DNA of 64,000 nt. It comes from Siniperca chuatsi. Lineage: Eukaryota; Chordata; Actinopteri; Centrarchiformes; Sinipercidae. Under the pieces are notes generated by a model. It made no database searches. It worked only from the letters and a program-made list of their open reading frames with translations, and had not been told where the DNA came from. Location: assembly GCF_020085105.1 (NCBI RefSeq), contig NC_058062.1:4242945-4306944 (forward strand), in the 5' to 3' direction. Shown in pieces: positions 1 through 64,000 of this stretch; the first letter of the stretch is position 1, and the number at the start of each line of letters is the position of its first letter. Both the position numbers and the translations under genes were made by a program.

Positions 1-1369
1 GTAAACGTGTGTGAAACAATGCATCGACTGTGGTATCACAGATTAGGTGGGTGAGTTCAGCCCTCATTTCTAATTTGGGATGAGGCTGAGTTGTCAACCT
101 TTTAAGTCAAATCTTAATATTACACACCGGGTTTCAGACTATTTTTTTAATTCTATATTCTCCCACTGATAGATATATGAGATTAAATTGTTGTTGATTT
201 AGTTTTGAATTGACCTTTATTTTGTGGGGATCCAGGGAAATAATGTAGTCAGATTTGGCTGTGAAATTCTTCTTACAATGAAAACAGTGGCAGATTCACC
301 ACTTAAAATCCACAGTAATTTTTGAAATAATATGTCACATGTGTCTAATGATTTCACACAGAATTAAACAAAAGCAGGCTTCTCGTTTCTAGCTGATGAC
401 CGTGGATTTTGTCGTCTGAAATAACGGCTGTCACTAGTAGATTTTATCAGTTGTAGCTAGCTAGCATAAGCTAATGTTAACGCTAAAAGTCTGTGAGTTA
501 GTTGAACACCTGGTCCCAGGCTGACTTTTTAATGTTCCAGTTGATTTAAAATGAAATACCTGAAAAATGATCTTAAATATGTATATGATGGCTACATATA
601 TAATGCTAAAAGGTTGACACTAAAGCCACTGTACATCCAGTCAAAAGTCAGTATCCTCACCAGCTAATAGAAGACAAAAAGCAGCTTTGTTTGTGTATTG
701 TAGGTAGTTATCCCGAGAAATACGTATTATAAATAAAAATGTCATAAAAATGTTATTCGTTGCAGCTGATGTTAGAGCAGATAAACACACAGTTTAATTG
801 ATTCCTTACACTTCTGCTCTTGTGTTTTTGGTTTTTGGAAGGGTGACATTAAAGATAAACTCCCTCCAAACTCTTTATAGGAGTATCGCTCTTTTTACAG
901 CCCCATACACACTGTTTCAAGATATTCAATCCAAAATTTGACAGGCCTGTCGTTACTAAACTGGGACTGGACAATCGCTTTTTCAGGGACGAGTTTTAGC
1001 ATGTAGAACTATTGTTTTTGCTGGGACCCCAGTTTAAGACCCACTGGTTTAGAGTGACAGCTGTGAAATGGTGAAAAACAACACAAATATGTCTGAAAAT
1101 ATGGAACAATCACTGTAGACTAGAAGGTGCAAGTGACATTAATCTGTGTTATGTTCCATCCAGCGCTTGACAGATTGATTCACTGTGCAGGAGTGGGATG
1201 AAGAAACTTACCCCCCCCCCCCTCCTCTGGCTCCTCGCAGAGAGGAGTCGAAGCCAGAGGAAGCGAAACATGCCCTTGAAGAGTCAAAGCTGTTGTTTTT
1301 TTTTTTATTGGCAGGCTAACAGAGTAACAGAGTTGGACACTGCACAGTGATGTCAGGGAGGGTCAGGCC
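1..1369. other. Gene-free intergenic DNA
   Basis: AT-rich sequence with no exon-like open frame that I can support on either strand. It contains a C run near 1211-1220 and a short inverted repeat at about 1223-1261 (CCTCTGGCT facing AGCCAGAGG). The segment from 1415 to 1742 is also featureless to the eye. Confidence 0.6.
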
Positions 1370-1414
1370 AAGAGCTCCAGCGCTAATACTAATGATATTA
1401 GTGCTGGAGCTCTT
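1370..1414. repeat. 19-bp near-perfect hairpin
   Basis: The arms 1370-1388 and 1396-1414 are reverse complements at 18 of 19 positions and are separated by a 7-nt spacer. The only difference would be a G-U pair in RNA. The complementarity does not extend into the flanks, so the stem is short for a microRNA precursor. It may be a small fold-back remnant. Confidence 0.7.
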
Positions 1415-1742
1415 TTAACTAATGATAGCTCCTCCCACAGCTGCACCATGCAGCCGGAGCGGGGACCCACAATGCTCAGAGGCCAGATTTCCATTTAGTT
1501 GGAGGGCACAAAGTGTCATTTATTGGAAATAGCACAAGAGGAAAGAGAGTGGGCATAGGAAAATCCCTCCTTTTGCCTTGTATTGTGCTTTTTCATGTGT
1601 GGATGTGTCCCTCTCTAATTGTCCTTCCTTCACTCGTGGGCCTTGAAAATCCAGTCTTGAAAGTTTTTTAAAATACTTAAAAGATAACTTGATAGGTTTG
1701 GCTTGCATTTCTATCTTCTATGATAATATTGTTACTTAATTA

Positions 1743-2697
1743 CTGCTTAGATCTGGGAACGCGGTGACTGATTGCAAACAGAAGTGTGATGGGGCAAGAA
1801 TCACGAGCAGTCAGAAGATCGAACACGTTTTAAACCTGCAATAAGTGTTTTTTTGGCCACATGGCAGCAGCGGAAATGAACTGTAAACACAACATTGACA
1901 TATCATCACCTTTTAAGTGAATGTGCTGAACTAGTTAGCAATCAGTTGCCTTTTTACACATCCAGGAGATACGGAGCAACATTATCATTCATTTGGAGCC
2001 GTGTTTGTGTCCACCTGGTGAATATAAGTCCAGTATTCACTCCAATATGCAGGTTTTGTTTTTGGTCTCCTGAGAAACATATTTTTAGCTTCTAAATGCT
2101 CCACTATGTTCACCAGCTATCTCTAACTGTGTCTGTCTGCCGTTTGCTGCTGAGCAGCTCGTGTGCAGTGGGTTTTGTCTGCTGCTGCTGAAAATGCAGC
2201 TGTGAGAGCAGTGAGAGCGAACCAAAACAATGAGCTGAAAGATGCCAAAAAGCTCCGTAGAGCAGATGGAAATTGCAGAGTTGGGGAATAAGAGAGAGAT
2301 CCCTTTCACATTGTTATTATAAAAATATTGATTATAGCCGCTTTTTAAATAAAAAAAAGGTTAGTCAAACTTATTTCATGGAAGAGAAAACGAAGATGAA
2401 TGGTGAAATTCTGACCCAAACTATCCATTGTAAACATCCAGCACAGTTTACAGACGGATTTTCTGGTTCAACTTTGACTTACAGTATATACTTGCTGTGT
2501 GCATTTTCCTGTGCAATGAGGGAGAATTACTCCTTACTTCAGGTTTTACTTCAAATCAAGTGGTTTAGATAATCTGATTTAACTGCTGGCTTGTGTACAA
2601 CCTGTCTGATCTTCTGACTGCTCGTGTTTGCTGCCCATTCAGACTCTGTTGTGTCTCTGCGTTCCCAGATCTCAGCAACTTCTTTGGTGACCTCAGA
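1743..2697. mobile_element. Non-autonomous DNA transposon (MITE-like)
   Basis: Sequence at about 1749-1830 reappears inverted at about 2600-2690. Both ends share AGATCTGGGAACGC at the outside and ACGAGCAGTCAGAAGATC further in, which defines imperfect terminal inverted repeats of about 80 bp around roughly 0.8 kb of non-coding interior. No transposase frame lies between them. The target-site duplication could not be settled, so the outer limits are uncertain by several bases and the superfamily is not assigned. Confidence 0.7.
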
Positions 2698-3039
2698 ATC
2701 ATCAACACCAAGAGAAATGATGGCTAAAGATGCAAAACTAAAACCGAAGTTGAATTATCCTTTAAAATAAATTTTGAGATTGGGAAATAGCACCCAAATT
2801 CATCATTACACAGTACCTCAGCTCTCTTCTGTGCATGCATGGTTCAACACTTCACAAAATTAGGAGAATTTGGGTTTCAGGCAGCAAATTAATGATTTCA
2901 CCAGGATTTTTTGACTTTCACAATTTTTTTTTAATAATAATTGAGGCCTCTCTGATTTGCTCATTTTGGGTCCTTAAATCTCTGCAAACAGGACATTGAA
3001 AATTTTAAATAAGCTACACTTAACTTGACAGTTCATGCA

Positions 3040-3276
3040 CTGTTACCTTATACTGTATTATTATCATCAACCGGTAAACCCACTTGGTACTTCACACTTA
3101 TTTTATTTCATACTTATACCCACTTGATACTTAATTTATTTTCTGACCTGTATTATAGTCTATTATATTTTTTGCTTAGTACTTCTCTTCCTGTGTGCAC
3201 TGACGTGACAGTGAGCTGCTGTAACAAAAGAGTTTCCCCTCGGGGATCAATAAAGTATTTCTGATTCTGATTCTGA
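3040..3276 (+). mobile_element. 3' end of a truncated LINE
   Basis: The segment ends in a motif with CCCCTCGGGGATCAATAAAG followed by short CTGATT repeats, the kind of tail seen on teleost non-LTR retrotransposons. The same ending occurs at 19145-19280 in an slc25a39 intron, so it is a dispersed family. Only the 3' part is present and there is no reverse transcriptase frame. Confidence 0.6.
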
Positions 3277-3972
3277 AAGTCACTGAGAAGTTCTCAAAGT
3301 TGATCTGAGCCCTGAGATCTGCAGTTTGGTGTGCAAGAAGGTGGGAGGAATTAGCCTTCATCACCAGGTCTCTCCTCTCCAGCATTCGACCCCCCCGTCC
3401 TCCTCCCCCTCCTCCCTTTGACTCACTCTTTCCCTCCCTCCCTCTTTCTCTCACTCCTGCTGTGGTGATCAAAGTGTCTCTGCAGTGCTGTGTGCTCAGA
3501 GAAGTGGGGGAGCAGCCTGGTGGTGGATGTTGGGGTGGGGTCACCGGAGGGGGGGTTGATGGCAGGGTGAGGAGATGAGGCCTGAGGAACACGCGGTCTC
3601 CTCCTGGCTGGGAATATTAAGAGCAAACACACTGACTCTCTCTCTGCCCGAGCCTGGCTTTGTGTCTCTGGCAGGCTGCGAGGTTACATAACCTCACATC
3701 AAACCGACTAATGACCTTTCTCTGACTTTACTAGACAACGTTCTGGGACAGAGAAGCAAGCACCCATGGGAGCTGTGTGGGCGCGTCACCCGAAGCCTCC
3801 AAAGCTACCTCCAACTTTAAGTCACTGAGAGGAGGCTGCAGCGTTCGACATTCATTCTCTGTGAATTACTGTTCTAGCAACAAAATGCAACCTGAAATGT
3901 GTGTGTGGATTTTTGTTGGAGGAATGTTTATCTTTTTCCTGTGCATGCAAACACTGAATCTGCATGTGCAAG

Positions 3973-3974
<2 letters not shown>

Positions 3975-4032
<58 letters not shown>
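3975..4032. repeat. (TG)n microsatellite
   Basis: An uninterrupted TG run followed by a short GA-rich stretch. Apparent open frames on both strands here are products of the repeat. Confidence 0.98.
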
Positions 4033-4041
<9 letters not shown>

Positions 4042-5059
4042 AAGAAAGATGCAGCCTGTTGTTTATGCTGACCAGAGAACAGTTGCTGACTGCGCTCACC
4101 CCGGGTTATTTTTGGGTCATGCAGAGTTGAGTGGCAACAAAGAGCTATAAGCACAGTCAACCAACTGAAAAAGACATAAAAAACCATTGGAGCAAACATA
4201 GTCTGAAATGACACATTCACATCACCCCCCACTGCTGATACAAGCAGTATGAAGCTGCACCATTTCCTGAATGAAAAATATATGGACCAAAGAGGTGTCT
4301 GAGCTATGCCACCGCTATTTTACAAATCATCTGAAGCTTTTAAATCCAGAGGGCAGTTTAAAAAAAAAAGAAGAGATAAAGAGGAGGAACCAAAGTAGGC
4401 TACAGCACACAAAGTGCTCCGGGATGCGTGAAGCAAAGGGAGCGCTGTGCTCTGCCCTCTGGTGGTGTGATGGGAGATGAAGTGCGGGGCTGCCTCCGTC
4501 AGCTCAGGGTACGCTGTGTCCATGAACGGGCCTGGAATACTGATGCCACAGTGCAGGGGTGCAGGAGCTGCAGTCTGGCAGGCCCAGGAGGAGCGCTCAG
4601 GCCCTCAGATTCACTGTCCTTTACACAAACCCAGACTAAAGAGGACTACTGCCTTCTTTGTGATAATATATAGCTGTAGTCAGTATCACATATGATATGG
4701 ATGGAAATTCTTTGCATTCATAAATAGCCAAAAAGCACACTTGAATCTTTTTACGCCTGGCAGGAAGAAAACAAATGTCAGTGATTTCCACCTGTTTACA
4801 TCATGATTTGCGACCAGGCTTTGACTCAGTTCTAGTATAAAAAATCTGAAATGTAAATATTTTTAAACCCTCTTGTTGGGAATCTAGCCAAAAGAATTGT
4901 GTTCAGTAACACAAGCCGTAAAACACGTCCTTACGAAAGCCATTCATCCACCTGGCATAGAAAATATATAGATGAAGCATCATCTCCAGCTGCTCCACCT
5001 TGCAGCAACCTACAGTGCATTGATATCACCTTGAAAAAAAATCAGACTTGGGCTCAACT
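4033..5059. other. Intergenic DNA, nothing recognised
   Basis: No conserved exon, RNA gene or clear repeat could be supported. Short open frames at 4271-4680 have no recognisable domain and no splice context. Confidence 0.5.
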
Positions 5060-5775
5060 GGGGCTCTAAATAGTGATAATTTTCATTAAGGATTCGTTAT
5101 TGAATCTGCAGATTATATTTTTTGATTAATCGATTCATCATTTAGTTTGAAATTTTTCAGAAAACACTGAAACATACCCATCACAATTTCCCAAAACCCC
5201 AGGTGACGTCTCAAAATGTCTCGTTTTGTCCAACCAACAGTCCAAAACCAAAAGATATTCAATTTACATTCATATAAAACAAATTAACAGTAAATCCTCA
5301 TATTTTAGGAGCTGGAACCAGCAAATGTTTTATGGTATTTTTACTTGATAAATGACCTAAGGTCCCTGAAAACTATTAGCTAACATATTTCTCTATAACC
5401 TTAAATATTAATGACTTAATATGCAACAGTCAAAGCTAAACCTACCACACAACAGTTATCAGATTTCTATTCAAATGTTGCTAAATCCTGATTGGTGCAT
5501 TAAAGTACATGACATCACCTTTGTCTCACTGAGCCCAGCCGACTTCATATCAGTGAGAGGGGCCCAGACATAAATACACATACAGAAATCTCTCCATTGA
5601 AATAACCAAACTGAAATGACTGTTCCAACTTTGGCAGAAAACTGTGTTCATGTAGGAGCCCTTTGCTCATAGTAAGAAGGTGCTTGAGACAATACGTTTC
5701 CAGGGCCTTTAAATGATTGATTAACAGAGTTGTTGTCGATTAATTATCTGTCGATCGACTAATCATTTCAACACT
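5060..5775. repeat. Dispersed percomorph repeat with AATCGATT core
   Basis: This stretch holds the recognisable pieces of a repeat that is abundant in percomorph genomes. It starts with a GATTAATCGATTCATC segment, continues with a block around AAAATGTCTCGTTTTGTCCA, and ends near 5735-5765 with the related ATTAATTATCTGTCGATCGA. The middle appears interrupted. Other fragments of the family lie at about 8400-8530, 33370-33425 and 39255-39565. The family name is not known to me. Confidence 0.65.
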
Positions 5776-6204
5776 AAATTCCACCCAGTCCAGGCAGAAT
5801 AACAGTAGTCAGATAGTCACCTTTGGAGCAGTAGTAGCCAAGCCTGCGGCCTCCGTCATGTGTAATAATGGTCCTAAGTGTGTGGTCGTCCCCTCCGACA
5901 GTCTGTCCTCCTGTCTTTCACCACGCTGCAGCAACACCCAGTCACTTCCCTCACTCTGCAGGACGGCCCTCCGCTGACTCTGTGCCAGCTGGCTGACGAC
6001 GATGCCAGGACACACACCAACACACAGATGCACACACCTACTTACATGTACAAGCAACTGCACACACTCTCACACACTCACATAAATCAAATGCTTGGCC
6101 CTCCTCTCTGCTGTCCCAGCATGCACCCTGGTTACCTGGCTGCTGTCCCACTAGCAACAGCTGCTACCTAAGGACTGGACTGGAGGTTCCACTGCAGGAT
6201 AGCA

Positions 6205-6208
<4 letters not shown>

Positions 6209-6268
<60 letters not shown>
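6209..6268. repeat. (CA)n microsatellite
   Basis: Pure CA run of about 60 bp; open frames reported here on the minus strand are repeat artefacts. Confidence 0.98.
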
Positions 6269-6270
<2 letters not shown>

Positions 6271-6326
6271 TGCAGTCACATAAAATATAGACACAGAAAA
6301 TACTGGCTTCAATCGTGCCTGGCTCC

Positions 6327-7086
6327 GAGGAGAGCTCATTTGAGATGATGGAGGACTGAACAGATCAGAGGCAGGGCCAGAGGGCACTGCCCCCCCCCGA
6401 AGTTGATAGGTAGTTGGCTTGTTAGTATCATGAATGGATTAGTGAACGGTCCTACTGGGTGCGGGTCCTGGGGCCCCTGGACTAAACCTCTGTATGAAGT
6501 GACTGTTTCTTGTTGGAAAGTCGATCAAACGACCGCAAAATACACAAAATGACCACTAAGTGATGCAAATTACTACTAAGTGAAGCAAAACTACCACAGA
6601 TTTGCAAAATGAACACAAAAAGATGCAAAACTGGCACAAATTGATGCAAAATTACCACAAAATCATGCAAAAGACCACAAAACAACCACTAATTGACGCA
6701 AAATTACTACAAAGTGAAGCAAAACGGCCTTTCTTTCTGTCTGGGGTCTTGCTCCTCTGCAGTGTCCGTGGCTGTGGGTTATTTGGAGTTACAAATAGAA
6801 GCTATTCATTGATATCATTTCATATTAGAATATTTAGCATAATTTATTTGTTCATTAATTTAGTACCCTGAATAAACAATGTAATATTTATAATGTACAT
6901 TATTGCAAATAATCATGGCTTTAAATATGAGTCTGAACACATTTTTACACATTTCCCAAATGTGCCCCCCTTCTTTGAATCTGTGCCCCAGTCTGCCCCT
7001 TCCCCTTGGTCAGACGTTTCTGCACCCGCCCCTGCTTCATTCGTCCCCATCTCTGAGGAGAGCTCATTTGAGATGATGGAGGACTG
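6327..7086. repeat. Minisatellite-bearing insert between 32-bp direct repeats
   Basis: Identical 32-bp copies at 6327-6358 and 7055-7086, with weaker similarity upstream of each, flank about 700 bp. Inside, at about 6525-6725, is a degenerate tandem repeat with units like GCAAAATTACCACAAA. Similar gene-free repeats with internal minisatellites are common in fish DNA. The C-rich ends near 6388 and 6965 may be element termini. No coding frame is supported. Confidence 0.6.
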
Positions 7087-7985
7087 GACTGAAAGGGTGG
7101 AATGGTGCAGACGGGCCCGTATGAAAAGTGCACAGAGATGCTGTTTGAGCAGATGCACCTGATCATAAAGAGAGCGTCTGCTGGGACACCTAACCTCACC
7201 TGGATGGGAGCAATTAATGGCATAATTTACTGAGAGGGGGGGGGGGCATTATGTAAAGCAAAGCCGTGGGAGCTTTGAACTGCAGCTCTGCTTGTGCTGC
7301 AGCAGGGCAGGGGTCAGAGCCTCTGGAGGTTCTTATGTAACAGCAGGGCCATCTCCATGACTGTCCTCTGGCCACAGTGACAGAGGGCTTCACCCTGCTT
7401 CTTCCTCCTGCTGCACACACCGCAGGCCTTCTTCTTAGGGCCCAGTTTAACATAAGTGTCCTTTAGAGGATATTCTCTCATCACTGTAGAACTGCTTTGG
7501 TAGAGAAAATGTCAAATTCTTGAAATGCTGCTCAACAAAGAACAATTGTCCTTCAACTCCCCTGACTGCAGGTAGGTGGGACCTTGAAAAACCTTACAGG
7601 AAATCCACATTTCTGCTAAGAGTGCTGAATATTATGCAGAGATGTCTCAGGGAGGCGTTTCGCAGGACATCTAAATGGCCTGTGGAGCCCTCTCAGGGTC
7701 TTCCTCATTACCTGCTGAAGCGGAGGTTTTAGTTTTGGCAGTGATGAGTCAGAATGGATGATGTTGGGGCTTAATTGCTGTACTGTGACTGCTAGAGTTC
7801 TGATGTCAGCCGAATACAAGCCTTACAGCTCAAGGACACATATAGCCAGTTAAAACATGCAATGTTAGCTAAACAGTGTCTTGCTGTCCATCAGTTGTGC
7901 ATAGGTGGCTGCTCTCATCATAGCTGATGCCAACATTTTCAGCTGCAACACATGAGACTGATCACATTTAACAAGCTCAGCACGC
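7087..7985. other. Intergenic DNA, nothing recognised
   Basis: A G run lies at about 7235-7246. Open frames on both strands are short, overlap one another and show no domain. Confidence 0.4.
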
Positions 7986-8400
7986 AGCGGTGGGACGCAA
8001 CTAATTACATTTACTCAAGTGCTATACTTTTATACAATATTGTACTTTTTACTCCACCACATTTAACAGACAGCTTTAGTTACCTTGCAGGTCAAGATTT
8101 TATACGTCAAACATGTGATCAGTTTATAAAATATGCACTGTTAGATGAAACTACCCAACAGTTTATGCAGTTCTTAAAATCAGCTCCGCTTTAACATTCA
8201 GATGCTGCTCGGATGGTAATTAATTCAAGAATAAAATGATTATTTTCATGCTATGTTGTACTCCTATCACACTACAGTTCAGAGGGAAAGTTTTTATTAA
8301 ACTCCACTACATTTATTATACAGCTAGTTATTTGACAGAATAAGATTTTACAGACAAAACATGGTGCTTATAAAATGGATTGTTATAGATTTAACTACCA
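7986..8400. repeat. Copies of a CTCCACTACATTTA-type dispersed repeat
   Basis: Two partial copies (about 7986-8200 and 8260-8400) of a non-coding repeat recognisable by ACATTTACTCAAGTRCT, TACTTTTTACTCCACYACAT and GACAGCTTTAGTTAC blocks. Related copies lie at about 34876-35490, 38200-38330, 46080-46510, 55310-55480 and, inverted, 58870-59380. It resembles a widespread non-autonomous DNA transposon of percomorph fish; I suspect hAT affinity but cannot show it here. Confidence 0.7.
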
Positions 8401-9030
8401 AATAGCTGAAATGATTAGTCGACCAATCGATTGGCAGACAAGACTATTTTAATATGATCAATGCTCAACATTTCATGGTTCCAGCTTCTCCAAAGTGAGA
8501 ATTTGCTGCTTTTCCTGGTCTTAAGTTTTAAAAAAAAAAAAATAAAAAAATAAAAATTGCACTTTGATTAATGATCAGACAATTTGAAGGCATCATGTTG
8601 GCTCTTAAGTTTTACAGTCCGTTTATCTACAAAATGAAAAATCCATATTCTTGCAGCCCTAGATAAGTTGAAATTCCAACACTGGATAAACTTCACTGCA
8701 GTATTGTACCTTTTGTTTTTAGATAGCTGCCCTATTAAAAGGCTTGAAGACCTCCACAATTAAGTATCTTACATCCAATGAAAAGCTTTCATGAGATTAA
8801 GTTCAGATCAGATAACCTACCAATTAACTACCCTTGTCAAAAGATAGACCAAGCAGTCATCTGCAACCTCCAACATGCTGACTCAAGTCAGCCTCAAGGT
8901 AACCAGCTGACCAGATTTCCTCTGATTGCAGATAAGTTTACTGTGAGTCCAGAGGGAGTTAGGCCTACACAGCCAAGTTACTTTATGTATAGTCACTTAT
9001 AAAGTGGACGCACACACATGCTTTGGGTTT
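8401..9030. other. Intergenic, partial AATCGATT-family repeat
   Basis: The first 130 bp carry a reverse-oriented fragment of the AATCGATT repeat family, followed by an A-rich tract at 8529-8556. Nothing further is recognised up to the rpl3 3' end. Confidence 0.5.
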
Positions 9031-9035
9031 TGGTT

Positions 9036-9041
9036 TTTATT
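9036..9041 (-). promoter_or_regulatory. rpl3 polyadenylation signal
   Basis: AATAAA on the minus strand, about 75 bp past the rpl3 stop codon, giving a short 3'UTR typical of ribosomal protein genes. Confidence 0.75.
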
Positions 9042-9114
9042 AAATAACTCTGCAGAGTTACAGTTATGATGGTGACAGTCAATGCAGCAGAGACATTGGT
9101 ACAGGACAGCGACT

Positions 9115-12433
<3,319 letters not shown>

Positions 12434-12500
12434 TTTGTCTCCAATCCGATTCAAAGAGGCCTGTAGAAGGGCAAGTCGCCACTATATACAAAAGAAAATA
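12434..12500 (-). promoter_or_regulatory. rpl3 promoter with 5'TOP start
   Basis: On the minus strand a TATATA element (12483-12488) precedes a pyrimidine-rich CCTTCT tract at 12470-12465 and then the untranslated leader. A 5'-terminal oligopyrimidine start is the mark of ribosomal protein mRNAs and places them under mTOR-dependent translational control. The exact start nucleotide is inferred, either near 12470 or near 12459. Confidence 0.6.
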
Positions 12501-12519
12501 TCGCGGGATTTAGCGTGAC

Positions 12520-13245
12520 TATCCTCAGAGAAGACCCGCCCCCGGTATTTCACCCTGGAGATGTATTAAACTCAGCAGCCACTAGATGCCGCTGTTTGAT
12601 TTTACAAATTATCTGAATGCAACACACAATAAATAACTTTTAAACAAATATGAAATATTAAAACTTTTTTGTGTTATTATTCACTTAAACGGTACAAAAG
12701 GAAATATAGCAATCTGCCTGTGGCCAATAATATTTTTGAAATATTTCCATTTTCATTCAAATACTGTACATCTCATCTGTGTCTTAAAACTGTATATTAT
12801 TATTATTATTATTATATTTGTGACAAATGGAAACAATATGCATTTTAGTTCTTCTATGGTGTCAGACAGTTTTAACCAATTTAGAATAAAATACAACTTT
12901 ATTGTCCACCAAGGTGGGAAACTGTCTTTGAACTTGTATGTGTATATAAGAAAATGTTAAATTTGGTGTTTGTTTTGTAGTGTATTTTCTTTGTTATTGT
13001 TCATATCCTTCACTAAATACCCCTTCTCAAACATGTATATATGCTAATGTACACATTCTGTTCTTTTAAATAATGGTGCTCATTTACTAACTCCTTAGGG
13101 AATAATAAAATCACAAATAACATTAAAAAAAAAATCAAGCTGTCATAACATTTACTACCATTTAATTCATAAAAAAAACAAAGAACACACATTTACACTT
13201 TTCAGGTTAAGGCAGCAATATTTTGTTTTATCATCCAGTGTTGTA
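12520..13245. other. Intergenic spacer between slc25a39 and rpl3
   Basis: AT-rich DNA between the likely 3' end of slc25a39 (minus-strand AATAAA at 13264-13269) and the rpl3 promoter. An ATT repeat occurs at 12796-12814. No gene is supported. Confidence 0.5.
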
Positions 13246-14198
13246 ACAAGTTTTGATGTTATGTTTATTGTCAAGAATTTTAAAGCATTTCATCATCAGA
13301 ATGCCACCAGGGAAAGTTTGAAAAGCCTTTTGTGTTCTCTTTTACCCGTGACCTAAAAAGGCAAAATGTAAGAAAATCTGTGATTTTTGGGAAGATAGCT
13401 GCAGTGCTTTTGCACTCACATCAAATGTTCATGAATTTTTGTAATATAATTATAGCATAAAATGCTAAATTCGTGCACCAATGAAAACATATCTTCCAAG
13501 AAGGCTCGCTTTAATTTTGCCATCACGCCTTGTGTTTCAAATACTGTGACTTTCCTCCCGTTATGAGAGCAGAAAAGAGGCATACGTTCAACAAACATAA
13601 AAACCTGTAGCTACTTTATAATTTCATTTCACAGCGCTTGTCTTGCAAATGTAAAGTACTACAAATGATCAAATCTATCCAGCATACAAAACAGATTTAT
13701 CAGTATTCCAATGTCAGAAACGTCATGCTTTACTGCTACAGGAATGCAAGGTGGACTGTACAGCATGCAGTCGATCTCAGGCAATGCAAAATGAGAACAT
13801 TTTCCTGACTCATGCAACAGTACTGAAAGAGTTGGAGTCCTTAAGAGGGTTTGAATTTTCCCATCAACCATTATGGTGAGCGGGTTCAGTGTCTTCATCA
13901 AGGAACATGTATTGGAACAGGTAGTGAACATGTGACTTTCACGCTCAGAGTCTCATCATTATCATTTGAAAATGTGCATCGAGGCGTGATCCGTGTCAGT
14001 GTAACTTGGTACAAGTTCCTTCCCTAAAACATTGAAAAAAAAAAAAAAAAACACCTTCTCTTTTTAAGATTCCTGGAAAAAATATTATTCAAATAATCAT
14101 TACACATAAAGTCTGTGGTCCACGAGTATCTCTCAGTATCCAGGCTTGTTGTTCAAGCTCGTTATTGTGTTCAAGGATGTTGGTGTCAAGTCCAATTC

Positions 14199-14229
<31 letters not shown>

Positions 14230-14425
14230 AGATTTGCAGGGAGAGAGGCATGTCTGACAAGTTTGTGTTCACACAAACCCTAATCCAGGCCGCCTGTTCC
14301 TAAAGCTTCTGTTTGAGACTTTGTCCCAACGGTCCTGGTAATAAACAGTCTGCATGTGCGGCTGTGAACAGTCTCCTGCCACTGAGAAACACCTGGCACC
14401 ACACAAACAGCCTTCAGGACGTTGG
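13246..14425 (-). other. slc25a39 3' untranslated region (probable)
   Basis: About 1.2 kb from the stop codon to a minus-strand AATAAA at 13264-13269. It contains two A/T homopolymer tracts (14035-14051 and 14203-14227). An earlier polyadenylation site is possible, so the extent is an estimate. Confidence 0.45.
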
Positions 14426-15301
14426 TCACTCTTGATCAAGGTTCATCTTCTGGAAGAAGGTCTTTCCAAACTCATAGGTGCTTATCATGACAGCACAGGC
14501 TGGGGCCACTTTGATCACCCTGGGCATGAAACCTGGGGAAAAATACAAATGTTTTCACTTTTGAGCAAAGCAAACATTGTATTTTTACTTAACATAAAGT
14601 AGCATAAGTGTGTACCTGCAAAAAGGCCTCTGTAGCCCAACTCAGCCCATATTTCCTTCATTATGTGCCATGTGGACGTGGTTTTCTTTAAGGAAACTAG
14701 GAGGAAATGGGAATAAATTACTGTTTAGAATATGCTACACACACACATATAGGTAAAATACATTTCGCATAAACATAACTGCCTACATCAGCATGTTAAA
14801 AGTACTGACCTCCCAGAGTATCCAATTCTCCCAGCTGGATCTGTCTACGTGTCTTCACCACGTCAAAAGGTAGCGTCAGGATAGCAGCAATCTAGACACC
14901 ATGACAGACAAACAATATACTATACATATACTGGACGATACACAGGTGCAGCCAATGCTTACACTTCAAACTGTTAGATATTATCTGTGCATGAAGGATA
15001 ACCTTTCATAGCAGGAGGGCAGTTGCTTAATTACTACACAAGAAACATTACACTGTGAATGTGGGTCAGTCATTGGCCTGATTCTCTAAACCCTGACAAT
15101 GCATTCATTGCTCAAGAGCTGAACCTGAAACCTTGTTATCAGAAATTGATCGAAGTTATTGTGATCTATTTATACAGTACAGTTAGTACAGTGTAGTTAG
15201 TTAACCAGAGCAAACCTCAACAAGGCTACAATTCATCTTATTTGTTCTCACTTTGAGTTCAAGCAGAAAATAAGTCTGATTACATAAAGTCATTCATAAA
15301 G

Positions 15302-15343
<42 letters not shown>

Positions 15344-18300
15344 ATCAGGATTCAGACTGACAGTTATCAGGTTCTTCCATTTACCGATGAATGTTAATGC
15401 TACAGTCCGTTTTAACATAGAATAATAGAGCTGCGAAGTGGGAGGGGCTATTTTGGGCGCCCCTAGTTTCAGAAGTAAAAAGTCCCATTCATTTTTCCCA
15501 CAGACAATGTTATGTGACTGACAGTTGGAGCACTTCTACAACTTGCATGGTCATGAAACTCTCCTGGTTGAATTATCAGTACAAGAGTTGAACAACCATG
15601 TTAGAAAATAACTGCTTCTTTGATCAAAAGTGCAAATTTTTCTACCTAAAAATATAAGAAGTTAACCACGACTCCCAAGGTGCATTTCAATAAGAAACAC
15701 CCAATCACAGAACTTAAAATTCTGTTACGTGGGTTGCTAACGGCGGGCAGAAGCTAAAGAGTTTGCTGTCGAGAAATTAATTTAAAAATAAATTTACTTT
15801 CGGATTCTGGGTCAATTCTGGATGAATTCAGATGAATTCGCTACAGCTCTGAGGCGGCTGACCGTCATGCCAAACTGACAGAAAACGCATGATTTCTCAG
15901 AGATGAAGTTGAAATAATTAAAACTGATGACCAAAACATCAACCTATAGGGTTGTTACATTATCCAGGATAGTGCAGCATTTCTAAGTTAAGTAACATAA
16001 AGGATATCATTAAAAGAAAAACTTTGAAATGGGAATATAGTAAAGGCTGGAGGACAGGTGTGTCTTTACATTAAAGCTGAGTACTTACAGCTCCAGAGAT
16101 GCCTCCGGCAGTAAAGCTGATGGAGAAGTTGGCTTGAGTCATTTGAGACTCACATAGCCGGGCCTTCACCAGTTCATAGTTAAACCAGTACAAAGCTGCA
16201 AACACACAAAAACAGGGACGATTCGTTTGATTTGTTTTTTAACTCACTTCTGCTTTCCCAAATAACCAGTATGGTGACAAATTACTGCTCATTTTGAGTG
16301 TACCATCTCATTTTCCATTGTTTCTTCCATTTTGTCTTTGTTAAAAGTTTTTTTGAGGAGGTTTTCCTCATCCAGATCAAGGGTCTAATGATAGAGGCTA
16401 CCGTATGCCGTTCAGATCCCCAAAGTCCCTTGAAGCACATTTGAGGGTATATAAATAAACTTGACTTGAAAATATGTCAAAAGGATGTCGGTACAGTAAG
16501 GGGAAGATGGTAGAGAGAAGGTAAAAAGAGTGTTGGAGATATGTTCTTTCCTACCCCATTTAGAAGAAAAATTACAATAAACTATACAAAAAATATAAAC
16601 TAAAACAACAATAAATTTGTAACATTTATTTAACCCTACCCCAAATCTATCTTTCGAGTATTAAACACTCTGAAAGGTGGCTATAAAAAGGTCTGTAGTT
16701 TCAAAAATCTGGTTCAGCAGATATTTTCAAGAATGCGGACAGTACAACACAGTAACAGTGTATTTAGCTGTGATCTGATGAAAGGACGACTGTTTGGAAC
16801 ATAATGAAGATATCAAAGAACAGCAGAGGAGTGAAATATGCTGCGGGAGCGGTTTGACAAGTTTCTATGGAGGATTCATTTTTCTACTGCAATTATAACG
16901 AACATGAAGTCGAGCAAAACTTCAGGTGCATTTGTTTTACAGCCACATTTCAAGTCTACAGAGGAAGAATGTTTCATTGATTTTGCATTTATCTCAGTAA
17001 CAACCCCTCTAAAAATGAGATCTAAGATTTTTCTTCCAAGTATTATTATATTGTATTCCGTGGTGCTGCTCTCACCAGAGAAGGGTACGTCTCTGAGAAC
17101 GGTGGGTCCCCAGCCCCTCCACAGTGACAGCAGGCCATCCTGGGCCACAGCAGAGCGGATACACACCCGCAGCTCGCTGTAGGACAGCCGACGGGACTGC
17201 ATCTTGGTCCTGACCAGCTCCAGAGGGCTGATCACTGTCACAGCCCCCACTGCAACACACACACACACGTTAGAAGTAAAAAACACATTAACATATCACG
17301 GTTAGTATATCTGTGTGTGCTTGTGCTTTAATGGACTTACATCTAGCCAGACCCCCAGCAACAAGAGGGATGTGGCTGCCCTGGAAACCCAGACCGTATC
17401 TCAGGAAGTCCCGCAGCTGGTCGTAGCAGGTGAAGTAGATGATGGTGGCAGGTACAGCCATAACCCTGCACATACACATACAAATAAACAAAGGTTTCAA
17501 ATGAGTAAGCGCTGGGACAACACTGTAAACCAATCCATGGAAAGCTTTCATATCAAAAACATGTACATTTGTCACTAGAGGTCGACGGATGTATCAGTTT
17601 GCAGGTATATGGGATATAGTGTTTATTGGTCTGTTATTGCTGAATCAGTGACATCTTCTAAATCACTTCTCAAAACGTATTTATATTTATTCTAGCACTC
17701 TGTTTTATTGCCAACATATTGTGTCTGTTGTTATTATTAGTAGTAATTATCTTTATTGTTGAGTTAGTTTTATTATATTTCATTGTATTGCTGTATTATT
17801 TTAATTGCCTGATTTTATTTGCCTCAGTCCTGAAAGGCTTTAATCCTGGTTCAACCATGTAAAGCACTATGTAACTTTGTTTTTGAAAAGTGCTGTATAA
17901 ATAAAGTTTATTATGATGATGATGATGATGATTATTATGATTAGGATTATTATTATTATGATTAAACAACTGAACACTGGAGCAGCTTAAAAACAGTCTG
18001 TCTACAGTAAAATTAAGTTCTTGGGACATTATCATTAATCATTTGTTCAAGATATTTTGTAAATTAATTCAGAAAATAACTGGTGGGGTTTCAAGCACAT
18101 GTGTGGATTTATAATTGTTGTTTATTTGGCTGTTCTGCCACTGCATAGCTGTGGTGGGTCATGCTGTTTTAAAGACTTGATCCTCAAAGAACTGAATGAG
18201 TCTAAATGTTGTTTCCATCCAGAAATATTACATTTACAGAGGAGACACTTTATCTGTATAATTATGGCACTCAAAGTAGAGCAATGTTAGAATACTAGAT

Positions 18301-20691
18301 ATCAGAATAAAACAGCTAATGGCCACTTACATCAGTGTAGTTATGAATTGAAGACCCATATCTTTCTCACCCTAACCTGAATTTCAGTTCTTACACATTT
18401 ATTCTATTATATTAAGTATTATAGACATTTCCGCGATGAGAGTTTAGACACTCACAGTGTTGGTGGTAGCCCACTCCACAAAGACCTGAGTCCTTCATGT
18501 CGAGTGATTTTCACAAAAGCATCCTATGGCACAAACAAACAAGCATACATTTTGATTCATTCTGAGTGCAAACAGACTGTGGCAAAAGCAAAGCTGCTAA
18601 TGTACTTGTACTCACAAGTGTCCCACTGAAATGTGTTGGTGTTTTGTACCAGCTGGTGCAACTGGTTCCATTCTGACACACATAGATGTGATCCATCAGT
18701 CCATTACAATAGAGGAAACACTTCCCTGTGAGGCAGCAGAGAGTGGAAAATATCAGCTAAGCATTCAATAACTTTGTGACCTTAGCCTTCCCAGCAATCA
18801 CCAGGTAATTTATCAAAGCCAGAATCTAAAAACAACATTCTAGTTAAACAAGTATCTGAATATTAGTACGATTCAATCTGTAAAGTTTTCTTGTTTTCTA
18901 AACTGAGTTAGACAACCCTCGACAGAGGAGAGAAAGGTGATTAATAATACATGCAATGGCAATGACCACAGAGTCACTCAGAAGATAACATCAGGGCTGT
19001 CCTTGTCACTGCTTACTTTGCCTGTTTATTTAGGGCTGGTTTAAGATAGACTATTGACAAAAATTTAAAAGAAACTTAAAAAAAAAAAAAGAAGCATAAT
19101 TTCACAATGGGCTCCTACTACAGAATTGGGAAATATTGGAAATATTGGAGGGAAATTTTATACTTATATCCACTTTGTACTTAATTATAGTGTATTATAT
19201 TTTGATTGCTTAGTACTTCTATTCCTGTGTGTAACAAAAGAGTTTCCCCTCGGGGATCAATAAAGTATTTCTGATTCTGAAACAAAACATAACATTTACT
19301 GGGAACATGAGCACGAGTGAGCAAGAGTAAAGAAAATCTTCCAGAACATTTTTAGTGTTGCTTTGTGTTTCTTGAAGCTACCAAAATATAGAATCTCTAC
19401 CAACATGAAATGTTTTTTTTAAAGGCCAGGTACAAAACTGCAGCCATATAACTCAGACTTTCATACATCAGTGAATAAATAAGACTGAAGGCCAAGCAGT
19501 GAAACTAAAACATGCATGTCTAAGCTGATAGAAAACATGTTGGGTTATTTTGTTTTCATTGGCAAGAGATGTTAGTTAGACGAGCATGTGCCACTGCCCA
19601 CACACAGAAAGTTTTGCTGGAATACCGTGTTTTTTTAAACTGCGGCCAAGTTTTAGCATGCAGCGACGGCGGGTCAGATACTTACACTTGGAAGGGCGGA
19701 TGACGCCACCCCATGGAGCAGATTCACAGGCTAAAGCTATGAAACAAAGCAAAAGGCAGGACAGATAAAGAGAGAGGACAAACAAACAGAGCGTAAACAC
19801 ACAAAAGGACAGATGTAGTGGGTTTTAGAAAAGCATCAAGATACAAATGTCATCCACAAGCAGCTGTTAAAAGCAAAATCAGTGTTTCATTACAAGTTAA
19901 TGTATGTCTAAAACCTCAGAAGAAGACAAGCTCCGTGTCCTACCTTGGTGGAACGGTGTTTGCTGAGCCTGCAGCCTGATCTTCACAACATCCAGCGGTG
20001 TGACTGTAAACAAATAAATTGACAGATTCAATTATTTTAATGACATGCACTCAGTTGCCAGATTATTAGGTACACATAGCTAAAACTAATGCAGTCTAAT
20101 ACAACAGTCCTGCAATAAATACTACCTTCATGGAGATTATAATGTTCAGTGTTTGTTTAAACTGTTTTAGAGACGTCTTGATTCAACTGTAGGATCGTTT
20201 TATAGGCTGCAGTTTGTGGTGCTGTTGAATTGTTACACTGGCAGGTGTTTCTATTATTTTGTCTACCCCATTTATATCAATGAGGGCAGGCTAAATAACA
20301 GAAACAGCTCTCTGTGTGTTGCAATACAATTCATCCTCCAAAATGATCATATAGTTGAAACAACAGCTCTCTAAAACAGTTTTAACAAACACTGAACTTT
20401 ATAAACTTCATGAAGCGAGGGTTGACTGCAGGACTGTTGTCTTTGACTACATTAGTTTTAGCTAGCTGTACGTCATAAATCACAACTGAGTGTAATACTT
20501 TGGTGACAATAAGACAATCGTGTGCACAAGCAATTATATCTATAGATTTACAGACATAAGTTGCTTTTTCTAGTCTTTGTTTCTATGATCTCACCAAAAA
20601 TAGATGTGAGGAGGGCTCCAGTGCCAGAAGCCAGCATCTGCTGCACAGGAGAGATCGCAGCCACGGGGCTGCTGATGGCCCGCTCCCCCAT
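14426..20691 (-). CDS. slc25a39: Mitochondrial glutathione carrier SLC25A39
   Basis: Inner-membrane carrier that imports glutathione into mitochondria. Coding exons (minus strand): 20595-20691, 19944-20003, 19686-19736, 18616-18725, 18456-18523, 17341-17465, 17076-17249, 16089-16195, 14810-14891, 14616-14696, 14426-14532; in phase, 353 codons (human about 359). Three carrier repeats are marked by [22 protein letters not shown] and [11 protein letters not shown]. The first matrix loop has four cysteines in CFLYCNG...VCQNGTSC with the human spacing (C-x3-C-x9-C-x5-C); in mammals these sense iron-sulfur and control turnover by AFG3L2. A non-coding first exon ends at 22098. The 51-nt third coding exon can be skipped in frame. 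The paralogue slc25a40 is less likely because the gene is head-to-head with progranulin, as SLC25A39 is in mammals. Confidence 0.93.
15303..15343. repeat. (ATCT)n microsatellite
   Basis: About ten tandem TATC units in an slc25a39 intron. Such tails often mark the 3' end of fish LINEs. Confidence 0.95.
15440..15970. repeat. Probable dispersed repeat in slc25a39 intron
   Basis: Non-coding block whose segment around AAAGTCCCATTCATTTTTCC and ACAATGTTATGTGACTGACA resembles a repeat common in percomorph introns. Ends were not found by eye. Confidence 0.4.
16345..16472 (+). mobile_element. LINE or SINE 3' tail
   Basis: Contains TTTTTTTGAGGAGGTTTTCC and ends in GGGTATATAAATAAACTTGA, the form of the 3' end of several fish retroposons. 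Only the tail remains. Confidence 0.5.
17640..17940 (+). mobile_element. LINE 3' tail with (GAT)n
   Basis: Ends with AAAAGTGCTGTATAAATAAA followed by GAT repeats, a typical fish non-LTR retrotransposon terminus, inserted in an slc25a39 intron. Confidence 0.55.
19145..19280 (+). mobile_element. LINE 3' tail, second copy
   Basis: Nearly the same ending as at 3040-3276, including CCCCTCGGGGATCAATAAAG and CTGATT units, here in the intron between slc25a39 coding exons 3 and 4. Confidence 0.6.
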
Positions 20692-22098
20692 CCTGCCCAC
20701 CTGTCAGATCCCAAAAAACAACAACAATAAACACAATACCAATTCACACGGAGAACGCTATGTTCGGTAACTAAACTGTACTGTCTTATGTCTCGTTGTT
20801 ATGTAAAACAAAGAAGAAGAAGTAGTGTTGGTGTCCTGCAGGATAAGCAACCTAACACCTAGTTCGTGGCTGGGTAAGTGTCCTGTTATGTCAGTGCTGA
20901 TTGTGTGACACCTGCTCCTGAGATGCTCCAAGTTAGTGTCATGGCAACAGAAATTAGGTTAAAAGGGTGTTATCCAACAATATTAGCAGTGAAAGAAAAC
21001 AATAACTGCAATTTATATTGTTGCCCTTCAGAAACAATAATTGCTGAAACGATTATTACTGTGCAATGAAGTCAGAACAGACGTCCGTCATTGACGTTAA
21101 CTGGATTAGTCTAGGTGGGGTTGTTGAAACATTACGATAGCTTATCTGTGATGTGCATGTCACCAGGCAGCCAGGGAGAGCCTCACCTCCTAACTGAGAG
21201 AGTGGGTGGTAGGAGATAAACAAACGCTTAATCAGCCAATAAAGAAATGGAACAAAAAACGAATGAAGGTCAATTTAAAAAACGTCCTATGGGACATTAA
21301 AAGAGTTTTTAAGAAATTATACACAATGCCAACAAATCCATCACTAGCAGCCAACATGTTTTGAATGAAAACGTGCATTGTGGAGGAAATTTGGATAAGT
21401 TACAGTCATTTCAGACTTTCCTGTTTTCCTACCTGTGTGGCTGCCCTTTATTTCCACAGGCTCGTCCTATTTCTGGAGTTGATTACACTTTAGTGCGACA
21501 GTTAAAGCCACTTGGCCCTCAAGGTTTGCATGGCCAATAAGCTGCTTTGCAAAACAAGTGTTCTTAGGCTGCATGAGTGACCAACACAAACATGTAGCTA
21601 AATGTGTCCTAAAATAAAAAGATGTTTGGGGTCTTCCTGTCACCTTCACCTAAATTACACAACGCTGCAAGGAGGCTCATGTTGACAGGACACAAGTTAA
21701 TGAAAAATAAGACACATTAACTACTTTCAAATGATTTGATTATCGTTTCACTGAATTCTGCAACTTGATCAATGATCTACGCTAACATTAATGTGTGACG
21801 TTAGACGCTTTGTCTCCAATATTTGTAAAAAATTCAATTAGCACACTCTGTCCTTTTTCCTCCACCGTTAGCTAGCTAACTTAATACACAACCACCCACA
21901 CTTGAGGAGAGGAGGAAAGGTTTGATTTAAAGTCAGTACGTTAATTTATCAAATGCTTTGAGCCAAACCTGTCTGAATTATGTTACCATGTAACGTTAGC
22001 TAACTGTCAGCATTTGAGTGAAATTTAACTGGGTAGCTAGCTAGCTTTTCAGGCAACGTTTTCGCGTTATTTAAGATGACAAGCTAACGTTACTCACC

Positions 22099-22560
22099 TC
22101 TACTTTAGCTGCCAGCGTCGTTGTGAAATAGAGGCGTCTTCACCATAGACTGTATAAAATAGGTCTTCACCCATTTCAGTTAAATGATCGTTACGATGCC
22201 ACATTTAAGAGCTAACGTTACGCCACTCTATCGTGCTGTAACTTGGGGGTTCTCCATTGAGGATAACCCGTAAACATGTTTACGGAGTAGGACAAAGCTC
22301 GCGCAGCAGGGCAGTTTATATGTATACGTCACAAAATGTGCGCACAGTTCGCGTAGACTTCACAGATCTGTACAAAACTACGCTCAGCGATAGTCGCATC
22401 TCAGTGATAACGAGAGGCCGGTGCGTATGTTTTAGAGATCAGTGGTAAATTGTCAGGGTTCGCTTGCCCCCCCTGCCGCTGCCGCTGCTGTAGCTCTGGC
22501 GCCGCCTGGTGGACGCGACACTGATGTGCGCTGCAGCTGTCGCATGTAAACAAGTCCGTC
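22099..22560. promoter_or_regulatory. Bidirectional promoter region, slc25a39 / grna
   Basis: Lies between the non-coding first exon of slc25a39 (minus strand, donor just below 22098) and the leader exon of grna (plus strand, donor after 22858). It is richer in CpG than its surroundings, notably 22270-22560. No single core element was identified, so the division between the two promoters is inferred from the head-to-head layout. The slc25a39 leader exon itself occupies the left part. Confidence 0.5.
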
Positions 22561-22697
22561 ACTCAACTACAACCTGTTCAGTGTAGCATGCGGCTAAACA
22601 GGAGCAACTGCATTAAACTTTATCAGTCACAATTATTACATTTAAAGAAATCGGATTTAATGGAGGAGACCAGTAGGGGCACAAGAAAATTGGGAAC

Positions 22698-22755
22698 CTC
22701 TCTCTCTCTTTCTCTCTCTCTCTCTTTCTCTCTCTCTCTTTCTCTCTCTCTCTCG
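22698..22755. repeat. (CT)n tract in grna leader
   Basis: Interrupted CT microsatellite with TTTCTCTC variants, about 100 bp upstream of the leader exon donor (after 22858). It probably lies in the promoter or 5'UTR of grna. Confidence 0.9.
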
Positions 22756-23556
22756 GGGGCGTGTTCAAAAAAGGCAGGTCTATCATTACTGTTATTTAGT
22801 GGTGAGACTCTCGTGAACCACCTGACTGCTCACGACAGCCCTTCAGTCTTTTACCAAGGTAAGAACAAAATAAGCTTCTTATTTAGCCCTGAGAATCTGA
22901 CATAATACTTGTTTGGCAAAAGAAGTCATTTGAGTGAATTGTAAATAAGTTTGACAATGATTCACACACATTTACAGTAACTAGACAACTGATTTCAGTT
23001 TGTGTTAATCTTTTACACGCTGCAAATAATAATCCCCTTGTGTGAAATGTCTACAGTTTATTCTGACTAGCCGAGATTTACTGACAAAAGGCATTTCCTT
23101 TTTGATATGCAAGATAAACGAAACTGAAAGTGTGTTAATTTATTTTGTATTAACACACTTCCATCTATTGTGTTTGACTTGCTTCTTCATTGCGAAATAA
23201 AGAGAAAATCAGGAACAAACTTATAAAGGAAGTATTACACTTGAGGAAATAAATGAAGACAACGAGTCTCAGACCTTGTTTGCAATTTTATTTTTGATGT
23301 GTATGATTCAGTTTCAGTGAATTTAAAGAACAGGTTTGAAATCACCAAATAGGCATGCTTTGATTTAACAGTCACAAGTTCCTGGATGTGTAGAAATATC
23401 TCATCATGCTTATTATACTCTGTTACATGTTTTGAGCAATTTCTGCAGGATTTAAGGCAAAAATATTATTTCTGATGTTAAGTGGCAGGGGGATTCCACA
23501 TGCAGACCTTTCACTTTCCTTTCACTGATGACCTTTGTGTCTCCCCCTGTGTGCAG

Positions 23557-26500
23557 ATGCAGAAGTGGATTGTGATCTGTTGGGCTCTCCTGGCCCTGGT
23601 TGGTGCTGATGAGTGTCCAGATGGAGGAAGATGTGAAAACGGTCAAAGCTGCTGCAACAACCCGGCCAACGGCTATGAATGCTGCCCGTTTGATCAGGTA
23701 GATGTGGTTGTACTACCTGCATGTTCTGCATTATAATTTGCCTGAGCAGATACACAAACTAATCACGATTACCCTGCCTGCTAATCCTACTTTTTGGAAT
23801 TAGTCATTGTACTTGATCATGTTCAAAATGAAGCTTTTGGGAGTTCAGATGATGTGCAGTCAAATGTTGACCATTTTAAATTCCAACTTCCCCCTAATTT
23901 TCACCTAAGTAGCTTCAAAATAACAAAAACATCCCAAACAGTTAGGCTATACCTTGCACCTGCTTGTTCCAACACAGCAATGATTCCTACACTATAAGAC
24001 ATAAGAGATAAGCGAAGAAGAGATGCATTTTTTATAACAGAAAGTAATACATATTTTTTGCATCAAATTATGCACAGTTTGTCTTAGTTTAATATATATT
24101 TGGATGTAATTTTGGATATAATGGATCAAACTGGATGCACAACATGCATTTTAATGCAATGTTACATATTAAGTCAAAATCTAGTTAAGACTACAATCTG
24201 AGTTGTTGACATTTTTTGTCATATAACATTTTTTCATGCCATAGAAATGTATAATTGCAAAGAAAACAGCATGTTAAATTTGCAGTTAAAACAAAACACA
24301 GCTAAAAACCAAACCAAACAGTCAACAGCTAGCTAAAACAACAGAGCCAAATCCAGTTAAAGCTAGCAAGAGATAGCCACAGTTAGCCTTGACTTAAGCT
24401 AAATGTACTTACTTCCCCCCTAACTGTTTCCTGTAATTGAAATATATCAGTTTTGGTGTACTAACATCTTGTTAATTTTGTTTGTTATCCCACATAAACA
24501 AGCTAGCAGCTAAATCAAATAATGGAGAATAAAAACAGCTAGCTAAACTAGTCCTGCTAAAAATGTAGCTAGCCTAGCTAACCAGAGTAGCAGTAACTGC
24601 CATCTCAGCTTTTCACCCTAGTGAAATTCACCATTTGTGTGATCAAGCTACTTTTAAATCACTTATTTAAATGTATTAAAGTGTAAATTAATTTATTAGA
24701 ATGATTTCAAGGTAATTAAATTATTAAAAATGGTAGATGGAAAGCTGAAAGAATACATTTTTTTGTTGATACTGTGTTTTCACATATTCCCTGAAGTTTC
24801 TCCAAAGGTCTGTATCACGATCTTTTTGTTCACAAAGACATAAAATGAAGGAATCCAGCTGTTACAGTTTACCCAGTCAGCCTGAAAACTTTAAACCCCT
24901 TTTTCTCAACTGCAGTTACAATTAACTTAACCTCTTAACACGATAAACCCCAGCAAAGTCATAGTAATTCAACTTAAGTAGAATACTTTGTCCCTTTGTC
25001 TCACATAGTTAAATGTACAAATGAGATAATCATTTTCTTATACTCTAAAATAAAAAGAATTAAGCCTGTACAGTGGTACTATTCATGCTCAGTGGTGTTT
25101 TACTCCTTTATGAGCCAGATAAAAGCTCAGGCCTCATATAGTCAGTGTGATAGCAGTTTTAAAACTTTGGTAGTCAAAATGTTGCTACTACTGCTGTCCT
25201 CGTAGGCTGAGTGCTGTGGAGATCACATGCATTGCTGTCCTGGGGGAACAATCTGCGATTCAGCCACATCCAGCTGTGTGAACGCTACTGCGTCCTTCCC
25301 CTGGGTGAAAAGAGCTTCTGCTGATCAACCTGGACTCTCTAAAGTGAGAACAACAGACATCTGCTTTCATGATAAAATACTAAGTAAGACTTTGGCGTAT
25401 TTAAGTTGGCGAGTTCCTGCACTAAGATTGTTCCCCTTTTCCGTCCTGTCCGTGCAGTCCTTCAGGATGATCAAGACGTACATGGGGGAGGAAGACGACA
25501 ACATCTGTCCTGATCAGTCACGATGCCCACCTGAGTTTTCCTGTCTGAAGGCCTTGACAAGGTTTGGCTGCTGTCCCCTAGCTCAGGTAGTCAAACCTTG
25601 TCCAACACAGATATAACATGCAACTTGTCTCCATATATCATTTTCAAATAGTGGTACAATTATCAGGAAAAAAGAGGTAATAACAGGTACCAATTTTCTT
25701 TCCAAGGAATTGCTACAAGGTCATTTAAGGGACAAACTGGAGAAACGAAAAAGAAATATCAAAGAACAAAAATAACAAAAACAGGAAATAAAGACCAAAA
25801 CCATGAAACCAAGTCCATGGTGTCCATTAGTAAACAACTCATACAGTAATACTGGTGGTATTATGAGTGCATATGTTATGCAAAACTGAGATCTGTTTTC
25901 CAAGAGTCCAGTTACTTCCTGTCACAAAGATGATATTTGCTTGTTTGGTTGACAAACTAAGCTGTTTCACTTCACTGAAGGGAGTAAATATGTTGGTCTT
26001 GTGGTAAATTTAATATAGAAGCTGCAGCTCTGAAGAGGAAGAAGCTCCCTGCGTTCTGCTGTAAAGTTATCTGCTGTATTGCTTTACATCAACAATGTAC
26101 AATGCAGTGCAGAGACCAGTAAAGGCTCACTATCTGGCAGCTTCAGATGTCTATTACACCTATTTGGAGTAATACAGTTAAGACTGATCCCTTGTTTCTT
26201 TATAGACATATTAACTTGTGAATTGTATGGTAAAAATGATTACAAGAGGGAATGCATTTATGAAGTGAATTGTTCTGAGTGATTTCCTGGCCCCTAACAG
26301 GGAGTCCCCTGCTCTGATGGGAAACACTGCTGTCCTGAGGGCCACCAGTGCAGTTCAGACAGCCGCTCCTGCATCAGAAAAGGTGAAACTCTTCTACTTT
26401 GAATTGGCTTGTTGTTGAGATAAACTTGCCTTACTCTCGTAAGGGAGTTCCTTCGATCTTAAGGCCCCTAAACTTATCATAGACACATTTTTTTAATTTG

Positions 26501-29500
26501 TTATGTTGTTGCAGATATTGTGACTACAGTTCTGTGCAGCGACGGAGTGTCAGAGTGTCCAGATGAAACCACCTGCTGTGAAACCCCAGAGGGCAAGTGG
26601 GGATGCTGTCCCATGCCAAAGGTACAAAATGGCTGATCTTTTCATTATAGACATACGCAAGGTGACAGCTTTGAAATGCTAATGCTATTCCATACCATAA
26701 GTGAGATAATTAATGAAGAGAAAGTCAAATGATGGATTTGCATGTCCGGCCTCCATGTCCAGTGATCGTGACTTTATTGTGTCTTATCATGTGTGTTTCA
26801 AAGGTTATACTCCATGTGTCTCTATTGTCTGAACAGGCTGTGTGCTGCGAGGATAAGACACACTGCTGTCCTGAAGGGACAACATGTGATATCGAACACA
26901 ACAAATGTATTTCCTCATCTACCAAAAAAGAGATGCCAATGTGGGCCAAACTCCCTGCTAGGATGAGGGCAGAGTGGGAGAACCAGAAAGGTCCACCCAT
27001 CTTACTTCCTCATTTTGATTAATCATTGTCTAAATTTGAATGTGTGTTCATGCAGCTCGATCTCTGTGTGTTTCCACTTTCAGAGGCTGAACAAGTTTCT
27101 GCAGAGACAGTAAATGTTGGTGGCTCAAAAAAAAACCCCGAAGTCACCCCAGTGAATACAGTTCCTCATTCAGAGAAGGAAGTGTCTCTGTCATCTGTCA
27201 CTAAGGCAGCTGCAGGTGAGATGTTGAGATGTAACAATAAAGTAGAAGAGCATCACAGATGTATCATAAGATGCAGATGCTTTGATCCACAACAAAGGTT
27301 TAAAGTATTTTCTGATAGGTAAAGGTACAAATGTATCAACAGACCTTTCTTGTAGCAAACGTTTTGATTTAATAACATTAATAATGGCTGCAAGTCATTT
27401 AGTGTAGGCGTGTCAGTGACCAGCATGACTTACTGGCACAGCTAAATGTTGAAGCATTTCCTACTATGACAAGACTAAATTTATGCTGTTGGACAGGTCT
27501 GTCGAGGCTAAAAGTACAGCAGTATTCTTCCTGCATGCAGTAGGTCAGGTAGCAGTAGGTTTGGCATCGGTAATAGTATCAGCAATGTATCATATTTTGG
27601 TAACCTGAAGGAAGAGGTTTAAAAAGTTTTTTCAAAAGCACTGGCAGTATTGCTGGTGTCTATTAGCTGAAAAAACAACTTTTAAAAGTTTGTCCAGATT
27701 GCATTTCTTCCTGTGTCAATGCTGGTCAGCTCAGGTTTAACATTGAATGTAAAATTAAAGGTGCCCTGTGGAGTTTTCTTTTAAACAAACAAAAGTTATG
27801 TTTACATTCAGTGCATTTCCTTCCCCATAAGTTTTAAAAAATATTATAACTCCTGCATGGTTTAAATCCATGTTTGCTCGCTAGCAGACTTCTTTTTCTT
27901 TGCCTTTGTTGGTGTATTGCTAAGTTTCTTTCTGCGTTAACACCACCAACTGTCCGTTATCGGAATAGTGTGAAACCAAAGGCAGGATGTGAATCGCATC
28001 GCATAAAACGGGGACCCACTCGTAAAAACACTGCGCCATAGTGCTACTAGTGGTCAAAAAATTCTACAGGGTACCTTTAAATGTAACATTAAATTGTAAT
28101 TGTCGGGCCCGACAGTCCTTTCTCTCACGGCGGACATTTGAACTCATCAAGTCAAAAAATAAGGCAGAGGAATCACATGACAGCCAGAGACAGCAATGAC
28201 AAGAGAATGAAATTAGGACACAAATCTTCCTCAGTATTGTCTAACGTGACCTGTGCTGTACCCTTTGTCAGGGCACTATCCCCACAGTTATCATTGCCAT
28301 ATTTTAAAGGAACATTTTGTTCACTTGGGATATATGAATGTACTTTTCTAGGTGCAATAGTGGGGCTACAGAAATGGATTGTCAGGATAGGGCACCATAT
28401 TATACCTGGACTGTCCCAGTGGCATGTTTTAGTCAAAATGTTGTTCAAAATGTTCAATTCTGCAGTTTTCGGATTTGTAGGAAATGTTACTATTGGTATT
28501 TTTTTCCAGGCAGTGATGTCCCCTGCGATGATACAACAGCCTGTCAAGATGGCACCACATGCTGTAAAACCAAAGAGGGCGGCTGGGCTTGCTGTCCTCT
28601 ACCAGAGGTACAATTTTGGCTGCCACTTTTTAGACAGTCCTAACACTGATTTTAAAGGTGTTGGCCAGTGCATTCACGGTTTTTCGTCTTTCTCATTCGT
28701 CATTCCCAGGCTGTTTGTTGTGAAGACTTCATTCACTGCTGCCCAAAAGGTAAGACATGCAACCTGGCTGCACAGACCTGCGACGACAACACATGCTCTG
28801 TGCCGTGGGTCGACAAGGTACCCACAATCCCCAGGCAGGGCGCACAGGTGGGGAATGTTACATGTGACTCCACCTTCAGTTGTCCTGATGGCACCACCTG
28901 CTGCAAGAAAACGACAGGAGACTGGGGCTGCTGTCCTCTACCTCAGGTAAACACACAGAGCAGAGAATCACATTTAAACAGATGGTAGTAAGATGATAGG
29001 TTAACAAGGAAGGTATGTCGCTTTACTATTGGATTGATGAGACCAGCTGATTGAACAGCTGATATCTGATCTGACAGCCCCGGATAATGACAGCAGGAAA
29101 TATGAGTGAGCATGCGTGAACGGAGTGAATGGCAGGATGGAATGAGAATTAACTACAACCTGAACATGCAGAAGTATAGTCTTCCTGACTGAACTTTCGA
29201 TAGAGCTTCATTTCCCAAAACACTGAACTATTCCTTAAAGTTATGAAGTGTATTTGACCCCTTTTATATTCATATTGTCTGCTCTTGAACTTGGCTTTAC
29301 TTTGACAATACCCTCACCTCATGCAAATTCACACATCTAACTGTCACTTAATGTTTGAGACTGAAAGTAATTTTGTCATTTTGTTCAAAAGGCGGTCTGT
29401 TGTGACGACCACGAACACTGCTGCCCTACTGGCACCACCTGTGACCTGGCCACACTCAGCTGTCAGAGCAGCTCAGGCTCAACGCCCATGCAACGGAAGA

Positions 29501-32500
29501 TGCCTGCATTTGCCACGGCGGCGCCCACTACAGTGGCGACTTCAGCCCAAAGTACAGTTGTCACAACCACACAGCAAACGGGGACCCACTCGTAAAAACA
29601 CTGCGCCATAGTGCTACTAGTGGTAAAAAAATTCTACAGGGTACCTTTAAATGTAACATTAAATTGTAATTGTCGGGCCCGACAGTCCTTTCTCTCACGG
29701 CGGACATTTGAACTCATCAAGTCAAAAAATAAAGCAGAGGAATCACATGACAGCCAGAGACAGCAATGACAAGAGAATGAAATTAGGACACAAATCTTCC
29801 TCAGTATTGTCTAACGTGACCTGTGCTGTACCCTTTGTCAGGGCACTATCCCCACAGTTATCATTGCCATATTTTAAAGGAACATTTTGTTCACTTGGGA
29901 TATATGAATGTACTTTTCTAGGTGCAATAGTGGGGCTACAGAAATGGATTGTCAGGATAGGGCACCATATTATACCTGGACTGTCCCAGTGGCATGTTTT
30001 AGTCAAAATGTTGTTCAAAATGTTCAATTCTGCAGTTTTCGGATTTGTAGGAAACGTTACTATTGGTATTCTCTTCCAGGCAGTGATGTCCCCTGCGATG
30101 ATACAACAGCCTGTCAAGATGGCACCACATGCTGTAAAACCAAAGAGGGCGGCTGGGCTTGCTGTCCTCTACCAGAGGTACAATTTTGGCTGCCACTTTT
30201 TAGACAGTCCTAACACTGATTCTTTTTTTGGACAGACCTAAGAGATGCTGAGTGTTTGGAACAGCAAAATCTACTGTAGCACACGCAAATAGTTTTAACA
30301 ATGTGAATCACTTTTATGTTGAAATAATGGGTAATATAATGTTGTAAAATGAGAATTTATTCATATGAAAGTATCACACATTATTTATTTAAGGGAACAG
30401 TTCAACATTTTGGGAAATATGCGTATTCGCTTTCTTGCCGAGCGTTAGATGAGAAGATCGATATCACTCTTGTGTCTGTACGGTAAATTTGAAGCTACCA
30501 CCAGTAGCCGGTTAGCTAAGGTTAGCATAAAGAGCTAGCTTAGCTTAGTAGAAAGACTGGGAACAGGGTTTTCTTTGGTTGTTGTACAGATTAAATAAGC
30601 ATTATATACCATGTTAAGCATTAGGTGCTGGTAAGTGGATTTTTTTTTACCTCTGGACAGAGCCAGGCTAGCTGTTTCCCCCTGTTTCCAGTCTTTGTGC
30701 TAAGCTAAGCTAACCAGCTGCTGGTTGTAGCTTTATATTTACCATACAGACATACAAGTGGTATCTTTTCATGTAACTCTCAGCAAGGAAGAAAATAAGC
30801 GTATTTCCCAAAACTGAACTATTCCTTAAAGTTATGAAGTGTATTTGACCCCTTTTATATTCAAATTGTCTGCTCTTGAACTTGGCTTTACTTTGACAAT
30901 ACCCTCACCTCATGTAAATTCACACATCTAACTGTCACTTAATGTTTGAGACTGAAAGTATTTTTGTCATTTTGTTCAAAAGGCGGTCTGTTGTGACGAC
31001 CACGAACACTGCTGCCCTACTGGCACCACCTGTGACCTGGCCACACTCAGCTGTCAGAGCAGCTCAGGCTCAACGCCCATGCAACGGAAGATGCCTGCAT
31101 TTGCCACGGCGGCGCCCACTACAGTGGCGACTTCAGCCCAAAGTACAGTTGTAACAACCACACAGCAAACGGGGACCCACTCGTAAAAACACTGCGCCAT
31201 AGTGCTACTAGTGGTAAAAAAATTCTACAGGGTACCTTTAAATGTAACATTAAATTGTAATTGTCGGGCCCGACAGTCCTTTCTCTCACGGCGGACATTT
31301 GAACTCATCAAGTCAAAAATAAAGCAGAGGAATCACATGACAGCCAGAGACAGCAATGACAAGAGAATGAAATTAGGACACAAATCTTCCTCAGTATTGT
31401 CTAACGTGACCTGTGCTGTACCCTTTGTCAGGGCACTATCCCCACAGTTATCATTGCCATATTTTAAAGGAACATTTTGTTCACTTGGGATATATGAATG
31501 TACTTTTCTAGGTGCAATAGTGGGGCTACAGAAATGGATTGTCAGGATAGGGCACCATATTATACCTGGACTGTCCCAGTGGCATGTTTTAGTCAAAATG
31601 TTGTTCAAAATGTTCAATTCTACAGTTTTCGGATTTGTAGGAAACGTTACTATTGGTATTTTTTTCCAGGCAGTGATGTCCCCTGCGATGATACAACAGC
31701 CTGTCAAGATGGCACCACATGCTGTAAAACCAAAGAGAGCGGCTGGGCTTGCTGTCCTCTACCAGAGGTACAATTTTGGCTGCCACGTTTTAGACAGTCC
31801 TAACACTGATTCTTTTTTTGGACAGACCTAAGAGATGCTGAGTGTTTGGAACAGCAAAATCTACTGTAGCACACGCAAATAGTTTTAACAATGTGAATCA
31901 CTTTTATGTTGAAATAATGGGTAATATAATGTTGTAAAATGAGAATTTATTCATATGAAAGTATCACACATTATTTATTTAAGGGAACAGTTCAACATTT
32001 TGGGAAATATGCGTATTCGCTTTCTTGCCGAGCGTTAGATGAGAAGATCGATATCACTCATGTGTCTGTACGGTAAATTTGAAGCTACCACCAGTAGCCG
32101 GTTAGCTAAGGTTAGCATAAAGAGCTAGCTTATCTTAGTAGAAAGACTGGGAACAGGGTTTTCTTTGGTTGTTGTACAGATTAAATAAGCATTATATACC
32201 ATGTTAAGCATTAGGTGCTGGTAAGTGGATTTTTTTTTTACCTCTGGACAGAGCCAGGCTAGCTGTTTCCCCCTGTTTCCAGTCTTTGTGCTAAGCTAAG
32301 CTAACCAGCTGCTGGTTGTAGCTTTATATTTACCATACAGACATACAAGTGGTATCTTTTCATGTAACTCTCAGCAAGTTATTTCCCAAAACTGAACTAT
32401 TCCTTAAAGTTATGAAGTGTATTTGACCCCTTTTATATTCATATTGTCTGCTCTTGAACTTGGCTTTACTTTGACAATACCCTCACCTCATGCAAATTCA

Positions 32501-35500
32501 CACATCTAACTGTCACTTAATGTTTGAGACTGAAAGTATTTTTGTCATTTTGTTCAAAAGGCGGTCTGTTGTGACGACCATGAACACTGCTGCCCTACTG
32601 GCACCACCTGTGACCTGGCCACACTCAGCTGTCAGAGCAGCTCAGGCTCAACGCCCATGCAACGGAAGATGCCTGCATTTGCCACGGCGGCGCCCACTAC
32701 AGTGGCGACTTCAGCCCAAAGTACAGTTGTAACAACCACACAGCAAACGGGGGAGGAGAAGAATAAGCCTGAGGAGGATGAGGTGATGACGAAGGAGGAG
32801 GAGGAGGAGAATAAAGAAGGGAAGGGCAGGATTCAGTGTGACACCCACACCAGCTGCCCTCAGCACACCACCTGCTGCTTCATGGCCTCGTCTCAAAAGT
32901 GGGGCTGTTGCCCACTGCCAAAGGTGAGCACTGCTTCTTCACAACATCACTGACCTCCAGTAACAGTGAAAGCTGCAATAACGAGGACTTTACTGTCTCA
33001 AAGCATAACAATAATAATAATAATAATGTGAAAGGGGTCGCACAGTCAGAGACTACCTGGTGAACATAGTGGAGCAATTAGCAGCTAAAGAGCCAGATGT
33101 TTCCCTCAGGAGCTGGTGGAGACCAAAAACAGAGCTAAAAGAGAGAGAGTATTGGACTTACATTCATCGGGTGACACAAACACGACTCCTAATTAATGAT
33201 AATGTTGCTCCATAGCTGCTGGATGTGTAAATAAGCAGCTGTTTGCTAACAAGTTCACCACATCAGCATTCAAGGTAATAATACTGTATGTCAGTGTTGT
33301 GTTCACAGCTTGTTCTGCTTCCCCCAGATGGCCAAAAAAATGTATTATTACATGTTTAAAATGATGAATTGATTCTTCAAATGGTTGTCGATTAATTTTC
33401 TGTCATTTAATTGACTCTACTAATCAAATACTGTACAGGGCGTTGATCAACACCAACAGCTCAGCAGTTGATTAGCCAGTTTTGTGGTTTTTAAAACTGG
33501 TTTTAAAAGATTGTACTCCTTCATGGGGAAAAAAACCCCACCCACACCACACACCTACTCACAGTGTAGGATGGTGCTGCAAAGAACTGAGTGGCATCAC
33601 TTTCTCAAAGAGACAAAGCATGGTGATATACTTCCTCTTCTGCAGTGCCATCTCTGCTCTCTTCTGTGTTAACTTCTGACATTATTATTTCTGTCAGCTA
33701 CAGGCCACAGTCAGTAGTGCAGTTCCTTCAGGCTGTCACTCCAAAGTTATAAATGATATTACGAGATTAATTACTGCAGTTGTTCTTGTAGAAGATCACT
33801 ACATGATCATGTTTTTCACTCTTCTAAATGTATTCATTTGAAAGAAGAACTGGAAAACAGGATCGATGGTGTGAAAGCAGAACTTCCACTCTCACTTCTC
33901 CCCAGGCGGTGTGCTGCGCTGATGGGAACCACTGCTGCCCCACCCACTACAAGTGCAATGAGCAAGGGTCCTCGTGCGTCCAAGGAGAAGTGGTGATTCC
34001 ATGGTACACCAAGCTTCCAGCCACCACCAGCATCCAGGCTGATCCCAGCTCTGTGCAGTGCGACGGTCTGAGTCAATGTCCCGAACACACCACCTGCTGC
34101 CAGCTGTCCACGGGCGAGTGGGGCTGCTGCCCGCTGCAAAATGTGAGCGCTCTTTGTGTGTGTGTGTGTGTGTGTGTGGGGGGGGAGAGATTATTGTGAC
34201 GAGCGCAGCTACTTTGACATGAAAATATAAGCTGCACTATCAGTATACATTAGCTTTGTGGAGGTTTGCTTATGTAAAATAAGGGATGTAATTGTCACTT
34301 GTGCATGCTGTGTGTGCAGGCTGTGTGCTGCCCAGATAAGGAGCACTGCTGCCCACAGGGTTACACCTGCAACGTCGCCTCTAACTCCTGTCAGAAGCTC
34401 ATCATGCTGCAGCTGGAGACTGTCCCGCTAACACCGGTGTATCTGTCTGAGCATCAACCCCAGCTCAGTCCCTTAAAGCACAGAGACGTCCAGTGTGATG
34501 AACAGACCAGCTGCAAAGATGGACAGACCTGCTGCAGGATGTCAGCTACTACATGGGGCTGCTGTCCTTATACTAATGTATGATATACAGTAATAAGTCA
34601 GACCTTTAAAGAATAGTCCAACATTTTGGGAAATACGTGCTACTTTTACTTGCTTAATAATATTTGCTTTCTTGATGGCAGTGGTATCAATCTTCTCATC
34701 TGATTCTCAGCAAAAAATTTAATGTCAAGCTATTTCTTTAACCACCTTTAGACAGTCAGGAAGATACATTTATTTTTTACAATATAATAATATTGTATAA
34801 ATGTTTTAAAGGCAGCCTTTCAGTAACATGATTCATTTATTTCTGAACTTATTTCAGCTGTTAAATCTGTGCTGGAAACTAACCACATTTACTCAAGTAC
34901 TGGACTTAAATGCAATTTTGAATATATATATATAATATATATTACACTCCTTTATACTTCTACTACTCCGTTACATTTCAGAAGGAAATATTTAACTTTT
35001 CACTCCACTTTTCGTTTGACAGATGTAGTTACGTTAGATTAAATTTACATATTAGTGCAATAATCCAATAATTCTGCATAATGAGGACGGCCATTTCAAA
35101 TCCTTTATATAGGGGCTTTAATATTGAGGTACTGCATCATGATGATTAATAAATAAGTACTGTACTTCAGTACAATTTTATTTGACAGCTTTAGTTACTG
35201 GTTACTTTGTAGATAAAGATATTACATATAAAAACACATGATCAGCTTATAAAGAAATGGTCTATTGCTATAGATGAGACTAACCAACACTGTGTAGTCA
35301 ACGTTAGCTCCACCTTGACCAGCTGCAACATTAAAATGCTGCTATATGTTCAGATATAATAGTCCAATAATGTAACTCATATAATAATACAACGCTCAGA
35401 AAGGAGCCATAATGAGTACTTGTACTTAAGTTATATTAAAGGCTGTTATTTTCTTGTATGTTTATACTGTAGTATTGCTACTTTAACTTAACTAACGCAC

Positions 35501-35701
35501 CTGATTGTTCAGTGTGTTCCAGTGTTACATACCCTCCTTCCTTTGACCTCTCCACAGGCGGTGTGCTGCAGCGACATGATGTACTGCTGTCCCACCGGCT
35601 ACACCTGTACTGAAAGTGGAGGCTGCATCCAGAACACCAGGCTCCACTGGTACAACTGGCACGTGTTCGTCGCCAACAAAAAGAGAGCTCTGATATTGTG
35701 A
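23557..35701 (+). CDS. grna: Progranulin (granulin a)
   Basis: Secreted and lysosomal growth factor cut into cysteine-rich granulins. A leader exon ends at 22858; ATG at 23557 opens a signal peptide ([17 protein letters not shown]). Coding exons: 23557-23697, 25206-25343, 25458-25586, 26301-26382, 26515-26621, 26837-26990, 27084-27215, 28510-28607, 28710-28946, 32561-32923, 33906-34142, 34320-34577, 35558-35701. Used together they give 739 codons and eight granulin modules, each split between two exons: an N-half such as [20 protein letters not shown] and a C-half such as [17 protein letters not shown]. Module 2 is divergent (CPPEFSC, no CC pair). Exon 27084-27215 is a granulin-free linker; a Glu/Lys-rich linker lies in 32561-32923. 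The C-terminus ends RALIL, comparable to the sortilin-binding tail of mammalian progranulin. Exons between 29392 and 31767 are surplus copies from a tandem duplication. Confidence 0.9.
27755..28080. mobile_element. MITE with 23-bp inverted ends
   Basis: Left end 27755-27777 (TTAAAGGTGCCCTGTGGAGT...) and right end 28058-28080 are inverted copies differing at a few positions. The element is non-coding and sits in the grna intron before exon 28510. Its right part (from 28014) belongs to the tandemly repeated block, so truncated copies end at 29650 and 31241. Confidence 0.85.
29392..29595 (+). pseudogene. grna exon copy 1, truncated by duplication junction
   Basis: Copy of the start of exon 32561-32923. 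It has the AG acceptor and encodes [19 protein letters not shown] and the Thr/Ala-rich linker, then crosses the junction after ACACAGCAAACG and stops at TAA 29593-29595 (reading TGTHS then stop). It lacks its second half and its donor. If spliced after 28710-28946 it yields a progranulin ending after module 5, 473 codons in all. It could therefore be an alternative terminal exon rather than dead sequence. Confidence 0.75.
30080..30177 (+). pseudogene. grna N-half granulin exon, copy 2
   Basis: Duplicate of 28510-28607 with the same protein ([20 protein letters not shown]). Acceptor and donor are intact. It enters in phase 1, so it can follow exon 27084-27215 in frame but not any exon that ends in phase 0. 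It is thus a mutually exclusive alternative to copies 1 and 3. Confidence 0.7.
30390..30835. mobile_element. MITE (TTTTGGGAAATA family), unit 2 copy
   Basis: Inverted ends: CAACATTTTGGGAAATATGC at the left and, read inverted, AGTTTTGGGAAATACGC at the right. The interior carries the GCTAGCTTAGC-rich sequence common in fish MITEs. The same insertion is at 31980-32405 in unit 3 (right end slightly shortened); a degenerate relative is at 34600-34740, and a right-end remnant lies at about 29210-29240 in unit 1. Confidence 0.8.
30983..31186 (+). pseudogene. grna exon copy 2, truncated by duplication junction
   Basis: Second truncated copy of the C-half granulin exon, again ending in TAA (31184-31186) just beyond the AAACGGGG junction. 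It has an acceptor and no donor. Confidence 0.75.
31670..31767 (+). CDS. grna N-half granulin exon, copy 3
   Basis: Third copy of the 98-nt exon, with one visible protein difference (KTKESGW where copies 1 and 2 have KTKEGGW). Splice sites are intact and the next exon is the complete 32561-32923. The path 27084-27215, this exon, 32561-32923 is in phase and would give a 660-codon progranulin without exon 28710-28946. Confidence 0.6.
31980..32405. mobile_element. MITE (TTTTGGGAAATA family), unit 3 copy
   Basis: Duplicate of the element at 30390-30835 carried by the tandem duplication. It differs by small changes including loss of about 13 bp near the right end (AAGGAAGAAAATAAGCG in unit 2). 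Confidence 0.8.
33065..33275 (+). repeat. Dispersed repeat, copy in grna intron
   Basis: Contains AGCAGCTAAAGAGCCAGATG and AGCTGTTTGCTAACAAGTT blocks, matching 59715-59900 over about 180 bp. It is a non-coding dispersed family. Confidence 0.75.
34876..35490. repeat. CTCCACTACATTTA-type repeat in last grna intron
   Basis: Long copy of the family described at 7986-8400, here with ACATTTACTCAAGTACTGG at the left and TACTTGTACTTAAGTTATAT near the right end. It fills most of the intron before the terminal exon. Confidence 0.7.
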
Positions 35702-36376
35702 AAACATCTCTCTCATTTGTTTCTGCATGCAACGCACTAATGGAAAATAATGTAAAGGGATTTTGTGATAACTGTTAAATGCTTTGTTCTTAGAGGACAG
35801 TAGTAAACGGTGAAGGGGACACTGTGATATTGCACATGGGGTTAAAATGTTCTGTGAGCTTGGAGTTGCAACGAGATCTGTTCTGGCACGTTGCTGACGC
35901 AATGTTCATAGGTCATTAATATTGGAATAACTCATCATAAAAGTCTGATTTATCCTTGTTAATCCAAGCTACTTGAAACTCTACTCCATCCACAAAAAAA
36001 TCAGCTGAAACACTCCACAGGCAACATGATTTTATTCACTGTCAGTCATCTGTTTTCTGTACGTCCTGCTTCAGCTGCCTTGTGTTGCAAAATGCACTTC
36101 TCTATTGACAATCACTCACAATGTGGGGCATAATTTAACATATAATCTAATATCCAAATATGAATCTGCTGTTTCCTGGTCAGTACTTGGTTTATCTGAG
36201 CGTTTAGATATATGTGTGGCATAATCTGTAATGAGTTATTGATTTGTTATCTTTCCTGGAATGAGAGGTGTTTTAATTTTGTGCATCCTGTTGTCACTTG
36301 TGTTAACTTAACACACACCATAAAGCAAACATGGAGAAATACATGCTGGTGCAGATTCATGTCTTGTAGATTTTAC

Positions 36377-36382
36377 AATAAA
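36377..36382 (+). promoter_or_regulatory. grna polyadenylation signal
   Basis: AATAAA about 675 bp past the stop codon; the likely transcript end is near 36400. Confidence 0.6.
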
Positions 36383-36399
36383 TCTTATTAACAAGATCT

Positions 36400-38340
36400 G
36401 ACGCTACATCACAACTCGTCAAATCATTCCTATAGTAGTAATATAGGAAGGTATCTGTTTCGATCTAAAGAAACATAGTGAAAGGCATAAAAACAGACTC
36501 TTCATTAGAGGGCAATTTAAAATTCATGTTGCTCATCACAGCAATTAGAAAATAATGTCATTTATAATAAAATGATGCCATTGTAGTTGTCTGGCAACAG
36601 AAACAGAAATGTTAAGTAAAACACTTGTTATGTAAAGCAAGTGCACTAAATCTTAATGTTTATTATGACAAAACGATGGCGGCCTGGTTTTTTAAATCCC
36701 CACTTCCGGGATGGAATTTCACTTTTTAGGCTGACGTCATACTGTTTAAGGCTTTTCTTTAGTGCCTTTGGTTTATTATTTGGGTTTTTCGGGCCGCCCC
36801 TCTGTGAGCAGTGTAAAGCTCCGTGGAAGTAGAAATCGAAGCTTCCGATTATACAACTAAAAATAAAAGCCCGAAGTAGGGAAAATATTTTTCTTTTAAT
36901 TCATCAGAATCTGAATCTGCGTTATTGGCCAAGTATGTGTACACAAACAAGGAATTTGACTCCGGTTTTAAGTTGCTCTCAATGCACACAGCTGAACAAA
37001 GATAGGTCAAATTAAACAGAGAACCGTTATGTACATACAAGTAGGTGAAAACATAAGTATATATAGAAATTAACAATTAAATATCAAACATATCCATCCT
37101 GCAAAGACTTTCACTTTCCAACAGCACAGGACACAGGCTTACAGGTGAGAAAACAGGAAAAGCACTGTTTGAAGGAAATGAATTAAATATTTGTTATGAC
37201 CTGGCTCAAGTGACCACAACGGACACACCACGGGTAACTCTTACCAACTAATATTTTATTAAATCAAATTAAACCAAGTTACATTTTCACAACACGGGGT
37301 GTGGTGAGTGGAGAAGGTGGGCGCGGAGGTTTGTAATGTGCACGACAAAGCATACAGCCTCATGTGAACACACTGGGCGCCACAGGTGTTCCAGATGACG
37401 TCAATCAGACACCTGCAGAGCAGACAGAGAGCTACAGGTGAGTCCCAGATCCCACGCGGACGTCCAGCCCCGCGTCCAGCCCCGCCTTCTTCTCACGGCG
37501 GTGTTTATATTCATGTCGCTGCTGATTGGCCAACACCTGTGACACACCCACCAAACGACAGAAAACAAAGCCCGTTGCATGTCGGGGAAACATGTCGTTC
37601 AACCCGGAAACCGTAGCGAAACGGTGCGTAACGTTGTCAGCTTGAACGTGCCCCAGTGGTCATCACACTATTATGGAGAGATCACATTCAAATCTATACA
37701 TTACAATACCTCAAGATATACAAATTAATTGTGTAAATATTTGTGCAAAAGAAATCCAGTAGTGCAACTCTGGCAACCATGATGTGTGTAGATAGCCTAA
37801 ATAACATGAATATGGGTATAAGTATGAATAATAATAATAATTATATGTACATAAGAATATATTTTATTGTGTTATTTATAATATATGTAGTTTGTAATTG
37901 CACACACTATACAACAAATAATGTAGTTTATAAACATTTTTTGAAATATATTACTTCATTCATTAAAATATTAAACATGGGAGATGATTTAGGAACAAAA
38001 AAAAAATATTTCCCTAAAATAATATGCCATAGTTATTTATATTATCATACAAAAATTCGAAAGTGTTCTGCTCCATAATTTCAATGCAAATCTAAAACTG
38101 TTTTCAGGGGCATGCCATACTTTGTATTTTCTACATTTTTTTTTTAAATTTTATTTCTCAATGAATGCTCAGTTAACTGAGTATTTTCACTTTGCTGATT
38201 ATAGTTCTGTACTTTTGCTTACGTATCTTTTTTAATGCAGTTATTTCACTTGTAGTTAAGTATTTTTAAACTGTGGTATTGCTACTTTTACTTAAGTGAA
38301 GGACCTGAAAACTTCTCCCACTACTGACAGTACAAAGGCT
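36400..38340. other. Intergenic, repeat fragments
   Basis: Contains a retroposon tail at about 36900-37080, recognisable from TTATTGGCCAAGTATGTGTA and AAGGAATTTGACTCCGGTTT. A GC-rich block lies at 37200-37660 without a supported gene. The right end of a CTCCACTACATTTA-type repeat is at about 38200-38330. No exon was recognised. Confidence 0.5.
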
Positions 38341-38605
38341 ACTCAAGAGTTAAAATGTTTAAGGGACGCTTTTATTGTGAAGACAAACGTGCTCTACTTC
38401 CGGTATCTGTCTAGTTGCCTCCGGTTAGCTTGACGTGCCTCCGTTTTGACGTATGAATCATCCTTTCCCAAGATGGCGATACACCTGTTTCTCCGGTGGT
38501 GATCCTTGTTGTTGTCTGCGCAACGGAAGAAAAAAAGCATCTGGAACAGACTGCTAAGAAACTGGCGACGTCGTTAAACAGCTGGAGTAAACTCCGTCGT
38601 CCAAA
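38341..38605 (+). promoter_or_regulatory. rundc1 promoter and 5'UTR
   Basis: GC-rich sequence before the rundc1 start codon. AAGATGGCG at 38470-38478 is a consensus YY1 site, often placed just downstream of the start site in TATA-less housekeeping promoters. The transcription start was not determined. Confidence 0.5.
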
Positions 38606-43857
<5,252 letters not shown>

Positions 43858-45385
43858 GACCAACAAGGCAACAAATCCATTAATAGTAGAAACATCAGTC
43901 TCAGAAATCAAGTATTATATCAGCTAAACTCCACTACTCTTACCTGACGTTCAGGGCCAAAAGCATGACTTTGTGCTTCAAGTATGTAACCTTTTAAAGG
44001 TTATTTAAGTAGCCGCCACTAAAGTAAAGTGCAAATATGTGATGTCTACAGTACATGCATGGATGATTGTGTTTAGCTTTAGCCATAAGCAACCATAATC
44101 TGCATATCCCACTATGTTTAAGATGCCAAAATGTCAAGATGACAATGCTACTTGTACTGTAAACACGCCTTAGAATGGAGATTGAGATTACCTCATCTTT
44201 AGTGAAGCCTTCCTGACCTTTGCGACCTGTGCTCATCGTACAGTATCATACCCGTGTACATGATAGTGCCCTAACCTATGCCGCAAAGAGAGAGGTTGAA
44301 TTTGTACAGTAATCAGTACTGTAATGTGGTTGGTTGAAGAAAAATAATGAGCAGAAACACTTCTCGATACTGTGGCTTCTACGCAGGATCCAAGAGCTTG
44401 TGATGTATTGGCCCGTTGTTCACAGTGAAAAGTACAGTGACTTCTGTTATGGTATTGATTATTTAGGTGGTAAATCATGTGTAGCAGATTGGTTGATCCT
44501 AAAGCGAAACAGCAGGTCAACTTGAAATGAAAAATATCTTACAGTTTCCTTCATGATGCACGGGGCAAACGTGAAGTTAAAGTGTTGTGTGACATTATGC
44601 AGCTATTATGCGCTCTGGACCCTGTATGAACTGCTGCTTTTCTCCTATTCCAGGTTTATTTCAAATTAAATGACAGTGATGTTGTATGATAGGAAGTTAT
44701 TTAATGATGTAATAGCTTACATCCCATATGTAACATGATTGTAGGCTATAAAAGGTTTAGTTTGATTTCCTGTTTTTTTCCCAGAGAAATTAGTTTTGAT
44801 CTTCCTGAGACAGCTGAGCTGCACGAATCATATCCTTAAATACTGAATGTACAAACCGTAGATGCTATTAAACTGAGGTTAGTTTATATCTGCTGTATGT
44901 TTACCTACTGTTTATGGGATTGACACTCCAGTGTTCCTGGGCCCACATGTATGTATGAGTTGGTGTGCTGATAAAAACCTGATTCCATGAGTGCACCTGC
45001 AGACACATTTTATTGTTTATTTTATGTTACTGTGTAAATGGAAATGTGTAGTCAAGATAATGCTATATTTTGCTTCCTATTTTCCCATTTTTGTTGTGTT
45101 TTGTTCAGCTGTTATGTTGAGATTTATGTAAAGAGACATTTATTTATTGGATAGCATGTTTTAGCTCGACTCTGAAGTAGGTAGAACATTAGCTGTTCAG
45201 TCTGGGAACAATAGACACACTGAATCATTAAAATTTCGCTATTTATGTTATTTTTATTTAATCACTTTAATCAGAAATAATATATTTGGAGATATGAATT
45301 GTGTTTATTTTTATTCATGTTAAATGCATACCTACAGATGTAAACAAATTAAACATAGTAAATAAACCGCTGTGCTGCTTCTGCG
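43858..45385 (+). other. rundc1 3'UTR (probable)
   Basis: AT-rich non-coding sequence after the stop codon, ending near AATAAA at 45361-45366. The extent is inferred from the signal alone. Confidence 0.5.
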
Positions 45386-46079
45386 TCTTTATCCTTTCAG
45401 TTTTATAGAAATCAAACAAAACTTAACTGGATTTTTTTAAACACATTTTACGCAGAACAAGGGTGACAGAACATCCTGAATAAGACATCCATTCCATTCG
45501 TTAAATAGAAAATACTTACTCGTGATTCCAATAAATGGAAAATAAAATAATTAAAGGGAAAGAGCTATCTACCTCTAAGATGGAAGAAATTCAGAAAACC
45601 TGGACTTATTGACTTGAAATTTACCAAATAAAATTAGTAAGTTAGTTGTATTTTCTTGTTTTTATAATATAAAATAACATTTCTAACTTCTTCAATAGTT
45701 TTGTGATTTGTTTAATGAGCGAAATAATCCTCCAGCATTCCCGAGAATGTTGTTGTGTATGAACAGTTATAAAAGAAGAGTTTTATGTGTCTTTATCTTT
45801 ACAAAAATAGCATTTGTTTTGGGGACAAGTCTGTGAGATATTTACTATGTAAGATTTAGTAATGTATTTAATTTGTTTAGAATAACAAACTTACATAAAA
45901 GAAGTCATGTTTTTTGCCACTGAATAACAGTTCCACACACATTTACCACATGGAGTAATTTTCCTTTTGCTGTAAAAATTATTCTGTATACATATATATA
46001 TATATATTTATATTTATGGCTTTTGTTAGGAGGTATTGGGGGATGAGAATTGTGTTTATTTTCCTGATTTCATTTAATC

Positions 46080-46510
46080 AGGTACTTAAGTACAATTTTA
46101 GGTACTTGCACTTTACTTGAGTATTTCTATTTTATGTTACTTTACATTTCTACTCCACTACATTCATGAGGGAAATACTGTACTTTTTCTCCACTACATT
46201 TATTTTAGAACCATAGTTACTAATTACTTCGAAGATCAAGGTTTTACATACAAACTATATGATCAGTTTATAAAATATGATTCATTGTTATAGATTCAAC
46301 TCCCCAACAGTATATGTAGTAAAAATCAGCTTTACTTTAGCCAGCTACAACAGAGAATACTGCATATACTGTAATGCATCTGTATAATAATCCAATAATA
46401 TAATATGCAGAGTGTCATTCTGCATAATGAGTACTTTTACTTTTGATACTTTAAGTATATTTTGCTGCAAATACTTGTGATTGCTGCAAAAAGATCTGAT
46501 TCTCCCACCA
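46080..46510. repeat. CTCCACTACATTTA-type repeat
   Basis: Another copy of the family seen at 7986-8400, between rundc1 and rpl27, with TTTCTCCACTACATTTATTT and CATTCTGCATAATGAGTACT blocks. The rest of 45386-46800 shows no gene. Confidence 0.7.
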
Positions 46511-46820
46511 CAAAATGCATACTTACAGCTCTAAACAAGTTAAACACAATATATGTGCTCTCCGTCTTATGGGTCATTCTTCATTTTATTATTTTGATGT
46601 TTATTTGATATTTATTATATTTAAAATTATATATATTTTTAAATAAAATCCTTTAAATAGCATTTTAGCAGCCAAGCGATGTGGGATTCATTTTTATTTT
46701 CTATTTTAAAGAAATAGATAAACAAAATGGTCAGGACTCTTTCTATAAACAGAAAATTACACCCGGAAGTGACGTATGTTGATCGGTAGGGTCAAAGTTG
46801 ACAAAAACCTTCTCTACTTC

Positions 46821-46854
46821 CTTTCCTGTTAGCGGTGGCCGTAGAACAGCATCA
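46821..46854 (+). promoter_or_regulatory. rpl27 5'TOP leader exon
   Basis: Non-coding first exon beginning in the pyrimidine tract CTTTCCTG and ending before a GTGAG donor. A 5'TOP start is expected for a ribosomal protein gene. The upstream limit is approximate. Confidence 0.55.
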
Positions 46855-47381
46855 GTGAGTTAATTTCCCTTTAAACAATCTTCAACCATCGCTCCAAATC
46901 TGGGCAATTTTACAGTTTTTGTCATACCACACCTACGAGAATCACTCCTTTGGTTAAGATGTGTCGGTTATTTTCGTGTATTTTGAATTGATAAAGGAAG
47001 AAAATTAGTAATTATCGCAGCGCTTCGTCTCCGTTGCGCTCATTTCAACATGGCAGCTTCCTTGATGTGGACACACAGTCTCCATCTGAACCGTCTGTTA
47101 ACGGGGTTAATTGTCTATGTTCAGACTGCGTAGAGTGCTAGTTGGTTTAAATATAACTTCACCATTGGTAACCGTATCCTTCGCTTGTGTAAGAGCGAAG
47201 TAAATGTGTCAAGCTCTGGAAATTGTTTGAAAACCGTTCCCCCAGCTGAAGGCTAATGCTAACTTAGCCGACCAGTCAGGCAGTAACAACTAGCCGAAAA
47301 CTTGAAGAAACTTGCCCGAACTTCACTGATTGGCTTGGTCATATTCACATCACTGTTAGTTGTGAAGTATTGAATTGCTAA

Positions 47382-50534
<3,153 letters not shown>

Positions 50535-50579
50535 CTTCACTCGCATTCACAAATAAATGTTTAAAAAATGGATTTTGAC

Positions 50580-51272
50580 TGTTGACTCTTATTTGACATG
50601 TTCTGTCTTTTGAATTGTATTGGAGGAAAATACGCTACGTGAATAAAAACCAAATTTATTGTAGTGACAGCCATCAATGTTTTTGAAGTACTATTACCGT
50701 CACTGCCAAGTTCCCCAGTCTGGTAAAAATGTAGGTTGTGATTGAGCCTAATAATTGATCTGGTTCCTACATGTTGATAGTAGATACTTAAAAAATCCAT
50801 TTGAAATAGATTTACTAAATGTTTTTTCAAAAGGTGACAAGACTGTTGGCTGTAACCACACAACTCAAAATTATCTTTGTCGCAAATATTAACATGAAAG
50901 TCACAAATCACACCTGGTACACTCACTAAACAAGCTGTTGTATATTCTAAACAAAAAGTTACATGGTGACATTTAGTAGGCCTACTTCATAATATAAAAA
51001 CATTTTCTATCAATAAAATGAAAACTGGCTGCAAATTTAAATATTTTGCCAAACTAATTTAGGTATAAGTACATCAGTGCACTAAGATTAGCACTAAGTA
51101 CGTTACACATTACTTAAGCTACTCATTTGTTTTTTCAGTATTAATGTAGGAACCACAATTTAAAAAGATGCTTTTAAGTCCCTGCAGTAAGTGATTTATT
51201 TTAAACATTTTTTGAGTTTATTTTATAACTGACAATAAGGACTGCAAGAAAAGAAAAACAGGCTGTCCGATC
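50580..51272. other. Intergenic DNA after rpl27
   Basis: AT-rich sequence with no supported gene or repeat between the rpl27 polyadenylation signal and the left terminus of the Ginger-like element. Confidence 0.5.
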
Positions 51273-54200
51273 CGTTCTGCACATGCGCAAAAGTCAGTGC
51301 ATGCGCAGACTCTAGCATGTTTTACGACTGCCCGATCCTTACCACCACAGACTGTATACAGTCTGTGCTTAACGCGCATGCGGGATTCTTTACGTCGGTT
51401 GGTTGTTGTCATGGATGTATAACATGATAATGGTATCGGTAGTTATTGGCGGTCAAATTAGCAAATTAGTGATAGGAGATTGAGCTATGTCTGATAACGT
51501 TACTGAGTTCTATGAAGCCCTCCGGCAATATCTAGAGGGCCGGAAAATAACACCACTGGTGGACAAGGTTGGGCGAAAGAAAGTCACCCGGGTGGCTAAT
51601 AACTACGTCCTAAAAGGTAACTAAAGGGTGGCTGATAGCTAGCGTTACGTCCTAAAAGGTAACTAACGTTAGCCAGTTATTGCTAGCTGAGTTAACGTTA
51701 GCTAACGTTAGCCAAAACAGGGCTTGAAGTTAAGTTCTTGCTCACCATCTGTTACTGTGGTTGAGTTATAAAATAGTTGATTTCTAAAGTTATTTGCTAG
51801 TTATAGTTTGTGTAATAATGTGTATAATAATAATAATAATGAGATATATTTGTCATCCATAGCTTACCAGGACCTATATGTATGTTTATCATTACATGTT
51901 AATAAATCTATCATTCTTCCTCATGATTATATGAAGTAATGTCAAGCCAAGTGTAAAGCACATACCACAAAAGTTGTATTAGAGAATGCACATGAATAAA
52001 CACCTGTGTCTTTCATAACATGTCATGAATTCAAGTGGTCAGAGTTTTTAATAGATTGATTAGCTAAATATCAAATGAATATCCAAAGAAAAACTAACTT
52101 TACCACAGTAAATCTTGCCACTGCCTAAATTCACCCTTTTTTTCTAGTTGGCTAGTGTTAATGAAAAGCCATGGAAGCAAGTCACTGAAACATGTCTTTT
52201 TTTTTCTCTCTACACAGACAATCAGTTATTCTATACTGGCCCCAGCAGGCAGTACATGAGGCTGGTTGTTCTGTCCGACAAACAAAAGCGGGCAGTACTG
52301 GAAGAGTGTCACAACAATCCTGTCAAGGGCAGCCACAATGGTGTGAGGGGCACCAGAGACAGGGTGGTTGCCGGATATTACTGGTCCAGTTTAAAGGCAG
52401 ATGTCACAGATTGGGTGAAGAGTGTTTTTCATAGGATTGAATCGAACATCACGGCTTTCACACACCGAATCGTTTTACAATTTACTCTATACAACTTCAG
52501 AATTCACATCTTATCTGTCTTGTCTTTTCAATATGCATGACATTTAATTTCTGTATTAAACAATGAATCCCTACTTCAGGTCAAATGTTGTCATCTCTGT
52601 CAACTGAACGCCCCAATTAAGACGGTGGCACCAGTTCTGCATCCAATCAAGGTAGGGTCGACTGCCTAATATACAGTTTCTATGAAAAAAACTTATGCAA
52701 GGTAATGTGCTAATAGCACATATCTCCACAGGTGAAAGACGCATGGGAAGTGGTGAGAATGGACCTTATTGGCCCTCTAAGGGAGACAGCCAAAAAGAAC
52801 CAATATGTTTTCACTATGACCGATCTGTACACCAAATGGGTCGTTGCAGAGCCTATGCAAACCAAGTCTGCAAGTGAGGTGTCAGCGGCATTGATATCCA
52901 AACTGTATTTGTTTGGAATGGTCCGTAAAATAATTTCGGACCAAGGGAGAGAATTTGTGAATAAGGTATGTGTTCAGAGACAGTATATTTCACTTCCTAC
53001 ACACACCCCCTGTATATATTATTGCCTCATTTCTGAGACCGACAGATCTGATGCAATGTTATGTCTTTCTTAATTACGTACAGCTTAACAGCAGAATCTT
53101 TGAGGCGCTGAACATTAAACATGCAGTGTCCAGTGCATACCATCCCCAAACCAATGGCCAAGTAAGTTTGTTACCACACACATCCCTTTGTTTCAGTGTG
53201 CTTGGACACTGGCTTAAAAGACACCAACAGACTAAAAATATTATTGAGAAAATACAACCCTAAAAATACATATCATAAATCTAAAAGGCAGCCAGCAAGA
53301 ATAAATCCAAACAAGCAGACAAATCAACAGATGCAGGAAACAATAATATAATTTTTGCCAGCTGCCATTAGGTTTTATAATTCATCCCTAGACAATGCCC
53401 TCTTAGAGTAGCTTTCTTATTATTTTTATGGTGTTTTTATTTTATTTCGTTACAATTGCATCACTATCAGTAATGGATCTTTTATGTACAGACTGTTCGT
53501 TTGCTTTGTGTGTATGTACCCGGTTGTCACAGAAACTTTCACAACACAAAAAGGGATAGGTCATTGTTGTTTAAACAGTCAATCTTTTGTGTGCTTGGAA
53601 TGTGTGTTTAGTCATTTCATTGTGTATTTTTATGGTGAAGGACAGAGGCACCAACCAAAACATAAAGCGTGCCCTCGGGAAATATATCAACGAGGAACAT
53701 GATGATTGGGACGTGCATCTGCCTGCCATTGTACATGGGATCAACACTGCAAAGCAGGTGGGGTTTTTTTTTAATGTAATGTTATAAACTGAAATGTTCT
53801 AATATTACCTTAACTGTTGTATAGTGAGTGAAATCATGCATTTTAAAAGTGAAATCTTTATGCATTTCAAAAACTTTCTTAAAAATTAGAGCTCTACACA
53901 GTACAGTCCGTACTATCTTCTTTTCCACCGACATCCCTGTCTCCCAGAGGTGATGAATGCGTGTCCCATGGGAGAAGCGTTCGAAGTACAGGACCCGGAG
54001 GAAGAGCTGGATAGGAGATTGACTGACATTAAAGCTCTAAATGAAAAGGTTGGGACTCTTGTAGAAGACACCAGCAATTGCATGTGATGTAGTGTACTAA
54101 GTTCTATGTACTAATCTTTTAGGTTCTCAGCAACATCGAGAGGGCACAGAGTCACCAGAAAAGAAGCTACTCAGAAAGGAAACGAAAGTGGGTCAGACAA

Positions 54201-54854
54201 AGTTCCCCGGGGGCCGGTGATGAGGTGCCGATTGGTGAGAACAACAAGAAACGCAAAGTGGGAGACACTCTCCAGGACAGGCATCAAAGACTGTTTACCC
54301 TTACCGCAGTGTCAACTAAAGGTGTGGCAACTGTGAGGAAGGGCGATGGCAAACTCCAGGCAACCAAGTAAGACGTCATGGTGTGTTTTCAGAGCCCAGG
54401 TGACAGGGCTATGTGACACTGAGTGATTAGAGTGATAGTCACTAGGGCCCCACAACAGTGAAGTCCATCACAGAGGGGAGTGGGGAGAGCCTGGTAGGAG
54501 GTCCTTGGAGAATGAGATGCCAGAAGGTGCTTGCAGTAAGAGTGGTACGTTCACCACAGGTAAAGGCAGGTAGCCTAAACGGCAGTGTGTGATGGGACAT
54601 CAGCAAACACAAAACTGTCCTTTCACCGGCCTTGTGTCATCATATTCCTTTTATTTCTGTATTGATCTGTAGTTTATTTTTTCTCAAATACATCATGTAT
54701 TGTTATTTGTGTTGTATTGTAGTGTATTTGTATAATAATATGTTGTTAATAAAGTTTTTTTTAAAACAACAAAAAAAAAAACTCGCTGGCTGTCGTAGAT
54801 TAACACATGCGTGGTAAAAATCGGGCAGGAATAAGTAAGCGCATGTGCAGAACG
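51273..54854 (+). mobile_element. Ginger/GIN-type integrase element (fossil)
   Basis: DNA transposon whose transposase is related to Ty3/Gypsy integrases. The outer 16 bp (51273-51288 and 54839-54854) are perfect inverted copies, and a second inner block (51329-51345 facing 54811-54827) matches with different spacing, so the ends are true inverted termini and no LTRs are seen. Exon-like blocks lie on the plus strand from about 51487 to 54368, separated by GT-AG introns: an H2C2 zinc-binding part (about 52219-52425 and 52580-52651), the integrase core (52732-52965, 53083-53162 and 53641-53757), and C-terminal blocks to 54368. Intron-bearing integrases are known in Ginger elements and GIN genes. 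Target duplication was not established. The element looks old and partly decayed. Confidence 0.75.
51346..51367. repeat. 22-bp perfect palindrome
   Basis: CACAGACTGTA and its exact inverted copy abut without a spacer, inside the left terminal region of the Ginger-like element. It may be a subterminal protein-binding site. Confidence 0.85.
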
Positions 54855-55664
54855 AGTGCTCTTCCATTCAGGCGCTACAGAGCTCTGTACACCAAAACAA
54901 CCAGACACACAAACAGTTCCTTCCCACAGCCCGTCACTCTGACGCACAGTTAACATCCGTGTCAATAACCCTGTAACACTGGAAAACATCCACTGTGCCT
55001 ACAAATGATAAATTATATATTTTATAGTTTAAATACACTTTGTATTTCGTTTTTAACATGTAGGATACATTTCATCATCACTGTCAAATATGAATCCAAG
55101 CAAGCTGTATATATACATAAATGTATACATACATACTGTATAACCACCTGCATTATGTATATAAAGTAACCTATTACATGAATCACTATTTATTTCTGCA
55201 CCTTGTTGTATTCTTGTTTACAATTTAGTTTGACTTGTACATAGACACTGTATGTTGTTGTTCACTGTTGCTTTTATATATATTTATATGCGCATCTTTT
55301 TTTAAACTAAGTATTCAAATGTTATGCTGCGTTATACTTTTACTCCACTACATTTATTTATGTGACAACTTCAGTTACTTTCAGATTCTGATTTTACAAA
55401 CAAAACATATGATCATCTTAAAAAAAAAAACATTTGTTATAAACTATACAAATTAAAATTAGCTCCACCTCGACCAATAGGCAGTCTTACGTATTTCCGG
55501 TGAAATCTCAGGCTGCTTGACAACTTCCGCCGAGCGCGCAACCTAATGCTAGCATAGTAACGCTAGTCATGTAGCTAGAAAAACGGCACAAACTACATCT
55601 GTTTACTACTATTTTTCTATTTTTATCCCCTTTTTTTGTTGTGAGGTTTGTGTTACGTTGAGCC

Positions 55665-58600
55665 ATGAGCGCAAAACGTCTGAATGTAGTCAAATTGCAA
55701 AGACGAGAGGACAGCAGTAACAGCCACCACTGCTGTGTCCCGCTGTGTACAGCGTCTGCCAGGTTCAACTCCGTCCTCAGTTTCCACTCGTTTCCCAAAG
55801 ACAAAGAACGGCAGAAGAGCTGGGTAGTTAATATCCGACGAAACAACTTTACCATAGCTACTCACATAAGAGTCTGCAGCCGACACTTTCAGAGTACAGA
55901 CCTGATTGAGGCTCCAACTCCAGCCGGGCGTAGACGTCTGAAAAACGGGGCTGTCCCGGTGCTTTTTCACTGGAACAACTTTACCCTGCCCGCCCCAACG
56001 AATACAGACACAGCCCAAAATAAGGATCTGTCTATGGATGTAGCTCTTCAACATCACGACTACTGCTCCACTGCTGCACTTGATCTGTCCCTGGACCACA
56101 CTGAGGATAACCGAGTGGAGACAGTCAGGTTACAGAAACAAATGGAGGAAACGGCTATCAGCAACAAGTTCGGCTTGGAGCGATTTGCTGCTTCCGACGA
56201 CGACATAAGGTTTTACACGAGGTGAGCTAAAATGTTATTTCTCTACAACAGTGTAATGTCTATTTTTATAAAAGTATTTATTCTGTAAACGTTGCCATTG
56301 ATTGTTATTTTATACCCTCAAATTACTGCTATGATGCTGTCATTTCCTCGCGGAATGGGGCGGGGTCATGTGTGGGCGGGGCTGGACGTCCGGTGGGCGG
56401 GGCGTGTGATATCACAGTGAGACAAACAGCACCATCTGCTGGACGACTGCGAGAAGTACAAATACAAATCTGTATGAAACTTACATTTAAAACAACTTTC
56501 CACTAATTTAAATGCATAAATATATTTCACATATACATTTTTTATACAACATGTGGTAATTTGGTACTACTCTGCACATACAGTATATACTGTCCATATA
56601 ATGTAGATATAAAGTAAATATATTGTTTGTCCCCAAGTCATCACATGCATATGTTTTATATTCAGTATATTCTAGTATATTTAAGTTCATTATTTAATAT
56701 TATTTATTTTAATAATTTATTATTATTTATTTATTATTTAGTCAGTACTGTGCATACTCACATCTAGTCCATTTATTTTAAATGCTACATTGATATGAAT
56801 GATAGAAAAAGCAATATAACAATATGATAAAATTGAGGGCGATGTTTAATCATGAAAGATACGACCGAAGGTAAGATAAATATATGTATTATGGACTGTT
56901 GTTGTTGCTGAACAATCAGAGTCATTAAACTATTCATTTTGCCATAAAAAATATCCCTATTTACTGTCTGATTCTAATGAGGGCAACTAAAAGTCGTCAC
57001 GGCTGCACAAAATGTAAACGGGTTACCGAACTGCAAGGGTTTTAAAAAAATGTTATACTCTATAATGTGCAAATATAACCTATCGTCACTTTGGAGCCTA
57101 ACTAAGAAATCACATCCACATTGCTCAGTTGAAAGCCAGTATTTTAGATTACTGTACAGAACTTTTCCCATTACGATGTTCTGGAAGCTTCTTGTTGGCA
57201 GCACACAGCCTATATAGCTTCATATTTATGACATATTATAAGAAACACAAAATGCGTTATGCAATATGACTGGTTTCACACTAATCAATACAGTCTCTCT
57301 GTCAACCAGCAACTGAACAAATGATCAAAATGATTAAACAAATGTGTGTTTTGTGATGCGTTGATGTTGTAACTGCATTTTAGCTGGTTGAAAAGAGGGC
57401 GAAAAGGGGTTTTAGACGTTCAGACCGAATATCACATTCAACTAGAAATCAACGTTGAAATCCCGGTTGGTGGACTCACAATGGTTTTAGGGAAGGGAAG
57501 GGCAACCCCGCCTTTTATCCGACCTCGCCCCATTCCACATTCAGCGGCGAGGACCCTCTCATCATATCTGCAATTCAGTACAGTTGAGTACACACTTACA
57601 TTTGGCCCACAGGTTTGCAACTCACGCTCACCTGATGGCCTTTTGGAGACAGATAGAGCCAGCAACACAAAAGATTATGCCTGTGACGAGGGCAGGGGCC
57701 GCAGATAAGACTAATGAGGTCCCTCACACTGGCAATGCAACGGTACATTTTTATTTTTGTGATTCTGAAGATAATGCATTGTTTTGGTTTGTAATATAAT
57801 ACATTTTATCAGTCTGGTTTCTGCTTGTTTTTGTCAGCAAGTCACTGTCTTAAAGTTAACAGCTGTAAAGGTTAGGCCTTAAAATCTTTAATGTGTCTTT
57901 CAAAATGTGGTATTTTAACATTTACTTTTATTTTTTAATTATTTGAATTAGAATTAGTTATGTCAATTATGGTCTGTCTGTGTAATATGAAGATGATTGT
58001 ATCTAAAATGTACTGTATGTTCTTTTTACAGTCTCTGCAACCCATTGATGAGTTTTTTCTGTTCATGGCCTCTCTGTCGTTGGGTCTGATGCAGAAAGAT
58101 CTGGCCTACAGATTCAAAATCGACCAGTCAGCGGTGAGCCGCATCATCACAACATGGGCTAACTTACTTTATTCTGTACTTGGTGCTGTGGGCATTTGGA
58201 TGTCTGAGGAAGCAGTAAAGGCTCACCTGCCAGATGTTTTTCAGAACTACTCTGATACACAAGTGGTGTTGGACTGCACTGAACTGCGTTGCCAAACGTC
58301 AGTGTTTTCTACCAATAAATCCCACTGCACCTTTAAAGGGTTGATTGGTGTGGCCCCTCATGGGGCAGTAACATTTGTGTCAGCTCTTTATGCAGGCTCC
58401 ATCAGCGACAAAGAGATCCTGATGCAGTCTGGCATTGTGTCCCTCCTCAAACCAACAACAGCCATCATGGTAGACGAGGGTTTCCTTGTGGAGGACTGTG
58501 TGCCCTGCAAGATCTACAGACCTGCCATCTTAGCCAAGAGAGCACAAGTGTCTGTGCCAGAGGTCAGCGAGACACAGTCTATCGCAAGACTGAGGGTCCA

Positions 58601-58748
58601 TGTTAAGCGACTCATTCAAAGGGTGAAGGAGCACAAGATATTCAGTACAGTGATCCCTCTTTCAGCCACAGGTAGCATCAATCAACTCTACACAGTTGCC
58701 TGCCTCTTGGTTAACTACCAAAACGGGCCCTTAGTCAAAGCTGGGTAA
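55665..58748 (+). CDS. THAP domain / DDE (HARBI-like, DDE_4) transposase gene
   Basis: Three exons, 55665-56221, 57613-57742 and 58032-58748, join in phase through GT-AG introns to 467 codons without a stop. Residues about 23-100 form a THAP zinc finger: CCVPLC, later CSRHF, and the closing AVPVLF. Then come the linker FGLERFAASDDDIRFYTRFA, a helix-turn-helix (LMQKDLAYRFKIDQSAVSRI) and a DDE nuclease domain with D in VVLDCTEL and D in IMVDEGF. The third acidic residue, normally E in RxHVERxI, is K here (RVHVKRLI, codon 58605-58607). The architecture matches ISL2EU-type elements; their YqaJ exonuclease partner was not seen, nor clear terminal repeats. It is either a recently silenced transposase or a gene retained for DNA binding. 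No cellular orthologue was recognised. Confidence 0.85.
56345..56410. promoter_or_regulatory. GC-box cluster in transposase intron 1
   Basis: Three GGGCGGGG or GGGGCGGGG motifs (Sp1-type GC boxes) within 60 bp, in an otherwise AT-rich intron. They could form an internal promoter or be left from an element end. Confidence 0.35.
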
Positions 58749-58869
58749 GCTGGGCAATATTACCAAACTGAAATATCGTAATATTTTTGATTGAATGGTT
58801 TAATATCATTGGCTGGCAGTGGCTTAAATCTGTTTACGTAATAAGCCCTACCACAATGTAAAAAAACAG

Positions 58870-58994
58870 TCACAAGTAAAAGTCCTGCTTTCAAAATGTT
58901 GCTGAAGTAAAAGTACAGAAGTGTTGTCAGTAAAGTGTCAAAAGTACTATGAGTCAAAGTACATACTCTGCAGAATGGCTCCTTTCAGTGTTAT

Positions 58995-59066
<72 letters not shown>

Positions 59067-59380
59067 GTTATTGGATTATTACTGAGGCATCAAGGTGTAA
59101 GCAGTATTTTAATGTTGTAGCTGATTAAGGTGGAGCTAAATGTTACTACTTAATTCACTGTTAGTTAACTTTATAACTATGACATGTTTTGGAGCTTTTA
59201 TGGTTCTAATTTACAGTCTTAACATGCAAAGTAACTAGTAACTACAGCTGTTAGATAAGTGTAGTGGAGTAAAAAGGACAATACTTCCCTCTGACTTGCA
59301 GTGGAGTAGAGGCAGCGTCACATAAAATGGCAATACTCAAAGTACAATTCTTGAGTAAATGTACTTAGTTACTTTCTACC
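58870..59380. repeat. CTCCACTACATTTA-type repeat with (TA)n
   Basis: Inverted copy of the dispersed family described at 7986-8400, interrupted by a (TA)n microsatellite at 59007-59060. It follows the transposase gene directly, so it may conceal that element's right end. Confidence 0.75.
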
Positions 59381-59489
59381 CCTGCTGACTGAGGATGGCT
59401 ACCGGTGCCTTTTATAAGGTATTTACACTCCCAACAATTTAGAGGGAAAACATTAAAGCGCCTACAATCCATATTTTAATAATAATAAT

Positions 59490-59900
59490 GAATTATCAGC
59501 TGAATCTGCAGCTCCCGTCGGCTTTAAAGGAGCTTTCTGACTTTCAGCTCATTGCTTATCTGTCCAGCTGCAACTTTACTGTTTTGGTTCAGAGTCGCTT
59601 TCAGCCGCAGCAGGCAGCTGTTATCAGTGAAAAAGCTGTAAAAACACGCTGTACACTACCTGCTCAGCAGTAGACAGCAGACAGACACAGTTAGAGACTA
59701 ACTCTTCAACATAGCATTTAGCAGCTAAAGAGCCAGATGTTTCCCACAGGAGCTGGTGGAGACCAAAAACAGAGCTAAAAGAGAGAGAGTATTGGACTGA
59801 CATTCATCAGGTGACACAAACACAACTCCTAATGAAGGATCATGTTGTTCCGTAACTGCTGGATGTGTAAATTAGCAGCTGTTTGCTAACAAGTTATTGT
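59490..59900 (+). repeat. Dispersed repeat, second copy
   Basis: The part 59715-59900 matches 33065-33275 in the grna intron. The upstream part (CTGCAGCTCCCGTCGGCTTT, CAGGCAGCTGTTATCAGTGA) seems to belong to the same element. The single open frame here (59488-59673) is not supported as a gene. Confidence 0.65.
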
Positions 59901-60600
59901 TAAACTATTGTATTGTAACTATTGCAATTATTGTAAAACTCTTTCAAATGTAAATAGCACATTTGGTGTATATTTATACGTTTTTAAAAAAAAAATCTAT
60001 GTTAAAATAGCCGTTATTGAAGGAAAGAAGAAAAACATCAATATAACAGGTGACTCCAAACGTTTGAGCAGCATGTATATATATTTTTAAATGTTTACTT
60101 GAATTTAGCCATCTGGTTTAGGAAGACAGCTAATGGCTGTAATTTTAGGATGATTTATAATTTCACTTGTTATTAAGTACTCATTGTTTTAATGTGTTGA
60201 AATCAAAAGACGACAATGAATTTACTGAAACTCTTGATCAGATGAAATGACAAATGACCAAAATGAATGAATACAATGATGCATGATTCCTCAGTATTGT
60301 GGTTCTCTGGTGCATAGAGAGGTATTTTGGCAGATATGTCTAAAATAAAAACAAATCACACCTGTTTTAGGGTGTTTAACACAGTTGTGTCTCTGTAAAT
60401 GTGCTGCACAAACATGTCATGGGTATAAACAACAAAATCACACCACTGATCGCCAGTGACCAGCAGCTGCACTCCCTTCAACTTGTGTGTGCAGTGGTCA
60501 ACTCTTGAGGTACCTGCAGTCAATCTAGTTTATTGCATTTGGGCATTTAATTTAAACTAACCCAAATAATGGTCTCTCAACTGGGTCATAAACCAGGTAC
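59901..60600. other. Intergenic DNA, nothing recognised
   Basis: AT-rich sequence with no exon, RNA gene or repeat structure that I can support. Confidence 0.5.
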
Positions 60601-60604
60601 ATTT

Positions 60605-61190
60605 CTTTGTCAGGGCTAGGCTAACAATAGCTATGCTAGCTCTAATATTAGCTTTGGGTACATTGGCAAGGATATATGAAATTACTTTTAAAGTAATTTT
60701 CATAGACTGTATAAAAGGTTAGGTTAGGTAATTTTAGATTAGGCTACTAATGCTAATATTAGAGCTAGCCTTAGCTAGCAGCTATTGTTAGCTTAGCCAC
60801 CATAGCAAGTCTTGACTAATCCATAACAGAAATTTAGAGCCAAGTTTAGTTTAGCTTCTTGATGGACAGGTGGCTTTACTTGTTGCTAAAGTAACTGCTA
60901 ACTACTGCCAGCCGTAGCTACCGTTAGCCGTGCAGCTAGCGCTATTAGCTAACTGACTGCCCAGACTAGGAGCTCGGAGCCTGGGCCTGAAAACCTCCTC
61001 CTGCCGGCAGTCCAAAGCTCCTGTGCTGGGGGTGTAAACACCAACACTCACTCGGGGCTTCGAGTTCCCAGTCCGGGCAGTCAGCTAAGCTAAAAGGACC
61101 ACTAGCTGCACGGTTAACTGAGCTAACGGCAGCTACAATAGCAGCAATTAGCGGTTACTTTAAAGCTATCTGCCCATCAGGAAACGCTGT
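60605..61190. mobile_element. Nested fold-back (MITE-like) sequence
   Basis: Two imperfect inverted repeats. The first pairs about 60611-60655 with 60750-60800 (shared TAACAATAGCT and AGCTCTAATATTAGC). The second pairs about 60860-60990 with 61055-61185 (shared CCGTTAGC, CCGTGCAGCTAG, GACTGCCC and GGGC). The sequence is rich in GCTAGC/TTAGCTAA motifs and non-coding. Palindromic MITEs of this look are frequent in fish. Borders are approximate. Confidence 0.6.
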
Positions 61191-61777
61191 AAATCACAGA
61201 GAGTTGAGGCAGAGCAGCCGAAGGACATCAGAGGGAAAACCAGAAAATATTTTCTCCATAAAATATGATCCAATTTCACCAAAATCAGTCAATTAAGTTA
61301 TAAACATTGTGTTGTGTGCAGAAACACTCAACACACGTCTGTCGTTTTTTCCAACGTAATACGTTTGCGGTCAGGTAAACGGTAAATTCATCCAATTCAG
61401 TGTCCCATATCACAATTTTACAAGCTAAATGCAAGTTACTGTAGCTGTCATGTGCCGTAGAGCTCACCACCAACTATAGCCTGTCTAAAACAACACAGTG
61501 ACTGGGTGTGGAAAGCCCAGTCCCATTAAGTATCAAAAGTACTCATTATGCAGTAAAATGGTCCCTGCCAAATTCGTCGCTGTCCTGTCAGAAACAACGT
61601 CTCTCTAAAAAGTAATTTCCCAGTTTATCCATTTTACTCCCCCCTCTGGTGCTTTGCAATTGTTTTAATGTAGAGAGGCTATATTTTCGACGGCACCTGA
61701 ATGCAGCACCACAGACTAAATGGCTGCAGCGCCCCCTGATGGAGAAAACAGACGCGTTCACGGCCTCTTGCTGCTGA

Positions 61778-61794
61778 GAAAAAGAAACTGAAAG
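61778..61794 (+). promoter_or_regulatory. Interferon-stimulated response element (ISRE)
   Basis: GAAAAAGAAACT matches the ISRE consensus GAAANNGAAACT exactly and is followed by GAAAG. It lies directly before the leader exon whose GTAAG donor follows 61832. ISREs bind ISGF3 and IRF factors and put the gene under type I interferon control. Position and match together make this a strong regulatory call. Confidence 0.8.
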
Positions 61795-62174
61795 AATGAA
61801 TGTGGTTTCCGAGGACAGATCGTCGATAGAAGGTAAGTTGTTACCCAACTGCTTTTTAGTTAAGTTAAACACACCAATATAACGATAGTGTAGGCGTAAC
61901 ATGGACGTTCTCACTGACTTATTTAAAGTTATTCTGACGTATATAAAGATTTTAAGAGTCGTTTAGACATACAGTCTATGGTTTAGACGGTGGATTGTTT
62001 ATCTGAAAGCAGGGCCTACAGTAAATGTATATATGTTTGTAATTTAACAGTGTTTTTCCTTATTGACAGTCTTTGTTATGTATATATCTTCATAAGTAAA
62101 TTTAATATGCTGACTTTGGCTGACAGCATGCAAAAACTATAATATTTCGTGAATTATTCCAGATTACTTTCACA

Positions 62175-63903
62175 ATGTCTTCAGATGAGGTGAGACGTCA
62201 TTTTGCTTCTTCCTGCTATTGTTCTTTCTTATGAAGTTAAAGATAAATATTACACATAAGAACATACAAAATGTATTTGTAATATTGTTGTTACAGACAT
62301 TTTCGCTGTGGGTTGAACTATTGTCCTTAGCATCACTGAAACATTGTTGTTGCTGAATTTAATTTTAATACTAGTTTCACTTATAAGATTGCTAATTTAT
62401 CCTCATAAAAATGTCTACTTAACTTAAGGTTTCTCTGCATTATACACCCTGTGTCTTGATGGTTTATTAACATTAATGCAAAAAAAATAAAATAAAATGA
62501 GGTGAGGTGAGGTGTTTATTTATTCTCCACCATTTCCCTGGCTCAGAGACAACTATGTGTCCTTGTGTTTTAGGATTTCTCTATAGTGATGAACAGCCAA
62601 CAGCCATCCGAGGACACCTTGGAGGGAGTCATGGCTTTAATCGCCAACTACAAGGTGCACTGAAACTCCTGTTTATCAGAGAACAGGGCGTAAAATATGA
62701 AATACAACATTGAAGCACTGAATGAAAACACAATGTACAGCTGTTGTTTTAGATAAATATATGTGACACTTAAATTAAATGTAGGAAATAAGTATACCAG
62801 AGTCGTGACTTACACAGATAAAAGGAGACTGAATTTATCTAAATGCCATATTCTATACATGCTTTAGGCTACTGTATGTATAAACAGTATAGTTAAGTTT
62901 GCTTATTGTCATTTGTTTACAAAGGCACTCTCAGTTTAAAAAACAAAAATTTAAATATACAGTATAATATTACAAATATACAGTATATAAAATATGCAAC
63001 TCACATATAGTGTGGACCATAAATACAAAATGTACACATTTATATAAAAATATATCGTATTTAATGGAAAATGTCAGTAGTAATATGGTTTTGAAAAACT
63101 CATGAATATGATCTTTGGAATTAAATTTAAATGATGTCAAAATGACACACTGACGGTAAATCCACTTTCTATTTAATTTCTTTAACCCCGTGAGATCCAC
63201 TCTTCAGTCCATCATTGCAAACTCATATCGGGAGACAAACCCACAGAACTCGCTAAATTTGATTTAAGTTCTCACAGTTTCCAAAGATGCCAAAATTGAC
63301 ATGTTGTAAACTACGAGGAAACTTCAAATCATGTGATTATTTCCATTTGATGTACAGCTTCAGCCTTATTGAATATGGCAACTTGGCTTTGAATACTCAG
63401 CATGGGCATAATCTGGCTGACAGAAAGTGCTTGAACAAAATGAAGACTAGAAGAAGAATATGACACTTCAGCATTAAATTAAACCTAGCTAGTTAAGGGG
63501 AAATTTAAGAGGAAAATTCAGTGGGTTTGTGGAGTACTCAAATCAAAATTCAAGTGGCGATCCCAAATTTTCCAAATATGCTAAAACATGTGAGGCAGAG
63601 TTTGGGGAAATGTGTATGGAAGGATGCACAGGAAGTCTTGTTTATTTTGTCTTACTTTAATAAAGTACTTTTATTTCTTGTACGTAGCAAAAACAGAACA
63701 GTAAAAAGAAAAAAAGTTAGTGAACGCAGCTTGTGTGTCCACAGAAAAAATATGAACAGCTGGTCCAGGAGCATAAGGAGCTGGCCGCCTGCAGAGACGA
63801 CCGGCGGGATCTGACTCAGCAGTTTAAGAAGCGCAGTGACAAACTGACCCAGGCTCTGAAAGACGACCAGCGCTCCTACAAAGACCAGCTCGAAGAAGAG
63901 ATG
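62175..63903 (+). CDS. ifi35: Interferon-induced 35 kDa protein-like (5' part)
   Basis: Start of a gene that continues beyond the window. A non-coding leader ends at 61832. Coding exons: 62175-62189 (MSSDE), 62574-62654 and 63745-63903, all phase 0 with GT-AG junctions. The 85 visible residues become strongly coiled-coil in the last exon (KYEQLVQEHKELAACRDD and on to DQLEEEM). IFI35 and its relative NMI start with a coiled coil before two NID domains, which are not in view. Three independent points support ifi35: rpl27 and IFI35 are neighbours in mammals, the orientation agrees, and a consensus ISRE sits at the promoter. The coiled coil alone is not diagnostic. Confidence 0.65.
62655..63744. 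other. Intron of the ifi35-like gene
   Basis: AT-rich intron with no recognised element; short open frames here have no support. Confidence 0.55.
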
Positions 63904-64000
63904 GTACGGCTCTTTTTTAAAAGTCCTCCTCTACTCTAAAAGTGTCTTTTTCTTATTGTCAGGCCACTTGGATGTTTGAGCTTCACTGTGCAGAATCATG

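What the first reader, a model, noticed from the sequence alone, without database searches (positions are those of the whole stretch)
28006..32752. Near-identical tandem triplication inside the progranulin gene
Three head-to-tail units of about 1.57-1.59 kb interrupt grna. Introns and exons are both nearly identical between units, so the event is very recent, or the assembly has stacked haplotypes or repeats. Progranulin dosage and domain number matter in lysosomal function, so an intragenic triplication segregating in a fish would be notable.
Basis: seen in the sequence. Interest (0 to 1): 0.85.

Follow-up and report, generated by a model that had tools for sequence, protein, structure and literature searches.

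The report
Tandem triplication inside fish progranulin gene
A piece of a fish's progranulin gene occurs three times in a row, but the copies were cut in the middle of an exon and two of them lack an exon, so the array does not simply add protein domains; gain and loss of such domains is already a known habit of this gene.

Summary
They are not uniform. The 1.0 kb shared by all three differs by 0.8-0.9% in each pair. The 0.56-kb core of U1 holds a granulin exon (B) and a dispersed repeat; U2 and U3 have instead an old inverted-repeat element and no exon B. Both unit junctions are identical and carry an 8-bp microhomology between an intronic dispersed element and a CN-type exon. I read this as a microhomology-mediated tandem duplication, a second round by unequal exchange, and complementary deletions. 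Haplotype stacking is unlikely, but no reads were available. The junction cuts the exon: C1 and C2 run into an in-frame stop and have no good donor before it. Inclusion of C1 truncates the protein at five modules; skipping gives eight or seven; a weak latent phase-1 donor would give ten. Near-identical module arrays are described as recurrent in progranulin genes, in zebrafish GrnA in what appears to be the same slot (PMC4527844). A real and instructive structure in the assembly, a new member of a known kind; function unproven.

The parts
23557..35701 (+). Predicted GrnA-type progranulin gene, coding part; exon order sn-c-n-c*-n-c-y-[array]-cn-cn-cn-c, the first of these cn exons being C3
   Evidence: Half-module motifs and splice sites; eight Pfam Granulin stretches in the A1-B-C3 model; order compared with Table 2 of PMC4527844
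27755..28080 (+). Dispersed element in the intron before exon A1, holding the left breakpoint; its last 75 bases start each unit
   Evidence: 55 matches listed in the genome, this place and two of the array units among them; the longer matches elsewhere 69-80% identical; breakpoint alignment
28006..29575 (+). Unit 1 (1570 nt)
28510..28607 (+). Exon A1 (N-half of a granulin module), acceptor phase 1, donor phase 0
28710..28946 (+). Exon B (C-half plus N-half), only in unit 1; best matched by the first CN exon of the paralogue on C20
28956..29213 (+). Dispersed repeat TE1, only in unit 1; copies elsewhere 80-90% identical
29392..29595 (+). Truncated exon C1 (C-half), running through the junction into an in-frame TAA at 29593-29595
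29576..29583 (+). Junction U1/U2, microhomology AAACGGGG
29576..31166 (+). Unit 2 (1591 nt)
30080..30177 (+). Exon A2, identical to A1
30385..30831 (+). Old inverted-repeat (MITE-like) element in unit 2, also in unit 3; its right-hand terminal stub is left in unit 1 at about 29210-29238
30983..31186 (+). Truncated exon C2 with the same in-frame stop (31184-31186)
31167..31174 (+). Junction U2/U3, same microhomology
31167..32744 (+). Unit 3 (1578 nt)
31670..31767 (+). Exon A3, one substitution from A1 and A2 (Gly to Ser)
32561..32923 (+). Complete exon C3 (C-half plus N-half), in which the right breakpoint lies (32745-32752)

Best explanation
A real, recent, two-step tandem duplication inside a GrnA-type progranulin gene. 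Step 1 (inferred from the junction): a break or replication slip joined AAACGGGG inside exon C (32745) back to AAACGGGG inside a dispersed element in an upstream intron (28006), giving two copies of about 1.6 kb. Step 2 (inferred): unequal exchange between copies gave a third. In between, unit 1 lost the inverted-repeat element and the sequence beside it, and the ancestor of units 2 and 3 lost exon B. Coding consequence (follows from the sequence, given the exon model): exons C1 and C2 are cut between their C-half and N-half and read into an in-frame stop, so inclusion of C1 gives a 473-residue, five-module product; full-length protein needs C1 and C2 to be skipped, giving eight modules (A1-B-C3) or seven (any A joined to C3). 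I expect mixed output, mostly A1-B-C3 or A3-C3 with some truncated transcript, that is, an array that lowers or diversifies progranulin rather than adding modules. The splicing part is a prediction only.
For: Three units, two identical junctions, 8-bp microhomology; by hand, with equal base frequencies, the chance of 8 or more bases of homology at a random junction is about 1 in 10,000. U2 and U3 share the same core, with 2 differences in 566 sites plus small indels. U1 keeps a stub of the inverted-repeat element that U2 and U3 hold whole. Exon B is matched best, in both halves, by the first CN exon of the C20 paralogue, exon A by the N exon before that one, and the N-half of C3 by the third CN exon (8 window halves against 12 C20 halves), so B is probably ancestral. 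Frames, stop and donor scores. No second copy or haplotig seen (capped search).
Against: No reads, no second individual, no related fish and no transcript were available. In the parts shared by all three units, U2 and U3 are hardly closer (8 of 998 sites) than either is to U1 (9 of 997, 9 of 996), so the order of duplication rests on the shared core. That B is ancestral rests on one diverged paralogue, with a narrow margin for the N-half of B (score 124 against 118 for the next best). Splice scoring used consensus weights recalled from memory; the predicted E6 donor scores below the latent site.
Confidence: 0.58

Rival explanations
1. Assembly artefact: two or more haplotypes of a gene with one or two units were laid end to end.
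For: Unit divergence (0.8-0.9% in the shared parts) is of the size of ordinary heterozygosity in fish (recalled). No reads were seen.
Against: Both junctions are the same and join two non-homologous places over 8 bases only, so the junction itself must exist in reads (inference); U1 has a different core; the window has no N; the assembly has 65 contigs for 719 Mb (these may be scaffolds). In the 64-kb window and 20 kb of C20 compared with themselves, no other tandem near-identical repeat of 150 nt or more appeared, only one dispersed 183-nt pair. A true two-unit array inflated to three is not excluded.
Confidence: 0.12
2. Functional module gain: a latent phase-1 donor inside C1 and C2 (after 29551 and 31142, AAA|GTACAG) joins them to A2 and A3, turning CN exons into C exons and giving a 911-residue, ten-module progranulin with near-identical halves in series.
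For: The site lies before the stop, in the only phase that fits exon A, and scores best of the five phase-1 GT sites before the stop in each of C1 and C2. The joined model is open throughout, with 120 cysteines. The product has the n-c series that Table 2 of PMC4527844 gives for zebrafish GrnA after the y exon.
Against: The site is weak: 25% of 3923 GT sites in the window score as well, and 11 of 12 predicted donors of the gene score better. A phase fit alone has about a one-in-three chance.
Confidence: 0.15
3. One-step triplication by replication template switching, possibly between two alleles that already differed in the core (with and without exon B), so that the array is younger than its divergence suggests.
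For: Star-like differences: 5, 4 and 4 unit-specific substitutions in the shared parts; U2-U3 is hardly closer than the other pairs there.
Against: U2 and U3 share the whole core, with 2 differences in 566 sites; a second round by unequal exchange explains that without alleles that differed beforehand.
Confidence: 0.15

Closest known systems
Tandem near-identical granulin modules in progranulin genes (zebrafish GrnA modules 4-7, Xenopus, lamprey, Aplysia; PMC4527844: passages and sections 14, 15 and 19 read)
   Same: Tandem duplication of granulin exons inside one Grn gene, near-identical copies; here after the y exon, which by Table 2 is also where the zebrafish GrnA n-c series begins (my reading of the table)
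   Different: Here the breakpoint lies inside a CN exon and leaves an in-frame stop; intron copies are still nearly identical; one exon is missing from two units; module gain is not shown
Tandem exon duplications with alternative use of copies (PMC9013439 and PMC9741552: titles and starts of abstracts in the search listing)
   Same: Duplicated exons A1, A2 and A3 have the same phases and could be used one at a time before C3
   Different: No transcript evidence; A1 and A2 are identical and A3 differs by one residue, so a choice among them would hardly change the protein
Microhomology-mediated tandem duplication (recalled, no paper read)
   Same: 8-bp junction homology, no inserted bases at the junction
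   Different: Mechanism inferred from the junction only

Membership tests
Progranulin (GrnA orthology group) | Series of cysteine-rich granulin modules after a signal peptide | tested here: met
   Eight Pfam PF00396 stretches in the 739-aa model; the signal peptide was judged by eye only
Progranulin (GrnA orthology group) | Modules split over N and C/CN exons with phase-0 introns inside modules | tested here: met
   Frames of the predicted exons; phase-0 rule as stated in PMC1310530 (passage)
Progranulin (GrnA orthology group) | GrnA-type exon order with a five-cysteine c* in module 2 and a y exon after module 3 | tested here: met
   Exon order here against Table 2 of PMC4527844; the N-half of module 2 here also has only five cysteines, which the table does not show for zebrafish
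Progranulin (GrnA orthology group) | Synteny of GrnA | tested here: inconclusive
   Neighbours: mitochondrial carrier (SLC25A39-like, name recalled), RUN-domain gene, ribosomal protein L3; the GrnA synteny figure is not held, only part of a GrnB legend was seen
Near-identical module array of progranulin genes | Tandem near-identical module-coding exons | tested here: met
Near-identical module array of progranulin genes | Extra modules present in the protein | not testable with these tools
   No transcripts; with C1 included and no cryptic donor used the frame is closed by a stop
Assembly false duplication | Units are allelic copies, absent as a series from single molecules | not testable with these tools
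   No reads; indirect evidence against

The most novel reading that the evidence does not exclude
The locus is a snapshot of how n-c module arrays are born in GrnA: a duplication whose breakpoint falls between the C-half and N-half of a CN exon turns CN into C, loss of exon B reduces the unit to one n-c module, and a latent phase-1 donor puts the copies in frame, so that this fish makes a ten-module progranulin in the slot where zebrafish GrnA has its near-identical modules 4-7.
Probability: 0.13. Interest if true: 0.6.

Novelty: new member of a known kind. Interest (0 to 1): 0.36.

Why it matters
PMC4527844 says that near-identical module arrays arise independently throughout metazoa and that their origins remain unclear (passage). 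Here intron copies and junctions are still readable, so the breakpoint, a likely order of events and the immediate splicing problem can be seen directly. It may also be a natural fish allele in which progranulin output is lowered or altered, testable with one RT-PCR.

Tried and rejected
Simple domain gain by concatenation: rejected as the default because C1 and C2 end in a stop, and B (phase 0) cannot be joined in frame to A2 (phase 1): that model stops at residue 581.

Other donors in C1: ten GT sites lie before the stop. The best score is at 29394 (-1.65), only three bases into the exon; the latent site 29551 is next (-2.3); 29591 (CTC|GTAAAA, -2.97) is in the wrong phase. The best of all between C1 and A2, 29622 (0.73), lies beyond the stop. 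C2 gives the same picture, with one site changed (31150).

Exon B as a late insertion into unit 1: disfavoured; no other DNA copy of it was found (capped search) and it has a likely counterpart in the paralogue (8 window halves against 12 C20 halves, the first three N and C halves and the last C half of C20 left out). The C-half of exon C has no clear counterpart there.

Poly(A) idea: AATAAA at 29728 and 31318 follows the C1 and C2 stops, while the U1 counterpart at 28158 reads AATAAG. Not used: all three units also have ATTAAA (28088, 29658, 31249), and an AATAAA lies upstream of the array in the same intron (27236).

A survey of other chromosomes for a base rate of such arrays could not be made; only the window and 20 kb of C20 were compared with themselves.

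Own errors mended: exon C starts are two bases off and some exon borders one base off; the set used is the final one. The C-half motif count (7 for the main model) misses one half that my pattern did not fit; Pfam gives 8 stretches.

Full report
Observation. The window has three direct units, U1 28006-29575 (1570 nt), U2 29576-31166 (1591 nt) and U3 31167-32744 (1578 nt), followed by the last copy of an 8-base word AAACGGGG at 32745-32752. In the 719-Mb assembly the search with U1 listed 44 matches: 5 are the array itself, 39 are to one dispersed repeat inside U1 (only the best 40 of 739 candidates were scored, so this is a capped view).

Units compared. In the outer parts shared by all three, U1 differs from U2 at 9 of 997 sites, U1 from U3 at 9 of 996, and U2 from U3 at 8 of 998; U2 and U3 differ at 2 of 566 in their common core. 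Unit-specific substitutions number 5, 4 and 4. The core of U1 (28652-29209) is different: it holds exon B and a dispersed repeat (28956-29213; 80-90% identical to the other copies listed). U2 and U3 hold there about 155-165 nt without another match (capped search), then an old inverted-repeat element (30385-30831; longer matches elsewhere 70-86%). U1 keeps only the right-hand terminal stub of that element. So the claim that introns and exons are alike in all units fails for the core of U1.

Breakpoints. At the start of U1 the sequence is ...CGCATA|AAACGGGG|ACCCAC..., inside a dispersed element (27755-28080). At the end of U3 it is ...CACAGC|AAACGGGG|GAGGAG..., inside exon C3. Both internal junctions read CACAGC|AAACGGGG|ACCCAC. 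This is what a microhomology-mediated tandem duplication leaves; the second junction is a copy of the first, as unequal exchange would give. At an assumed 3-6 substitutions per 10^9 sites a year (recalled), 0.6-0.9% is roughly 0.5-1.5 million years; conversion between units would make this too young, allelic differences at the start too old.

Order of events. U2 and U3 share the core, so they are probably sisters, but their shared outer parts do not show it (8 differences against 9 and 9). A one-step origin is therefore kept as a rival.

Is it an artefact? Against: own substitutions in each unit, a different core in U1, identical junctions between non-homologous places, no N in the window, no haplotig seen. 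For: the divergence is of the size of fish heterozygosity (recalled), and I had no reads. I give 0.12.

Gene. Predicted exons E1-E7, A, B, C, D, E and F with GT-AG borders make a 739-residue protein through A1-B-C3, with eight Pfam Granulin stretches. The order sn-c-n-c*-n-c-y-n-cn-cn-cn-cn-c fits the start of the zebrafish GrnA scheme in Table 2 of PMC4527844, with the y exon after module 3. A paralogue lies on C20 at 3.637-3.654 Mb. Half by half (8 window halves against 12 C20 halves), exon A matches the fifth N exon best (62%), exon B the first CN exon (68% and 61%; the margin for the N-half is small), the N-half of C3 the third CN exon (66%); the C-half of exon C is ambiguous. So A-B-...-C is probably the older order, and U2/U3 lost B. 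The name grna rests on exon order; the neighbours (mitochondrial carrier, RUN-domain gene, ribosomal protein L3) are suggestive only.

Coding effect. Exon A has a phase-1 acceptor and a phase-0 donor, B is 0-0, C has a phase-0 acceptor. C1 and C2 cross the junction and meet TAA at 29593 and 31184, three codons beyond the shared word. Nine splice models were translated: A1-B-C3, 739 residues; A1, A2 or A3 to C3, 660 each; A1-B-C1, 473; A2-C2, 394; the latent donor used in both C1 and C2, 911; in C1 only, 825; B joined to A2, closed at 581. The latent donor AAA|GTACAG is weak by a consensus score with recalled weights: 25% of 3923 GT sites in the window do as well, and 11 of 12 predicted donors of the gene do better. 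It is the best of the five phase-1 sites before the stop in each of C1 and C2. Hence the array most likely forces skipping or truncation; module gain is possible but not favoured.

Known or new. [quoted passage not shown] PMC1310530 (passages) also describes intragenic multiplication. In the listings of the searches I saw no report of this locus, but the species is not known to me and only the top rows were listed, so this says little. What this case adds is a young array with readable junctions, a breakpoint inside a CN exon, and complementary loss of parts.

Noticed in passing
window 9239-10655, - strand: Ribosomal protein L3 exon (PF00297) with two snoRNA matches on the same strand: SNORA54 (9239-9371) and U83B (10564-10655).
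   Followed up: partly
window 55662-56225 and 57939-58748, + strand: A THAP-domain frame and a DDE_Tnp_4 transposase frame of 269 aa, 1.7 kb apart; possibly parts of one DNA transposon.
   Followed up: partly
window 52148-53073, + strand: Frames that look like a retroelement integrase region by eye; not searched.
   Followed up: no
window 33073-33255 and 59713-59895: A 183-nt dispersed repeat pair at 93% identity, one copy just downstream of exon C3.
   Followed up: no
L035-L036 (C20:3636000-3655999): Paralogous long progranulin gene with five CN exons by motif; no direct repeat of 150 nt or more at 90% identity within these 20 kb.
   Followed up: yes
window 28158, 29728 and 31318: AATAAA in U2 and U3 about 133 nt after the in-frame stops, AATAAG at the matching place of U1; but all three units also have ATTAAA nearby.
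   Followed up: partly
window 34142 and 34577: Predicted donors of exons D and E follow a T (AAT|GT), unlike the other predicted donors of this gene.
   Followed up: no
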